From: Pseudoxanthomonas kalamensis DSM 18571
Lineage (GTDB): Bacteria; Pseudomonadota; Gammaproteobacteria; Xanthomonadales; Xanthomonadaceae
DNA: 64,000 nucleotides
Direction: 5' to 3'
NCBI RefSeq assembly: GCF_010211745.1
Contig: NZ_PDWQ01000003.1
Span: 186,001-250,000, forward strand
Shown here piece by piece: positions 1 to 64,000 of this stretch; positions within the stretch are counted from its first letter, which is position 1; every line of letters begins with the position of its first letter. Below the pieces are notes generated by a model, which saw only the letters and a program-made list of their open reading frames with translations, made no database searches and was not told the DNA's origin. Made by a program: the position numbers and the translations under genes.

Positions 1-1
1 C

Positions 2-286
2 GCCATCACCAAGCAGTTCCGCAAGCTGTTCGACATGGAAGGCGTGGAACTGGAGTTCCGCCCGGACGCGCTGACGGCGGTCGCGCGCAAGGCGCTCAAG
101 CGCAAGACCGGTGCGCGCGGCCTGCGCACCATCGTCGAATCGGTATTGCTGGACACCATGTACGACCTGCCGTCGCTGGAGAACGTCAGCAAGGTGGTGG
201 TGGACGAGTCGGTGATCGAGCACAAGTCCGAGCCGTACCTGATCTACCAGAACCCGCCGCAGGCCAAGGTTGCCGCGGCCGACTGA
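2..286 (+). CDS. clpX: ATP-dependent Clp protease ATP-binding subunit ClpX, C-terminal fragment
   Basis: Only the last 94 residues are present; the gene runs off the left edge. ClpX is the hexameric AAA+ unfoldase that feeds tagged substrates to the ClpP peptidase in the cytoplasm. The visible part is the small AAA+ subdomain, with the sensor-2 stretch [14 protein letters not shown] and the following [10 protein letters not shown] helix, both characteristic of ClpX C-termini. The protein ends in an alanine-rich tail. lon follows 126 bp downstream on the same strand, the usual clpX-lon order in Proteobacteria. Identification rests on the conserved C-terminus alone, but the neighbour makes it secure. 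Confidence 0.95.
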
Positions 287-332
287 ACCGTCTGCGTCCG
301 CCGGGGCGGCGAAAGCGCCGTCCGCTCGATTT

Positions 333-364
333 CCCCTTGCATCCTTCCGCCGATGGCCCCATAA
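333..364 (+). promoter_or_regulatory. Candidate sigma-32 (RpoH) heat-shock promoter of lon
   Basis: A -35-like CCCCTTGCAT (333-342) is followed after 14 nt by a -10-like CCCCATAA (357-364). This resembles the RpoH consensus (CTTGAA, 13-15 nt, CCCCATNT). Transcription would begin near 371, about 40 bp before the lon start codon. lon is a classical heat-shock gene. The match is by eye only. Confidence 0.55.
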
Positions 365-377
365 CGGGGTCATCGGC
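349..377 (+). other. Intergenic hairpin between clpX and lon
   Basis: A 12-bp stem (349-360 against 366-377, one G-U pair) closes a 5-nt ATAAC loop. No T-run follows, so it is not a standard intrinsic terminator. It overlaps the candidate heat-shock -10 element. It could stabilise the clpX 3' end or limit read-through into lon. Confidence 0.5.
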
Positions 378-412
378 GTCTTGCGCCCAAGCCCCCCGTT
401 GCTGGAGCCCCC

Positions 413-2851
<2,439 letters not shown>

Positions 2852-2908
2852 ATGCAGGATAATTGGGTGAAAAAGCCTGAAAATACCGGCATTTAGCACA
2901 GTATCGGC

Positions 2909-2939
2909 TTGCGCCATCCGGGGTGCGCTGATATACAAT
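2909..2939 (+). promoter_or_regulatory. Sigma-70-type promoter of the HU gene
   Basis: TTGCGC (2909-2914), a 17-nt spacer and TATACAAT (2932-2939) form a near-consensus sigma-70 promoter. The HU start codon lies about 130 nt downstream, so the mRNA would carry a long 5' leader. Confidence 0.7.
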
Positions 2940-3069
2940 GCCGCGATCGAATTCACTTGGCCCGATGGCCTAATCCGCAGTCAGGCACCACTTTGCCGCT
3001 TCACGGAAACGGCCCCGAGGCCGGCCTGACCCGACAATGCAGCATCCAAAGCATAGGGAGTTAGCTCTA

Positions 3070-3342
3070 ATGAACAAGACCGAATTGATCGACGCCGTTG
3101 CCGAATCCGCCGGCCTCAGCAAGGCCGATGCCGGCCGTGCGGTTGATGCCGTCATTGCCGGCGTCACCAAGGCGCTGACGGCGGGCGACACCGTCGCCAT
3201 TGCCGGCTTCGGCACTTTCCAGGTTCGCGCCCGCGCCGCGCGCACCGGCCGCAACCCCAAGACCGGCGACAGCATCACCATCCCGGCGTCGAAGAATCCG
3301 GCGTTCAAGGCTGGCAAGGCGCTGAAGGATGCAGTAAACTAA
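3070..3342 (+). CDS. hupB: DNA-binding protein HU-beta
   Basis: HU is a small histone-like dimeric protein that bends and compacts nucleoid DNA. The product is 90 residues, exactly the usual HU length, and begins [20 protein letters not shown]. The core [20 protein letters not shown] carries the beta-arm that inserts its conserved proline into the minor groove, followed by [16 protein letters not shown], the standard HU end. An ATG at 3037 is in frame, but the start at 3070 is preferred because AGGGAG (3055-3060) lies 9 nt upstream and the N-terminus then matches the family. An imperfect GC-rich hairpin (about 3361-3386) lies downstream, before tRNA-Val. Confidence 0.97.
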
Positions 3343-3398
3343 TCAGCTCGTTTGACCGTCGGCACCGATCCTCCCGATCCGGTGCCGGCCGAGCACCC

Positions 3399-3473
3399 GG
3401 GTGCTTAGCTCAGCGGTAGAGCGTCTCCCTTACAAGGAGAGGGTCGGGGGTTCGAAACCCTCAGCACCCACCA
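3399..3473 (+). tRNA. tRNA-Val (anticodon UAC)
   Basis: The 75-nt cloverleaf includes an encoded CCA. The acceptor stem pairs GGGTGCT with AGCACCC. The anticodon stem TCTCC/GGAGA encloses loop CTTACAA with TAC at 3431-3433, and the T arm contains GGTTCGAAACC. It lies 56 bp after the HU gene and 82 bp before tRNA-Asp. Confidence 0.97.
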
Positions 3474-3555
3474 TCCTCCGGGATGGTCCCGCACCGGTGA
3501 GCAGCCTCGGTTTCCGAAGCCGGCTGGCCGGCGCAAGCGAAAGGTTTCAAGGCGC

Positions 3556-3632
3556 GGAGCGGTAGTTCAGCTGGTTAGAATGCTGGCCTGTCACGCCGGA
3601 GGTCGCGGGTTCGAGTCCCGTCCGCTCCGCCA
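3556..3632 (+). tRNA. tRNA-Asp (anticodon GUC)
   Basis: The 77-nt cloverleaf has an encoded CCA. The acceptor stem pairs GGAGCGG with CCGCTCC, the anticodon loop CTGTCAC carries GTC at 3590-3592, and the T arm contains GGGTTCGAGTCCC. It is probably co-transcribed with tRNA-Val and ended by the terminator that follows. Confidence 0.97.
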
Positions 3633-3640
3633 CTCATGCA

Positions 3641-3666
3641 AAAGCCCGCCGCTGGCGGGTTTTTTG
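3641..3666 (+). terminator. Intrinsic terminator after the tRNA pair
   Basis: A CCCGCC/GGCGGG stem with a short loop (3645-3659) is followed by six T residues. It lies 8 nt after the CCA end of tRNA-Asp. Confidence 0.85.
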
Positions 3667-3750
3667 TTGGCTCGCGCCCGTGCGCGGCTCCATTCCAGAC
3701 CTGCCGAAGCGGGGTAAACTGCTCGGCTCGAGAATTGCGGGTTCCATTAC

Positions 3751-5721
3751 ATGCTGCAGACGCTTCGCGAAAAAACCACCGGCTGGGTTGCCACCCTCGT
3801 GCTCGGGTTGCTGATCATCCCGTTCGCCTTCGTCGGCGTGAACGACTACCTGACCGGCGGCGCCGACAATTCGGCGGCCCGCGTGCAGGCGCCACCCTCG
3901 TGGTGGAAGTCCGCACCGACCTGGTGGCCGGTGTCCAAGCTGTGGGAAACCGAGGAAATCAGCGTCGACGAGTTCCGCACTGCGTTCGAGCAGGCGCGCC
4001 AGCAGCAGCGGCAGATCCAGGGCGAAGCGTTCGATGCCCGAGGTTTCGAGACCGCTGACAACAAGCGCAAGGTGCTGGAGCAGTTGATCGACCAGCGCGC
4101 CATGCTGCTGGCCGCGCGCCTGGCGGGGATCGAAGTCAGCGACGTGGCCGTGCAGAAATCCATCTCCGAGGAGACCGCGTTCCAGGTCGACGGCAAGTTC
4201 AATCCGGATACCTACGTCTCGATCCTGCAGATGAACAACATGACCCCGGTGGGGTTCCAGCAGCGCGAGCGCGAGCGCCTGCAGTCGGCGCTGCTGCCGC
4301 TGGGGATCGGCGACTCCGAATTCGTCACTGCCAAGGAAGCCGAGCGGCTGATGAAGCTGCTCGGCGAGACCCGCGACGTGGTCCTGGGCTTGATGCCGCC
4401 GCCACCGGCCGATGAGGGCGAAGTCGCCGACGCGGATGTCAATGCGTGGTACGACGAGCACACCGCGGATTTCATGAAGCCGGAAACGGTGACGCTGGAA
4501 TACATCGACCTGGACGGCGCGGCATTGCCGGCGCCGGAGGCGCCCAGCGAAGAGTCGCTGCGCCAGCGCTACGAGCAGGAACAGACCCGCTTCATGAGCA
4601 ACGAGCAGCGGCTGGCTTCGCACATCCTGATCGCCGTTCCCGCTGACGCCGATGCGGCCACGCGGGAGGCGGCCGAAAAGAAGGCAGCCGCGCTGGTCGA
4701 ACAGGCCAGGCAGCCAGACGCGGATTTTGCCGCGCTGGCCAAGGCCAATTCGGAAGACCCGGGTTCGGCCTCCAGCGGCGGCGACCTCGGCTGGGTCGAG
4801 AAGGGCATCATGGTCAAGCCGTTCGAGGATGCGTTGTTCGCGATGCAGCCTGGCGAAGTCCGCGGCCCGGTGCAGACCCAGTTCGGCTATCACGTGCTTA
4901 AGCTGAACGAGATCAAGGCTGGCAGCGGCAAGAGCTTCGACGAGGTGCGCGACGAACTGCTGCGCGAAGAAACCGAGGCGCAGGTCGATCGCAGCTACAA
5001 CGATCTGGCCGGTTCGCTGGTCACCGAGGTGCTGAAGAATCCGGCCTCGCTGGAGCCGGCGGCGGCCACGCTGGGGCTGAAGGTGCAGACGCTGGGGCCG
5101 TTCTCGCGCAACGACGCCAGCGGCATCGCCGCCACTCCCGAAGTGCTGCGGCAGGCGTTCTCCGAATCGCTGATCGAGGACGGCACCGCCAGCGACCCGA
5201 TCGAGATCGGGTCGCGCCACAGCGTGGTGATCCGGGTCACCGGGCATACCGATGCGCAGGCGCGTCCGCTGCAGGAGGTGCGCGACGACGTGATCGCCGC
5301 GATCCGCGCCGATCGCCAGAGCAAGGCGGCGGCGGCGGCGGCCGATGCAGTGGTGGAGCGCGTGCGCAAGGGCGAATCGCTGCAGGAGGTGGCCAAGGCG
5401 GAGAAGTTCATGGCCAACGCCATTCCCGGCCTGCCGCGCGGCACGCCGATGCCGTCGGCGGAAGCCAACGAGGCGATCTTCGCCGCGCCGCAACCCGAGG
5501 AAGGCAAGCCGTCGGCGGGCAAGAGCGACCTGGGCGATGGCCGCTACCTGGTGTTCCAGGTGGAGAAGGTCAACGAAGGCGACCTTGAACAAGTCACCGA
5601 CGAGCAGCGCCAGCAGTTGCAGCAGCAGATTCGGCAGATCCGCGCCGGCGAGGCCACGCAGTCGTACGTCGAACAGCTGCGCAAGCAGTTCACCATCACC
5701 GTTCACGAAGACCGGCTGTAA
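3751..5721 (+). CDS. ppiD: Membrane-anchored periplasmic folding chaperone, PpiD/SurA-like peptidyl-prolyl isomerase
   Basis: PpiD is an inner-membrane-anchored chaperone that assists newly secreted proteins at the Sec translocon. The 656-residue product has one N-terminal transmembrane helix (about 10-32, WVATLVLGLLIIPFAFVGV) and then a periplasmic SurA-N-like region. A parvulin domain spans about 285-388 and contains RLASHILIAV, the SSGGDLGWVEKG segment and QTQFGYHVLKL. A second, diverged isomerase-like region and a Gln-rich C-terminus follow. Length fits the family (about 620-660). It stands alone between the tRNA terminator and a convergent MFS gene and has its own terminator. In E. coli ppiD also follows clpX-lon-hupB, so the order is conserved. 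Confidence 0.93.
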   Translation: MLQTLREKTTGWVATLVLGLLIIPFAFVGVNDYLTGGADNSAARVQAPPSWWKSAPTWWPVSKLWETEEISVDEFRTAFEQARQQQRQIQGEAFDARGFETADNKRKVLEQLIDQRAMLLAARLAGIEVSDVAVQKSISEETAFQVDGKFNPDTYVSILQMNNMTPVGFQQRERERLQSALLPLGIGDSEFVTAKEAERLMKLLGETRDVVLGLMPPPPADEGEVADADVNAWYDEHTADFMKPETVTLEYIDLDGAALPAPEAPSEESLRQRYEQEQTRFMSNEQRLASHILIAVPADADAATREAAEKKAAALVEQARQPDADFAALAKANSEDPGSASSGGDLGWVEKGIMVKPFEDALFAMQPGEVRGPVQTQFGYHVLKLNEIKAGSGKSFDEVRDELLREETEAQVDRSYNDLAGSLVTEVLKNPASLEPAAATLGLKVQTLGPFSRNDASGIAATPEVLRQAFSESLIEDGTASDPIEIGSRHSVVIRVTGHTDAQARPLQEVRDDVIAAIRADRQSKAAAAAADAVVERVRKGESLQEVAKAEKFMANAIPGLPRGTPMPSAEANEAIFAAPQPEEGKPSAGKSDLGDGRYLVFQVEKVNEGDLEQVTDEQRQQLQQQIRQIRAGEATQSYVEQLRKQFTITVHEDRL

Positions 5722-5744
5722 ACATCCGCGATTCGATTCGTCGA

Positions 5745-5773
5745 GGAACCCGGCTGCGGCCGGGTTCCGTTTT
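5745..5773 (+). terminator. Intrinsic terminator between convergent ppiD and MFS genes
   Basis: GGAACCCGGC pairs with GCCGGGTTCC around a 4-nt loop, followed by TTTT. It ends ppiD. The stem is symmetrical, but no T-run favours termination from the minus strand. Confidence 0.8.
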
Positions 5774-5812
5774 CCCGCGGCGTGATTTCTCGGCCGGGCA
5801 GGCGCTCTCGCC

Positions 5813-7069
5813 TCAGTGCAACTCGCGCAGGTCCAGCCGGCGCAGGCGCGGCGCCTTCCATGCAGTGGTCGCGACCACGCCCAGGGTGGCGAAGCCGCCG
5901 AGCACCACTGCCGGGACCAGGCCCAGCAGGCGGGCCATGCTGCCGGCGTAGAAGGCGCCGATCTCGTTGGACGAGCCGACGAACAGGCCGTTGATCGACG
6001 ACACCCGGCCGCGCATTTCGTCCGGCGTGGACAACTGCATGATGGTCGAGCGGATCACCATCGAAATGCCGTCGCAGATGCCGGACAGCAGTAGGATCAG
6101 CGCCGACAGCCACAGCCAGCGCGACAGGCCGAAGCCGATCATGCACAGGCCGAAACCGGCGACCGCCAGCAGCAGGGTGCGGCCGGCGTCGCGCTGCAGC
6201 GGATGCCGCGCCAGCCACACGCCGACCAGCACCGCGCCCAGCGCGGGCGAGGCGCGCAGCAGGCCCAGCGCTTCCGGCCCGGCATGCAGGATGTCGCGGA
6301 TGAAGGCCGGGGCCAGCGAGATGGCCCCGCCGAACAGCACCGCGAACATGTCCAGCGCCAGCGCCGACAGCAGGACCTGGTGGCCAAGCACGAAACGGGC
6401 GCCTTCGGCGATGCCGGCGAAGATCGGCGTGCGCTGCAGCACCGGCGCCGGTTCGGTCACTCCCATCCGCGACAGCAAGGCCACCGCGATCAGCGCGAAA
6501 CTGGTCGCCACGCCGTAGGCCAGCGGTTTGCCACCGACCGCGATCAGCATGCCGCCCAGCGCCGGGCCGACCACCATCGCCATCTGGAAGGCGATGCTGC
6601 CCAGGCTGGCGCCGGCCACGAACTGCCGGCGCGGCAAGGCGCGGGCGAACAGCGCGTGATAGACCGGCCCCAGGAAGGCGCGCACGCAACCGGTCAGCGC
6701 GATGGCGGTGTAGATCGCGCCGATCCCGCTCCGAAACGGCCATTGCAGCGCTACCGACATCAGCAGCAGCGGCGTGATCGCCAGCCCGATGCAGGCCGCC
6801 GCGCCCAGCTTGCGCCGTGGCAGGTGGTCGACCAGATAGCCGGCGAACGGGGCCACGCAGAAGTACGGCAACACCTCGGTCAGGCCGATCAGGCCCAGCA
6901 TCCACGGGTCGCGGGTCAGTTCGTAGACGTGCCAGCCGACGGTGACGGCAACCGTCTGGTACGACAGGATGCTGAGCAGGCGATAGCCCAGCAGCATGCG
7001 GAAGTTGCGGTTGCGCAACGGTGCGGTGCGGCCCTCGTGGTCGTCGGCAGCAGGGTCCGGCTCGCTCAT
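5813..7069 (-). CDS. MFS transporter, EntS/MFS_3-like exporter
   Basis: This is a major facilitator superfamily inner-membrane transporter of 418 residues with about twelve hydrophobic segments. The conserved loop 2-3 motif appears as GYLVDHLPRRK near residues 76-86. The N-terminus (RNRNFRMLLGYRLLSILSYQ) and the C-terminal LSTPDEMRGRVSSINGLFVG segment resemble the MFS_3 branch, which includes enterobactin exporter EntS and several drug or siderophore efflux proteins. Substrate cannot be read from sequence. The ATG overlaps the sufE stop codon by 4 bp, so it is probably translationally coupled to sufE, although no functional link to Fe-S assembly is evident. Confidence 0.85.
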   Translation of the reverse strand: MSEPDPAADDHEGRTAPLRNRNFRMLLGYRLLSILSYQTVAVTVGWHVYELTRDPWMLGLIGLTEVLPYFCVAPFAGYLVDHLPRRKLGAAACIGLAITPLLLMSVALQWPFRSGIGAIYTAIALTGCVRAFLGPVYHALFARALPRRQFVAGASLGSIAFQMAMVVGPALGGMLIAVGGKPLAYGVATSFALIAVALLSRMGVTEPAPVLQRTPIFAGIAEGARFVLGHQVLLSALALDMFAVLFGGAISLAPAFIRDILHAGPEALGLLRASPALGAVLVGVWLARHPLQRDAGRTLLLAVAGFGLCMIGFGLSRWLWLSALILLLSGICDGISMVIRSTIMQLSTPDEMRGRVSSINGLFVGSSNEIGAFYAGSMARLLGLVPAVVLGGFATLGVVATTAWKAPRLRRLDLRELH

Positions 7070-7518
7070 GCCGAGGCGTGGCGGGCGGTGTTGCGGATGA
7101 ACTCCAGCAGTGCGGCCAGGCCGTTGCTGCGGGTCGGCGACAGGTGCTTGGCCAGGCCGATGTCGGCGATGTAGCCCGGCTCGGTGTCGACGATCTCGCG
7201 CGCACTGCGCCCGGAATACACCCGCAGCGCCAGGTAGATCAGCCCGGAGACGATGGCCGAATCGCTGGCGGCGGCGAAGTCCAGCCGTTCGGCATTGCCC
7301 GAAGGCACGATCCAGACCTTCGACTGGCAGCCGTGCAGGCGGTGCTCCTCAGTCATCCAGGCTTCGGGGAACGGCGGCAGCTTGCGACCGAGGTCGATCA
7401 GGTACTGGTAGCGCTCGGACCAGTCGCCGAAGAAGGCGAACTCCTCGCGGATGGCGGCCTGGGCATCGCCGGCGGTGGATTCGATGGGGAAGGGGGATGT
7501 GGTCACGCGCGCTTCCAT
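7066..7518 (-). CDS. sufE: Cysteine desulfuration protein SufE
   Basis: SufE accepts persulfide sulfur from the cysteine desulfurase SufS and passes it to the Fe-S scaffold. The 150-residue product shows the family core: [23 protein letters not shown] at about 28-49, then [11 protein letters not shown] with the sulfur-accepting cysteine C64, and the later [19 protein letters not shown] helix. Length is close to the usual 140-150. It lies directly downstream of cysS on the minus strand, overlapping its end by 16 bp, and upstream of the MFS gene. No suf operon is nearby. Identification from the HGCQSKVW motif is strong. Confidence 0.95.
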
Positions 7519-8939
7519 CTTGTGCCCTGCGGCGTGTCCTCGATCAGGATGCCTTCCCCAGCCAGTTGCTCGCGGATGGCGTCGGCGCGGGCGAAGTCGC
7601 GCGCTTTTTTCGCAGCAGTACGCTCCTCGATCAACCGCTCAATTTGATTGTTGGGTAGATGAGCAGGCAGATCGAGGGCAGAAGTTGTTTCGCCTACGCC
7701 AAAATTAATGGAGCCAAGGTTGTCACCTTGGAACCACATTATCCAATCCTGCTGCAGCAGACCGAGCACGCGGCCGGCGCCGAGCAGTTCGGCTTTCAGT
7801 CGTCTACGCTCTTCCGGAGTGACGGCCTTGCGTGCCTCGGCGGCGATGCGCGCGACCTCCGCCAGTGCCTGCGGGGTGTTCAGGTCGTCGTCCAGCGCGT
7901 CCTCGACAGCTTGCGGGATGACGGATTCGACCTCGACCTCGACGTCGGCCAGGTCGCGCAGGGTGCCGTACAACCGGTCCAGGGTGCGCAGCGACTGTTC
8001 GATCAGGGCGTCGTTCCAGTCCAGCGGCTGCCGGTAGTGCGCCGACAGCAGGGCATAGCGCAGGGCCTCGGGCGGGTGTTTTGCCAGCAGGTCGTGCACC
8101 GTCTCGATGTTGCCCAGCGACTTGCTCATCTTGGCGCCGCCGAAATTCAGCATGCCGTTGTGCAGCCAGAAACGGGCGAAGGTGGCACCGCCGTGGGCGC
8201 ACTCGCTTTGTGCGATCTCGTTTTCGTGATGCGGGAACTGCAGGTCGACGCCGCCGGCGTGGATGTCGATGGTGTCGCCCAGATGGGCGCCGGCCATCGC
8301 CGAGCATTCGATGTGCCAGCCCGGACGGCCGCGCCCCCAGGGCGAATCCCAGCCCGGCAAATCCGCGCCGGAGGGCTTCCACAGCACGAAATCGCCAGGG
8401 TCGCGCTTGTACGGCGCCACCTCGACCCGGGCCCCGGCCAGCATTTCCTCCGGGTCGCGGCCCGACAGTTTTCCGTAATCGGGAAAGCTGTCCACCGAAA
8501 ACAGCACATGGCCTTCGGCGGTGTAGGCATGGCCGCTATCGATCAGCCGCTGGATCATGGCGACGATCTGCGGGATGTGCGCGGTGGCCGCCGGCTCCAG
8601 GTCCGGGGCGAATTCGCCGGTCACGCCCAGCCCGGCCATGTCCTGCCGGTAGGCCTCGGCGAAACGGTCGGTAATGGCGCTGATCGGCACGCCCTGCTCG
8701 CGCGCGGCGGCGTTGATCTTGTCGTCGACGTCGGTGATGTTGCGGGCGTAGCGCAGCGCACCGTATCGGCGGCGCAGCAGGGCGGCCAGTACGCCGAACA
8801 CCACCGGGCCGCGGGCGTTGCCGATGTGCACGTAGTTGTAGACCGTCGGGCCGCAGACGTACATGGTCGGGCAGGCCGGGTCCTGAGGCTCGAAGGGCTC
8901 GACCCGCCGGGTCAGGTTGTTGTGCAGGCGCAGGGGCAT
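7503..8939 (-). CDS. cysS: Cysteinyl-tRNA synthetase
   Basis: CysRS charges tRNA-Cys in the cytoplasm. The start at 8939 gives 478 residues beginning [20 protein letters not shown], which matches family N-termini. An in-frame extension to 9200 is unlike any CysRS and is not used. Class I signatures are present: [16 protein letters not shown] (zinc cysteine plus HIGH-type motif, about 27-42) and [10 protein letters not shown] near 270. Zinc-binding ligands continue in [12 protein letters not shown] and [18 protein letters not shown]. Near the C-terminus there is an insert of roughly 20 residues (around [18 protein letters not shown]) before the conserved [17 protein letters not shown] helix. 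Its DNA is visibly AT-richer than the rest of the gene. Confidence 0.97.
7636..7735 (-). other. AT-richer in-frame insert with palindrome inside cysS
   Basis: About 100 bp of cysS differs in base composition from its GC-rich surroundings. It contains the palindrome CCAAGGT-TGTC-ACCTTGG (7715-7732) and keeps the reading frame. It falls in the surface loop before the last CysRS helix, where length variation is tolerated. Boundaries are approximate. Confidence 0.45.
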
Positions 8940-9072
8940 GGATCGTGGGGGTGTGCGGCAGCGGATCGGCAATTCTAGCCCGCCGGCCGACCCGACGCCG
9001 TCCCGCACCTCCGGTTCAGCCCCTCTCAAGGCAGGGTTCCTACACTGTCGGCAGGTTCCCGCCGGTTCCCCC

Positions 9073-9621
9073 ATGCGCCCGATCGTCCTGCCCCTGCTGC
9101 TGGCCTGCCTGATGCCGTGTGTCGCGTCGATGCCGGCGCGTGCGCAGGCGCCGTCGCCGCAGGACAGCGAAACCGGAACCTCGGTGGTGCCCAACCCCAA
9201 CGAGAACGTGCGCCTGGACTATGCCCAGGTGCTGAACGTGGAGCCGGTCTATCAGACCTTGCGCGCCAGCCGCACCGAAATGGTCTGCGATGAACCGGAG
9301 CAGCAGGACGAGACCGACAAGAAGCCGCAGGCCGAACCCGGCCGGATGGCCCGGATGTGGAACTCGGTCAAGGGCATTTTCGGCAATGACGAGCCGACTG
9401 CGGCCGCGCCGCTGGCGCCTGCCGCAGCCGAACCGCGTTGCCGGGCGGTGCCGGTGGACCGTGAATTCCGGCGTCCGATCGCCTACGACGTGGACTACAT
9501 GTACAAGGGCATGAAATACCGCTCGCGGATGGCCGAGGACCCGGGCAAGCGCCTGCGCATCCGCATCTCGGTGGTGCCCTACAACAGCCACGTGCAGGAA
9601 GACGCGGTCGCCAGCCCCTGA
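9073..9621 (+). CDS. Secreted hypothetical protein
   Basis: The 182-residue product has a clear signal peptide ([24 protein letters not shown], cleavage probably after ARA near 24). The mature part contains two well-separated cysteines (MVCDE near 77, RCRAV near 124) that could form a periplasmic disulfide. The tail [16 protein letters not shown] followed by [14 protein letters not shown] resembles the C-terminal beta-strand module seen after glycine-zipper domains in outer-membrane-associated proteins, but no glycine zipper is visible here. Function is unknown. It is divergent from cysS and lies upstream of the arginine operon with a long gap, so it is probably independent of both. The start at 9073 is chosen because the signal peptide begins there. 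Confidence 0.8.
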
Positions 9622-9678
9622 GCCGGCGCGCGGCCCGGCTTGCTTGCGCTGCCACGGCCGCCGTGCGACCATTCGCTG

Positions 9679-9831
9679 ATGGAACAGCACCTGTACTCGC
9701 ATGTCGCCAGTGCCGCTCGGATGGCCTCCGGGATGACCTCGCGCGCGCGCCGACCGGAAACCGCCCGTAACGCTGGGTAATCCGGAGACTCGTGTTGTCC
9801 GATCGGAAACCCAGCCTGAGCTGGGTTTTTT
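9679..9831 (+). promoter_or_regulatory. Possible leader peptide and attenuator before the arginine operon
   Basis: The 306 bp between the secreted hypothetical and argF' hold a 33-codon open frame (9679-9780) whose second half contains five arginine codons, four of them within SRARRPETAR. It ends 26 bp before an intrinsic terminator stem. The arrangement resembles amino-acid attenuators. Against it, no good ribosome-binding site precedes the ATG, and arginine codons are common in GC-rich DNA. The hairpin could simply end the upstream gene. Confidence 0.3.
9807..9831 (+). terminator. Intrinsic terminator upstream of argF'
   Basis: A 9-bp stem, AAACCCAGC (9807-9815) with GCTGGGTTT, has a CTGA loop and ends in six T residues. 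It lies about 95 bp before the argF' start and about 185 bp after the previous stop codon. Confidence 0.85.
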
Positions 9832-9927
9832 CGTTTGTGCCGCAGGAAAAAGGTTTCAACCGCAAGAGTTCCCGGTCGCATCCGGCAGTTGCCGGCCACG
9901 ACCGCCCCACCGGAAGGAAGCAGGTCC

Positions 9928-10926
9928 ATGAAGCATTTTCTCAACACCCAGGACTGGTCGCGCGGCGACCTTGACGCCTTGCTGACCCAGGCCGCGCTGT
10001 TCAAGCGGAACCGGATCGGCAGCGAGCTGAAGGGCAAGTCGATCGCCCTGGTGTTCTTCAATCCTTCCATGCGTACCCGCACCAGTTTCGAACTGGGTGC
10101 GTTCCAGCTGGGTGGCCATGCCATCGTCCTGCAGCCGGGCAAGGACGCGTGGCCGATCGAGTTCGACCTGGGCACGGTGATGGACGGCGATACCGAGGAG
10201 CACATCGCCGAAGTCGCGAAGGTGCTGGGCCGCTACGTGGACATGATCGGCGTGCGCGCATTTCCTAAGTTCGTCGACTGGGCCTACGACCGCCAGGACA
10301 TCGTGCTGAAGTCGTTCGCGAAGTATTCGCCGGTGCCGGTGATCAACATGGAGACCATCACCCACCCCTGCCAGGAGCTGGCGCATGCGCTGGCCCTGCA
10401 GGAACACTTCGGCACCAGCGATTTGCGCGGCAAGAAATACGTGCTGACCTGGACCTATCACCCCAAGCCGCTGAACACCGCGGTGGCCAACTCGGCGCTG
10501 ACCATCGCCACCCGGCTGGGCATGGATGTGACCTTACTGTGCCCGACCCCGGATTACATTCTCGACGAGCGCTACATGGGCTGGGCCGAGCAGAACGTGG
10601 CCGAGAGCGGTGGTTCGCTGACCATCAGCCACGACACCGACAGCGCCTACGCCGGCGCCGACGTGGTCTACGCCAAGAGCTGGGGCGCGCTGCCGTTCTT
10701 CGGCAACTGGGAACCCGAGAAGCCGATCCGCGACCAGTACAAGCATTTCATGGTGGATGAGCGGAAGATGGCGCTGACCAACAATGGCGTGTTTAGTCAT
10801 TGCCTGCCGCTGCGCCGCAACGTCAAGGCCAGCGATGCGGTGATGGATTCGCCCAACTGCATCGCCATCGACGAAGCCGAGAACCGCCTGCACGTGCAGA
10901 AGGCGGTGATGGCCGCTTTGATCTAG
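9928..10926 (+). CDS. argF': N-acetyl-L-ornithine carbamoyltransferase
   Basis: This enzyme carbamoylates N-acetylornithine to N-acetylcitrulline. It replaces ordinary ornithine carbamoyltransferase in Xanthomonadaceae. The 332-residue product has the carbamoyl-phosphate motif FNPSMRTRTSFE near 49-60 and ETITHPCQELAHALALQ near 142-158, both matching the Xanthomonas AOTCase pattern rather than the STRTR motif of ArgF. The C-terminal loop reads FSHCLPLRRNVKASD. The ATG at 9928 is preceded by GGAAGGAAG. It heads the arginine/proline operon, and the following genes for acetylcitrulline deacetylase and fused NAGK-NAGS confirm the acetyl pathway. Confidence 0.95.
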   Translation: MKHFLNTQDWSRGDLDALLTQAALFKRNRIGSELKGKSIALVFFNPSMRTRTSFELGAFQLGGHAIVLQPGKDAWPIEFDLGTVMDGDTEEHIAEVAKVLGRYVDMIGVRAFPKFVDWAYDRQDIVLKSFAKYSPVPVINMETITHPCQELAHALALQEHFGTSDLRGKKYVLTWTYHPKPLNTAVANSALTIATRLGMDVTLLCPTPDYILDERYMGWAEQNVAESGGSLTISHDTDSAYAGADVVYAKSWGALPFFGNWEPEKPIRDQYKHFMVDERKMALTNNGVFSHCLPLRRNVKASDAVMDSPNCIAIDEAENRLHVQKAVMAALI

Positions 10927-11007
10927 GAACGAGTGCCGAGGAACGAGGAACGAGTAAAAATCGCAGCCCTTGCTCCCACTCGTTTCTCGTTCCTCTTCAC
11001 TCGTTCC
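10926..11007 (+). repeat. Large imperfect inverted repeat between argF' and argG
   Basis: Left arm 10926-10955 and right arm 10978-11007 are 30 nt each and complementary at all but a few positions, with a 22-nt loop. Each arm is itself built from GGAACGAG-like units. The left arm starts on the last base of the argF' stop codon and fills most of the 108-bp gap to argG. It may be a repetitive intergenic palindrome that affects mRNA processing within the operon. Confidence 0.85.
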
Positions 11008-11034
11008 CGACTACACCCCACGGAAACATTCACC

Positions 11035-12240
11035 ATGACCACCCCCAACGACTCCCGCGACATCGTCCTCGCCTTCTCCGGCGGACTCGATACCAGCTTC
11101 TGCATTCCCTACCTGCAGGAGAAAGGTTGGGCCGTGCATACCGTGTTCGCCGATACCGGCGGCGTGGATGCCGAGGAGCGCGCCTTCATCGAGCAGCGCG
11201 CGGCAGAGCTGGGTGCCGCCAGCCATCTCACCGTCGATGGTGGCCCCGCGATCTGGCAGGGCTTCGTCAAGCCGTTCGTCTGGGCCGGCGAGGGCTACCA
11301 GGGGCAATACCCGCTGCTGGTGTCCGACCGTTATCTGATCGTCGATGCCGCGCTGAAGCGTGCCGCCGAACTGGGCACCAACGCCATCGCCCACGGCTGC
11401 ACCGGCATGGGCAACGACCAGGTGCGCTTCGACCTGGCGGTCAAGGCCAGCGGCGACTACCGGATCGTGGCGCCGATCCGCGAGATCCAGAAGGAACACA
11501 CCCAGACCCGTGCCTACGAGCAGAAGTACCTGGAGGAGCGCGGCTTTGGCGTTCGCGCCAAGCAGAAGGCCTACACCATCAACGAGAACCTGCTGGGCGT
11601 GACCATGTCCGGCGGCGAGATCGACAAGTGGGAAGCGCCGGGCGAGGGCGCGCGCGGCTGGTGCGCGCCGCGGGGTGCATGGCCGGAGGAGCCATTGATC
11701 GTCACCCTGAAGTTCGAAGCCGGTGAGGCGGTCGAACTGGACGGCAAGCCGTTGCCGGGCGAGCAGATCCTGGCCCGCTTGAACAAGCTGTTCGCGCCAT
11801 ACGGCGTCGGTCGCGGCATGTACACCGGCGATACCGTGATCGGGCTGAAGGGACGCATCGTCTACGAGGCGCCGGGCCTGATCGCGCTGCTGGCCGCGCA
11901 CCGCGCGCTGGAAGAAGCAGTGCTGAGCAAGCAGCAGAACCGTTTCAAGCCGGAGGTGGCGCGCAAGTGGGTGGAACTGGTCTACGAAGGCTTCTACCAC
12001 GATCCGCTGAAGACCGATCTGGAAGCGTTCCTGCAGTCTTCGCAGGCCACCGTCAACGGCACCGTCACCCTGCGTTCGCCGGGCGGCCGCGTCGATGCGG
12101 TGGCGGTGGAGTCGCCGCACCTGCTCAACGCCAAGGGCGCGACCTATGCGCAGTCGGCGGACTGGGGCGTGGAAGAGGCCGAAGGCTTCATCAAGCTGTT
12201 CGGCATGAGCAGCACGCTATGGGCGGAGATCAATCGCTGA
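11035..12240 (+). CDS. argG: Argininosuccinate synthase
   Basis: ArgG condenses citrulline and aspartate with ATP to argininosuccinate. The 401-residue product carries the N-type ATP pyrophosphatase P-loop [19 protein letters not shown] near 10-28, the second signature [15 protein letters not shown] near 121-135, and EREH-type residues in [18 protein letters not shown]. The start at 11035 was chosen over the in-frame ATG at 10933 because the upstream region is occupied by the inverted repeat and the N-terminus [19 protein letters not shown] matches the family. It sits second in the arginine operon. In this pathway citrulline is supplied by deacetylation of N-acetylcitrulline by the next gene. 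Confidence 0.97.
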
Positions 12241-12318
12241 GCACGGACCACGCGCCAATCAGGAACGGGAACCCGCCGTTTCTTTCCGCCTGCGTACCCG
12301 TTCACGGACCCGACTGCC

Positions 12319-13413
12319 ATGCTTGAACACGTACTGAGCCATCTCGAAGCGCTGGTGTCGTTCGACACCCGCAATCCGCCGCGCAGGATCGCCGCCGAAG
12401 GGAGCATCTTCGGCTACCTGCGCGCGCAGTTGCCGGATTTCCAGGTCGAGGTGAACGACCACGGCGCCGGTGCGGTCAGCCTGTACGCGGTGCGCGGCAC
12501 GCCGAAGTACCTGTTCAACGTGCACCTGGATACGGTGCCGGATTCGCCGGCGTGGAGCGCCGACCCGCACCGCATGCGCCGGCTGGACGATCGCGTGGTC
12601 GGCCTTGGCGTGTGCGACATCAAGGGTGCGGCGGCGGCGCTGGTGACGGCCGCGCAGCGCGTGCAGGGCGACGCGGCATTCCTGTTCACCTCGGACGAGG
12701 AAGCCAACGATCCGCGCGGTGTCGCCGCGTTCCTCGCCCGCGGCATTCCTTACGACGCGGTGATCGTGGCCGAGCCGACGATGGGGCAGGCAGTGCTGGC
12801 CCATCGCGGCATCAGTTCGGTGCTGATGCGTTTCAAGGGCAAGGCCGGGCACGCGTCGGCGGCGCTGGATCCGTCGGCCAGCGCGCTGCACCAGGCCATC
12901 GGCTGGGGCTCGCGCGCGCTGCAGCACGTGCAGTCGCTGGCGCACGAACGTTTCGGCGGGCTGACCGGACTGCGCTTCAATATCGGCCGCGTCGAGGGCG
13001 GAATCAAGGCCAACGTGATCGCCCCGGACGCCGAGCTGCGTTTCAACTTCCGTCCGTTGCCGTCGATGGACATCGATGGCCTGCTGGACACGTTCGCCGG
13101 CCTCGCAGAACCGGCGGCGGCCGAATTCGCCGAAACCTTCCGTGGTCCTTCGCTGCCGTCGGGCGATGTTGCCCGCGCCGAGGAGCGCCGGCTGGCTGCG
13201 CGCGATGTTGCCGATGCGCTGGGCCTGCCGGTCGGCAACGCGGTCGATTTCTGGACCGAGGCCTCGCTGTTCTCCGCCGCCGGCTACACCGCCATGGTGT
13301 TCGGCCCCGGCGACATCGCCCAGGCGCATACCGCCGACGAATGGGTGTCCCTGCAACAACTCCAGAACTACACCGAACATGTCGCCCGGATCATCGGCCA
13401 TGCAGACGCATAA
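12319..13413 (+). CDS. argE': N-acetyl-L-citrulline deacetylase (M20 metallopeptidase family)
   Basis: This enzyme removes acetate from N-acetylcitrulline to give citrulline, completing the acetylated-intermediate route. The 364-residue product is an M20/ArgE-type dinuclear zinc hydrolase. Its metal ligands are visible as NVHLDTVP (His, Asp), CDIKGA (Asp), TSDEEAN (catalytic Glu pair), VAEPTMG (Glu) and a C-terminal His in [11 protein letters not shown]. The lid or dimerisation domain lies between about 170 and 290. Its place between argG and the fused NAGK-NAGS gene supports acetylcitrulline rather than acetylornithine as substrate. The next gene starts 14 bp before its stop, so translation is probably coupled. 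Confidence 0.92.
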
Positions 13414-14716
13414 GCAAACCCGCCAGACCATCGTCAAGCTGCTCTCCAACATGGGCAGCGCCAAGGAGATCGACCAGTACCTGCGGCGGTTTTCCGAGGT
13501 CGATGCCAAGCGCTTCGCCGTGGTCAAGGTCGGCGGCGCGGTGCTGCGTGACGACATGGAAGCGCTGGTGTCCTCGCTGGCGTTCCTGCAGCAGGTCGGG
13601 CTGACCCCGATCGTCGTCCACGGCGCCGGCCCGCAGCTGGACGAGGAACTGGTCGCGGCCGGGATCGAAAAGCAGGTCATCGACGGACTGCGCGTGACCA
13701 GCAATTCCGCACTGGCGGTGGTACGCAAGGTGATGACGCGCGAGAACATGCGCCTGGTCGACGAACTGCACCGGCAGGGCGTGCATGCGACCTCGATGAC
13801 CACCGGGGTGTTCGAGGCGGAGTTCCTCGGTCTGGACACCTATGGATTGGTCGGCCGGGTCAGTCGGGTCGAGACCGCCGGCATCGATGCGGCGATCCGG
13901 CTCGGCGCGATTCCGGTCATCGCCAGTCTCGGCGTCACCGTCGGCGGGCAGTTCCTCAACGTCAACGCCGACTGGGCGGCCAACGAACTGGTCAAGACCC
14001 TGCAGCCGTACAAGATCGTGTTCCTGACCGGCACCGGCGGCCTGCTCGACGCCGACGGCAGGCTGATCGATTCGATCAACCTGACCACCGAATACGACGA
14101 GCTGATGGCGCAGCCGTGGATCAACGGCGGCATGCGGGTGAAGATCGAGCAGATCAAGGAACTGCTGGATGCGCTGCCGCTGACCTCGTCGGTGTCGATC
14201 ACCCGGCCTTCCGAACTGGCCAAGGAACTATTCACCCACAAGGGTTCGGGCACCCTGGTCCGGCGCGGCGAGCGCGTACTGCGCTTCGAATCGTGGGAAG
14301 GCGTGGACCGGGCGCGGATGAAGGAGCTGATCGAGAACAGCTTCCGCCGCACCCTGCTGCCCGATTATTTCGAGCGCACCACGCCGTTCCGGATCTACGT
14401 CAGCGAGACCTACCGCGCGGCGATGATCCTGACCCGCGAGGAAGGCTTCGCCTATCTGGACAAGTTCGCCGTGCTCGACGAAGCGCAGGGCGAGGGCTTG
14501 GGGCGCGCGGTCTGGCACGTGGCGCAGGAGGAAAATCCGAAGATGTTCTGGCGCTCGCGCCACGGCAACCCGGTCAACATTTTCTACTACGCCGAATCCG
14601 ACGGCTGCTACAAGCAGGAGAAGTGGAAGGTGTTCTGGTACGGCATCGAGTCCTTCGCCGACATCGAACGTTGCGTGGCGCATTGCCGCATGCGGCCGGC
14701 GACGCTGCAGGACTGA
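13400..14716 (+). CDS. argB: Bifunctional N-acetylglutamate kinase / N-acetylglutamate synthase
   Basis: The 438-residue protein combines the first two steps of arginine synthesis: acetylation of glutamate and phosphorylation of N-acetylglutamate. The N-terminal amino-acid kinase domain (about 35-290) has [12 protein letters not shown] and [13 protein letters not shown]. The C-terminal part (about 295-438) is a GNAT acetyltransferase domain of the NAGS type, ending in [20 protein letters not shown]. This fusion is known from Xanthomonas campestris. The start ATG lies inside argE' (14-bp overlap), and the N-terminal helix with [20 protein letters not shown] is typical. In related enzymes arginine binds near the kinase N-terminal helix, so feedback inhibition is likely. 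Confidence 0.95.
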
Positions 14717-14718
14717 CG

Positions 14719-15345
14719 ATGGCCGCTTCCGCGCTGCCGCCAGCCTGGCAACACGCGCCGATCCTGGACGGGCGGCACGTGCATCTTGAGCCGCTGTCGA
14801 TGGAACACGTCGATGGCCTGGCGGCCGCGCGCGACGATGCGGCGCTGGACGACCTGTGGTTCACCCACCTGCCGGAGCGCGACGGCGTGGCGGCCTACGT
14901 GGAGTCGGCGCTGCGGATGCAGGCGGATGCGCAGGCGCTGCCGTTCGCGGTGCGCGACGCGGACGGTGTCGTCGTGGGCAGCACGCGCTACTACGGGTTG
15001 GACGCGCCGGTGCCGAAGCTGCTGATCGGCTACACCTGGTACACGCCGCGGGTGCAGCGCAGCGGGTTGAACACCGAGGCCAAGCTGTTGCTGCTCGCGC
15101 ATGCCTTCGAGGCGATGGGCTGCATCAGCGTCGGCTTCGAGACCAGTTCGCACAACACGCGCTCGCGCGCGGCCATCGCCCGGCTGGGGGCGAAGCAGGA
15201 CGGCATCCTGCGCAATCACAAGCGCCACGCCGACGGCAGTCCGCGCGACACGGTGGCGTTTTCGATCATCGACAGTGAGTGGTCGCAGGTGAAACGGAAC
15301 CTGCAGGACAAACTGCAAGCACACCAGGAGCAGGCGAATGGATAG
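14719..15345 (+). CDS. GNAT-family N-acetyltransferase in the arginine operon
   Basis: The 208-residue protein belongs to the RimJ/RimL-like GNAT group (Acetyltransf_3). It has an N-terminal strand [20 protein letters not shown], the central beta-bulge [21 protein letters not shown], the acetyl-CoA-binding region [20 protein letters not shown], and [26 protein letters not shown] near the end. It starts 2 bp after the kinase/synthase stop and overlaps argC by 8 bp, so it is an integral operon member. Because NAGS activity is already provided by the fused gene before it, its substrate is unclear: perhaps a ribosomal protein, a free amino acid or an acyl-amino acid. No experimental role can be assigned from sequence. 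Confidence 0.85.
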
Positions 15346-16309
15346 CAGGACCGTCGGCATCGTCGGTGCCCGCGGGCATACCGGCGCGGAACTGATCCGG
15401 TTGGTGGACCGCCACCCACAGCTGCAGCTGGCCTTCGTCTCCTCGCGCGAGCTGGACGGACAGAAGGTGTCCGACCATATTCCCGAGTTCTCCGGAGAGC
15501 TGCGCTACGAGAACCTCGGCCACGAGCAGGTCGGCGGCAAGGGCGCCGATGCGGTGGTGCTGGCGCTGCCGAACGGCAAGGCGGCCGAGCTGGTCGCCGC
15601 GATCGACGCGCAGGCGCCGCAGACCGTCGTCGTTGATCTGTCGGCCGATTACCGTTTCGACGACAGTTGGTACTACGGCCTGCCGGAACTGACCCGCGAC
15701 CGCTATGCGGGGCAGAAGCGCATCAGCAACCCCGGCTGCTACGCCACCGCGATGCAGCTGGCGATCGCGCCGCTGCTGGACCGGCTGGCCGGGCCGCCGC
15801 AGTGTTTCGGCGTGTCTGGCTATTCCGGCGCCGGCACCACGCCATCGGACAAGAACAATGTCGAGCTGCTGCGCGACAACCTGATGCCGTACGCGCTGGT
15901 CGATCACCTGCACGAGCGCGAGGTCAGCCGCCAGCTGGGCGTGCCGGTCGAATTCATGCCGCACGTGGCGCCGCATTTCCGCGGCATCACCATGACGGTC
16001 AACCTGTGGCTGCAGCAGCCGGCCAAGGTCGAAGAGATTCGCTCGCTGTACCGGCAACGTTACGCCGGCGAACCGCTGATCCGGGTGATCGACGAGGCGC
16101 CGTGGGTCAGCCGCATCGCCGGCCGCCACGGGGTGGAGATCGGTGGCTTCAGCGTGGCGCCCGGCGGCAAGCGGGTGGTGGTGGTGGCCACGCTGGACAA
16201 CCTGCTCAAGGGCGCGGCTACCCAAGCGATGCAGAACCTCAACCTGGCCTTCGGCTTCGACGAACTGGCCTCGATTCCGCTGCAGGATTTCCGGGAGGAC
16301 GCGGCATGA
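15338..16309 (+). CDS. argC: N-acetyl-gamma-glutamyl-phosphate reductase
   Basis: ArgC reduces N-acetylglutamyl phosphate with NADPH to the semialdehyde. The 323-residue product begins with the Rossmann motif [18 protein letters not shown] (about 6-23). The active-site cysteine is C134 in [12 protein letters not shown], and the later [14 protein letters not shown] and [13 protein letters not shown] are characteristic. It overlaps the GNAT gene by 8 bp upstream, and its stop overlaps the argH start (ATGA), indicating translational coupling. The product fits the type with a free-standing argC and a fused argB/argA. Confidence 0.96.
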
Positions 16310-17607
16310 GCAACCTGTTGTGGCAAAAGCCGGGCGTGGCGGTCGATGCGCAGATCCAGCGCTTCCTGGCCGGCGACGATGTGGTGCTGGACCGCGAATT
16401 CTTCCTGCACGACATTGCCGCCAGCCGCGCGCATGCACAGGGGCTGCAGCACATCGGCATCCTCTCGGCCGACGAACTGGTCGGGATCGAGCGCGAGCTG
16501 ACCGCGCTGGCCGAAGATTTCCGCAACGGTGAGTTCGTGCTGGACGAGCGTTTCGAGGATGGCCACTCGGCGATCGAGGCGCGGCTGACCGAACGGCTCG
16601 GCGATGCCGGCCGCCGCATCCACACCGGGCGCAGCCGCAACGACCAGGTGCTGGTCGCCACGCGGCTGTGGCTGAAGGAAAAGCTGGCGCGGCTGGCAGA
16701 GCTGTCGCGCGAGATTGCCGGGGTGGCGCTGGAGCGCGCCGAAGCGGAGAAGACACTGCCGATTCCCGGCTACACCCACATCCAGCGCGCGGTGGTGTCC
16801 TCGGCCGGCATGTGGTGGGGCGGCTGGGCCGAAGCCTTCATCGACGATGCGCAACGCGCGGCCGACACCCTGGCGCTGGTGGACTGCAATCCGCTCGGCA
16901 CCGCCGCCGGCTACGGGGTCAACCTGAAGCTGGACCGCGAGCACACCACGACTGCGCTCGGCTTTTCCCGCATGCAGCTGTCGCCGGTCTACGCGCAACT
17001 CTCGCGCGGCAAATTCGAACTGGCCGCGCTGGAAGCGCTCGGCAGCGCCACCCTGGACCTGCGCCGCATCGCCTGGGACCTGTCGCTGTACACCAGTGCC
17101 GAGTTCGGCTTCGTCGCGCTGCCGGCGCAGTACACCACCGGCAGTTCGATCATGCCGAACAAGCGCAACCCCGACGTGGTCGAGCTGATGCGTGCCACCC
17201 ATGCCAGCGTGGCCGCCGCACGCACCGAGATCGAACAGCTGCTGTCGCTGCCGTCCGGCTACCAGCGCGACCTGCAGGCCAGCAAGGGCGCGATCTTCCA
17301 CGGCTTCGGCCGCGGCTTGGCCGCGCTGGAGCTGCTGCCGGCGTTGCTGGCCAACCTGGAATGGCGCGAGGACAAGCTGCGCGCGGCAATCGATTCGGGC
17401 ATGTACGCCACCGACGTGGCGGTGGAAGCCGCGGTCGCCGGGGTGCCGTTCCGCGAGGCCTATCAGGCCGCCGCCGCGTCCGCCGGCAGCGCCGGCGACG
17501 GGCGCACGCCGGAAGGCAGCCTGGCTGCGCGCGTTTCGCCCGGCGCGGCCGCCGATCTGCGGCTGGACGAGCTGCGCCACCGGTGGCAGGCGTTGGCGGC
17601 AGCATGA
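16306..17607 (+). CDS. argH: Argininosuccinate lyase
   Basis: ArgH splits argininosuccinate into arginine and fumarate, the last arginine step. The 433-residue product shows the fumarase/aspartase superfamily signature [18 protein letters not shown] near 281-298, with the upstream [18 protein letters not shown] and [17 protein letters not shown] segments. The start at 16306 ([20 protein letters not shown]) overlaps the argC stop by 4 bp. Length is slightly below the E. coli protein (457), mainly in the C-terminal region. proB follows with another 4-bp overlap, linking arginine and proline synthesis, both glutamate-derived, in one transcription unit. Confidence 0.96.
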
Positions 17608-18761
17608 GCCCCGCATCGGCCCGTGTGCCGGCACGCTTCGGCGAACAGGCGCTGCCGAACTGGCGCCGCGCCGTGCTCAAGGTCGGCAGCAGCCTGCTGG
17701 CGGCCGATGGCGGCGGGCTGACCCCGCGCTTTGCCCTCGGCCTGGCGCAGTTCGTTTCCGCCAGCGTGCAGGCGGGGCGCGAAGTGGTGGTGGTGTCCTC
17801 CGGCGCGGTCGCCGCCGGCCGCGCCATCATCCATCGCGGCGCCGAGGCCGGCACGGCGATGGCCGAACGGCAGGCGCTGGCCGCGCTCGGCCAGGCGCAG
17901 CTGATCGGTCTGTGGCAGCGTTTCTTCGAACGCCCGGTCGCGCAGGTGCTGCTGACCCACGACGACCTGCGCAACCGCCGCCGCTACCTCAACGCGCGCG
18001 CGACCCTGCGCGAACTGCTGGCGCTGGGCGCGCTGCCGGTGGTCAACGAGAACGACACCGTGTCGGTGGACGAACTGAAGCTGGGCGACAACGACAACCT
18101 GGCCGCCATCGTCGCCACCCTGGTCGATGCCGATGCGTTGTTCATCGCCAGCGACATCGACGGCCTGTATTCGGCCAACCCGCGCCTGCACCCCGACGCG
18201 CGGCCGATCGAACAGGTGCCGGCGCTGACGCCGGAGATCTTCGCCATGGCCGGCGATGCCGGCAGCGCGGCCGGCACCGGCGGCATGCGTACCAAGCTGG
18301 ACGCGGCGGCCAAGGCCTCGGCTTCCGGCATCGAGACTTTCCTGTTCAACGGCACCGCCGCGGCCACCGTGCAGGCGCTGGCGCAGGGGAGGCTGACCGG
18401 CACCCGGTTCCCGCCGGCGCTGAACCGGCTGGCGGCGCGCAAGGCCTGGTTGCGGCATGCGCCGGTGGAAGCCGGTGCGGTCGTCGTCGATGCCGGCGCG
18501 GCGAAAGCGCTGGGCGAGAAGGGCGCCTCGCTGCTGCCGGGCGGGGTGCTGACCGCCGAAGGCGACTTCCGCCGCGGCGACATGGTCGAGGTGGTGGTCC
18601 GCGACGGCGATGCCAGCCGCCGCGTCGCCCGCGGCGTAGTCCAGTATTCGGCGCTCGACATTCGCCAGATCGCCCGCCGCCACTCGCGCGACATCGAATC
18701 GGTGCTGGGCTACAACTACGGCGGCAACATCATCCACCGCGACGACCTGGTGCTGCTGTGA
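17604..18761 (+). CDS. proB: Glutamate 5-kinase
   Basis: ProB phosphorylates glutamate in the first step of proline synthesis and is normally feedback-inhibited by proline. The 385-residue product has an N-terminal amino-acid kinase domain with [13 protein letters not shown] and [14 protein letters not shown], the segment [20 protein letters not shown], and [14 protein letters not shown]-terminal PUA domain (about 285-370) contains [20 protein letters not shown]. The N-terminus has about 20 extra residues before the kinase fold. The start codon overlaps argH, and proA follows 16 bp downstream. Confidence 0.96.
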
Positions 18762-18777
18762 ACAACGGAGCCCGCGC

Positions 18778-20031
18778 ATGAGCGACATCAAGACCCTGGC
18801 ACTGGCCTGCCGCGATGCCGCGCGCGGTGTCGCCCAATTGGAGACCGACGCCAAGAACGCGATGCTGCGGGCGATGGCGCAGGCCTTGCTGGACGACCTG
18901 CCGGGCATCCTCGACGCCAATACGCAGGACATGGCGGCGGCTGCGGAAAAGGGCATCGGCGAAGCGATGCTGGACCGGCTGCGGCTGGACGAAGCGCGGG
19001 TGCAGGCGATTGCCGCGGCGCTGCGCGAGGTCGCCGCGCTGCCCGATCCGGTCGGCCAGGTGACCCGCAGCGAAACCCGCCCCAACGGCATCAAGGTCGA
19101 GCGCGTGCGTACCCCGCTGGGAGTCATCGCGATGATCTACGAGGCACGCCCCAACGTCACCGCCGACGCCGCGGCGCTGTGCCTGAAGGCCGGCAACGGG
19201 GTGATCCTGCGCGGCGGCAGCGAGGCGATCCATTCCAACCGCGCCATTGCCGCCGCACTGAAGCGGGCGATGGCAGCGGCCGGCATCGACCCTGCCGCGC
19301 TGACCCTGGTCGAGGACCTGCGCCGCGAAACCATCCTCGAACTGATCCAGCTCAACGACATCGTCGACCTGGCAATTCCGCGCGGCGGCGAAGGCCTGAT
19401 CCGGTTCGTCGCCGAACACGCGCGGGTGCCGGTCATCAAGCACTACAAGGGTGTCTGCCACCAGTACGTTGATGCCGGTGCCGATATCGAACTGGCCGTG
19501 CGGCTGGCGGTGGACGGCAAAGCGGCGCGGCCAAGCGCCTGCAATTCGCTGGAAACCCTGCTGGTGCACGCCGACATTGCAGAAGCCTTCCTGCCGCGCG
19601 CCGGCGAGGCGCTGGCCGCACGCGGGGTCGAACTGCGCGGCGACGCACGCGCCTGCGCGCTGCTGCCGATGGCCGGGCCAGCCAGCGAGGACGACTACGC
19701 GGCCGAATACCTGGACCTGATCCTGGCCGTGCGCGTGGTCGATTCGCTGGACCAGGCCATCGCCCACATCCTGCGCTACGGCTCCGAGCACACCGAGGTC
19801 ATCGTCACCCGCGACGAAGCGCATGCGCAGCGCTTCATCGACGCGTTGCGTTCGGCGGTGGTGATGGTCAACGCGTCCTCGCGCTTTTCCGACGGCGGCG
19901 AACTGGGGCTGGGCGCGGAGATCGGCATCTCGACCACCCGCCTGCATGCCTACGGTCCGATGGGGCTGGAAGCGCTGACCATCGAGCGCTACGTGGTGCG
20001 CGGGGCAGGGCAGACCCGCAACATTCCCTGA
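18778..20031 (+). CDS. proA: Gamma-glutamyl phosphate reductase
   Basis: ProA reduces gamma-glutamyl phosphate to glutamate semialdehyde, the second proline step. The 417-residue product is an aldehyde-dehydrogenase-fold enzyme. It shows [20 protein letters not shown] and [20 protein letters not shown] near 103-130, and [15 protein letters not shown] near 221-235. The latter is where the catalytic thiol region lies, with NSLETLLVH after it. C-terminal signatures are [20 protein letters not shown] and [17 protein letters not shown]. It is the last gene of the arginine/proline operon. The last 60 coding bases and the stop codon are repeated intact 185 bp downstream. Confidence 0.97.
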
Positions 20032-20072
20032 GCGGACTCGTCCGGGCAGCGCCGGTACCGGAATAGCCGGAA

Positions 20073-20155
20073 TAGGTTGGGGTGAGCATGCGAACCCCAA
20101 CATCCTGACCCATCAATGCGGGCCTGTTGGGGTTCACTCCGTTCACCCCAACCTA
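20073..20155 (+). repeat. 83-bp palindromic intergenic repeat, copy 1
   Basis: The unit opens TAGGTTGGGGTGAGC and closes with its complement GTTCACCCCAACCTA. Two nested hairpins are present: GGGGT(...)ACCCC at 20079-20099 and a matching one at 20128-20149. It has the form of a REP/BIME-like element. A similar GGTTGGGGTGAGC palindrome is familiar from intergenic regions of this family, but this cannot be checked here. Confidence 0.8.
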
Positions 20156-20265
20156 TGCGCTGACCATCGAGCGCTACGTGGTGCGCGGGGCAGGGCAGAC
20201 CCGCAACATTCCCTGAGCGGCTCGCCCAGGCAGTGCCGGGACCGGGAAAACCGGAATAGCCGGAA

Positions 20266-20348
20266 TAGGTTGGGGTGAGCTTGCGAACCCCAACACCCTG
20301 ATCCATCAATGCGGGCCTGTTGGGGTTCACTCCGTTCACCCCAACCTA
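20266..20348 (+). repeat. 83-bp palindromic intergenic repeat, copy 2
   Basis: Second copy of the element, in the same orientation and equal in length, with three or four substitutions relative to copy 1. It was carried along in the proA 3' duplication. Confidence 0.8.
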
Positions 20349-20377
20349 TGCGGCCCTATGCGATCCGTGTCGCGGAA

Positions 20378-20590
20378 TCAGCCGAAGGCGGCGACCTTGC
20401 GCAGCTGGCCGTTGTCGTCCTTCCGGACCACGGCGGTCGGCAGGCCCTGGGTCAGGTGTCGAGCATCGGCCATCAGCGTGGCGATTTCCTCGGCCTTGGC
20501 GCGCTCGGGAAACCACAGCACCGGCTTGCCGTTGTCGAATAGTTGCCAGCCGCCATACGACGGTTCCAGCTTGAGCGTCGATCGGTCCAT
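20378..20590 (-). CDS. Small conserved-looking hypothetical protein
   Basis: The 70-residue product begins MDRSTLKLEPSYGGWQLFDN and continues GKPVLWFPERAKAEEIATLM. The pattern of a short beta region (W-x-L-F-D-N-G-K-P-V) followed by an amphipathic helix suggests a small cytoplasmic alpha/beta fold, reminiscent of DUF2188-type proteins, but the family is not certain. Base composition matches the GC-rich core genome, unlike the cassettes that follow. No good ribosome-binding site is visible. It is transcribed toward the repeats after proA. No function can be proposed. Confidence 0.6.
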   Translation of the reverse strand: MDRSTLKLEPSYGGWQLFDNGKPVLWFPERAKAEEIATLMADARHLTQGLPTAVVRKDDNGQLRKVAAFG

Positions 20591-20814
20591 GCCGGCAGCA
20601 TGCGCCCCCGCGCCCGCCCGGTCTGTCGGACGGAAGCGGATCGTAGTGTAGGAAAAGTCTGACGGGGGGGCGTCAGGAAGTAGCCTTGCAGGCGAGGCGA
20701 TGCGGGATGCGCCAAGAGGGGATGCTGGAATTGTTGTCTACAGATGTTATATACATCTTTGTGCCGCTATTCGGCGGTCTAAATGGCGTTAGGCGCATTC
20801 AATCAGGAGTTCTC

Positions 20815-21333
20815 GTGAATCACAGGCTTTTGTTCGCTTTTTTTCTAACTTTCTCAGGCATTGCCAATGCGCAGGTGTTCACTTATGACAATGAGGGTGA
20901 AGTATTTGGCGCAGCAATGATGTCCCTTCATACAAAAGCACCACTTGTGGACAAGGTCATGTCCTATTGTGCAAATGAGGGAGCCATTGATGACCAGAAG
21001 GCCGTTGATACAACTAATGCATGGAAGAAACGAAATGCTTCATACTTAGCGCTCGCACCAATTCTACTTGAGGAGATGCATCAGACTGCAGTACGTGAAA
21101 AGCAGGTTGATGCATGGCATGTCTTTATAGAATCCACAATGCCTAAACAGATTGAGCTTGCGTCTTCAATTCTCGTTGATCAGCTGAAAGCCCTTCCTGA
21201 GATCAGTCAGAGAAGAACAATGTGCATGAATCTTTCCAATGCAATTGATAGTGGAAGACTCGATCATGCAAACGAAGATCCAGCGATTCAAACGTATCTA
21301 AACAAGCGATTGTTGAGTAAGACGACAAAGTAG
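20815..21333 (+). CDS. Cassette 1: secreted hypothetical protein
   Basis: The gene starts at GTG (20815), six bases after the ribosome-binding site AGGAG (20804-20808), and encodes 172 residues. A signal peptide (MNHRLLFAFFLTFSGIANA, cleavage after residue 19) is followed by a mostly helical mature domain with two cysteines, C52 and C137, that could pair in the periplasm. Codon use is AT-rich and unlike the surrounding core genes, indicating lateral origin. An in-frame ATG at 20686 lies outside the cassette boundary and is rejected. No known family is recognised. Being promoterless in a cassette, it probably depends on an upstream or internal promoter. Confidence 0.8.
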   Translation: MNHRLLFAFFLTFSGIANAQVFTYDNEGEVFGAAMMSLHTKAPLVDKVMSYCANEGAIDDQKAVDTTNAWKKRNASYLALAPILLEEMHQTAVREKQVDAWHVFIESTMPKQIELASSILVDQLKALPEISQRRTMCMNLSNAIDSGRLDHANEDPAIQTYLNKRLLSKTTK

Positions 21334-21351
21334 TTTCTTCACGTCCAATGC

Positions 21352-21457
21352 GCCTAACAATTCGTTCAAGCCGAGCCCGCTTCGCGGTCTCGGCGGATCG
21401 GCTATCATCAAGTGTCGCTGGTACCGCTCGCGGGCCGGCTTAACTCAGGCGTTTAGG
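21352..21457 (+). other. attC recombination site 1
   Basis: R'' is GCCTAAC (21352-21358), the L'' region contains TTCAAGCCGA, L' contains TCGGCT/CCGGCTTAAC on the far side, and the right core is GTTTAGG (21451-21457), one T longer than the usual GTTAGG. The imperfect central palindrome CCCGCTTCGCGG sits at the hairpin tip. The site is about 106 nt and most resembles the AATTCGTTCAAGCC type. Confidence 0.8.
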
Positions 21458-21855
21458 TGCGCAGATTGTTCTCAAGGATTCTTGACGTACCAATCTACTA
21501 CCGCAGTCCTGACAGGTTGGGCGGCAATGCTGGCTGGCGTTGGTTCTACTTCAATGAGACTGTCGGTTTCATTTGGCTTGAGTCTCGGCCTGATGCCATA
21601 CGCGCGGAATACTGTTTCATTCGGCAACGCCCTTCTCGCGTTCTAGTCCGCCGGGAGTTCGAGCCTCGTGGCAAGCTGTTCCAAGTATCATGCCGCGGCC
21701 TCACGAATGCTGAGATTTTTGGTCGGCTCTTGGCGGCCTTCGGCGATTTCCAAAGCAGTGGGTTCTTGCAGTCGTTCTGGATAGATCTTGGTGCGTTCAA
21801 GGTTGCCGGGCCAAGCATAGACTGGCAGCATCACGTTCATGGCAAGCGCACCTAA
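21457..21855 (+). CDS. Cassette 2: hypothetical protein filling its cassette
   Basis: The open frame encodes 132 residues. It begins at a GTG (21457) inside the attC core and ends with a TAA (21853-21855) inside the R'' core of the next attC, so almost the whole 452-bp cassette is coding. No Shine-Dalgarno sequence is visible. A TTG at 21466 is the only nearby alternative start, and there is no internal Met near the N-terminus. The protein is soluble, basic and rich in Arg, Phe and Trp (for example WRWFYFNETVGFIWLESRPD), with no signal peptide or transmembrane helix. No family is recognised. Expression may depend on read-through from cassette 1. Confidence 0.65.
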   Translation: MRRLFSRILDVPIYYRSPDRLGGNAGWRWFYFNETVGFIWLESRPDAIRAEYCFIRQRPSRVLVRREFEPRGKLFQVSCRGLTNAEIFGRLLAAFGDFQSSGFLQSFWIDLGAFKVAGPSIDWQHHVHGKRT

Positions 21856-21909
21856 CAATTCATTCAAGCCGAACCTGCTCCGCGTGTCGACTTGATTCAG
21901 GCGTTAGGC
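21850..21909 (+). other. attC recombination site 2
   Basis: A compact 60-nt site: R'' ACCTAAC (21850-21856), L'' CAAGCCGA, a short tip around CTGCTCCGCG, L' TCGACTTGA, and right core GTTAGGC (21903-21909) with the cut after G21903. All four boxes are recognisable and the size is the minimum typical for attC. Confidence 0.88.
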
Positions 21910-21929
21910 CACATGGTTAAGGAGAGCAG

Positions 21930-22178
21930 ATGAATTTGTGGATTCTGTTCTTCGTGCTGCTTGCCTATGCAGTCATTTGCCAGCTTGGTGTTGTTATGCA
22001 ACTTATAAAACATCAAGTGTCGGTGCCCTGGCTCACTTTGGCGGTTCCCCTGCATTTGTTTCAGCGATGCCAAGCGCATCGCACCAAGCTGGGAACTGCA
22101 CTGCAATGGTGGAGCCTCAGCGCAGATTTCGCGGTTTTGACCTGCTTTGTCTTGGTTCTTGCTGGTTGGCTGCGGTAG
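21930..22178 (+). CDS. Cassette 3: small two-helix membrane protein
   Basis: The 82-residue product starts at ATG 21930, preceded by AAGGAGAG (21919-21926), an excellent ribosome-binding site. Two transmembrane segments are evident: about 4-23 (WILFFVLLAYAVICQLGVVM) and about 62-80 (SADFAVLTCFVLVLAGWL), linked by a basic loop containing QRCQAHRTK. Hairpin-type membrane proteins of this size are common in integron cassettes, but their roles are mostly unknown. Composition is AT-richer than the core genome. The attC that should follow is broken after GGCCTAA at 22189-22195, so this cassette can no longer be excised normally. Confidence 0.75.
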   Translation: MNLWILFFVLLAYAVICQLGVVMQLIKHQVSVPWLTLAVPLHLFQRCQAHRTKLGTALQWWSLSADFAVLTCFVLVLAGWLR

Positions 22179-22188
22179 AAGCTTGTAA

Positions 22189-22195
22189 GGCCTAA
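22189..22195 (+). other. Truncated attC remnant closing the cassette array
   Basis: GGCCTAA is complementary to the TTAGGCC start of cassette 3 and is the expected left core of its attC. The next bases (TCCGTAGGG) leave the attC pattern, so the array was truncated here. The sequence continues into GC-rich repeats. Confidence 0.65.
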
Positions 22196-22225
22196 TCCGT
22201 AGGGTGGCACCTGCGCAGAGTCGTA

Positions 22226-22244
22226 GGGCGGGCTCAAGCCCGCC
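22226..22244 (+). repeat. GC-rich REP-like hairpin
   Basis: GGCGGGCT and AGCCCGCC form an 8-bp perfect stem around a two-base centre, preceded by GTAG. The GTAG-plus-palindrome form is that of a REP element. It abuts the broken end of the cassette array. Confidence 0.6.
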
Positions 22245-22282
22245 TCCCCCGGCTTGCGGAGCTTTCCGCTCGGCGTTCCGGG

Positions 22283-22628
22283 AAAACATGCCGGCCCGCC
22301 GGCCTCGACAGGCGGCCTTCCGCCCGAATTTGTCCGTGCGCCCGCTTCCGAGGCCCGCGCGCCGGCTTATTTGCCCGGCCGGCGGGCCGAATTTCCCCGC
22401 GCTCGGCCCTCGGAAGCCCGTCGGCCGAGCAAAAAGCTCCGTCCGCCGAGCAAATAGGCTCGTCTGCCGAGGAAAAAGGCTCGCCAGCCGAGCAAATAGG
22501 CCCGCTGGCCGAGCAAATAGGTCCGTCCACCGAGCAAATAGGCCCGCGCACGGAGCAAATAAGCCAGCCGGCCGAGCTTTTTTCCCCGCCCGCGGACAAA
22601 TTATCTCCGCCGTTGGACAAATTTTGTC
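22283..22628 (+). repeat. 21-bp periodic array of A/T tracts in GC-rich DNA
   Basis: Ten consecutive units of exactly 21 bp are anchored at 22427, 22448, 22469, 22490, 22511, 22532, 22553, 22574, 22595 and 22616. Each has a GAGCAAATAGG-like core followed by a variable GC-rich half. Degenerate units extend the same phase leftward: A/T tracts near 22285, 22329, 22370 and 22391 are in register. Because 21 is divisible by three and the units lack stops, several frames on both strands stay open and read as heptad repeats (such as LFARPAG). None has a convincing start or family match, so this is treated as repeat DNA. Together with its flanks it fills the 658 bp between cassette 3 and tRNA-Pro. Confidence 0.9.
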
Positions 22629-22808
22629 CAAATCCATCCGGTCGCAGGCGGCATCCGCGCAGCGGATGGCCTGCCTTCGGTGGCTGGAAGCGGGTCGCCG
22701 CAGGGTGACAGGGTGCCCGGCGATGGAGCATTCGGCGCATGGCGCTTCAGGACGGTTCGCCCTGCATGTGCCGGCGGTTGCCGTGCACCGCGGCATGTCG
22801 CGGCCACG

Positions 22809-22829
22809 AAAAAACCGCCTTGCGGCGGC
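22809..22829 (-). terminator. Intrinsic terminator of tRNA-Pro
   Basis: Read on the minus strand, GCCGCC-GCA-AGGCGG forms a stem followed by six T residues. It lies about 25 bp beyond the tRNA 3' end. Confidence 0.85.
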
Positions 22830-22853
22830 TTGGTCGTAACCCATTGATTGGAT

Positions 22854-22930
<77 letters not shown>

Positions 22931-23009
22931 ACTTGGGTGAGCCGCGCATTTTAAGGGGCGCGGGCGGGGCGGGGCAAGGGGCGCGTGGGGCGCCCCTTGC
23001 CGGTCCGGG

Positions 23010-23123
23010 TCAGGACTTGCCGGCCTTCTTGTCCTCGTCGTCGCGCATCTCGAACCACATGCCGTTGAGGATGGCGAAGGTGGCGGCCAGGCCGACGCCG
23101 AGAATCCAGGAGAAATACCACAT
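23010..23123 (-). CDS. cydX: Cytochrome bd oxidase small subunit CydX
   Basis: This 37-residue protein, MWYFSWILGVGLAATFAILN followed by GMWFEMRDDEDKKAGKS, is a single-helix subunit that stabilises the haems of cytochrome bd. The N-terminal MWYFSWILG signature and the aromatic stretch after the helix are diagnostic of the CydX/CbdX/YbgT family. It follows cydB after 21 bp on the same strand, the canonical cydABX order. The charged tail would face the cytoplasm. Confidence 0.93.
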   Translation of the reverse strand: MWYFSWILGVGLAATFAILNGMWFEMRDDEDKKAGKS

Positions 23124-23144
23124 GAGTTTGTCCTCGTCCGAAGG

Positions 23145-24293
23145 TCAGTAGGCGTTGGGGTTTTCTTCCAGGTCGTTCTCGGTGACCTTGCCGCGCAGCA
23201 CCCGGTACACCCAGGTGGTGTAGCCCAGGATCAGCGGCAGGAAGATCACCGTGGCCAGCAGCATGACCCACAGGGTCAGGTGGCTGCTGGAAGCATCCCA
23301 CAGCGTCAGGCCGGCATTGGGCACGCTGGAGGAGGGCAGCATGAACGGGAAGATGGCAAAGCCCACGGTCAGGATGATGCCGGTGATGCTCAGCGAACTG
23401 CCAAGGAAGGCCAGCCCGCCCTTGCGCCGGCGCAGGCATACGGCCGACACCAGCGCGCCGAGGATGCCGGCGATGGGCGCCAGCGCGGTCAGCGGCATGT
23501 CGGCGTAGCTCTTGAACCACAGGCCGGCGCCGGTGACCACGGTCTTGGTCAGCGGGTTGGCCGGGGCGTTGGGGTCGATCACCGAATCCACCCGGTAGCC
23601 GGTGATGCCGGCGGCAATCCAGACCCCGGCCAGGGCGAACAGCACCGCGGTCAGCACCGCGGCCACGCTGCCGTACTTGGCCGCGCGTTCGGCGACCGCG
23701 CCTTCGGTCTTCATCACCAGCATGCCGGCGCCGTGCGCCACCAGCATCGCCACGCTGACCAGCCCGGCCAGCAGGGCGAACGGGGTCAGCAGGCCGAAGA
23801 AGCCGCCGGTGTAGATGGTGCGCAGGTTGCTGTCGAAGTGGAACGGCACCCCCAGCAGCACGTTGCCGACCGCCACGCCGAAGATCAGCGCCGGGACCGC
23901 GCCGCCGACGAACAGGCCCCAGTCCCACATGCTGCGCCAGCCGGCGCCGGGCATCTTGCTGCGGAACTTGAAGCCGACCGGGCGCAGGATCAGCGCGAAC
24001 AGGATCACGAACATGGCCAGGTAGAAGCCGGAGAAGCTGACCGCGTACAGCGGCGGGAAGGCGGCGAAGATGGCGCCGCCGCCCAGGATCAGCCACACCT
24101 GGTTGCCTTCCCAGACCGGGCCGATGGTGTTGGTGACGATCCGGCGCTCGCTGTCGGTGCGGGCGACGAACGGCAGCAGGGCGCCGACGCCCAGGTCGAA
24201 GCCGTCCATCACCGCGAAGCCGATCAGCAGCACGCCCAGCAGCAGCCACCAGATCACCTTGAGGGTGGCGTAATCGAGAGGAATGAAATCCAT
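23145..24293 (-). CDS. cydB: Cytochrome d ubiquinol oxidase subunit II
   Basis: CydB is the second large integral-membrane subunit of the high-affinity quinol oxidase cytochrome bd. The 382-residue product has multiple transmembrane helices and begins MDFIPLDYATLKVIWWLLLG, continuing with the family motif GFAVMDGFDLGVGALLPF near 26-43. GPVWEGNQVWLILGGGAIFAA-like residues follow near 58-78. The C-terminus ENDLEENPNAY matches close relatives. It lies 25 bp after cydA and before cydX, forming the cydABX operon controlled from the intergenic region at 25.9 kb. Confidence 0.97.
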   Translation of the reverse strand: MDFIPLDYATLKVIWWLLLGVLLIGFAVMDGFDLGVGALLPFVARTDSERRIVTNTIGPVWEGNQVWLILGGGAIFAAFPPLYAVSFSGFYLAMFVILFALILRPVGFKFRSKMPGAGWRSMWDWGLFVGGAVPALIFGVAVGNVLLGVPFHFDSNLRTIYTGGFFGLLTPFALLAGLVSVAMLVAHGAGMLVMKTEGAVAERAAKYGSVAAVLTAVLFALAGVWIAAGITGYRVDSVIDPNAPANPLTKTVVTGAGLWFKSYADMPLTALAPIAGILGALVSAVCLRRRKGGLAFLGSSLSITGIILTVGFAIFPFMLPSSSVPNAGLTLWDASSSHLTLWVMLLATVIFLPLILGYTTWVYRVLRGKVTENDLEENPNAY

Positions 24294-24318
24294 GAGGGTC
24301 TCCTAGGTCCGGTCCGGA

Positions 24319-25890
24319 CTACTGCGTGATGGCGGCCGCGGCGGCCGGGGCGGAGGAATCCAGCGACAAGGGCTCGTCGTGCGGGCCCTTGCGGACGGTC
24401 TTGGCCAGCAGCTTCACCTCGATGATGAACAGCGTGGTGTAGATCAGGACGAAGCCGGCCAGGGTCAGGGCGATGTCCTTCAGCGCCAGCCCGGAAGCGG
24501 CGTAGAAGGTCGGCAGCACGCCTTCCACCGCCCACGGCTGGCGGCCGAACTCGGCCACGAACCAGCCCAGCTCCGCGGCCAGCCACGGCAGCGGCAGGCT
24601 CCACAGCGCCATCTTCAGGAACCAGCGCTTCTTGTCCGCCTTGCCGACGGTCACCAGCCAGAAGGCGATGGCGAAGAAGGCGATGAAGTAGAAGCCCAGC
24701 CCGACCATGACCCGGAAGCTCCAGAACAGCGGGGCCACACGGGGCACGGTGTCCAGCGCCGCCTGCGCGACTTCTTCGGGGGTGGCATTGCCGATGTCCT
24801 CGCGGTAGCGCTTGAGCAGCAGGCCGTGGCCGAGGTCGCGCCAGTGGCGGTCGAACACGTCGCGCGCTTCGGTGTCGTTGCGGTCGGCCTGGATCCGGCG
24901 CAGCGCGGCGTAGGCGACCTGGCCGCTGCGGATGCGGTGCTGGGCGTGGTCGACCAGTTCCAGGATGCCGGGGATCTCGCCGTCGATCGAGCGGGTGGCG
25001 ATCAGGCCCATCGCGTAGGGAATCTTGACCTCGAGCTTGTTGCTCTGGGTCTCCTGGTCGGGGATGCCGAACAGGGTGAAGTCGGCCGGGGCCTCTTCCG
25101 TATGCCACATGGCTTCGATCGCGGCCAGCTTCATTTTCTGGTGCTCGGTGGCGGCGTAGCCGCTTTCGTCGCCCAGCACCACCACGCTCAGCGCCGAGGC
25201 CAGGCCGAAGCTGGCGGCCACCGCCATCGAGCGCTTGGCGAAGTCGCGGTGCTTGCCGCGCAGCAGGTACAGCGCGCTGATCGACATCACGAACATGGCG
25301 CCGGTGACGTAGCCGGCGCTGACCGTGTGCACGAACTTGGCCTGCGCGACCGGGTTGAAGATCACTTCCAGGAAGTCGGTGATCTCCATGCGCATGGTGT
25401 CGGGGTTGAACACCGCGCCGACCGGGTTCTGCATCCAGCCGTTGGCGACCAGGATCCACAACGCGGAGAAGTTGGCGCCCAGCGCGGTCAGCCAGGTCAC
25501 GGTCAGGTGCTGGACCTTGCTCAGCTTGTTCCAGCCGAAGAAGAACAGGCCGATGAAGGTCGCTTCCAGGAAGAACGCCATCAGGCCCTCGATGGCCAGC
25601 GGTGCGCCGAAGATGTCGCCGACGTAGTGGCTGTAGTAGGACCAGTTCATGCCGAACTGGAACTCCATCACGATGCCGGTGGCCACGCCCATGGCAAAGT
25701 TGATGCCGAACAGGGTGCCCCAGAACAGGGTCATGCGTCGCCACACGTCGCGACCGGTCATGACGTAGATGCTTTCCATGATGGCCAGCATGAACGACAG
25801 GCCCAGCGTGAGCGGGACGAACAGGAAGTGGTACATCGCTGTCATGGCGAACTGCAGTCGCGACAGTTCGACAATGGTGGAATCGACCAT
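24319..25890 (-). CDS. cydA: Cytochrome d ubiquinol oxidase subunit I
   Basis: CydA carries haems b558, b595 and d and the quinol-oxidising site. The 523-residue product (E. coli 522) begins MVDSTIVELSRLQFAMTAMY, with the proximal haem ligand H21 in MYHFLFVPLTLG. The quinol-binding Q-loop region precedes the conserved FGRQPWAVEGVLPT motif. An in-frame upstream extension beyond 25890 covers the regulatory region and is rejected. The first gene of cydABX, it is divergent from cydDC, with a perfect FNR box 62-75 bp upstream of its start. Oxygen-limited induction by an FNR-type regulator is the natural inference. Confidence 0.97.
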   Translation of the reverse strand: MVDSTIVELSRLQFAMTAMYHFLFVPLTLGLSFMLAIMESIYVMTGRDVWRRMTLFWGTLFGINFAMGVATGIVMEFQFGMNWSYYSHYVGDIFGAPLAIEGLMAFFLEATFIGLFFFGWNKLSKVQHLTVTWLTALGANFSALWILVANGWMQNPVGAVFNPDTMRMEITDFLEVIFNPVAQAKFVHTVSAGYVTGAMFVMSISALYLLRGKHRDFAKRSMAVAASFGLASALSVVVLGDESGYAATEHQKMKLAAIEAMWHTEEAPADFTLFGIPDQETQSNKLEVKIPYAMGLIATRSIDGEIPGILELVDHAQHRIRSGQVAYAALRRIQADRNDTEARDVFDRHWRDLGHGLLLKRYREDIGNATPEEVAQAALDTVPRVAPLFWSFRVMVGLGFYFIAFFAIAFWLVTVGKADKKRWFLKMALWSLPLPWLAAELGWFVAEFGRQPWAVEGVLPTFYAASGLALKDIALTLAGFVLIYTTLFIIEVKLLAKTVRKGPHDEPLSLDSSAPAAAAAITQ

Positions 25891-25951
25891 GGCGTTGGCT
25901 TCCGGCTTTGGGTAATGGCGAGTATCGTATGCCTGTTCAGGCAGCGATGTA

Positions 25952-25965
25952 TTGATCAGGATCAA
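25952..25965. promoter_or_regulatory. Perfect FNR/ANR box between cydABX and cydDC
   Basis: TTGATCAGGATCAA matches the FNR consensus TTGAT-N4-ATCAA at all ten fixed positions. It lies 62 bp upstream of cydA and 92 bp upstream of cydD, so one site could serve both divergent operons. An FNR-like regulator with the matching recognition helix is encoded at 29440-30186. Confidence 0.85.
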
Positions 25966-26056
25966 CCTGGAAGTCGCCGTCCCTGCGGCCATCCGGCCGT
26001 CCTGCAGTTGCGAACCTTTTCCTTCGCACCGCATTCGATGGAGCCATCCTAGCGCA

Positions 26057-27748
26057 ATGAATCCGCAAGCGGTGGAAGACCCGGCGCGGGCGCGCAAGCG
26101 TCGTGCGGCCTGGTTGCAGGCGCAGCTGGCGCCGTTCGCCGGCCGTTTCCGGCGCTCGCTGGCCTGCACGGTGCTGTCGGGCTGGCTGCTGATCGCGCAG
26201 GCGGGATTGATTGCGCATATCGCCGCGTCGGTATTCATCGACCATGCATCGCCACGCGGGCTGTGGCCGGCGTTCGCGGCGCTGGCCGCGGTGCTGCTGT
26301 TGCGCACGGCCCTGGGCCATGCCGCGCAGCGGCTGGCGGCGACGGTGGCCGAAGCGCTGAAGTCCGGCCTGCGCACGCGGCTGGCCGCGGCGGTGCTGGC
26401 GCGCGGACCGTTGTGGCTGCGCGGACAGCGCAGCGGCGCGCTGGCCGAACTGTCGGTCGCCCATGTCGATGCCACCGAGGGCCACTACACCGGCTTCCTG
26501 CCGGCGCGGACCGAGGCGGTGTGGGTGCCGTTGCCGATCCTGCTGGCGGTGTTCGCGGTGGACTGGGTGGCCGGGCTGGTGCTGTTGCTGACCGCGCCGC
26601 TGGTGCCGGTGTTCATGATGCTGGTCGGCTGGGGCGCGGAAGCGGCCGGGCGCCGGCAGTTGCTGGCGCTGGCGCGGGCCGGCGCGCATTTCGCCGACCG
26701 CCTGCGCGGGCTGGACCTGATCCGCGTCTATGGCCGTGGCGAAAGCGAGCTGGCCGGGGTGGTCGCGGCGGCCGACGACGTGCGCGACCGCAGCATGCAG
26801 GTATTGCGGATCGCCTTCCTGTCCTCGGCGGTGCTCGAGTTCTTCGCCTCGGTCAGCGTGGCGCTGATCGCGGTGTATTTCGGTTTCAGCTTCCTCGGCA
26901 TGATCGCGCCGATCGGTCCGGGCGCGCATTCGCTGTTCGCCGGCCTGTTCTGCCTGCTGCTGGCGCCGGAGTTCTACGCGCCGCTGCGGCGGATGGCCGC
27001 GCATTACCACGACCGCGCCAATGCGCTGGCGGCGGCGGGCGAGATCGAGCAGGCGCTGGGCACCTTGCCGGAACCCGCGCCGTTGCCGCAGCCGACGCCG
27101 ACGGCTCGCGCGGCGACGGCGGTGCAGGTCGAAGCGCTGACGCTGCGCCATGCCGGCGCGCGGCAGTCGGTGCTGGAAGCGCTGTCCTTCGCCGTGCCCG
27201 CCGGCGGGCGGCTGGCGTTGGCGGGCGCCAGCGGCGGCGGCAAGAGCACCCTGCTGGAGGCGATCGCCGGTTGGCTGCCGCCGGAACAGGGGCGCATCGA
27301 TGTGGCGCCGGGTGCGCGGATCGCCCTGGCCGGGCAGCGGCCGTGGCTGTTCCAGGGCAGCATCGCCGACAACATCCGCCTGGGCGCGCCGCAGGCCAGC
27401 GACGCCGCGGTCCGCGCCGCGGCCGAGGCGGCGCAGGTGTGGCGGTTCGCCAGCCATCTGCCGGACGGGCTGGACACGTTGATCGGCGAACGCGGTTTCG
27501 GCCTGTCCGGTGGCGAGGCGCGACGGGTCGGGCTGGCGCGGGCGCTGTTGCGCGATGCCGACCTGCTGCTGCTGGACGAGCCGACCGCCTTCCTTGATCC
27601 GCAGACCGAAGCCGATCTGCTGCAGGCGCTGCACCGGCACGCCGAAGGGCGCACCGTGATCGTGGCCACCCACAGCCCGGCAGTGCAGGCCTGGGCCGGA
27701 AGCGTGCTGTGGCTGCCGCAAGGCCACGGCGAAGGTGGTGCGGCATGA
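26057..27748 (+). CDS. cydD: Cysteine/glutathione ABC exporter subunit CydD
   Basis: CydD pairs with CydC in an inner-membrane ABC exporter that moves cysteine and glutathione to the periplasm and is needed for cytochrome bd assembly. The 563-residue product has an N-terminal six-helix transmembrane domain (about 30-320) and a C-terminal ATPase with Walker A ASGGGKSTLLEAI near 395-407, signature LSGGEARRVGLARAL near 478-492 and Walker B DLLLLDEPTAFLDP near 498-511. The start at 26057 is used because upstream in-frame sequence runs through the FNR box region. It overlaps cydC by 4 bp. Confidence 0.95.
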   Translation: MNPQAVEDPARARKRRAAWLQAQLAPFAGRFRRSLACTVLSGWLLIAQAGLIAHIAASVFIDHASPRGLWPAFAALAAVLLLRTALGHAAQRLAATVAEALKSGLRTRLAAAVLARGPLWLRGQRSGALAELSVAHVDATEGHYTGFLPARTEAVWVPLPILLAVFAVDWVAGLVLLLTAPLVPVFMMLVGWGAEAAGRRQLLALARAGAHFADRLRGLDLIRVYGRGESELAGVVAAADDVRDRSMQVLRIAFLSSAVLEFFASVSVALIAVYFGFSFLGMIAPIGPGAHSLFAGLFCLLLAPEFYAPLRRMAAHYHDRANALAAAGEIEQALGTLPEPAPLPQPTPTARAATAVQVEALTLRHAGARQSVLEALSFAVPAGGRLALAGASGGGKSTLLEAIAGWLPPEQGRIDVAPGARIALAGQRPWLFQGSIADNIRLGAPQASDAAVRAAAEAAQVWRFASHLPDGLDTLIGERGFGLSGGEARRVGLARALLRDADLLLLDEPTAFLDPQTEADLLQALHRHAEGRTVIVATHSPAVQAWAGSVLWLPQGHGEGGAA

Positions 27749-29415
27749 GCGCGGCGGCGCGCAATACCGCGGCGGTCATCGGCCGCCACTGGCGTGCCAT
27801 CGTGCTGGCGGTGGCGTTGCTGCTGGCGACAATGCTGGCCGGCGTGGCATTGCTGGGGGTGTCGGGCGGCTTCCTGACTGCCGCCGCGCTGACCTTCGGA
27901 GTGGCCGGCAGCTTCAATTTCTTCTCGCCGTCGGCCGGCATCCGCGGCCTGACCCTGTCGCGGATCCTGTCGCGTTACGGCGAGAAGGTGGTGGGGCATT
28001 CGGCGATGTTGCGGATCGCCCGCGACCTGCGGGTGTGGTTCTTCCAGCGTGCGTTGCGGCTGACCCCGGCGCAGCTGGGACGGCTGCGCACCGGCGACCT
28101 GATGGCGCGGTTGCTGGGCGACATCGGCGAGGTCGATGGCTTGCTGGTGCGGGCGCTGGGGCCGCTGTTCGCGCAGATGGCGCTGGGGGTGGCCGCGGTC
28201 GCGGTGGCGCTGGCGATCTACCTGCCGGCCGGACTGTGGCTGGCGGCGTTGGCGCTCACGGTCGGCGTCGGCGTGCCGTGGCGAGTGGCGCACGGCCGGC
28301 AGGCCGACGAGGAAGCGCGTGCCGCGGCCCGCAATACCCTGCGCGCACAGGTGCAGGAGGCCTGCGAAGGCGCGTCCGATCTGGCCGCGCTGGGGGCCAC
28401 CCCGGCCTGGCTGGATGCGGTCGGCCGCGCCAGCACCGCGCTGGGCGAACGCGAAACCGCCCGCCGGCAACGGCTGATCGGCGGCAACGGCTTGCATGCG
28501 CTGGTGTCGGCGATCGGGCTGCTGGGCATGCTGGCCTGGGTCTGCTTCGGTGTGGCCGAGGCCGGTCTGCCGGCGGCGCAGGCGGCGGCGGTGTTCTTCA
28601 TGACCCTGGGCGCCATTGAGCTCTGGGCTGGCGCCGGACTGGCATGGCAGGCGCTGCAGGCCGGGCAGGTGTCGATGCGGCGAATCGACGCCATCGCCGC
28701 GCAAGCGCCCACGGTGGTCGATCCGCCGCAACCGCAGCCGGTGCCGGCGCGCGGCGAACTGTCCCTGCGCGGCGTGCGCTTCGCCTGGAGCGACGCCGGC
28801 CGCGAGGTGTTGCAGGGCATCGATCTGGCCGTGGCGCCGGGGCGACGGATCGCCATTCGCGGCGACAGCGGCGCCGGCAAGTCCACGCTGTCGGCGCTGG
28901 TGCTGCGCAGCGTCGATCCTTTGGCTGGCGAAGTCGCCTGGGCCGGCATCGACCTGCGCCGGTTCGCGCAGGCCGACTGGCACGCACGGATTGCCTGGTT
29001 GCCGCAGAACGCGCCGCTGTTCGCCGGCAGCCTTCGCGAAAACCTGGTGTTCGGCGCGCCACAGGCCGAAGACGCTTCATTGTGGAAGATGCTGGAACAG
29101 GTGCGGATGCGCGACTGGGCCGAGGCCAACGACGGCCTGCAGACCTGGATCGGCGAGAACGGCGCCACCCTGTCCGGCGGCCAGGCGCGGCGGCTGGCGC
29201 TGGCCCGCGCCCTGCTGCGCGATGCGCCGCTGGTGCTGCTGGACGAACCGACCGAAGGGCTGGACCACGACACCGCGCAGGCGCTGCTGCGCGACCTGCC
29301 GCAATGCCTGGGCGAGGAGCGCAGCCTGCTGATGATCACCCATGGCGAACTGCCGCCGGGCACGGTGCACGAAACCTGGGTACTGGAAGACGGCCGCCTG
29401 CGCCGCGACGCCTGA
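27745..29415 (+). CDS. cydC: Cysteine/glutathione ABC exporter subunit CydC
   Basis: The second half of the CydDC heterodimer, 556 residues. An N-terminal membrane domain contains SFNFFSPSAGIRGLTLSRIL and RYGEKVVGHSAMLRI, typical of CydC. The ATPase domain has Walker A GDSGAGKSTLSALVLRS near 373-389, signature LSGGQARRLALARALL near 480-495, and Walker B APLVLLDEPTEGLDHD. ATG 27745 overlaps the cydD stop codon. The final residues (VLEDGRLRRDA) end 24 bp before the convergent FNR-family gene stops. Confidence 0.95.
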   Translation: MSAAARNTAAVIGRHWRAIVLAVALLLATMLAGVALLGVSGGFLTAAALTFGVAGSFNFFSPSAGIRGLTLSRILSRYGEKVVGHSAMLRIARDLRVWFFQRALRLTPAQLGRLRTGDLMARLLGDIGEVDGLLVRALGPLFAQMALGVAAVAVALAIYLPAGLWLAALALTVGVGVPWRVAHGRQADEEARAAARNTLRAQVQEACEGASDLAALGATPAWLDAVGRASTALGERETARRQRLIGGNGLHALVSAIGLLGMLAWVCFGVAEAGLPAAQAAAVFFMTLGAIELWAGAGLAWQALQAGQVSMRRIDAIAAQAPTVVDPPQPQPVPARGELSLRGVRFAWSDAGREVLQGIDLAVAPGRRIAIRGDSGAGKSTLSALVLRSVDPLAGEVAWAGIDLRRFAQADWHARIAWLPQNAPLFAGSLRENLVFGAPQAEDASLWKMLEQVRMRDWAEANDGLQTWIGENGATLSGGQARRLALARALLRDAPLVLLDEPTEGLDHDTAQALLRDLPQCLGEERSLLMITHGELPPGTVHETWVLEDGRLRRDA

Positions 29416-29439
29416 CCGTCGCGGCCATGCGATTCCGGA

Positions 29440-30186
29440 TCAGTCGACCGCGTGGGCCAGCTTGATCAGGGCGGCGTGGTCGAGGATTTCGATGATCTGC
29501 GGGTCGGGCAGGGCGATCACGCCCTGTTCGCGCAGGCGGGTGAAGCTGCGGCTGACCGTTTCCACCGTCAGTCCCAGATAGTCGGCAATGTCGCTGCGAC
29601 TCATCGGCAGCACCAGCGGATTCGGCGGCAGCCCGCGATTGCCGTCGCGGGCGCGCTCCTGGAACATCACCAGAAAGCTGGCCAGCCGCTCCAGCGGCGC
29701 CAGCCGCGCCAGCAGCAGCATGGCGTCGTGGGCCGAGTCCAGTCCGCGGCAGGCGCGCTCCAGCAGCTTGTATTCCAGTTGCGGGAAACGCTCGCGCATG
29801 CGGCGGAGGTCGTCGCGGTCAAAGGCGCAGACCCGGGTGTGGGTTACCGCCTCGATGTTGTAGCGATACACCGGCGCTTCGCTGAGGCCGACGAAATCGC
29901 CCACGTGCAGGAATTCGGCGATCTGGCGGCGGCCGTCGGGCAGCGAGCGCACCAGCCGCAGCATGCCGGAGGTGACGCTGTAGGCCTGTCGGCAAGGCTG
30001 CCCGGTGCGGGCCAGCACGCCATTGGCGGGGATGTCGATGCGGTTGGCGTGGCTGCCCAGCTCGGCGGTTTCGGCCGGGTTCAAGACCGAACACACCGCC
30101 AGCTCATGCGCGGCGCAATGGCTGCAATCGACCTGCGACGAGGCCGAATGATGGATTCTGCAGTGGGCAACGGCGGTCTTGGACAT
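29440..30186 (-). CDS. fnr: FNR-type oxygen-sensing transcriptional regulator (Crp/Fnr family)
   Basis: The 248-residue protein has a cyclic-nucleotide-binding-like sensor domain (about 35-155) and a C-terminal helix-turn-helix. An N-terminal cluster C21-x2-C24-x7-C32 plus C119 (THTRVCAFDRDDL) could bind a [4Fe-4S] cluster, as in oxygen-sensing FNR. The x7 spacing resembles alphaproteobacterial FnrN/FnrL rather than E. coli FNR (x5). An extra C9 is present. The recognition helix GLTVETVSRSFTRLREQG keeps E209, S211 and R212, the residues that read TTGAT half-sites. The start at 30186 is chosen for its GAGG at 8-nt spacing; an ATG six bases upstream is possible. It probably controls the FNR box upstream of cydA and cydD. 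Confidence 0.88.
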   Translation of the reverse strand: MSKTAVAHCRIHHSASSQVDCSHCAAHELAVCSVLNPAETAELGSHANRIDIPANGVLARTGQPCRQAYSVTSGMLRLVRSLPDGRRQIAEFLHVGDFVGLSEAPVYRYNIEAVTHTRVCAFDRDDLRRMRERFPQLEYKLLERACRGLDSAHDAMLLLARLAPLERLASFLVMFQERARDGNRGLPPNPLVLPMSRSDIADYLGLTVETVSRSFTRLREQGVIALPDPQIIEILDHAALIKLAHAVD

Positions 30187-30289
30187 TGGCATAGCCTCGG
30201 TTACACATGATACCCCTCCGCGGCCTGCGCGTGGCGGATAGAATGGGTTTTCACCCGCGACTTTGGCCGTACCCGGAACCTCCCCACGC

Positions 30290-31672
30290 ATGATCAAGCC
30301 CCGAACCCCGCCCGGCGTCATGGAATTGCTGCCCCGCGAGCAAATCGCCTTCCAGCGCATGCTCGATACGGTCAGACGCAATTACGAACGGTTCGGCTTC
30401 CTGCCGGTGGAGACGCCGGTATTCGAATTGTCCGAGGTGCTGCTGACCAAGTCCGGCGGCGAGACCGAGCGCCAGGTGTATTTCGCCCAGTCCACCGGCG
30501 CGCTGGAAAAGACCCTGGATGGCCTGCCCGAGCTGGCGTTGCGCTTCGACCTGACCGTGCCGCTGGCGCGCTACGTGGCCGAACACGAACACGAGTTGGC
30601 ATTCCCGTTCCGTCGCTACCAGATCCAGCGCGTGTACCGCGGCGAGCGCGCCCAGCGCGGCCGCTTCCGCGAGTTCTACCAGTGCGACATCGACGTGATC
30701 GGCAAGGACGCGCTGAGCGTGCGCTTCGACGCCGAGGTGCTGGCGGTGATCCACGCGGTGTTTTCCGAACTGGGCATCGGCGATTTCACGATCCAGCTGA
30801 ACAACCGCAAGCTGATGCGCGGCTTCTTCGAATCGCTGGGGGTGGCCGATGGCGAACGCCAGGCGCTGGTGCTGCGCGAGGTCGACAAGCTGGACAAGCG
30901 TGGCGCCGATTACGTGCGCGAAACGCTGACCGGCCCGGATTTCGGCATGGCGGACGAGGCGGTGCAGCGGATCCTCGATTTCGTCGCCGTGCGTTCGAAT
31001 GGGCACGACGACGCGCTGGCGCGGCTGGATGCGCTGGGGCAGGGCAGTGCGACCTTCAATGCAGGCATTGCCGAATTGCGCGAAGTGCTGGCCCTGGTCA
31101 AGGCGCTCGGCGTGCCGGAATCGGCGTACTGCCTGAACTTCTCCATTGCCCGCGGCCTGGATTACTACACCGGCAGCGTCTACGAGACCGTGCTGGACGA
31201 CTATCCGCAGATCGGTTCGATCTGCTCAGGCGGCCGTTACGAGGATCTGGCCAGCCACTACACCAAGTCCAAACTGCCCGGCGTCGGCATTTCGATCGGT
31301 CTGACCCGACTGTTCTGGCAACTGCGCGAGGCCGGGCTGATCAGTGGCGTGGACGAAAGCAGTGTGCAGGCCATGGTCGCGCTGATGGACGATGCCGGCC
31401 TGTCCGGTTCGCTGGACCTGGCCCGTCGCCTGCGCGCCGGCGGCATCAACACCGAAGTGCAGATGGAGCCGAAGAAGATCGGCAAGCAGTTCCAGTACGC
31501 CTCCCGCGCCGGCATCCGCTTCGTCGTGCTGTGCGGCGAGGACGAGGCCGCTCGCGGTGTGGTCGCGGTCAAGGATCTGCTGCGCGAGCAGCAGTTCGAA
31601 GTGGCCCGCGAAGAGCTGGCCTCGACCCTGAAGGTCGAGCTGGAGCAGGCCCGCGCCCTGGCCGGGCGCTGA
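30290..31672 (+). CDS. hisS: Histidyl-tRNA synthetase
   Basis: HisRS charges tRNA-His. The 460-residue product begins [20 protein letters not shown]. The class II motif 2 region is [29 protein letters not shown] near 104-132, and the histidine-specific signatures include [12 protein letters not shown] near 287-298 and [11 protein letters not shown] at motif 3 near 331-341. A C-terminal anticodon-binding domain (about 365-450) follows. The ATG at 30290 is 27 bp inside a longer frame and gives the family N-terminus. It is divergent from the fnr gene and lies upstream of the his regulator and operon. Confidence 0.96.
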
Positions 31673-31760
31673 GCCCGGCCGGCGCGATCTCCGACTGTCC
31701 CGCACCGGACCTGCGCTGTCATGACCGGCGGGCTTGACCCGGCCCGGCGGCATGTATTAA

Positions 31761-31780
31761 TGTACTAGCGTGTTATTACA
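31761..31780 (+). promoter_or_regulatory. Candidate operator upstream of the TrpR-like gene and his operon
   Basis: TGTACTA-GCGTGT-TATTACA is an imperfect palindrome (half-sites TGTACTA and TGTAATA) 18 bp upstream of the regulator start. A third similar half-site, TGTATTAA, lies just upstream at 31753-31760. The region is AT-rich and probably overlaps the promoter. Autoregulation by the TrpR-like protein is inferred. Confidence 0.45.
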
Positions 31781-31798
31781 TTGGATGTATCGTCGAAC

Positions 31799-32122
31799 AT
31801 GAAGCAGCGCCCCGACAACGACGCCAAAAACGCAGCGGTTTCGCTGCAAGCGCTGTCGCGCGCGCTGGCCCAGCTGTCGCGCCCGGACGAAGTGCGCGAT
31901 TTCCTTGCCGACCTGTGCACGCCGGCCGAGCTCGAGGCGATGGTCGACCGCTGGCGGGTGGTGCCGCTGCTGCAGAAAGGCGTGCCCTACCGCGAAATCC
32001 ACGAACTGACCCAGGTCAGCGTGACCACCATCGGCCGGGTCGCGCGCACGCTGGAATACGGCACTGGCGGCTACGCCAACGCCCTGCGCCGCCAGCAGAC
32101 GCGCGCGTCCGCCTCCCACTGA
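31799..32122 (+). CDS. TrpR/YerC-family transcriptional repressor at the head of the his operon
   Basis: The 107-residue all-helical protein belongs to the TrpR superfamily (YerC/YecD branch). The helix-turn-helix is visible as [29 protein letters not shown] near 62-90, preceded by [20 protein letters not shown]. The start ATG at 31799 is preferred; a TTG 18 bp earlier is in frame. It ends 10 bp before hisG, so it is probably the first gene of the his operon. By position it is likely a histidine-responsive repressor, with the palindrome upstream as operator. Ligand and targets are inferred, not shown. Confidence 0.85.
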
Positions 32123-32132
32123 AGTTTTCGCC

Positions 32133-33047
32133 ATGAGTCCGATTGCAGCCCACGCGGCGCGCGACCGTTTGCGCATCGCCATCCAGAAAAGCGGCCGCCT
32201 GGCCGAGCCGGCGCGCTCGCTGCTGGCCGCCTGCGGCCTGAGCTGGCGCGAGAGCCGCGACAAGCTGTTCTGCTACGGCGAATCGCTGCCGGTGGACCTG
32301 CTGCTGGTGCGCGACGACGATATTCCGGGGCTGATCGCCGACGGTGTCTGCGACCTCGGCGTGGTCGGCCGCAACGAACTGAACGAGCAGGCCGGCGAGC
32401 GCGCCGCGAACGGGCTGCCGCAGGCCTATTGCGAACTGCGTCCGCTCGGCTTCGGCGGTTGCCGGCTGATGCTGGCGGTGCCGGACGAGTGGGACTGGCA
32501 GGGTCCGGCGCAACTGCAGGGTCGGCGCATCGCCACCAGCTACCCCAGCATCCTTGCGGCCTGGTTGCGCGAGCAGGGCATCGAGGCCGGCGTGGTCGAG
32601 TTGTCCGGTTCGGTCGAGATCGCGCCGAAGCTGGGCACCGCGGACCTGATCTGCGACCTGGTCTCCAGCGGCGCCACCCTGCGCGCCAACCTGCTCAAGC
32701 CGGTGGAAACCCTGCTGGAAAGCGAGGCGGTGCTGGCCGGGCCGGTGCGCGAATTCGACGACGCCCGCGCCGGGCTGATGGCCATGCTGCTGCGGCGCAT
32801 GGACGGAGTGCTGGCACGCCGCGACAGCAAGCTGCTGATGTTCCGTGCCGAGCGCGATGCGGTCGATGCACTGGCGCGACTGCTGCCGGAAGCCGATCCG
32901 CTGACCGCGCTGCCCGGTGGCGAGGACGGCCCCCTGAGCCTGCAGACCATGTGCCATGGCGCGGTGACCTGGCAGTTGCTGGAAGAACTGGAACGCGCCG
33001 GCGCGCGCGGACTGATGGTGCTGGGCGTGGAGAGGGCACTGGAATGA
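32133..33047 (+). CDS. hisG: ATP phosphoribosyltransferase (long form)
   Basis: HisG catalyses the committed first step of histidine synthesis, joining ATP and PRPP, and is feedback-inhibited by histidine. The 304-residue length with a C-terminal ACT-like regulatory domain (about 230-300) marks the hexameric long form, which does not need HisZ. Motifs include [16 protein letters not shown] at the N-terminus, [16 protein letters not shown] near 70-85, and the PRPP loop region [20 protein letters not shown] near 171-190. The stop codon overlaps the hisD start. Confidence 0.95.
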
Positions 33048-34360
33048 ACGTCATGCCCGAGATGCCGATCCTGGACTGGAGCGCGCTGGATGAAGATCGC
33101 CGCCGGAAAGTGCTGGCGCGCCCGGTGCAGGGTGTGGCTGCGGCCACCCGCGAGGCGGTGGAGGCGCTGCTGGCGCAGGTGTGCGAAGTCGGCGACACCG
33201 CGTTGCGCGAGATCACCCTGCGGCTGGACAAGGTCGAACTGACGGCTTTCGAAGTCGGCGACGATGAATTTGCCGCTGCGCAGGCGGCGGTGGCGCCGGA
33301 ACTGCGCGCATCGATGCAGCGCGCGGCCACCCGCATCGAGGCCTTCCATCGCGCCGGCATGGCGCAGGGCTATGCGGTGGAAACCGCGCCGGGCGTGGTC
33401 TGCGAACGGATCGTGCGACCGATTGCCCGGGTCGGCCTGTATGTGCCGGCCGGCAGCGCACCGCTGCCTTCCACCGCGCTGATGCTAGGGGTGCCGGCGC
33501 GGTTGGCCGGCTGTCGCGAAGTCGTGTTGTGCACGCCGCCGCGCACCGACGGCAGCGCCGATCCTGCAGTGCTGGTGGCGGCGCGACTGACCGGCGTGCA
33601 TCGGGTGTTCAAGCTGGGCGGTGCGCAGGCGGTGGCGGCGATGGCCTACGGCACCGAAACGGTGCCGCGTTGCGACAAGATCTTCGGGCCCGGCAACAGC
33701 TATGTCACCGAGGCCAAGCAGCAGGTGGCGCAGGCGGGCGCGGCGGCCATCGACATGCCGGCCGGGCCATCGGAGGTGCTGGTGATCGCCGACGCCGGCG
33801 CCGATCCGGCCTTCGTCGCCGCCGACCTGCTGTCGCAGGCCGAACACGGTCCCGATTCGCAGGTATTGTTGCTGTCCGACAGCGAACCGCTGTTGCAGGC
33901 GGTGCGCGGTCAGATCGACGCGCAACTGGCCGCGTTGACGCGTGCGCAGATCGCAGTGCGCGCGTTGTCGGCGTCACGCCTCATTCGGGTGCAGGCGCTG
34001 GACGAGGCGTTCGCGATCAGCAATGCCTATGCGCCCGAGCACCTGATACTGGCGCTGCGCGAACCGCGCGCCTGGCTGCAGCGTGTCGAGGCCGCCGGTT
34101 CGGTATTCCTCGGCGACTACACCCCGGAAGCGCTCGGCGACTACTGCAGCGGCACCAATCACGTGCTGCCCACCAATGGCGCGGCGCGCGCCTGGAGCGG
34201 AGTGGGGGTCGGCAGCTTTCAGAATTTCGTCAGCGTGCAGTCGGCCAGCCGCGCCGGCATCGACGCCATCGGCGGCGATGCGCTGACGTTGGCGCGGGCC
34301 GAGGGTCTGGATGCGCACGCCAATGCGGTAGCGTTGCGGATGGGCGGGGAGGTGGCATGA
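33044..34360 (+). CDS. hisD: Histidinol dehydrogenase
   Basis: HisD carries out the last two steps, oxidising histidinol to histidine with two NAD+. The 438-residue product has the conserved [19 protein letters not shown] near 129-147, the signature region [20 protein letters not shown] near 207-226, [15 protein letters not shown] near 237-251, and the C-terminal [20 protein letters not shown] stretch. These hold the zinc-binding and catalytic His/Glu residues. ATG 33044 overlaps the end of hisG by 4 bp, and hisC begins with another 4-bp overlap. Confidence 0.96.
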
Positions 34361-35454
34361 GCGCGAACGGCGACGAGAGCCTGCTGGCGCTGGTGCGCGA
34401 GGACCTGCGCGGATTCGGCGGCTATGCTTCGGCACGCAGCCAGTCCTTCCAGGGCGAGGTGTGGCTGAACGCCAACGAGTCGCCGTGGGCCAATCCGGCA
34501 GACGGCAGCGGCGGCAACCGGCGCTATCCCGATCCGCAGCCGCAGGCGCTGTGCGAACGCCTGGCCGGGCTGTACGGCTGCTCGCCCGAACAGCTGCTGG
34601 TCGGGCGCGGCAGCGACGAGGCCATCGACCTGCTGGTGCGCGCACTGTGCGTACCCGGCCGCGATGCAGTGGTGGTGACGCCGCCGGTGTTCGGCATGTA
34701 TGCGGTCAGCACGCGCCTGCAGAATGCGCCGCTGGTCGAGGTGCCGCTGCGCGATACCGAAGCCGGATTCATCGCCGACATGGATGCCATCGCCGCAGCC
34801 GCACTGCAATCGCGGGCACGGCTGGTATTCCTGTGCTCGCCGTCCAATCCCACCGGGGGCACGATCGCGCTGGAAGATATCGCGGCGCTGGCCGAGCGCC
34901 TGCACGGGCACGCCCTGGTGGTGGTGGACGAGGCCTATGGCGAATTTTCCGACCTGCCGTCGGCGATCGGACTGATGGCCCGGCGTTCCAACATCGCCGT
35001 GTTGCGAACGCTGTCGAAGGCGCACGCGCTGGCTGCGGCGCGGATTGGCAGTCTGATCGCCGATGCCGCGCTGATCCGGGTGTTGCGCGCCTGCCAGGCA
35101 CCGTATCCGCTGCCGGGGCCGTGTGTGCAACTGGCCTTGGCCGGGCTGGACGAGGCCGCGCAGGCGCTGACCCGGCAACGCGTGCGCCTGCTCAAGGCCG
35201 AACGCATGCAGTTGCAGGCTGCTTTGGTGCGACTACCGGGCGTGTGCCGGGTCTATCCGTCGCAGGGCAACTACCTGCTGGTGCGTTTCGACGATGCCGA
35301 ACAGGCGTTCCGTTCACTGCTGACCGCCGGTGTGGTGGTGCGCGACCAGCGCGCCGCGCCGCAACTGGGTGATGCTCTGCGGATCAGCATCGGCACTCCG
35401 GAACAGAATGCGCGGGTGCTGGCCGCCCTGAGCGCGCAGGAGATTGCCGCATGA
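34357..35454 (+). CDS. hisC: Histidinol-phosphate aminotransferase
   Basis: A PLP-dependent fold-type I aminotransferase converting imidazole acetol phosphate to histidinol phosphate. The 365-residue product has [12 protein letters not shown] at the substrate-binding N-terminus, [17 protein letters not shown] near 86-102 (PLP phosphate loop), SPSNPTGG near 164-171, [12 protein letters not shown] near 187-198 and the Schiff-base lysine K221 in [16 protein letters not shown]. It is translationally coupled to hisD and hisB by 4-bp overlaps. Confidence 0.96.
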
Positions 35455-36527
35455 GCACGCCGATCCTGTTCGTCGACCGCGACGGCACCCTGATCGAGGA
35501 ACCGTCCGACTTCCAGATCGATGCTTACGAGAAGTTGCGCTTCGTGCGCGGGGTGATCCCGGCGTTGCTGAAGCTGCGCGATGCCGGTTACCAGTTCGTG
35601 ATCGTCAGCAACCAGGACGGGCTGGGCAGCGAGGCCTATCCGCGCGCCAGCTTCGACGGTCCCAACGAGCTGATGCTGCAGGTGTTCGAAAGCCAGGGCA
35701 TCATGTTTCGCGAGGTACTGATCGACTGCAGCTGGCCGCAGGACAATGCGCCGACACGCAAGCCCGGCATCGGCCTGGCCCTGCATTACCTGCGCGACCG
35801 CGGCATTGACCTCGAGCGTTCGGCGATGGTCGGCGATCGCGAAACCGACCTGCAGTTCGCGCAGAACATGGACATTCGCGGCTTCCAGCTGGCGACCGAG
35901 CAGTTCGGTGGCGAGTGGGATTGGGCCGGGATCGCCCACGAACTGGCCGATGCGCCGCGTCGCGCGATGGTTCGGCGCGACACGAAAGAGACGAAGATCC
36001 GGGTTGATGTCGATCTGGATCGGGTTGCCGATCCGCAGATTCATACCGGCCTGCCGTTCTTCGACCACATGCTGGAGCAGATCGGCAAGCACGGCGGCTT
36101 CGCGCTGGAAGTGCGCACCGAGGGCGACCTGCACATCGACGAGCACCACACGGTGGAAGATACAGGCTTGGCGCTGGGCCAGGCCCTGCGCCAGGCGCTG
36201 GGCGACAAGCGCGGCATCGGCCGCTACGGCTTCACCCTGCCGATGGACGAAACCCTGGCCAGCGCGGCGCTGGATTTCAGCGGCAGGCCATACTTTGTGT
36301 TCGATGGCGAATTCCGCCGCGAACGCGTCGGCGACCTGCCGACCGAACTGGTGCCGCATTTCTTCCGCTCGCTGTGCGACGCGGCCGGCCTGAATCTCAA
36401 TCTGCAGGTGCGCGGTGACAACGACCACCACAAGGTTGAGGCCTGCTTCAAAGTATTAGCGCGTGCGTTGCGGCAGGCGGTGCGCCGCGAGGGCGCGGAA
36501 TTGCCGTCCACCAAGGGTGCGCTGTGA
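35451..36527 (+). CDS. hisB: Bifunctional histidinol-phosphatase / imidazoleglycerol-phosphate dehydratase
   Basis: The N-terminal half (about 1-165) is a HAD phosphatase with D9 and D11 in [11 protein letters not shown], a SNQDGLG motif, and [22 protein letters not shown] near 118-139. The C-terminal half (about 170-358) is the dehydratase, with ligand-rich [35 protein letters not shown] and the matching second set [18 protein letters not shown]. This fusion is typical of gammaproteobacteria. It overlaps hisC by 4 bp and is followed after 16 bp by hisH. Confidence 0.96.
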
Positions 36528-36543
36528 TGCGGAGTACGGCGGC

Positions 36544-37143
36544 ATGAAGGTGGTGCTGGTCGATGCAGGCGGTTCCAACATCGGTTCGGTGCGCTACGCC
36601 CTGCAACGGCTCGGCGTGGAAGCCGAATTGACCGGCGATGCCGCCATGATCCGCGCCGCCGAGCGGGTGATCCTGCCCGGTGTCGGTGCGGCAGCGGTAT
36701 GCATGGCCCGTCTACGCGAACTGGATCTGGTCGAGACGTTGCGGTCGTTGCGACAACCGATGCTGGGCGTGTGCGTGGGTGTGCAACTGCTGTTCGCACA
36801 TTCGGAAGAAGACGACACCCCCTGCCTGGGCTTGCTGCCCGGCACGGTGCGCAAGCTGGCCGCGGCGCCGGGCGTGCGGGTGCCGCACATGGGCTGGAAC
36901 ACCCTGCAGCGGCATGCCGAATCGTCGCTGACCACCGGGATCGACGAAGGCGCGCACGCCTATTTCGTCCACAGCTATGCGGCACCGGTGGACGAGTTCT
37001 GCCTGTGCAGCAGCGAGCACGGTCAGCGCTTCGCCGCCGTGGTCCAGCGCTCTAACGTGGCCGGTGCGCAGTTCCATCCGGAGCGCTCGTCCGCAGTCGG
37101 TGCCCGACTGTTGCGCAATTTCATCGAACACGGGCTGAAGTGA
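36544..37143 (+). CDS. hisH: Imidazole glycerol phosphate synthase, glutaminase subunit
   Basis: HisH releases ammonia from glutamine and channels it to HisF. The 199-residue class I amidotransferase has the nucleophile C77 in MLGVCVGVQLLF and the His/Glu pair H178 and E180 in GAQFHPERSS. The oxyanion-loop region is LPGVGAA near 44-50. The start at 36544 gives MKVVLVDAGGSNIGSVRYAL, the family N-terminus; the longer frame from 36463 overlaps hisB and is not used. It works as a heterodimer with the hisF product two genes downstream. Confidence 0.95.
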   Translation: MKVVLVDAGGSNIGSVRYALQRLGVEAELTGDAAMIRAAERVILPGVGAAAVCMARLRELDLVETLRSLRQPMLGVCVGVQLLFAHSEEDDTPCLGLLPGTVRKLAAAPGVRVPHMGWNTLQRHAESSLTTGIDEGAHAYFVHSYAAPVDEFCLCSSEHGQRFAAVVQRSNVAGAQFHPERSSAVGARLLRNFIEHGLK

Positions 37144-37152
37144 GCCGAAGCC

Positions 37153-37887
37153 ATGAGTGAGTTCACCCTCTATCCCGCCATCGACGTGCGCGACGGTCGC
37201 GTGGTGCGGCTGGCGCAGGGCGACTACGCGCGCGAAACCCGCTACGGCGACGATCCGCTGGCGTTGGCCCTCGATTACGCCGTGCAGGGCGCGAGCTGGC
37301 TGCATCTGGTCGATCTGGACGCGGCGAAGGCCGGTGGCTACACCCTGGTGGCGCTGGTGCAGGGTGCCAGCGCGGCCGGCTTGCAGGTGCAGACCGGCGG
37401 CGGCGTGCGCTCGCGCGACGATGTGCAGCGCATTCTCGATGCCGGTGCAGCGCGGGTGGTGATCGGTTCGCTGGCCGTGCGCGAGCCCGATGTGGTGCTG
37501 GCCTGGCTGGACGAGTTCGGCGCCGAGCGCATCACCGTGGCGCTGGATGCGCGGCAGGATGGCGAAGGTGCGTGGCGACTGCCGGTGCATGGCTGGACCG
37601 AGGATTCCGGTGCGATCCTGGATGCACTGGCGACGCGTTACGCGCAGGCCGGCCTGCGCCACCTGCTGTGCACCGACATCGGCCGCGACGGCATGCTGTC
37701 AGGGCCCAATGTCGACCTCTACGACCACCTGCGCGTACTGGCGCCGCAGCTGCGGGTGCAGGCCTCCGGCGGGGTGCGCGCACTGGACGACGTGCGCGTC
37801 GCCCGCGAGCAGGGCTGCGCCGGCATCGTGCTGGGTCGCGCCTTGCTGGAAGGCCGCTTCGACGTGGCCGGAGCGCTGGCATGCTGA
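37153..37887 (+). CDS. hisA: Phosphoribosylformimino-5-aminoimidazole carboxamide ribotide isomerase
   Basis: HisA is a (beta-alpha)8-barrel isomerase performing the Amadori rearrangement of ProFAR to PRFAR. The 244-residue product begins [20 protein letters not shown], with the catalytic Asp in [21 protein letters not shown] near 82-95, [10 protein letters not shown]-type residues ([16 protein letters not shown]) near 170-185 with the second catalytic Asp, and [11 protein letters not shown]. The usual twofold barrel repeat is apparent. It overlaps hisF by 7 bp. Confidence 0.96.
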
Positions 37888-38654
37888 GCCGGCGGATCAT
37901 TCCCTGCCTGGACGTGCGCGCCGGCCGCGTGGTCAAGGGCGTGCGCTTCCGCGACCACGTCGACATGGGCAACATCGTCGAACTGGCGCTGCGCTATCGC
38001 GATGCCGGTGCCGACGAGCTGGTGTTCTACGACATCGGCGCCAGCCCGGAGGGTCGCTCGGTCGATTACGCCTGGGTCGAGCGCGTTTCCAGCCTGCTGG
38101 ACATCCCGTTCTGCGTCGCCGGCGGTATTCGCGACGTCGCTACCGCACGCGCGGTGCTGTATGCCGGCGCGGACAAGATTTCGGTCAATACGCCGGCGCT
38201 GGAACGGCCGTTGCTGATCTCGGAGCTGGCCGAAGCCTTCGGCGTGCAGTGCGTGGTGGTCGGCATCGACTCGGTGCGCGAGGCCGACGGCGAATGGCGA
38301 GTGCGCCAGTACACCGGCGATCCGTCGAAGATGCGCGCGGCCGGCTTGCGGACTCTGGACTGGGCGCAACAGGCGCAGGCGCTGGGAGCGGGGGAGATCG
38401 TGCTGAACTGCATGGACAGCGACGGTGTGCGCCGCGGTTACGATATCGAACAGCTGTCGGCGGTGCGCGAATCGTGCACGGTGCCGCTGATCGCATCCGG
38501 CGGCGCCGGCGAATGCGCGCATTTCGCCGAAGCCTTCAGCCAGGCCGACGTCGATGGCGCGCTGGCTGCCAGCGTGTTCCACAGCGGCAGCATTGCCATC
38601 CCGGCATTGAAGGATTACCTGCACGAACAGGGTATCGAGGTGCGTCGTGACTGA
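37881..38654 (+). CDS. hisF: Imidazole glycerol phosphate synthase, cyclase subunit
   Basis: HisF is the barrel partner of HisH and makes IGP and AICAR from PRFAR and ammonia. The 257-residue product starts [20 protein letters not shown] with the catalytic Asp in CLDVRAG. FVAGGIR-type phosphate loop residues appear in [20 protein letters not shown], the second catalytic Asp is in [14 protein letters not shown] near 172-185, and [11 protein letters not shown] follows. Overlaps of 7 bp with hisA and 8 bp with hisIE show tight coupling. Confidence 0.96.
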
Positions 38655-39255
38655 TTTTTCCGGACAGCCCGACTGGAACAAGGGTGGAGGCCTGCTGCCG
38701 GCCATCGTGCAGGATGCCGACAATCTGCGCGTGCTGATGCTGGGCTACATGAATGCTGAAGCGCTGCAGGCGACCCGCAGCAGCGGCAAGGTGACCTTCT
38801 ACAGCCGCAGCAAGCAGCGGCTGTGGACCAAGGGCGAGAGTTCCGGGCACTTCCTCGACCTGGTTGATGTGCAACTGGATTGCGATGCGGACACCTTGCT
38901 CGTACTGGCGCGGCCGAACGGGCCGACTTGCCACCTGCAACGCCCCAGTTGCTTTCCGCAAGCGCCGGGTGGCTTTCTGCAGGAACTTGATGCGCTGATC
39001 GCCGGTCGCCAGCGCGAATTGCCCGAAGGCAGCTACACCACGCGCCTGTTCGAGGGCGGCGTGCGCCGGGTCGCGCAGAAGGTCGGCGAGGAAGGGGTGG
39101 AAACCGCACTGGCCGCGGTGGCGCAGGACGACGACGATCTGCTCGGCGAAAGCGCTGACCTGCTGTACCACCTGCTGGTGCTGCTGCGCACGCGCGGGCT
39201 GTCACTGGCCGACGCGGTACGGGTGCTGGAGCAGCGGCACGCGGAAAAGGGATAA
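38647..39255 (+). CDS. hisI: Bifunctional phosphoribosyl-AMP cyclohydrolase / phosphoribosyl-ATP pyrophosphatase
   Basis: The 202-residue fusion performs steps two and three of histidine synthesis. The N-terminal cyclohydrolase (about 1-110) has [20 protein letters not shown], the [19 protein letters not shown] motif and metal-binding [10 protein letters not shown]. The C-terminal HisE-type helical domain (about 115-202) has [20 protein letters not shown] and [17 protein letters not shown], with the conserved Glu/Asp metal ligands. It is the last his gene, and no terminator is evident before the next gene 31 bp later. Confidence 0.95.
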
Positions 39256-39286
39256 TCGGGGCGGGTCCAGACGAGCGGGGTGGCGA

Positions 39287-40861
39287 GTGCGGTTGCTTCT
39301 GACGGTGGCGATGCTATGCCTGCTGCTGGCGCCGGTGCCGGCGGCGATCGGCAAGTCGTGCAGTGACTTCGTGTTCCGTGACGACAATGGCGACGGTCAC
39401 CGACAGCCGGGAGAACCCGGCATCGGCGGGGTCATGGTGTCGGACGGCATCACGGTGTCGACGACCGGCGACGATGGCCGCTATCGCCTGCCGTGGCGCG
39501 CGGCCGCGACCGTATTCGTGATCAAGCCGGCCGGTTACCGCCTGCCCGAACGTGTCAATGGCCTGCCGGACTTCTGGTTCAACCTGCGCGAGAACCGGGC
39601 GCCAAAAACGAAGTACGGCGGCTTGAAGGACACGCTGCGCAGTTGTCGCGGTTTCGCCCTGCAGCCGGCGGCCGACGATGGCAATGCTGGCGATGTGCTG
39701 CTGTTCTCCGACACCCAGGTCAAGAACCTGACCGATGTCGGCTATTACGCACGCAGCGTCATCGAGCCCTTGCTCGCGCAGCCGAAGGCGCGACTGGGGC
39801 TGACGACCGGCGATGTGGTCAACGACGACCTGTCGCTGTATCCGGCGATGAACGCGCAGACGCGCCGGCTGGGCGTGCCATGGCTGCACATCCCCGGCAA
39901 TCACGACCTGGATTTCGACGTGGCCAGCGACGCCGATTCGCTGCGCAGTTACCGCAACACCTTCGGGCCGGACACCTTCGCCGCCGAGTACGCCGATGCG
40001 GTATTCGTCGGCCTGGACGACGTGATCTACCTGCCGGGGCAGTCACCCTCCTACCAGGGCGGCCTGCGCGAGGACCAGTTCGCTTTCCTGAAGGCTTACC
40101 TGCCGACGCTGGGGAAGGATCGATTGCTGGTGATTGGCGTGCACATTCCGTTCTTCGAGGAAGGCCCGCGCGGCTTCCGCGTCGCCGATCGCGAGCGCCT
40201 GTTCGCCCTGCTGCAGGAATTCCCGCACGTGCTGCTGCTCAGCGGGCACACCCACAACCAGCGCCACTACTACCACGGTGCCGCCAGTGGTTGGCACGGT
40301 GCGCAACCGCTGCACGAGTACAACATGGGCGCGATCTGCGGTTCGTACTGGTCCGGGGTCAAGGATGCGGACGGCATTCCCGACGGCACCATGTCCGACG
40401 GCACGCCGAAGGGGTACGCAAGATTGAAGATCGGTGCCGGCAGTGAATATGCGCTGTCATGGCATCCCTCGCACGATCCGCAGGCGACGATGACCGTGCA
40501 TGCGCCACGCGTGTTGCGCCAGGGTGCGTACCCGGCCTGGGGCGTGTTCGCCAATGTATACATGGGCCAGGACGACACCCGGGTGGAATATCGCGTCGAC
40601 GGCGGCGAGTGGAAGCCGATGAGGCGGGTGCTGCAGCCGGATCCGGCGCTGCTGGCGGAAAACATGGCCGACGACCTGGCCGAGCAGTTGCGCGGCTTCG
40701 ACCGTTCGCCCGAGGCCGATCCTTCGCAGCACCTGTGGCGCGGCGCCTTGCCGACCACGCTGGCCGAGGGCGAGCACGAGATCGAGGTGCGGGCCTTCGA
40801 TCGCTGGCAGGGCGAACAACGGGGTTCGACCCACTATCGATTGCAGACAGCCGAACCTTGA
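39287..40861 (+). CDS. Secreted calcineurin-like metallophosphoesterase
   Basis: The 524-residue protein starts at GTG 39287 and has a signal peptide (MRLLLTVAMLCLLLAPVPAA IGK). An N-terminal prealbumin-like or carboxypeptidase-regulatory domain (about 25-95) contains RDDNGDGHRQPGEPGIGGVM. The phosphoesterase core has LLFSDTQV, LTTGDVVNDD, IPGNHDLD, VIGVHIPF and LLSGHTHNQ. The first motif is DTQ rather than the usual D-x-H. A C-terminal beta domain (about 400-520) resembles MetallophosC. This three-domain layout occurs in periplasmic phosphoesterases of unknown substrate. It lies downstream of hisIE, perhaps by read-through, but has no obvious link to histidine. Confidence 0.85.
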   Translation: MRLLLTVAMLCLLLAPVPAAIGKSCSDFVFRDDNGDGHRQPGEPGIGGVMVSDGITVSTTGDDGRYRLPWRAAATVFVIKPAGYRLPERVNGLPDFWFNLRENRAPKTKYGGLKDTLRSCRGFALQPAADDGNAGDVLLFSDTQVKNLTDVGYYARSVIEPLLAQPKARLGLTTGDVVNDDLSLYPAMNAQTRRLGVPWLHIPGNHDLDFDVASDADSLRSYRNTFGPDTFAAEYADAVFVGLDDVIYLPGQSPSYQGGLREDQFAFLKAYLPTLGKDRLLVIGVHIPFFEEGPRGFRVADRERLFALLQEFPHVLLLSGHTHNQRHYYHGAASGWHGAQPLHEYNMGAICGSYWSGVKDADGIPDGTMSDGTPKGYARLKIGAGSEYALSWHPSHDPQATMTVHAPRVLRQGAYPAWGVFANVYMGQDDTRVEYRVDGGEWKPMRRVLQPDPALLAENMADDLAEQLRGFDRSPEADPSQHLWRGALPTTLAEGEHEIEVRAFDRWQGEQRGSTHYRLQTAEP

Positions 40862-40931
40862 GCGCAGGGTCGGCTGCAGAGGGCAAGGATCCGTAAGCGG
40901 GCAGGACAGCTGAGTTGCCGCAAGTCGGTGG

Positions 40932-41807
40932 TCAGCGCAGCAACCCGCTCAGCCGTTTTGCGGAATTCCACAATCCGGATTTCATCGTAACCCCGGGAGC
41001 ATCCATCGCGGCACGCCGGGGCGACATTCCAAGCTTTCGCATCCACGGCCGACTGTGGTGGTTGAACATCAGTGCACGCATCAACTCGCGTGTGCGCTCG
41101 GTGTTGAATATGATCGATAGCGAGATGGAAACGTCGTCGCTGCCGTTGCGCACATGGTGGCCGGCGGCGAAGGGGATGTGCAGCACCTGTCCTGGGTTGA
41201 AGCCAAAGGTCTGTCCCAGTTCAGCGGTTTCCGGACGCCAGGCCGGGCGGCGCCCGCTGCAGGCGAAGAAGTGTTCGGCGTCCTCGTCGCTGACCACGCG
41301 CGCATCCCAGGGCGGAAACACGGTGACTTCCTTGCTGCCGCGGAACTGCAACAGGAAGGTCGAATAGCGGTCGATATGGAACGGGGTGACGCTATTGGGC
41401 GAGGCGATGAACATGTACAGCATCGGGTCCTCGATCTCGCCGTCGATGCCGGCGGCGCGGGCGATGCTGCGCACATCGTCCAGCAGATCCCGCATCAGCG
41501 GCTGGAACGAGGCGTCGGCTTCGGGCTTGCGCACCATGATGTAGGCGTCGGTAGTCCGCAGTTGTTCCAGGGTCGCTTCCAGACTCAGCTCCGGCCGGTG
41601 CTCGAGGTGTGCGCGGTCGAAATTGTCGCCCTTTTCAAGGCGGCCATTGGAATGGAATACCTGATCGGACGGAAGCCGCGGGAGTACGGCGGACAGGTTG
41701 TCCAGGGACAACGCGGGATGGCCCAGCAGGGTATGGCGGAAAACGAACGCCTCCCGGTCGAGCGATTCGTACGACGTCTCAGCCTCGAAACATTTCAGCC
41801 CTTGCAC
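40932..41807 (-). CDS. JmjC/cupin-like domain protein
   Basis: The 291-residue protein has a cupin_8/JmjC-like jelly-roll core. SVTPFHIDRYSTFLLQFRGS carries the H-x-D metal pair, followed by KEVTVFPPWDARVV and, after about 60 residues, the distal histidine in GQVLHIPFAAGHHVRNGSDD. These are the usual Fe(II) ligands of 2-oxoglutarate oxygenases, with an Arg/Lys-rich strand nearby. It could be a protein hydroxylase or act in tailoring of a small molecule; the substrate is unknown. No ATG exists near the N-terminus, so GTG 41807 is taken as start with some doubt. It is downstream of mtnC on the same strand across a 69-bp gap. Confidence 0.8.
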   Translation of the reverse strand: MQGLKCFEAETSYESLDREAFVFRHTLLGHPALSLDNLSAVLPRLPSDQVFHSNGRLEKGDNFDRAHLEHRPELSLEATLEQLRTTDAYIMVRKPEADASFQPLMRDLLDDVRSIARAAGIDGEIEDPMLYMFIASPNSVTPFHIDRYSTFLLQFRGSKEVTVFPPWDARVVSDEDAEHFFACSGRRPAWRPETAELGQTFGFNPGQVLHIPFAAGHHVRNGSDDVSISLSIIFNTERTRELMRALMFNHHSRPWMRKLGMSPRRAAMDAPGVTMKSGLWNSAKRLSGLLR

Positions 41808-41876
41808 GCGCGGATCCCCTGTTTGTCCTTCGGGAAGGGTTAACGGAGCGCGGACCGGGTTCCGGCCAGCCGGTGG

Positions 41877-42587
41877 TCAGGCGTCCGGGAACGTTGGGAT
41901 TTCCATCAAGCTTTGCGTGCGGCGATGGCCGTTCGCGGCATCGCCTTCGCGTGGTACCGGATGGTCGGCGATACGGTCGATCAGGAGCGTCTGCAGGCCG
42001 GCTTCGCGGGCGGCGTCGAGTTCCTCGACCACATCGGACAGGAACAGGATCCGCCCGGCCGGCAGGCCGATGGCCTCGGCGATGCGCCGGTAGCTGTCGG
42101 CCTCGCGCTTGCCGCCGGTGGTGGTGTCGAACCAGCCGGAGAACATCCCGCTGAGGTCGCCGGCGTCGCTGTGGCCGAACAGCAGTTTCTGCGCCGGCAC
42201 CGAGCCGGAGGAATAGACGTACAGCGGCAGGCCTTGCGCGTGCCAGCGACGCAGCACTTCGACGGCGTCCGGATAGACGTGTGCGGTGAAGTCGGCATTG
42301 CGGTAGCCGGCGCTCCAGACCATGCCCTGCAGCGCCTTCAGCGCGGTGTGCTTGCGGTCCTGGTCGATCCAGCCTTGCAGCGTCTCCACGATGACCTCGT
42401 CGCTACAGATGCCGCCGCATTCGACCGCCACCGCGTCCAGCCACTGCCGTACCTGCGGCTCCTGTCCGTGCTCGCGGACGAAGCCGGGCAGGGCACGGCG
42501 GGCATAGGGGAACAGCACGTCCTTGACGAACGAGATCGAGGATGTGGTGCCCTCGATGTCGGTCAGGATGGCGCCGATCCCGTTCAA
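41877..42587 (-). CDS. mtnC: Enolase-phosphatase E1 (methionine salvage)
   Basis: MtnC is a HAD enzyme that enolises and dephosphorylates 2,3-diketo-5-methylthiopentyl-1-phosphate to acireductone. The 236-residue product has the nucleophile region [20 protein letters not shown], with catalytic Asp at [23 protein letters not shown] near 115-133, and [18 protein letters not shown] near 185-202. The best start is TTG at 42587, because its T-T-G-A overlaps the mtnD stop codon by 4 bp; no ATG precedes the conserved N-terminus until the frame is deep inside mtnD. Acts between mtnB and mtnD. Confidence 0.93.
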
Positions 42588-43141
42588 ACGGAGGCTTCCG
42601 GCGTGTAGCGCGGGAAGCGCCCGGCAATGTCGCTGCCGGTAAAATGGCCGATCCAGCCATCGGGCTGCTGGAAGAATCGGATCGCGACGAAGCGGGGTTC
42701 GGCACCCATGTCGAACCAGTGGGTGATGCCGTCCGGCACCGAGATCAGGTCGTCCTTGCAGCACTCGATTTCGTAGATCTTGTCGCCCACGTGCAGGGTG
42801 AACAGACCGGCGCCATCGACGAAGAAGCGCACCTCGTCTTCCTGGTGGTAGTGCTCTTCGAGGAACTTGGCGCGTGCGGCTTCCTTGTTCGGGTTGTCCG
42901 GGGCGATGCTGACCACATCAACAGTGGTGAAGCCGCGTTCGGCGGAAATGCGCTCGATGTCGGCGCGGTAGGCATCCATGACTGCTTCCGGCGAAGCGCC
43001 GGCGGCGATCGGTTTGCCCGCGGTCCAGCGCTCGAAGGTCACGCCGATGGCGCGCAGTTCGTCGGCGATCGCCTCCGGGTCGTGGCTGGCGAACTCGGGC
43101 GTGGCCGGGTCGTTTTCGGAAAAGATTCGCAGGCGGCTCAT
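42584..43141 (-). CDS. mtnD: Acireductone dioxygenase
   Basis: MtnD oxidises acireductone; the Fe form gives the methionine precursor 2-keto-4-methylthiobutyrate, and a Ni form can give methylthiopropionate and CO. The 185-residue cupin has the metal-ligand motif [15 protein letters not shown] near 95-109 (two His and a Glu) and a distal His in [12 protein letters not shown] near 136-147. Length matches the 180-residue family. It overlaps mtnC by 4 bp and follows mtnB after 96 bp on the minus strand. Confidence 0.95.
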
Positions 43142-43237
43142 GCCGGCAACTCCGCGGCGGAAACAGTGGGGCGCTAGGGTAGCAAAAGCCTGCTGCTGCC
43201 TCGATGAAGCGGGGTTTTCCGCCGGCGCCTGGGACGA

Positions 43238-43879
43238 TCAGCAGCGCACGCCCAGCTTGCGCAGCTCCAACTCGCAATGCAGCAGGAATTCGAAGGCTTC
43301 CAGGTGTCGGCGCGCCTCGGTCATGTCGCGGCCCCAGGCGTACAGGCCGTGGCCATCGATCAGGTAGCCCCATAGCGGTCGTTCGTCGAGCAGGGCATCA
43401 ACCTGCGCGGCCAGCACGTCCATGTCCTGGGTGTTGGCGAACACCGGCACGTCGATCGCGGCTTCGTGGGTGGCATTGCCGTGGAAGGCTTTCAGCAGTT
43501 CGTAGCCTTCCAGCCGCACGTGGCCTTGGCCGGCGTACAGCCGTGAAGCCACGGTCTGCACCGGCGAATGCGTGTGCAGCACACAGCCGACCTCGGCAAA
43601 ACGGCGGTACAGCCGGGTGTGCAGCAGGGTTTCGGCCGACGGACGCAGTTCGGTGGCCACCGGCTGGCCGTCCAGGTCGACCACCATGATGTCGTCCTCG
43701 GACAACCTGCCCTTGTCGCGCCCGGAGACGGTGATCGCAGCGTGGCTCTCGTCCAGTCGCAGCGAGAAGTTGCTGCTGGTCGCCGGTGTCCAGCCGGCGC
43801 GGGCCAGTTCGGTGATGTTGTCGATCAGCGACCGCGCCAGCGTGCGCAGGCGCGCGGCATCGTAGGGGAGGGTGTTCAT
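43238..43879 (-). CDS. mtnB: Methylthioribulose-1-phosphate dehydratase
   Basis: MtnB is a class II aldolase-fold zinc enzyme that dehydrates methylthioribulose-1-phosphate. The 213-residue product has [13 protein letters not shown] near 31-43, the zinc ligands in [12 protein letters not shown] near 99-110, the catalytic Glu in [11 protein letters not shown] and a third zinc His in [13 protein letters not shown] near 172-184. It is the first of the mtnB-mtnD-mtnC set. The preceding steps (mtnN, mtnK, mtnA) are not in this window. Confidence 0.93.
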
Positions 43880-43899
43880 GGCGCGAAGTTTACTGCGCC

Positions 43900-45201
43900 T
43901 TACTGCGCTGGCGGCCGGGAACCGCGGGCGAAACCGCGATAGGCCGCCCAGGCCAGCAACGCGATTACCAGGCCGCCGACCAGGGTCTTGCCCGGCGTGG
44001 AATAGACCAGCAGTCCGCAGGCGATCAGCGCGCCCATGCCTAGCATGCGTTCGCGCGAAGTCGCCGGTCGCTGCGGCGTGCCCAGCAGCAGGCTCAGGCC
44101 GGCGGCGGCGTAGGCCATCACCACCAGGATCACCACCATCTCAATCAGCGTCTCGAACTGTCCGGACACCGTCGGCGACAGGGTCAATACAGCCAGCACG
44201 GTCATGGCCGACGCGATGATGAACAATCCGGCACCGGCAGAGCCGTTGCGACCCAGCCGGCCGAACACCGCCGGCAGGAAGCCACGCTGGGCGGCGCGGG
44301 CGCCGGATTCGCCGGTCACCAGCATCCATCCTCCCAGAGTGCCGCTGGCTTTCAGCGCGGCGGCGGCGGCGATTAGCGGCACCGCCCATGCGCCGAACAT
44401 CTTGCCGGCGACCAGCGCGAACGGCGCGCTGGATTCGGCCAGCTCGGCTGCCGGCACGATACCCATCATCAAGACAGAGGACACCAGGTAGACCACGCCG
44501 GCGATGGCAATGCCGCCGATGGTCGCGCGCGGCACGTTGCGGTCCGGGTCGTCGACCACGCCGGCGACCATCGCCCCGGTTTCCAGGCCGACGAAGGCCC
44601 AGAAGATCGGCGCCAGCGAATGCATCACCACCGACAGGTCCGATTCGCCAGACAGATTCCAGGCCGCGCGATACACGTCGGGGTCGAAATAGGCCCAGCC
44701 GGCGGTCAGGATCACCACGACTGGAAGCAGACCCAGCACCACGCACATCGACTGGAAGCGCGCAATCGGGCGCGGGCCGAGCAGGTTCAGCGCGAACATC
44801 AGCCAGATCAGCGCGATCTGGCCGCCCAGGCGCACGCCGGGGCTGTCCTCGATCGGCAGCAGGATCACCAGGTAGCCGAACGCGGCCACGGCAATCGCGT
44901 TGTTGCCGATCCACGAGGACACCCAGTACATGGTCGTGGCCAGGAAGCTGGCGTCGCGGCCCAGCGATGGACGCACGTAGTCGTCCGGCGACTGCAATTC
45001 GGGGTGGTGCCTGGCCAGTCGCGCGAATGCGCTGCCCAACATCATCGCCAGCACCGTGCACAGCAGCCAGCTCAGCGCGGTCACGCCGCCGGACTTGGCC
45101 AGGGTTGCCGGCAGCAGGAAGAAGCCCGAGCCGATCATGTTGTTGGCGACGACGAAGGTGGCCAGGACCGGGCCGATCTTGCGGGCGGAGGTCGCGCTCA
45201 T
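43900..45201 (-). CDS. APC-family amino acid permease (AdiC/PotE-like)
   Basis: An inner-membrane transporter of 433 residues with about twelve hydrophobic helices. The first helix contains [23 protein letters not shown], the unwound G-S/T-G substrate-backbone motif of the APC superfamily. The later segment [20 protein letters not shown] near 203-222 is the matching helix 6, and [11 protein letters not shown]-like [15 protein letters not shown] follows. Sequence style is closest to basic amino acid or polyamine antiporters, but substrate is not determinable. A second APC permease gene lies 70 bp upstream on the same strand, probably in the same transcript. Confidence 0.85.
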
Positions 45202-45271
45202 GTCAGAAGGATTCCCGGGGATGGAAGCGCGGCGGCCGGCGCTGGGCCGGCCGCTGTGCGGATTGTTCGGG

Positions 45272-46744
45272 TCAGCCTGCGTTGCGCAGCTTGCTGTGGC
45301 GGTAGCCGTAGCCGAAGTAGATGAACAGGCCCAGCACGGTCCAGCCGACGAAGATCTTCCAGTGCTCGGTGAACGGCTGCCAGAACAGGTACAGGCAGGC
45401 CACCACGCCGAGCGGGCTGACCACAATGGCCAGCGGTACCCGGAACGGCCGCGGCAGCTCCGGGCGGGTGTAGCGCAGGACCAGCACGCCGGCGCAGACC
45501 GTGGCGAAGGCCAGCAAGGTGCCCATCGAGACCAGTTCGCCGAGCACGTTCAGCGGCATCAGGCCGGCCAGCAGGCAGGCCAGCACACCGACGAAGATGG
45601 TGCCGATGTACGGCGTCTGGTACTTCGGATGGACCTTGCCGAACAACTTGGGAAGCAGGCCGTCGCGCGACATCGAATAGAAGATGCGCGGCTGCGCCAT
45701 CAGCATCACCAGGATCACCGAGGACAGGCCGGCGATGGCGCCGATTTCGGTGGCGGTCTTCAGCCACGACAGCGCGGGGAAGGGTTCGATGGCGGTGACT
45801 ACCGGCTTGGCGGTGTTCAGCAGCGTGTAGCTGGTCATGCCGGTCATGACCGCGCAGACCACGATGTAGATGATGGTGCAGATTACCAGTGAGCCGAGGA
45901 TGCCGATCGGCATGTCGCGCTGCGGGTTCTTGGCCTCGCCGGCGGCGGTGGAGACTGCATCGAAGCCGATGTAGGCGAAGAACACGATCGCCGCCGCACG
46001 GGTGATGCCGTCCCAGCCGAACTTGCCCGGTCCCTGCGCTTCGGGGATGAACGGGGTCCAGTTCGCTGGATCGATGTACTGGATGCCGAAGCCGATGAAG
46101 GCGGCGATGACCAGCACCTTGATCGCTACGACCACGGCATTGACCGTGGCTGACTGGGTGATGCCGCGATAGCACAGGCCGCTGACCGCGGCGACGATGG
46201 CGATCGCCGGCAGGTTGAACAGCGCGCCGGTCGAGACGAACTTGCCGTCCTGCCAGGTGATCGGCGCCTGCGCCAGTTCCGCCGGGAACGGAATGCCCAA
46301 GGTGCTGGTCAGGAAGCTGACCAGATAGCTGGACCAGCCCACTGCGACCGTCGAGGACGCGAACAGGTATTCCAGCACCAGGCACCAGCCGATGAACCAG
46401 GCGACGAACTCGCCGAGGGTCGCGTAGGAATACGAATAGGCGCTGCCGGACACCGGCAGCAGGGCGGCGAATTCGGCGTAGCACAGGCCGGCCAGGGCGC
46501 AGGCGGCGCCGGCCAGCACGAAGCTCAGCATGATCGCCGGGCCGGCATGGTTGGCCGCGGCCTGTCCGGTCAGCACGAAGATGCCGGCGCCGATCACCGC
46601 GCCGATCCCCAGCAGGATCAGGTGGCGCGCATCCAGGGTCCGTTTCAGGGTGGCTTCGCCCTGAAGGCTGCCTTCGACGGGCTCGCCCGCGTCCACATGC
46701 GGCGCCGGTTCCACCGGCTTGACGATGAACAGACCTTTCGACAT
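45272..46744 (-). CDS. APC-family amino acid permease (cationic amino acid transporter-like)
   Basis: The 490-residue protein belongs to the CAT/YfnA branch of the APC superfamily, with twelve to fourteen helices. The N-terminal cytoplasmic segment ends LKRTLDARHLILLGIGAVIG, followed by the helix 1 motif AGIFVLTGQAAANHAGPAIM. FFAYIGFDAVSTAAGEAKNP near 258-277 is the conserved helix 6 and loop, and PRIFYSMSRDGLLPKLFGKV near 353-372 is typical. Likely substrates are cationic or broad amino acids, by family only. It is divergent from the Nudix gene, with 173 bp between them. Confidence 0.88.
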   Translation of the reverse strand: MSKGLFIVKPVEPAPHVDAGEPVEGSLQGEATLKRTLDARHLILLGIGAVIGAGIFVLTGQAAANHAGPAIMLSFVLAGAACALAGLCYAEFAALLPVSGSAYSYSYATLGEFVAWFIGWCLVLEYLFASSTVAVGWSSYLVSFLTSTLGIPFPAELAQAPITWQDGKFVSTGALFNLPAIAIVAAVSGLCYRGITQSATVNAVVVAIKVLVIAAFIGFGIQYIDPANWTPFIPEAQGPGKFGWDGITRAAAIVFFAYIGFDAVSTAAGEAKNPQRDMPIGILGSLVICTIIYIVVCAVMTGMTSYTLLNTAKPVVTAIEPFPALSWLKTATEIGAIAGLSSVILVMLMAQPRIFYSMSRDGLLPKLFGKVHPKYQTPYIGTIFVGVLACLLAGLMPLNVLGELVSMGTLLAFATVCAGVLVLRYTRPELPRPFRVPLAIVVSPLGVVACLYLFWQPFTEHWKIFVGWTVLGLFIYFGYGYRHSKLRNAG

Positions 46745-46917
46745 TCGATGTATCCCCGTGCGTTAGCGATGGAGGTGCCGGCCGCACATCCCGTTCAGGA
46801 ATGTCGTGGGACGGTCGGGCGGTCTGTACCTTGCCAAAGGAGGCCGGAGCGCACAAGCCGCGGCAATGCCGATCGGCGACAATGTACAGGCTCTCCCCGT
46901 TGATGCTCCATGGCGAA

Positions 46918-47517
46918 ATGACCGATTCCAGTGACCCCGTCCGGGTTCTCGGCGTGCTGGCCGAAGACTTGGACGACTATGCCGCGCGCATGCCGGACGA
47001 AGCGGAAACCGCCTCGTTATTCAAGCAGTTGCTGGCCGATGACAGCGCCGATCCCTTCGTCCGCGAACGCCTGACCGGGCATTTCACCGCTTCGGCCTGG
47101 CTGGTCGATGGCAGCGGCGGACGAGTGCTGCTGACCCATCACCGCAAGCTCGGCATCTGGGTGCAGCTGGGCGGCCACGCCGATGGCGACCGCGATCTGA
47201 TGCGGGTCGCGCTGCGCGAGGCGGAGGAGGAGTCGGGACTGGCCGGGCTGATCGTGGAGCCGGGGATATTCGACCTGGACCGGCACTGGATTCCGGAATA
47301 CCGCGGGGTGCCGGCGCATTGGCATTACGATGTGCGCTACGTGGTGCGCACCGGCGGCAGCGAAGCCTTCGTGGTCGGCCCGGAATCGCACGATCTGGCC
47401 TGGCGCGATATCCGCGTGCTGGCCGCGGACCCGGCCACCGACACCTCGTTGCGGCGGATGGCGGACAAATGGCTGCGGCGACAGGCCGTGGCCGGGGAAG
47501 AAGAAGGCGAGGCATGA
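46918..47517 (+). CDS. Nudix hydrolase
   Basis: The 199-residue product has an N-terminal helical region (residues 1-45) and a Nudix domain with the box GGHADGDRDLMRVALREAEE-ESGL near 82-105. The metal-binding REAEEE core is intact. The first conserved Glu of the GX5E pattern is Arg, as the box reads GHADGDR. The family splits nucleoside diphosphate derivatives or related pyrophosphates; the substrate is unknown. ATG 46918 is chosen (MTDSSDPVRVLG); an ATG 15 bp upstream is also possible. Its stop overlaps rlmB by 4 bp, so the pair is coupled. Confidence 0.85.
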   Translation: MTDSSDPVRVLGVLAEDLDDYAARMPDEAETASLFKQLLADDSADPFVRERLTGHFTASAWLVDGSGGRVLLTHHRKLGIWVQLGGHADGDRDLMRVALREAEEESGLAGLIVEPGIFDLDRHWIPEYRGVPAHWHYDVRYVVRTGGSEAFVVGPESHDLAWRDIRVLAADPATDTSLRRMADKWLRRQAVAGEEEGEA

Positions 47518-48260
47518 GCAAGCAGAACCAATGGGTGGTCGGCGTCAACGCGGTGGCATCGGCCGTGGTCAACGATGCCGAGCACGTGCATGAAGTGCTG
47601 ATCGATGGCGGTAGCCGCAACGCGCGGTTGACCGAGATCGAGGACAATGCCCGCCGCAGAGGCATTGAAGTGCGCAAGGTCAGCGCGCAGGCGCTGGATG
47701 GCGTGGCCGGCGGCGTGCGCCACCAGGGCGTGGCTGCGCGCTATGCCGCGGCCAAGACCTGGGAGGAGTCCGAACTGCCGGCGCTGGTCGAGGCCGCCGC
47801 CGGCAAGGCCCTGCTGCTGGTGCTGGACGGCGTGCAGGACCCGCACAACCTGGGCGCCTGCCTGCGCAGCGCCGCCGCCGCCGGCGCGACCGCGGTGGTG
47901 ATTCCGAAAGACAAGTCGGCCACGGTCAATGCCACCGTGCGCAAGACCTCGGCCGGCGCCGCCGACCGCTTGCCGGTGGTCGCGGTGACCAATCTGTCGC
48001 GCGCCCTGCGCGACCTGCAGAAACTCGGAGTCTGGATCTATGGCCTGGCCGGCGAGGCCGAGGCATCGCTGTATGCGCTGGATCTTCGCGGCAACGTGGC
48101 GCTGGTGCTGGGCGGCGAGGCCGATGGCCTGCGTCGCCTGACCCGCGAACATTGCGACGGGCTGGCGAAGATTCCGATGCCCGGCGATATCGAGAGCCTC
48201 AATGTCTCGGTCGCCGCCGGGGTGACCCTGTTCGAGGCGGTGCGCCAGCGCGCGGGCTGA
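47514..48260 (+). CDS. rlmB: 23S rRNA (guanosine-2'-O-)-methyltransferase RlmB
   Basis: RlmB methylates the ribose of G2251 in the 23S rRNA P-loop using SAM. The 248-residue SpoU-family product has an N-terminal substrate-binding domain (about 8-80) with WVVGVNAVASAV, and a trefoil-knot SPOUT domain containing LDGVQDPHNLGACLRSAAAA (motif 1), VALVLGGEADGLRRLTRE (motif 2) and IPMPGDIESLNVSVAAGV (motif 3), the knot that binds SAM. It overlaps the Nudix gene and converges on the macrodomain gene 7 bp away. Confidence 0.95.
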   Translation: MSKQNQWVVGVNAVASAVVNDAEHVHEVLIDGGSRNARLTEIEDNARRRGIEVRKVSAQALDGVAGGVRHQGVAARYAAAKTWEESELPALVEAAAGKALLLVLDGVQDPHNLGACLRSAAAAGATAVVIPKDKSATVNATVRKTSAGAADRLPVVAVTNLSRALRDLQKLGVWIYGLAGEAEASLYALDLRGNVALVLGGEADGLRRLTREHCDGLAKIPMPGDIESLNVSVAAGVTLFEAVRQRAG

Positions 48261-48267
48261 CCCTGCT

Positions 48268-48786
48268 TCAGCTGCTGCCGGCCAGCAGCGATTCGTACAG
48301 GGCCAGGTCGCGCGCCGAAAAGCAGCAGAACACTACTTCCGTAATAGAACCCGCCGCTTCCTGCAGCGTGTCCCGGACCGTGGCCACCGCCAGCGGTGCG
48401 GCCTGCTCGGGCGGATAACCGTACACGCCGGTGCTGATGGCGGGGAAGGCCGCGCTGCGCAGACCGTTCGCCTCCGCGAGCCGCAGGCTTTGCCGGTAGC
48501 AGGACGCAAGCAGCTCCGGTTCCCCGTGCTCGCCGTCGCGCCAGACCGGACCGACCGTATGGATGACATGCTGCGCCGGCAACCGGTAGCCGGCGGTGAT
48601 TTTCGCCTCGCCGACGGCGCAGCCGTGCAGCGTGCGGCATTCGGCCAGCAGTTCCGGGCCGGCAGCGCGGTGGATGGCGCCGTCCACGCCGCCGCCGCCC
48701 AGCAGCGAGGGATTGGCCGCGTTGACGATGGCGTCCACACGCAGCGTGGTGATGTCGGCCCGCAGGGCGTGAAGCAGAGTGGCCAT
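48268..48786 (-). CDS. Macrodomain protein, O-acetyl-ADP-ribose deacetylase (YmdB-like)
   Basis: The 172-residue protein is a single macrodomain. The ADP-ribose-binding signatures are [20 protein letters not shown] near 18-37, then [13 protein letters not shown], and the second loop [20 protein letters not shown] near 110-129. [12 protein letters not shown] near 74-85 is also typical. Members hydrolyse O-acetyl-ADP-ribose or ADP-ribosylated proteins, and E. coli YmdB also modulates RNase III. It follows the RNase T gene by 1 bp on the minus strand, suggesting co-transcription. Confidence 0.93.
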
Positions 48787-48787
48787 G

Positions 48788-49426
48788 TCAGCCCTGCGGG
48801 GGATGCGGCCAGGCGTTGGCGATGGCGCAGAACAGCCGTGCGGTCTGCTCGGTGTCGTACACGGCCGAATGCGCCTGTTCGGCGTCCCACTCGAAGCCGG
48901 CCGCCTGCACCGCCCGCGCCAGCACGGTCTGCCCGTAGGCGATGCCGGCCAGGGTGACGGTGTCGAACACGCTGAAGGGATGGAACGGATTGCGCTTGTG
49001 CCCGCAGCGGGTCACGGCGGCGTTGAGGAAGTTCAGGTCGAAGTGGGCGTTGTGGCCGACCAGGATCGCGCGCTGGCAACCGTGCTTGCGCACCGCGGCG
49101 CGGACCGGCGCGAACACGTGGTCCAGCGCCTGCTTCTCCGGCTTGGCCAGCCGGAACGGGTGGTCGAGGCGGATGCCGGTCACTTCCAGCGATTTGGGGT
49201 CGATCTCGGTGCCGGGCGCGGGCTCCAGATGCGCGCTGCTGGTTTCGCCGGGGACGAAGCGGCCCTGGTCGTCCAGTTCGATCGGCAGCACCGCGATCTC
49301 AAGCAGGGCATGCCGGTTCCAGTCGAAGCCGCCGGTTTCCACGTCGACCACGACCGGCAGGTAACCGCGGAAGCGCTTGGCCAGCGGCGAAGGCTGGGCA
49401 GGGGGAGGGGGGACTTGCAGACTCAT
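48788..49426 (-). CDS. rnt: Ribonuclease T
   Basis: RNase T is a DEDD-family 3'-5' exoribonuclease that trims tRNA and 5S/23S rRNA ends. The 212-residue product has Exo [13 protein letters not shown] with D28 and E30, Exo [21 protein letters not shown] near 122-140, and Exo [20 protein letters not shown] near 183-199 with the His and Asp of DEDDh. [18 protein letters not shown] and [15 protein letters not shown] are RNase T-specific rather than DnaQ. A proline-rich N-terminal tail precedes the fold. Confidence 0.93.
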
Positions 49427-49490
49427 CGGTGCAAGCCTAGCAGAGACGGCAAGCGTCCCCGGTAAGGGGGCGCTCGCCTGGTTGCCGGGA

Positions 49491-50201
49491 TCAGACCACG
49501 CCGGTGGTATTGGTCTGGTCGCGCTTCTCGCGCGGCGGCAGATCGTCCTCGCCGTGGACCAGGAACCAGATGTTCTCGGCGATGTTGGTGGCGTGGTCGC
49601 CGATCCGCTCCAGGTTCTTGGCCATGAACAGCAGGTGCGTGCACGGGGTGATCGCGCGCGGATCTTCCATCATGTAGGTCAGCAGTTCGCGGAACAGGCC
49701 GGTGTACAGGGTGTCGACCTCGGCGTCCTTGGCGCGCACCCGTTCGGCGGCCTCGGTATCATTGGCCGCGTAGGCCTTCAGCACGTCGCGCAACTGGCGG
49801 ACGACCAGGATGCCCAGCGCGTTCAGGCCGCGGGTGTGCGGCAGCGGCGGCGACAGGTTCAGCGCGGTGGAGCGCTTGGCGACATTGGCGGCGTAGTCGC
49901 CGACCCGCTCGATGTCGGCGGCGATCCGCAGCGCGGTCAGCACTTCGCGCAGGTCGCGCGCCAGCGGGCCGCGCATGGCCAGCTTCATCACGTCCTGGCT
50001 GATCTCGCGCTCGAGCGTGTCGATCGCCTCGTCGTTGGCGATGATGCGTTCGGCGGCCTTGTCGTCGCGGCGTTCGACGACATCCAGCGCGGCTTCCAGC
50101 TGCGAGGCGGACATCTCGCCCATGCGCACGATTTCGTTGATCAGGCGCTGGCGTTCCTCGTCATAGCTCTTGACGATGTGGTCGTTCGGTTGGGTGTTCA
50201 T
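49491..50201 (-). CDS. phoU: Phosphate-specific transport system accessory protein PhoU
   Basis: PhoU represses the Pho regulon when phosphate is ample, linking the PstSCAB transporter to PhoR. The 236-residue protein shows two PhoU three-helix repeats, with the metal-binding pattern [18 protein letters not shown] near 94-111 and its twin [20 protein letters not shown] near 193-212. Its start [20 protein letters not shown] matches relatives. It is the last gene of the pst operon, following pstB after 87 bp. Confidence 0.96.
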
Positions 50202-50288
50202 CGGATGCGTCCTGAAGAGGGATGAAGTCGGGTGGGCGGTGGCCAGGGAATCCGGCCGGGCAGGTGCCGGCCGGCCATGCGGCCCGCC

Positions 50289-51138
<850 letters not shown>

Positions 51139-51146
<8 letters not shown>

Positions 51147-52035
51147 GGGAGATCTTGTTCCGCAGCAGGATGGCGCGGGCGCTCAGGCTGACCAGGAGCA
51201 CGAACAGGGTCAGCACCAGGGCGCCGGCCCAGGCGAGTTGTTGCCAGTCGGGAAACGGGCTGCCGGTGTACTGGTTCATCACCACCGGCACGCTGGCCAT
51301 CGGCTGGAAGATGTTGTTGTTCCAGTACTGGTTGCCGAAGGCGGTGAACAGCAGCGGCGCGGTTTCGCCGGAGATGCGGGCCAGCGCCAGCAGGATGCCG
51401 GTGACGATGCCGGCCGAAGCGCTGCGATACAGCACCTGCATGATCACTTTCCACTGCGGCACGCCCAGCGACAGCGCTGCCTCGCGCATCTGCGTGGGCA
51501 CCAGCTGCAGCATCTCGTCGGTGGTGCGGATCACCACCGGCAGCAGGATGAAGGTCAGGGCGATGGCGCCGGCGACCGCCGAGAAGCCGATGAAGGTGAC
51601 CACCAGTGCATAGACGAACAGGCCGAGCACGATCGACGGCGCCGACATCAGGATGTCGTTGACGAAGCGGATCACCATGCCGGCCTTGCGCGCGCGCCCG
51701 TACTCGGACAGCCAGGTGCCTGCGGCCACGCCCAGCGGGGTGCCGATCAGCAGCGCCATCAGGCACATCAGGGCGCTGCCGAAGAAGGCGTTGGCAAGAC
51801 CGCCGCCCTCGCCCGGAGGCGGCGGGGTGATCTTGGTGAACAGGTCCAGGTTGATGCCGTGGATGCCCTTGGCGATCAGGGTCCAGAGGATCCAGGCCAG
51901 GAAGATCAGGCCGAACAGCGCCGCCGCGGTGGCCATCACCAGGGCGATCGCGTTGAAGAACTTGCGCTTGCCGTACAGGCGGTCGGCGACGGCCTGCGAG
52001 CTGGGGCCGGAATTCGGCGAGGCGACGACGTTCAT
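51139..52035 (-). CDS. pstA: Phosphate ABC transporter permease PstA
   Basis: One of two membrane subunits of the PstSCAB importer. The 298-residue product starts at 52035 ([20 protein letters not shown]) and has six transmembrane helices. The periplasmic loop contains [20 protein letters not shown], and the conserved permease loop that docks on PstB is near [20 protein letters not shown] followed by [17 protein letters not shown], both family hallmarks. The first base of its ATG is the last base of the pstC stop (TGATG), so translation is coupled. The longer open frame upstream lies across pstC and is not coding. Confidence 0.95.
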
Positions 52036-53000
52036 CACTTGCCCTCCTTGCGCGCCAGCTGCATCAGCATCAGGCGGGCGATCGCCAGCACGATGAAGGT
52101 GACCACGAACAGCACGAAGCCCAGCAGCAGCAGCGCCGAGCGGTAGGTTTCGGTGGCTTCGCCGAAGTCGTTGGCGATCAGCGCGGCGATGGTGGTGCCC
52201 GGCTCCAGCAGCGACGGGGTCAGGCGCACGCTGTTGCCGACCACATAGGCCACCGCCATCGTTTCGCCGAGCGCGCGACCGAGGCCGAGGAAGATGCCGC
52301 CGATCACCGCCGAGCGCGTATACGGCAGCACGATGTCCCAACTGACTTCCCACTTGGTCGAACCCAGCGCGTAGGCCGACTCCTTCAAGCGGGTCGGCAC
52401 GGTCAGGAACACCTCGCGCATCACCGAGGAGATGAACGGGATGACCATGATCGCCAGCACGAAGCCGGCGGTCAGCATGCCGATGCCCAGCGGCGGGCCG
52501 CGGAACAGCACGCCAATGCCGGGAATCGCGCCCAGGTGGTCGTTGAGCCAGGGAGTGACGTATTCGGTCATCACCGGCACCAGCACGAACAGGCCCCACA
52601 TGCCGTAGATGATCGAGGGAATGCCGGCCAGCAGCTCGATCGCGGTGCCGACCGGGCCGCGCAGCCAGCGCGGCGCCACTTCGGTCAGGAAGAAGGCGAT
52701 ACCGAAGCTGACCGGTACCGCGATCAGCATGGCGATCACGGCGGTGATGAGGGTGCCGTAGATCGGTGCCAGCGCGCCGTAGTGATTCTCGACCGGATTC
52801 CAGTCGGCGGTGTAGAAGAAGCTCAGTCCCTGCTCGAACAGGGCATGGCGGCCGCCCCACAGCATCGACAGCGCGGCGCTGACCAGGGCGAGCAGCACGA
52901 AGATCACCGTGCCGGTAAGGACGTACTTGAACAGACGGTCGGCGCGTGCGTCGCGGACGTCCTGACGGGAATTCTCGACGGAGAGGGCGGTGGCGTTCAT
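52035..53000 (-). CDS. pstC: Phosphate ABC transporter permease PstC
   Basis: The partner membrane subunit of PstA. The 321-residue product has six transmembrane helices, with a first helix at about 24-47. The signatures are AIELLAGIPSIIYGMWGLFV near 121-140, the loop TRLKESAYALGSTKWEVSWD near 203-222 that contacts PstB, and RALGETMAVAYVVGNSVRL near 244-262. It follows pstS after a 90-bp gap containing a strong hairpin. Confidence 0.95.
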   Translation of the reverse strand: MNATALSVENSRQDVRDARADRLFKYVLTGTVIFVLLALVSAALSMLWGGRHALFEQGLSFFYTADWNPVENHYGALAPIYGTLITAVIAMLIAVPVSFGIAFFLTEVAPRWLRGPVGTAIELLAGIPSIIYGMWGLFVLVPVMTEYVTPWLNDHLGAIPGIGVLFRGPPLGIGMLTAGFVLAIMVIPFISSVMREVFLTVPTRLKESAYALGSTKWEVSWDIVLPYTRSAVIGGIFLGLGRALGETMAVAYVVGNSVRLTPSLLEPGTTIAALIANDFGEATETYRSALLLLGFVLFVVTFIVLAIARLMLMQLARKEGK

Positions 53001-53021
53001 GGCGTTCCGGAAGAGAGAGGG

Positions 53022-53057
53022 GTTCCGTCATTCCCGCTGTTGCAGGAATGACGGAAC
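53022..53057 (-). repeat. Perfect hairpin between pstS and pstC
   Basis: Thirteen perfectly paired bases, GTTCCGTCATTCC (53022-53034) with GGAATGACGGAAC (53045-53057), surround a 10-nt loop. No T-run follows. It resembles a REP-type stem that protects the 3' end of the upstream pstS message, allowing more binding protein than permease. Confidence 0.8.
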
Positions 53058-53090
53058 GCTAGCCGAGCGCGTTGCGCACGGACCGTCGCG

Positions 53091-54185
53091 TCACTTGAAC
53101 TCGGCGGCCCAGTAGGCCTCGATCTGGTCCACCAGCTCCTTCGGCAGCGGCACGTAGTGCAGTTCGGTCGCCTGCGCCTGACCGTTCTCGAACGCCCACT
53201 TGAAGAAGTCCAGGGTCGCCTTGCTGCGCGCGGCGTCCTTCGGCTGCTTGTACATCAGCATGAAGTTGGTCGCGGTGATCGGCCAGGCATCGGCGCCGGA
53301 GGCGTTGGTGATGACCAGGTTGAAGTCCTTGGCGCTGGCCCAGTCGGCGGTGGCGGCGGCAGCGGCGAAGCTGGCGTCGCTGGGCTGCACCCAATTGCCG
53401 GCCGCGTTCTGCATGGTCGCGTAGGCCATGTCGTTCTGCACCGCGTAGGCCAGTTCGACGTAGCCGACGCTGCCCTTGATCTGCTGCACGTACGAGGCCA
53501 CGCCCTCGTTGCCCTTGCCGCCGACGCCTTCCGGCCATTGCACCGACTTGCCTTCGCCGACCTTGTCCTTCCAGTCGCCACTGACCTTGGTCAGGTAGTT
53601 GGTGAAATTGAAGGTGGTGCCGGAACCGTCGGAGCGGTGAACCAGGGTGATCTTGACGTCGGGCAGGGTGGTGCCGTCGTTGACCGCGGCAATCGCCGGG
53701 TCGTTCCACTGGGTGATCTTGCCCAGATAGATGTCGGCCAGCAGCGGGCCGGTCAGCTTCAGCTGGCCAGCCGCCAGGCCCTCGACGTTGATGACCGGCA
53801 CCACGCCACCGATCGCGGACGGGAACTGGCCCAGGCCGGCTTCGGCCAACTCTTCACTGCTCAGCGGCGCATCGGAGGAGCCGAAATCGACGGTCGCAGC
53901 CTTGATCTGGGCGATGCCGCCGCCGGAACCGATCGACTGATAGTTGACCTTGGCGCCGGTAGCCGCGTTGTAGTCGGCCGACCACTTGGAGATCAGCGGA
54001 TAGATGAACGAAGCGCCGGCACCGGAGATTTCGGCGGCCGCAGGCGCATCGACGGCCGGGGCGGCGGCGTTGCCGGCATCCGGACCGGAGGTGGCTGGGG
54101 CACCGTCGGCGGCGGGCTTGCACGCGGCCAAGGCCACGCAGACGGACAGGGACAACAGGGCAAGGCGGACCGGCTTGGCGTTCAT
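53091..54185 (-). CDS. pstS: Phosphate-binding lipoprotein PstS (first copy, in pst operon)
   Basis: The periplasmic phosphate receptor of the importer. Start 54185 gives 364 residues. The signal ends in lipobox ALAAC (Cys near 26), so the mature protein is a lipoprotein with an alanine-rich linker (about 27-55). The binding fold begins ISGAGASFIYPLISKWSADY and contains the phosphate ligands in GAGASF, DFGSSDAPLS and VHRSDGSGTTFNFTNYL. GGAG is suitably spaced for this start; an ATG 12 bp upstream lacks one. It lies before pstC and has a three-repeat Pho-box-like site about 77-104 bp upstream. Confidence 0.95.
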   Translation of the reverse strand: MNAKPVRLALLSLSVCVALAACKPAADGAPATSGPDAGNAAAPAVDAPAAAEISGAGASFIYPLISKWSADYNAATGAKVNYQSIGSGGGIAQIKAATVDFGSSDAPLSSEELAEAGLGQFPSAIGGVVPVINVEGLAAGQLKLTGPLLADIYLGKITQWNDPAIAAVNDGTTLPDVKITLVHRSDGSGTTFNFTNYLTKVSGDWKDKVGEGKSVQWPEGVGGKGNEGVASYVQQIKGSVGYVELAYAVQNDMAYATMQNAAGNWVQPSDASFAAAAATADWASAKDFNLVITNASGADAWPITATNFMLMYKQPKDAARSKATLDFFKWAFENGQAQATELHYVPLPKELVDQIEAYWAAEFK

Positions 54186-54261
54186 CGAGGACTCCATGGA
54201 ACGGTAGGGAATGGCAGGCGGGCGGGGCGGGAATACGGCCGCGCAGGGACCCGGCTATGAA

Positions 54262-54289
54262 ATGATGTTTTTGTTACAGCCGTATGACG
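54262..54289 (-). promoter_or_regulatory. Pho-box-like site upstream of the operon pstS
   Basis: On the minus strand GTCAT, GTAAC and ATCAT occur at exact 11-bp intervals (half-sites read at 54288-54284, 54277-54273 and 54266-54262). Eleven-bp tandem spacing is that of PhoB sites. The match to CTGTCAT is partial, so confidence is moderate. Confidence 0.5.
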
Positions 54290-54327
54290 CACCGGCCACG
54301 GATTGGCGCCGGTGGACCGGCGGGCAA

Positions 54328-54355
54328 CAAAAAGCGCGGACCCGAGGGTCCGCGC
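54328..54355 (-). terminator. Intrinsic terminator after the second pstS
   Basis: On the minus strand GCGCGGACCC pairs with GGGTCCGCGC across a three-base loop, followed by five T residues. It ends the upstream pstS paralogue and isolates it from the pst operon. Confidence 0.85.
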
Positions 54356-54389
54356 CGGGGACGAACGACGAGGGAGAGGGGCCCGTCGC

Positions 54390-55412
54390 TCAGTACTTCA
54401 TGTTCTGCGACCAGTAGCCTTCGATCTGCTGCACCAGCGCGTCGGGCAGCGGCACGTAGCCCAGCGAGGTGGCCTGGGCGTCGCCGTTGGCGTAGACCCA
54501 GCGGAAGAATTCCTGCGCGGCCTTGGCTCCGGCCGGATTGTTCTTCGGCTGCTTGTGCATCAGGATGAAGTTGGTCGCGGCGATCGGCCAGGAGTTGGCG
54601 CCGGGTGCGTTGGTCATGACCAGGAAGAAGTCCTCGGCCTTGCCCCATTCGGCCGAAGCCGCCGCCGCCGAAATGGTGTCGTCGTTGGCGTTGACGAAGT
54701 TGCCGTCGGCATTCTTCATGCGTGAGTAGGCGATCTGGTTCTGCACCGCGTAGGACAGTTCCACATAGCCGATGCTGCCCTTGATCTGCTTGACGTAGGC
54801 AGCCACGCCTTCGTTGCCCTTGCCGCCGATGCCGACCGGCCACTGCACCGTGGTGCCTTCGCCGACCTTGTCCTTCCATTCGGCGCTGACCTTGGACAGG
54901 TAATTGGTGAAGTTGAAGCTGGTGCCGGAGCCGTCGGAACGGTGCACGATGGTGATCTTCTGCGCTGGCAGGCTCAGGCCGCCGTTGAGGGCGACGAGGG
55001 CCGGGTCGTTCCACATCTTGATCTTGCCGAGGAAGATGCTGGCCAGGGTCTCGCCGTCCAGCTTCAGCGCGCCGGCTTGCACGCCGGCGACGTTGAACAC
55101 CGGCACGATGCCGCCGATCACCGACGGGAACTGGCCGAGGCCGGAGGCGGCCAGTTCTTCCGGCTTCAGCGGCTTGTCCGAGGAGCCGAAATCGACGGTC
55201 GCGGCCTTGATCTGGGCGATGCCGCCGCCGGAGCCAATCGACTGGTAGTTTACTTCCTTGCCGGTGGCGGCCTTGTAGTCGGACGACCACTTGGACATGG
55301 CTGGATAGACGAACGACGCGCCGGCGCCGGTGACATCGGCGGCCTGCGCGGCGAACGCGAACGACACGGCGATCAGGGATGCGGCGAGACGGGATTTGAG
55401 ATGGAGGGTCAC
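54390..55412 (-). CDS. pstS: Phosphate-binding protein PstS (second copy, monocistronic)
   Basis: A paralogue of the neighbouring receptor, 340 residues, but with a cleavable Sec signal (about 1-24, ending FAAQA) rather than a lipobox, so it should be soluble in the periplasm. The start is GTG 55412, with AGGAG 6 bp upstream; an in-frame ATG at 55466 lies inside the Pho-box-like site. Phosphate-binding loops match the paralogue: VTGAGASFVYPAMSKWSSDY, DFGSSDKPL and VHRSDGSGTSFNFTNYL. It has its own Pho box and terminator. It could deliver phosphate to the same PstCA or act as a scavenging protein. Confidence 0.93.
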   Translation of the reverse strand: MTLHLKSRLAASLIAVSFAFAAQAADVTGAGASFVYPAMSKWSSDYKAATGKEVNYQSIGSGGGIAQIKAATVDFGSSDKPLKPEELAASGLGQFPSVIGGIVPVFNVAGVQAGALKLDGETLASIFLGKIKMWNDPALVALNGGLSLPAQKITIVHRSDGSGTSFNFTNYLSKVSAEWKDKVGEGTTVQWPVGIGGKGNEGVAAYVKQIKGSIGYVELSYAVQNQIAYSRMKNADGNFVNANDDTISAAAASAEWGKAEDFFLVMTNAPGANSWPIAATNFILMHKQPKNNPAGAKAAQEFFRWVYANGDAQATSLGYVPLPDALVQQIEGYWSQNMKY

Positions 55413-55464
55413 GGAGGGCTCCTGAAGGGATGGGGACCGGGCAAGCAAAGCGCCCGGCCATTGC

Positions 55465-55482
55465 ATAACAGGGGGATGACAG
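55465..55482 (-). promoter_or_regulatory. Pho box upstream of the second pstS
   Basis: On the minus strand CTGTCAT-CCCC-CTGTTAT reproduces the 7-4-7 PhoB consensus (CTGTCAT-N4-CTGTCAT) with a single mismatch. It is 53-70 bp upstream of the GTG start, a suitable position for activation. Confidence 0.75.
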
Positions 55483-55574
55483 CCCGACTGCGGCTGCGTG
55501 TCGGAACGATGACGGCGTTCACACGCCCTTCCGGCGACACGCCGGAGCGTGCCGTCGGACAGGCGGTGGCGGGG

Positions 55575-56747
55575 CTACCAGAAGAACTGTGCGCGCGCCT
55601 CGAGAATGCTGGGGTCGTCGCTGACGCCACGGCGATCGCTGGTCGCCTTCACGTAATCGACCATGAACTTGAAGTTGGAGCGCCAGTAGTAGTTCACGCC
55701 CAGGGTGATGGTGTCCATGCTGCCGCCCTCGACGATGCCGTCGTCCAGGTCCAGCGTGTCGTAGCGCAGGCCAAGTTGCCACATGCCGCTGGCCGGCTCC
55801 TTCGGACCGGAGGTGCCGGGCACGCCGGCCTTGTTGCTCCATGTTTCGCCGGTGACGTTCCACAGTGCGCTGATGTAGCCGCCGGAGCTGTCGAAATCGT
55901 CTCCCGGTTGGGCGGCGAAGCCGGTGTCGTAACGCTTGACCGTGTTCATCATGTACTCGGCCTGCAGCTTGAACGGGCCGCTGACCCAGAAGCTTTCCAG
56001 GCCGATGGTCGAGGTGCGGTCGGCGTTGCGGATGCCGGTACTGCCGGTATCGATCAGGCGATTGGACAGGTCGGCATCCGGACGTGCGCGCCAGCGCAGG
56101 GTATCCCCATCGACGTCGTAGTCGACATAGGACGCGCCGACATAGAACACGTTGCCCTTCTCGTTGATCGGCGCCCAGCCGCCACGCAGGCCGAAACCGC
56201 TGCCGTGGGCGCGGTTGCGGGTCAGTTCGCGACCGAAGTAGCTGGCGGTCACCTGCCAGTTGTCGCTGCCGTAGTTGTACGAACCGCCCAGACGACGGCC
56301 CACCGTGTAGGTGTTGGTGATCATCGCCTTTGAGATGAAGTCGTTGTTCTTGGTGCTGGACAACTCTTCCATGCTGTTGGGCTGCTTGAACTGACCCAGC
56401 ATCACGTAGTGGGTCTTGCTGCCGCCCAGCTTGTACTTGATGTTGGTGTCGAGGAACTTGCCGTCGCCGGAGGCGTCGTAGCCGAGGGTCCATTCGAGGT
56501 TGCCGGGGCCCTTGCCCTTCAGCACCAGTTCGGCGCGACGCAGGCCGAAGTCGGTCTTCTCGCCGTCGCCGGCGTCGGCATCCAGATTGGCGACGTCGTT
56601 GTCGTACCAGTAGCCGTCGGTCTGCAGCAGACCTTCGAAGGAGACTTCGGAGCCACCGATCACGTCGACGGCGATGGCAGCCTGCGCGGCCGGCGCAGCG
56701 AGGGCGCCCAGCAGGGCGATGGCGAGGGTCTTGCGGGTCAGGTTCAT
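55575..56747 (-). CDS. Phosphate-selective porin O/P-type outer membrane protein
   Basis: The 390-residue protein has a Sec signal (MNLTRKTLAIALLGALAAPA AQA) and a mature beta-barrel of alternating strands with frequent aromatic girdle residues, ending in FFW, the terminal aromatic needed for outer-membrane insertion. The strand RRAELVLKGKGPGNLEWTLG near 70-89 and GQFKQPNSMEELSSTKNNDF near 118-137 are typical of Porin_O_P (OprP/OprO), which conducts phosphate or polyphosphate. Its position upstream of two pstS and a Pho-box-like site support a phosphate role. Selectivity-filter residues cannot be assigned by eye. Confidence 0.88.
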   Translation of the reverse strand: MNLTRKTLAIALLGALAAPAAQAAIAVDVIGGSEVSFEGLLQTDGYWYDNDVANLDADAGDGEKTDFGLRRAELVLKGKGPGNLEWTLGYDASGDGKFLDTNIKYKLGGSKTHYVMLGQFKQPNSMEELSSTKNNDFISKAMITNTYTVGRRLGGSYNYGSDNWQVTASYFGRELTRNRAHGSGFGLRGGWAPINEKGNVFYVGASYVDYDVDGDTLRWRARPDADLSNRLIDTGSTGIRNADRTSTIGLESFWVSGPFKLQAEYMMNTVKRYDTGFAAQPGDDFDSSGGYISALWNVTGETWSNKAGVPGTSGPKEPASGMWQLGLRYDTLDLDDGIVEGGSMDTITLGVNYYWRSNFKFMVDYVKATSDRRGVSDDPSILEARAQFFW

Positions 56748-56835
56748 GGCATATGCCCTTGGGGCGAGGGAGGACGCCGCGCAGGCTAGGCCGTGAACTT
56801 TGCGTTATTGTGACAGTTTTGTCGTATTTCCATTG

Positions 56836-56853
56836 CGTGACGATAAGATGACG
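56836..56853 (-). promoter_or_regulatory. Pho-box-like site upstream of the OprP-like porin
   Basis: On the minus strand CGTCATC-TTAT-CGTCACG gives GTCAT and GTCAC half-sites 11 bp apart, 89-106 bp before the porin start. A further ACTGTCAC occurs at about 56810-56817, out of phase. Confidence 0.55.
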
Positions 56854-56915
56854 CTGCCCCACGACGCCAGATCGGCGTCGCGATGCTTGTGCCGCGCTGG
56901 TGGTGGCAGGAGCGC

Positions 56916-57587
56916 CTACCGCGTCGTCGTAGTGACGGTCTTGTCCTGGTAGAGGCACAGGTCGCGGATCACGCAGTTCGGGCAGTCGGGCTTGCGCGCC
57001 TTGCAGACATAGCGGCCGTGCAGGATCAGCCAGTGATGCGCATCGGCTTTGAACTCGTCCGGCACCACCTTCAGCAATTTGTCTTCCACCGCGCGTACAT
57101 CCTTGCCCGGCGCCAGTCCGGTACGGTTGGCGATGCGGAAGATGTGCGTGTCCACGGCGATGGTCGGTTCGCCGAAGGCGGTGTTGAGGACCACGTTGGC
57201 GGTCTTGCGGCCGACGCCGGGCAATGCTTCCAGTGCGGCACGGTCGCGCGGCACCTCGCCGCCGTGGGATTCGATCAGGATCCGGCAGGTGGCGATGACA
57301 TTCTTCGCCTTGGCGTTGAACAGGCCGATGGTCGAGATGTAGGTCTTCAGCTGTTGCTCGCCCAGCGCAAGGATGGTTTGCGGCGTGTTGGCGACCGGGT
57401 ACAGCCGGCGTGTGGCCTTGTTGACGCCGACATCGGTGGCCTGCGCCGACAGTACCACCGCGATCAGCAGTTCGAACGGCGTCGAATATTCCAGCTCGGT
57501 GGTCGGCTTCGGATTCAGCTCGCGCAGGCGGGTGAACAGTTCGCGCACCTCGTCGGCGGACAGAGTCTTGCGGCGGCGGGTGTTCAT
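56916..57587 (-). CDS. nth: Endonuclease III
   Basis: Nth is a bifunctional DNA glycosylase/AP lyase that removes oxidised pyrimidines. The 223-residue product (E. coli 211) has the helix-hairpin-helix ALPGVGRKTANVVLNTAFGE with the catalytic Lys and, a little further on, the catalytic Asp in TIAVDTHIFRIANR. The [4Fe-4S] ligands are C-x6-C-x2-C-x5-C in VCKARKPDCPNCVIRDLC. The start at 57587 overlaps the small upstream gene by 4 bp. Longer in-frame sequence runs through that gene and is rejected. Confidence 0.96.
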   Translation of the reverse strand: MNTRRRKTLSADEVRELFTRLRELNPKPTTELEYSTPFELLIAVVLSAQATDVGVNKATRRLYPVANTPQTILALGEQQLKTYISTIGLFNAKAKNVIATCRILIESHGGEVPRDRAALEALPGVGRKTANVVLNTAFGEPTIAVDTHIFRIANRTGLAPGKDVRAVEDKLLKVVPDEFKADAHHWLILHGRYVCKARKPDCPNCVIRDLCLYQDKTVTTTTR

Positions 57588-57937
57588 GCGCCGTCGCTGC
57601 GACCGGCACGATCCAGGGCGCGTGCCAGCGCTGCTGCTGCGGCCTCTGGCAGCGCGGCCTGCATCTGCATGGCGCTGGCCGGGCGACGGCGGGCTTCGCG
57701 CTGCGCAGACAACCGGGCCAGCCGTGCTTCGCGTGCGCGATAGCGCTCGCGTGCGGCCCAGGCAGTGCGCAGGCGTGCTTGCGCCGTGGCGATTTCCCGT
57801 ATCGTCGCGACCGCGCAGGACGGGCAGGGCCGATAGTCCATCAGTCCCGCATCCAGCGCTTCGTCGATGCGGTCTTCGCGCAGCAGCGCGGCAAACCGCT
57901 CCGCGCGGGCGCAGTCGTGGCCGGTCGCGGCAGGCAT
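57584..57937 (-). CDS. Small CPSC-motif hypothetical protein
   Basis: The 117-residue product begins MPAATGHDCARAERFAALLR and contains CPSC within LMDYRPCPSCAVATIREIAT. The CxxC with an earlier Cys at 9 could bind zinc or be redox-active. The second half is a strongly basic helix rich in Arg and Ala (RERYRAREARLARLSAQREA), suggesting a coiled or nucleic-acid-binding helix. Start and stop both overlap neighbours (1 bp with the enoyl-CoA hydratase gene, 4 bp with nth), so it is a real operon member. The family is not recognised. Confidence 0.75.
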   Translation of the reverse strand: MPAATGHDCARAERFAALLREDRIDEALDAGLMDYRPCPSCAVATIREIATAQARLRTAWAARERYRAREARLARLSAQREARRRPASAMQMQAALPEAAAAALARALDRAGRSDGA

Positions 57938-58734
57938 CACTCGCCGCGGAACTCGGGCTTGCGCCGTTCCAGGAAGGCGCGGGTGCCTTCGCGCATGTCC
58001 TGGCTGGCGAACAGCAGGGCGAACTGCGCACTTTCGAAACGCAGGCCCTCGTCGATCGCGCATTCGCCGCCGGCGATCACCGCCTCCAGGGTTCCGCGCA
58101 GTGCCAGCGGCGCCGAGCGCGAGAGCTGCGCGGCGATCGCCTTGATTTCGGCATCCAGCGCTTCGGCCGGCACCACCCGGTTGACGATGCCGAATTGCTG
58201 CGCGCGGGCGGCATCGATCGGCGCGCCGAGCAGGCACAGTTCCAGCGCGGCGGCACGTCCGGCCAGCCGCAGCAGACGCTGGGTGCCGCCGAAGCCGGGA
58301 ATCAGGCCCAGGCCGATCTCGGGTTGGCCGAGCCGGGCGCTGTCGGCAGCCACGCGCAGGTGGCAGGCCATCGCCAGTTCCAGGCCGCCGCCGAGGGCGA
58401 AGCCGTTGATCCTCGCGATCACTGGCTTGGGCAGGGTTTCGATGCGGCGCATCAGCCGCTGTCCGGCCAGCGAGAATTCATGCCCCCGGGCGGCGCTGAG
58501 GTCGGCCATCTCGGCGATGTCGGCGCCGGCGACGAAGGCCTTGGGGCCGGCGCCGGTCAGCACCAGCACCCGTACCGACGAATCGTCGGCCGCCGCGTCG
58601 AAGGCGGCCTGCAAGGCCGCCAGGGTGGCGGCATTCAGCGCGTTGAGCTTGTCCGGACGGTTGACGGTGACGGTACGGATGGCGCCATCGTCGTGGACGA
58701 GGACGGTTTCGGTGCGGTCGCGGGATTCGCCCAT
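57937..58734 (-). CDS. Enoyl-CoA hydratase
   Basis: A crotonase-superfamily enzyme of 265 residues that hydrates 2-enoyl-CoA in beta-oxidation. The oxyanion-hole segments are KAFVAGADIAEMADLS near 65-80 and INGFALGGGLELAMACHLRV near 109-128. Both hydratase glutamates are present: E119 in GGGLELA and E139 in LGQPEIGLGLIPG. C-terminal RRKPEFRGE is typical. It heads a three-gene minus-strand set with the CPSC protein and nth. Chain-length preference is not evident. Confidence 0.92.
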   Translation of the reverse strand: MGESRDRTETVLVHDDGAIRTVTVNRPDKLNALNAATLAALQAAFDAAADDSSVRVLVLTGAGPKAFVAGADIAEMADLSAARGHEFSLAGQRLMRRIETLPKPVIARINGFALGGGLELAMACHLRVAADSARLGQPEIGLGLIPGFGGTQRLLRLAGRAAALELCLLGAPIDAARAQQFGIVNRVVPAEALDAEIKAIAAQLSRSAPLALRGTLEAVIAGGECAIDEGLRFESAQFALLFASQDMREGTRAFLERRKPEFRGE

Positions 58735-58879
58735 GACGGTGGCAGGACTCCGGAAAGAAAATTAAAAAATAGTTAAATTGAACTTTGCCATGCCGGCAGT
58801 GGTCACAGCGACGTCCTCACTGGCCGTTAAGCCGGGCACGGGCTATCCTATCGCGTCACGCATTTGGTCTGAATGCAGG

Positions 58880-58899
58880 GGCGGTTCAACCGCCTTTTT
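58880..58899 (+). other. Terminator-like hairpin in the leader of the FKBP gene
   Basis: GGCGGT-TCA-ACCGCC (58880-58894) followed by five T residues has the form of an intrinsic terminator on the plus strand. It lies 25 bp before the FKBP start codon, with the ribosome-binding site between them. No plus-strand gene lies upstream for over 10 kb, so it may be a leader attenuator rather than an end-of-gene signal. Confidence 0.55.
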
Positions 58900-58923
58900 C
58901 ATTACCGGAGGTTCTACAAACTT

Positions 58924-59631
58924 ATGAAGTTGCGTCTGCTTTCCGCCAGCTTGCTGGCCCTGACCCTGGCTGCCGGCTCCGCCTTCGCGCAGACCACGCC
59001 GCCGCCGGACCGCAATGCGCTCAGCTACGCCCTGGGCTACGACCTCGGTCGCAATCTGATCGAAAGCGGCGAGTCGATCGACCTGGCCACGGTGACCCGT
59101 GCGCTGCAGGACGGTTATGCCAAGAAGGATCCCGCGGTGCCGGTCGAACAACTGCGCACGGCGTTCCAGACCATGGAGAAGCGTCAGCAGGAGAAGGCTG
59201 AGGCCGCCTTCAACAAGCTGGCCACGGAGAACCGCGCCAAAAGCACGGCGTTCCTGAACCAGAACAAGGCCAAGGCGGGCGTGCAGACCCTGCCCAGCGG
59301 CGTGCAGTACCGGGTGATCGAAGCCGGCACCGGCGCCAAGCCGAACCAGGCCAGCACGGTGACCCTGCAATATCGCGGCGCGCTGACCGACGGTCGCGTG
59401 TTTGCCGACACCTACAGCCCGCCGGCCGGGCAGGCCGCGCCGGCGCCGACCCCGATGAAGGTCAGCGAGATTCCGCTGCAGGGCCTGCGCGAGGCGCTGG
59501 TGCTGATGCCGGCTGGTTCGCGCTGGGAAGTGGTGATGCCGGCCAACACCGCCTACGGCAATACCCGGCAGTCGCCGATCGGTCCCGAGCAGGCGGTCGT
59601 TTACGACATCAAGCTGCTGACCGTGCAGTAA
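58924..59631 (+). CDS. Periplasmic FKBP-type peptidyl-prolyl cis-trans isomerase (Mip/FkpA-like)
   Basis: The 235-residue protein has a signal peptide (MKLRLLSASLLALTLAAGSA FA). An N-terminal dimerisation helix region (about 30-115) begins ALSYALGYDLGRNLIESGES. The C-terminal FKBP domain (about 125-235) has SGVQYRVIEAGTGAKPNQAS, TLQYRGALTDGRVF, PLQGLREALVLMPAGSRWEV and MPANTAYGN. This is the Mip/FkpA architecture of dimeric periplasmic chaperones. The start at 58924 fits GGAGG about 12 bp upstream. An AT-rich tract at 58755-58785 lies in the promoter region. Confidence 0.93.
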   Translation: MKLRLLSASLLALTLAAGSAFAQTTPPPDRNALSYALGYDLGRNLIESGESIDLATVTRALQDGYAKKDPAVPVEQLRTAFQTMEKRQQEKAEAAFNKLATENRAKSTAFLNQNKAKAGVQTLPSGVQYRVIEAGTGAKPNQASTVTLQYRGALTDGRVFADTYSPPAGQAAPAPTPMKVSEIPLQGLREALVLMPAGSRWEVVMPANTAYGNTRQSPIGPEQAVVYDIKLLTVQ

Positions 59632-59698
59632 TCCGCACGCGACGCTCGCGTTACCCGACCGTGCCGGCCTTGCGCCGGCACGGTCGTTTGCGGAGTCC

Positions 59699-60538
59699 GT
59701 GTCCGATTCCGCCGAGCCGGCCCAGGGTGTAGATTGCATGCAGTATGCGAACGGAGTCATCGCCAGCCCCTGTACCGGGATCTGCACGCTTGACGAAGAC
59801 GGGTATTGCCGCGGCTGCCGGCGCACGCTGGCCGAAATCGCATCCTGGTCGCAGATCGGCGATGCGGAGCGGGAGCGGCTGATGCAGTCGGTGCTGCCAC
59901 GGCGTTCGCCCTTGTCTTCCCTGTTCGATGCGCTGCCTGAACAGCTGGCCTTGCGTAGTGCCTTGCATGGGCTGGACCGGCTGCCTGAGGGCGAGGGCTG
60001 GAACCGCGACGAGTTGCGCGACCTGCTGCCCGACGGGCCGCTGGCCGAAGCTGCCGTCCTGGTCGGGCTGGTGCCGCGGCCGGCCGGCACGGCGGTGCTG
60101 CTGACCCGTCGCTACGATGGTCTGCGTCATCACGGCGGCCAGGTCAGCTTTCCCGGCGGACGCATCGATCCGGGCGACGCCGACGTGGTTGCCGCCGCCT
60201 TGCGCGAGAGCCGCGAGGAAATCGCCTTGCCGTCTACGCAGGTGCAGCCGTTCGGCTACCTGGACCCGTTCGCCACCATCAGCGGTTTCCGCGTCACTCC
60301 GGTGGTCGCCGCGCTGGATCCGGCGTACCGGCCGCAGCCGAATCCGGCCGAGGTGGCGGATGTGTTCGAGGTGCCGCTGGATTTCCTGATGTCGCCGCGC
60401 AACCTGCGCAAGGTCGAACTGGAATTCCGTGGCCGTCTGCGCAGCGTGCTGGAGTACGACTGGCCCGGCCAGCGCATCTGGGGCGCGACCGCGGCCATTC
60501 TGTACAACCTGAGGCAGCGCCTGGAAGGGCGGGCATGA
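59699..60538 (+). CDS. DUF1289 / Nudix (CoA pyrophosphatase-like) fusion protein
   Basis: The 279-residue product, starting at GTG 59699, joins two domains. Residues about 15-70 are DUF1289, with four cysteines in SPCTGICTLDEDGYCRGCRRT that probably bind zinc or an Fe-S cluster. Residues about 105-270 are a Nudix domain of the NudL/CoA pyrophosphatase type: HHGGQVSFPGGRIDPGDAD, then the ALRESREEIALPSTQ core. In many relatives the two are separate adjacent genes. The Nudix box has Asp for the first Glu. The end overlaps the sulfurtransferase gene by 4 bp. Confidence 0.85.
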   Translation: MSDSAEPAQGVDCMQYANGVIASPCTGICTLDEDGYCRGCRRTLAEIASWSQIGDAERERLMQSVLPRRSPLSSLFDALPEQLALRSALHGLDRLPEGEGWNRDELRDLLPDGPLAEAAVLVGLVPRPAGTAVLLTRRYDGLRHHGGQVSFPGGRIDPGDADVVAAALRESREEIALPSTQVQPFGYLDPFATISGFRVTPVVAALDPAYRPQPNPAEVADVFEVPLDFLMSPRNLRKVELEFRGRLRSVLEYDWPGQRIWGATAAILYNLRQRLEGRA

Positions 60539-61386
60539 ACTGGACGACCGTCGTTTCGGCACGGGAACTGGCCGGGGCGCTGGAACGTTCCGACCTGCGC
60601 CTGCTGGATGCGCGCGCGGTGCTGTCCGAGCCGGCAGCCGGCATTCGAGGCTATGCCGAAGCGCACCTGCCAGGCGCGCAGTTCGCCGATCTCAACCAGG
60701 ACTTGTCCGATCTGAACCGCGCCGGATGCGGGCGGCATCCGTTGCCGGAAGCCGAGGTGTTCGCGCGCAAGCTGGGCGCCTGGGGCATCGCGCCGCAACA
60801 CCAGGTGGTGGTCTACGACGCCGGCGACGGCAGCATGGCCGCGGCCCGCGCCTGGTGGCTGCTGAAGCTGCTGGGGCATGCGCGCGTTGCAGTACTGGAT
60901 GGCGGACTGGCCGCCTGGCGTGCGGCCGGCTTGCCGGAAACCGCGGAGACGCCGGTGCCGGAAGACATGGGCGCCTATCCGGGGAGTTTCGAGGCTTCGC
61001 GCATCGTCGGCACCGATGAAGTGCAGGCGCGGCTGACCGAATCACCGGGCTGGCTGTTCGACGCGCGCGCGCCGGAACGCTACAGCGGCGAGAACGAGCA
61101 TATCGACCCAGTGGCTGGCCACGTACCGGGGGCGATCAACCTTCCGTATGCGCGAAACCTGCGCGATGGTCGCCTGTTGCCGGTCGAGGAACTGCGTGCG
61201 TCGTTGTCGGCGGCGCTGGCCGGCGGCGATCCCGACCGGGCCGTGCTGATGTGCGGTTCCGGCGTGACCGCCTGCCATCTGCTGCTGGCGTTCGAGCATG
61301 CCGGCCTGTCGGGGCCGCGTGTTTATGCCGGTTCGTGGAGCGAATGGATCGGCGATCCGCAACGGCCGGTGGCGCGCGGCAATTGA
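60535..61386 (+). CDS. sseA: 3-mercaptopyruvate sulfurtransferase (tandem rhodanese)
   Basis: The 283-residue protein has two rhodanese domains (about 5-125, inactive, and about 155-275, active). The catalytic loop is MCGSGVTACH with C240; the CGSGVT loop is that of mercaptopyruvate sulfurtransferase rather than thiosulfate sulfurtransferase. Other signatures are HLPGAQFADLNQDLSD and VAGHVPGAINLPYARN. It moves sulfur from 3-mercaptopyruvate to thiol acceptors or cyanide. ATG overlaps the DUF1289-Nudix stop by 4 bp. Confidence 0.9.
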   Translation: MNWTTVVSARELAGALERSDLRLLDARAVLSEPAAGIRGYAEAHLPGAQFADLNQDLSDLNRAGCGRHPLPEAEVFARKLGAWGIAPQHQVVVYDAGDGSMAAARAWWLLKLLGHARVAVLDGGLAAWRAAGLPETAETPVPEDMGAYPGSFEASRIVGTDEVQARLTESPGWLFDARAPERYSGENEHIDPVAGHVPGAINLPYARNLRDGRLLPVEELRASLSAALAGGDPDRAVLMCGSGVTACHLLLAFEHAGLSGPRVYAGSWSEWIGDPQRPVARGN

Positions 61387-61461
61387 GTGAGGCTTAGCTG
61401 CATAAGCCGCGAAAGGGCTTTCATGGAAAAGCCTTGTCGCGGGTTGCGCTGCTCCAACGGG

Positions 61462-62238
61462 TTATTTGCCGAGCTTTTCCACCAGCGCCCGCAATGCCTG
61501 TTGCGCGTCGGGTGCGTACCAGCCGTCGACGAAGCGGTCCAGCGGCACGTTGTCCGACTCCAGCGCTTCGACCACGTCGGCGCGGGCGATGGCGCGCGTC
61601 TGCAGCATCGGCTGGCGCGGCAGGGCCAGAGTGGCCTGCAGCCAGGCCAGCGCGCGGGTCACGACCTGATCGCCGTCGGCCAGTTCGTCGACCAGTCCGA
61701 TCTGCAACGCCTGTTCGGCCGGGACCAGGGCGCCGGCCACCAACAGGCGTTCGGCGCGCTGCGCGCCGACCACTCGCCGCAGCAGGCGCTGGATGCCCTC
61801 CGGCGCGACCAGCCCGACCTGCACTTCGTTGAGGCCGATCACGTTGGGGCGCGCGGGGTCGGGGCTGCGCGCCATCACCCGGTAGTCGCAGCACAGCGCC
61901 AGCACGCAACCACCGGCCGGCGAATGGCCGGTCAGCGCCACCGCGACCGGCACCCGGCTGTTGACCAGACTGCCGGCGGCGCCGAAGAAGGCCTGCCAGG
62001 CGGCATGTAGGGCCTGGCGGTCGTCGCCGAACGCGAGCAGGCGCGGCACATCCAGGCCGGCGGTGAATACTTTGTCGTTGCCGGACAGCACGATGCCGTC
62101 GACGCCGTCGGTCTGCGCCTGTTCGACCGCGGCGATCAGTGCCCGGCACAGCTCGGGGTTCAGCGCGTTGACCGGCGGACGCGCCAGCCGGATTTCGCGG
62201 ATGTTGCCGTGGTCGCGGGTCTGGATCAGCTCGCTCAT
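61462..62238 (-). CDS. Enoyl-CoA isomerase-like crotonase (ECI/dodecenoyl-CoA isomerase type)
   Basis: The 258-residue protein has the crotonase fold, but both hydratase glutamates are missing: the first is Val in SPAGGCVLALCCDYRVMA and the second is Gln in GLNEVQVGLVAPEG. These segments instead resemble mitochondrial delta3,delta2-enoyl-CoA isomerase (SPAGGC and GLNETQLGI), whose base is the Glu retained here as E138. It would thus shift double bonds during unsaturated fatty acid oxidation. The oxyanion segment is DKVFTAGLDVPRLLA. The start at 62238 gives MSELIQTRDHGNIREIRLAR. The thioesterase gene lies 34 bp upstream. Confidence 0.85.
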   Translation of the reverse strand: MSELIQTRDHGNIREIRLARPPVNALNPELCRALIAAVEQAQTDGVDGIVLSGNDKVFTAGLDVPRLLAFGDDRQALHAAWQAFFGAAGSLVNSRVPVAVALTGHSPAGGCVLALCCDYRVMARSPDPARPNVIGLNEVQVGLVAPEGIQRLLRRVVGAQRAERLLVAGALVPAEQALQIGLVDELADGDQVVTRALAWLQATLALPRQPMLQTRAIARADVVEALESDNVPLDRFVDGWYAPDAQQALRALVEKLGK

Positions 62239-62272
62239 GCGTACTCCGGAAACGATGGGAATGGGATACGGC

Positions 62273-62689
62273 TCAGCTTGACGCGGCGCGGATCGCGTCC
62301 GGCAGCGGTACGCTCTTGCCGGCGTGGGTATCGATCCATGCTGCGGTGGCGCTGCCGTCGCAGTACAGCACTGATTCGTCGTCGGCATCGAGGATGCGAT
62401 GGCCGATGGTCACGCTACTGCTGCCCAGGCGCATGATGAACAGTTCGACCATCAGTTCGGCCGGCCACGTGATCGGGCGGCGATAGTTGATGTCTGCATT
62501 GACCAGCACCGGCAGGCAGCGGTCCTGCATGCTGAAACCGGGAATGGTGGCCAGCCAGCGCACGCGTGCTTCCTCGATGTAGGACAGGTACATGGCGTTG
62601 TTGACATGGCCGAAGCTGTCCATGTCGCGCCAGCGCACACTCAGCGGAATGCGGGCCAGCAGTCTGGGGGAGGAGTCGGTCGTGTTCAT
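62273..62689 (-). CDS. Acyl-CoA thioesterase (4HBT hot-dog family)
   Basis: The 138-residue hot-dog protein has the YbgC/FcbC-like pattern: [20 protein letters not shown] near 18-37, with catalytic Asp and the HVNNA turn, then IEEARVRWL and NINYRRPI-like [20 protein letters not shown]. It hydrolyses acyl-CoA or acyl-ACP thioesters; the substrate is unknown. The start overlaps the uvrA stop by 4 bp (ATGA), so it is coupled to uvrA, and it is followed by the enoyl-CoA isomerase-like gene. Confidence 0.88.
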
Positions 62690-64000
62690 GCGGTTTTCTT
62701 GCGGCGGGGGGAACGGGTGCCGCGCCCGGAGGCGGGCGCAGCAGGGTCGAGCAGCTTGGCGAGGAAGCGACCGGTGTGCGAAGCCGGGTTCGCGGCGATC
62801 TCCTCGGGGGTGCCGGTGGCGATCACGCTGCCGCCGCGGTGGCCGCCTTCCGGTCCCAGGTCGACCACCCGGTCGGCGGTCTTGATCACATCCAGGTTGT
62901 GCTCAATGACGACGATGGTGTTGCCGTCGTCGCGCAGCTTGTGCAGCACTGCCAGCAGATGCTCGATGTCGTGGAAATGCAGGCCGGTGGTCGGTTCGTC
63001 GAGAATGTACAGCGTGCGCCCGGTATCGCGGCGCGACAGCTCCTTCGACAGCTTGACCCGCTGCGCCTCGCCGCCGGACAGGGTGGTCGCGCTCTGGCCC
63101 AGGCGGATGTAGCTCAGGCCCACGTCCATCAGTGTTTCCAGCTTGCGCGCGATCGCCGGCACCGGCTCGAACAGGGCCAGCGCGTCTTCGACGGTCATTT
63201 CCAGCACGTCGTTGATGTTGTAGCCCTTGTACAGGATCTCCAGCGTCTCGCGGTTGTAGCGCTTGCCGTGACAGACGTCGCAGGGTACGTACACGTCAGG
63301 CAGAAAGTGCATCTCGACCTTGATCAGGCCGTCGCCCTGGCAGGCTTCGCAGCGGCCGCCGCGCACGTTGAAGCTGAAGCGCCCGGGTGAATAGCCGCGC
63401 GCGCGCGCCTCGGGCACCTGCGCGAACAGTTCCCGCAGGGGGGTGAACAGGCCGGTGTAGGTGGCCGGATTGCTGCGCGGGGTGCGCCCGATCGGCGACT
63501 GGTCGATGTCCACGACCTTGTCGAACAGGTCGAGGCCCTCGATTTCGCGGTACGGCGCCGGTGCGTGCGAGGCGCCGTTGATCTCGTTGGCGGCCAGCGA
63601 ATACAGCGTGTCGTTGACCAGGGTCGACTTGCCCGAACCGGACACGCCGGTGATGCAGGTGAACAGCCCGGCGGGGATGTCCAGATCGACGTCCTTCAGG
63701 TTGTTGCCGCTGGCGCCGCGCAGGTGCAGGGTCATCTTGTGATTCGGCTTGTGCCGGGTCTTCGGCACCTCGATCCGGCGCTTGCCGGACAGGTACTGCC
63801 CGGTCAGCGAGCGCGGTGCCCGCAGGATGTCCCGCAGCGATCCCTGACCGACGATTTCGCCGCCGTGCACGCCGGCGCCGGGGCCGATGTCGAGGATGTG
63901 GTCGGCGGCGCGGATGGCGTCCTCGTCGTGCTCGACCACGATCACCGTGTTGCCGAGGTCGCGCAGCCGGACCAGGGTGCCCAGCAGGCGTTCGTTGTCG
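62686..64000 (-). CDS. uvrA: Excinuclease ABC subunit A, C-terminal part
   Basis: UvrA is the damage-recognising ATPase of nucleotide excision repair. The gene extends beyond the right edge; the visible 438 residues cover the second ABC module. They include the end of the first ATPase ([12 protein letters not shown] and [20 protein letters not shown]), Walker [17 protein letters not shown], the zinc-binding [20 protein letters not shown] and [17 protein letters not shown], signature [16 protein letters not shown] and Walker [16 protein letters not shown]. The C-terminus ends in a basic [12 protein letters not shown] tail. The start codon is outside the window. Confidence 0.97.

Follow-up and report, generated by a model that had tools for sequence, protein, structure and literature searches.

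An integrase-less cluster of three integron gene cassettes between proA and a tRNA-Pro gene in Pseudoxanthomonas kalamensis

The recombination of circular gene cassettes at attC sites is the known mechanism of integrons. Loot et al. (2024) are said to have described a further route, attG insertion, in which the integron integrase IntI joins cassettes to the chromosome at places other than attI and attC. PMC12444791 and PMC12901181 mention attG insertion (the latter also delta-attI), and PMC10127599 treats off-target IntI. CALINs, as described with IntegronFinder 2.0, carry at least two attC sites in one orientation with no nearby intI; they are proposed to be degraded integrons, and attI is poorly described (PMC9024848). 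In Xanthomonas, intI lies at ilvD in nearly all genomes, and about half of the genomes carry dispersed CALINs away from the main integron (PMC12444791). The attC sites of Pseudoxanthomonas are treated in PMC11089894, and PMC11023631 is a further related paper. Among the titles and abstract openings by which we judged, we found no paper describing attI relics in Pseudoxanthomonas.

The cluster reported here, from P. kalamensis DSM 18571, resembles the CALINs of PMC9024848 in the number and orientation of its attC sites and in having no nearby intI, but its terminal attC is cut, its left edge is attI-like, and a complete-looking integron exists elsewhere in the genome. Like the CALINs of Xanthomonas, it is a dispersed cluster apart from the main integron; unlike the arrangement described in PMC12444791, intI here adjoins comEC, and a promoter-like stretch plus attI is kept in 22 of 74 clusters of relatives. 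With attG insertions it would share the joining of cassettes by IntI away from attI and attC, although its site resembles attI more closely than a bare core does.

The window, a stretch of 64,000 nucleotides from a 3.03-Mb draft genome in 160 contigs, holds at 20789-22196 three integron gene cassettes that run in one direction and have no adjacent integrase. Such a cluster is an ordinary, well-known kind of feature for the family. It occupies an interval between proA and a tRNA-Pro gene that contains three plus-strand genes in AT-richer DNA, with the following features (basis in parentheses).

18778-20031: proA, left of the cluster
20763..20794, plus strand: attI-like left boundary with a CCGC/GCGG stem, a TCTAA box and the core GTTAGGC, crossover behind the first G (models R2 and R3; stem register)
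20789..21451, plus strand: cassette 1, whose start TTAGGCGCATT pairs with the start of its own attC (crossovers read from the sequence)
20815..21333, plus strand: cassette 1 gene, 172 amino acids (open reading frame; start codon picked by eye)
21352..21458, plus strand: attC1, long type, about 107 bases, R' core with one extra T (R1 match; pattern)
21452..21903, plus strand: cassette 2 (attC1 and attC2 cores; same cassette attC-bounded in another genus)
21457..21855, plus strand: cassette 2 gene, 132 amino acids, start codon uncertain (78% identical in genome G112)
21850..21909, plus strand: attC2, short type, complete, 60 bases (R1 match)
21904..22196, plus strand: cassette 3, right end broken (TTAGGCC/GGCCTAA pairing; homologue attC-bounded in a third genus)
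21930..22178, plus strand: cassette 3 gene, 82 amino acids, two hydrophobic stretches (open reading frame; hydropathy; 57% identical in genome G151)
22190..22196, plus strand: R'' remnant of attC3, seven bases (sequence; rest of the site missing)
22223..22244, plus strand: REP-like palindrome beyond the broken right end (exact match)
22854-22930, minus strand: tRNA-Pro gene, right of the cluster

An earlier note on this DNA had described AT-richer genes in one orientation between core sites. These features are present in the sequence, and the dip in GC content is confirmed: it ranges from 0.43 to 0.55 inside the cluster versus 0.60 to 0.75 in the flanks shown (300-base windows). Crossover points lie between 20788 and 20789, 21451 and 21452, and 21903 and 21904; the first and third have the integron core GTTAGG, with the crossover behind the initial G, and the second has GTTTAGG, with one extra T. 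As had been claimed, every cassette start is also complementary to the opening bases of that cassette's attC: TTAGGCGCATT of cassette 1 to AATGCGCCTAA, TTAGGTGCGC of cassette 2 to GCGCACCTAA (save the extra T behind the crossover G), and TTAGGCC of cassette 3 to GGCCTAA of the attC3 remnant.

To recognize attC sites, we used a covariance model (R1) made from 17 attC sites of the genome's main integron, none of them from the window. R1 matched attC2 with 64.5 bits (E 2e-15) and attC1 with 23.1 bits (E 0.001), in the latter case aligning, as a short-type model, only with 21352-21418. It gave no match at 22190-22196, because only the R'' half of the third site is left there. When up to three mismatches are allowed, the pattern CCTAACAATTCNTTCAAGCCGA has two matches in the window (21353 and 21851), and 100 shuffles yielded 0.00 on average. 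Two attC sites are thus called by covariance model and by pattern alike, in line with what the earlier note had predicted. For the core GCGTTAGGC, with one mismatch allowed, the window has 18 matches against 19.25 expected, and the core alone is not diagnostic. An Rfam scan at gathering thresholds reported only the sRNA Xoo5 and three tRNAs.

We searched 297 genomes of the family, including that of P. kalamensis itself, and found the cassette 2 and cassette 3 proteins in two genomes each. The single homologue of cassette 2 among the 296 other genomes is 78% identical and comes from another genus (G112), and that of cassette 3 is 57% identical and comes from a further genus (G151). Both sit in arrays with attC on both sides, and the opening bases of cassette 2 are nearly identical in the two genera that carry it. 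Bounded by attC in two other genera, cassettes 2 and 3 are, judged by their sequence context, mobile cassettes. Their differences at codon positions 1, 2 and 3 (25, 13 and 54 for cassette 2 versus G112; 32, 20 and 47 for cassette 3 versus G151) fit what would be expected of translated genes. The relatives of the cassette 1 protein are 23 to 26% identical and occur in three genomes of the same genus and in three Pseudoxanthomonas records, of which two coincide with the loci of genus-mates. No attC was found near any of these relatives; since none of them is a cassette, they offer no ground from which the mobility of cassette 1 might be inferred.

These results leave scarcely any probability for the reading that the three are ordinary, vertically inherited genes flanked by chance core sites. 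Core sites by themselves do occur at chance level, but such a reading would have to account for the attC model and pattern results and for cassettes that are present in 2 of 297 genomes each and attC-bounded in other genera. Genes that are syntenic and vertically inherited, with no attC-like flanks, were what the earlier note would have taken as grounds against its claim; cassettes 2 and 3 do not behave in this way, and the case is weaker for cassette 1.

The cassette products match none of the defence families searched. None of the three, nor a small protein encoded at 20378-20590, reaches a Pfam cut-off or has an NCBIfam or PADLOC match at E values up to 1, and the hint that genes of this class may include anti-phage systems finds no support here. 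PHROGs gave only weak matches for proteins of the cassette region (best E 0.022). The cassette 1 protein has a signal-peptide-like start, as read by eye, and is predicted to be all-helical (AlphaFold2 mean pLDDT 81.8, with the first 23 residues low); the predicted structure has no telling fold match.

Within the genus, attC matches at E ≤ 1e-4 are found in 37 of 38 genomes, that of P. kalamensis included. We scanned up to 1.5 kb behind proA in 29 loci of relatives, out of 37 other genus genomes with a ProA match (loci L043 and L061 are shorter than 1.5 kb), and found no attC; the sole match has 14.2 bits (E 0.72). The model scores long attC sites weakly: in the same search the P. kalamensis locus, truncated ahead of attC2, yielded 17.4 bits for attC1, so that a lone long attC could escape the scan. 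By ARAGORN, the same tRNA-Pro follows proA at no more than about 45 bp in the relatives L048 and L062 and at no more than 1.5 kb in L052 and L054, and BLAST finds partial tRNA matches behind proA in L047 and L055; no tRNA-Pro is seen in the stretch compared at the remaining proA loci. The nearest ProA among the relatives is 81% identical and no close relative has an empty site; with the closest ProA at only this identity, the DNA from proA to the cassettes gives no boundary alignment. Between proA and the cassettes, the small minus-strand gene at 20378-20590 encodes a protein with a sub-threshold DUF2188 match and no match in the compared loci. Directly downstream of proA, 20031-20340 contains stretches repeated about 193 bp apart, including a copy of the proA end, and parts of these repeats recur in the loci of two relatives (L050 and L053).

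The earlier note saw no intI in the window and advised looking elsewhere in the genome. There is indeed none beside the cluster and no trace of one at the locus, which therefore does not have the intI adjacent to attI of a complete integron. The only match in the genome above the integron-integrase cut-off (TIGR02249, 480 bits) is an open frame without stops on contig C149, not the contig of the window. This intI ends three bases ahead of comEC, a DNA-uptake gene that runs in the same direction (L006 3282-6644). By pattern, the main array has 37 attC sites, five of them between intI and the start of C149 and the other 32 on contig C94, at its end; the two contig ends probably join into one array. 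Beyond the main array and the window, the genome has nine further dispersed attC loci (E ≤ 0.1).

Taken together, the attC sites called by model and the integrase found elsewhere make it very probable that the cluster is a CALIN of three cassettes between proA and tRNA-Pro, although the right junction is lost. The earlier note had proposed either a CALIN or a fragment shed from a chromosomal integron. The second option, in which a rearrangement released the cassettes from the large array, is possible but unlikely. Cluster and main integron do have the same type of attC, and the last attC of the main array lies about 258 kb from the cluster on the same contig; on the other side, the left edge resembles attI rather than attC, and nothing clearly marks the cluster as derived from the main array, because none of its three proteins matches that array (or the other dispersed loci) at E ≤ 0.01.

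What precedes the first cassette bears on how the cluster arose. In the main integron and in platforms with an integrase, a conserved stretch occupies this position, with TTGAC, ACAAT-like bases, a CCCC/GGGG stem, TCTA, six to seven bases and the crossover G in this order; the TTGAC and ACAAT-like bases may represent the cassette promoter. From platforms with an integrase or integrase remnants, we made the models R2 (46 positions, 11 sources) and R3 (78 positions). The best place for R2 in the 64 kb is 20763-20794 (14.7 bits; E 0.33, a weak match), and R3 has the same best place in the window (12.2 bits; E 0.17, also weak), which coincides exactly with the predicted crossover between 20788 and 20789. 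R3 matches there only with model positions 48-78, its promoter part being unmatched, and a scan of 20590-22300 found no promoter-like site (TTGAC...ACAAT). A negative control, which covered R2, produced no match with E under 8 in 91 kb from 22 of the 29 proA loci of relatives. In a position-weight test resting on six attI sequences, in which three other boundaries of this genome (L078, L079 and L072) score as background, the window boundary ranked highest among 1,356 GTT sites, a set that contains the boundary itself. Among 11 platform sequences, the attI stem shows weak covariation, with one two-sided pair change and 43 of 500 shuffles as high. Overall, the left edge of the cluster resembles the attI of the genus, though with weak model scores. 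An early test, in which the stem ahead of the crossover was present at 10 of 20 integrase-less and 6 of 7 platform boundaries, against 7.2% of 1,356 GTT sites, was dropped because its list was partly eye-picked; rule-based ends and the models superseded it.

We applied R3 to clusters of other genus members. Ninety cluster starts were collected, and 88 remained after L143 and L168 were left out because the contig ended near attC. tblastn found intI in 14; in 22 of the other 74 (17, 5 and 0 by batch), R3 recognized, at E < 0.01, both attI and the promoter-like stretch, and in 52 it did not. For this count, the absence of intI refers to tblastn with one IntI over the fetched stretch, the position of attI at the cassette start is taken from the model match and not from locus-by-locus inspection, and the 74 clusters, which come from related genomes and sometimes several from one genome, are not independent. 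Among these 22, L164 shows a weak intI trace of 38 residues. Since these 22 retain both elements, about three in ten of the integrase-less clusters of relatives look like decayed integrons. Four integrase-less clusters of the relative G050 have only the promoter-plus-attI stretch in common with others, and three clusters of that genome with integrase remnants share 365-484 bp. Rule-based ends were accepted at 23 of 58 loci in a first set, which included the window and the nine other loci of P. kalamensis, and at 17 of 40 in a second; five of the 23 (L082, L083, L094, L117 and L123) look spurious.

The window cluster itself may likewise be the remains of a second platform from which intI and the cassette promoter have gone, leaving a worn attI and three cassettes. 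R2 and R3 agree on its left edge, the stem and TCTAA box stand in attI register, and the 22 clusters of relatives provide parallels, as does a dispersed locus of the same genome (C73:196 kb) that has attI, a 368-bp stretch of platform at 90% identity and a truncated intI. Such a decayed integron has a probability somewhat below one half, given that neither an intI remnant nor a promoter is found at the locus and that the attI match is weak and spans 32 bp. An attG-type insertion, in which the genome's own IntI joined the cassettes at a chromosomal site that resembles attI by chance, is a credible alternative that also falls short of an even chance; the two readings stand about level. The genome has the uninterrupted IntI that insertion calls for, only C73:196 kb among the nine other dispersed loci fits the attI models at E < 1, and two of these loci begin at or just past the stop codons of dnaG and recR (their left ends were read by eye and failed the rule for cluster ends). 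The stem, box and spacing shared with attI nevertheless exceed a bare GTT core with its crossover behind the G, and the target's right half is lost, so that the insertion site cannot be compared.

Under either reading, the cassettes would have arrived as circles and been joined at the attI-like left site by an integron integrase, presumably IntI. The cluster now seems largely frozen, because the attC1 core has changed and attC3 is cut; only attC2 looks whole. The contribution of this analysis is the attI models as a tool for sorting CALINs by origin, with which orphan arrays can be asked singly whether they are decayed integrons or off-site insertions. The origin of CALINs thereby becomes testable in this genus, the window cluster being one undecided case. 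It is also conceivable, if rather doubtful, that the genus keeps or spreads a compact promoter-plus-attI unit (about 66-93 bp) at many chromosomal sites without integrase and that the window cluster is one such dock, old and worn; a genome would then have several satellite docks for cassettes, all of which a single IntI would serve in trans.

Further arrangements were seen at individual loci. One cassette cluster (L114, in genome G043) has two promoter-plus-attI stretches, at 973-1051 and 1902-1980, about 930 bp apart. The palindrome at 22223-22244 has 32 matches in the genome at up to three mismatches, both strands counted. At L074 and L076, as in the window, broken terminal attC sites have REP-like palindromes a short way to their right, an arrangement that may be coincidental. 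At L078 (C116:43.3 kb), a single cassette is flanked by two inverted REP-like palindromes, as read by eye.
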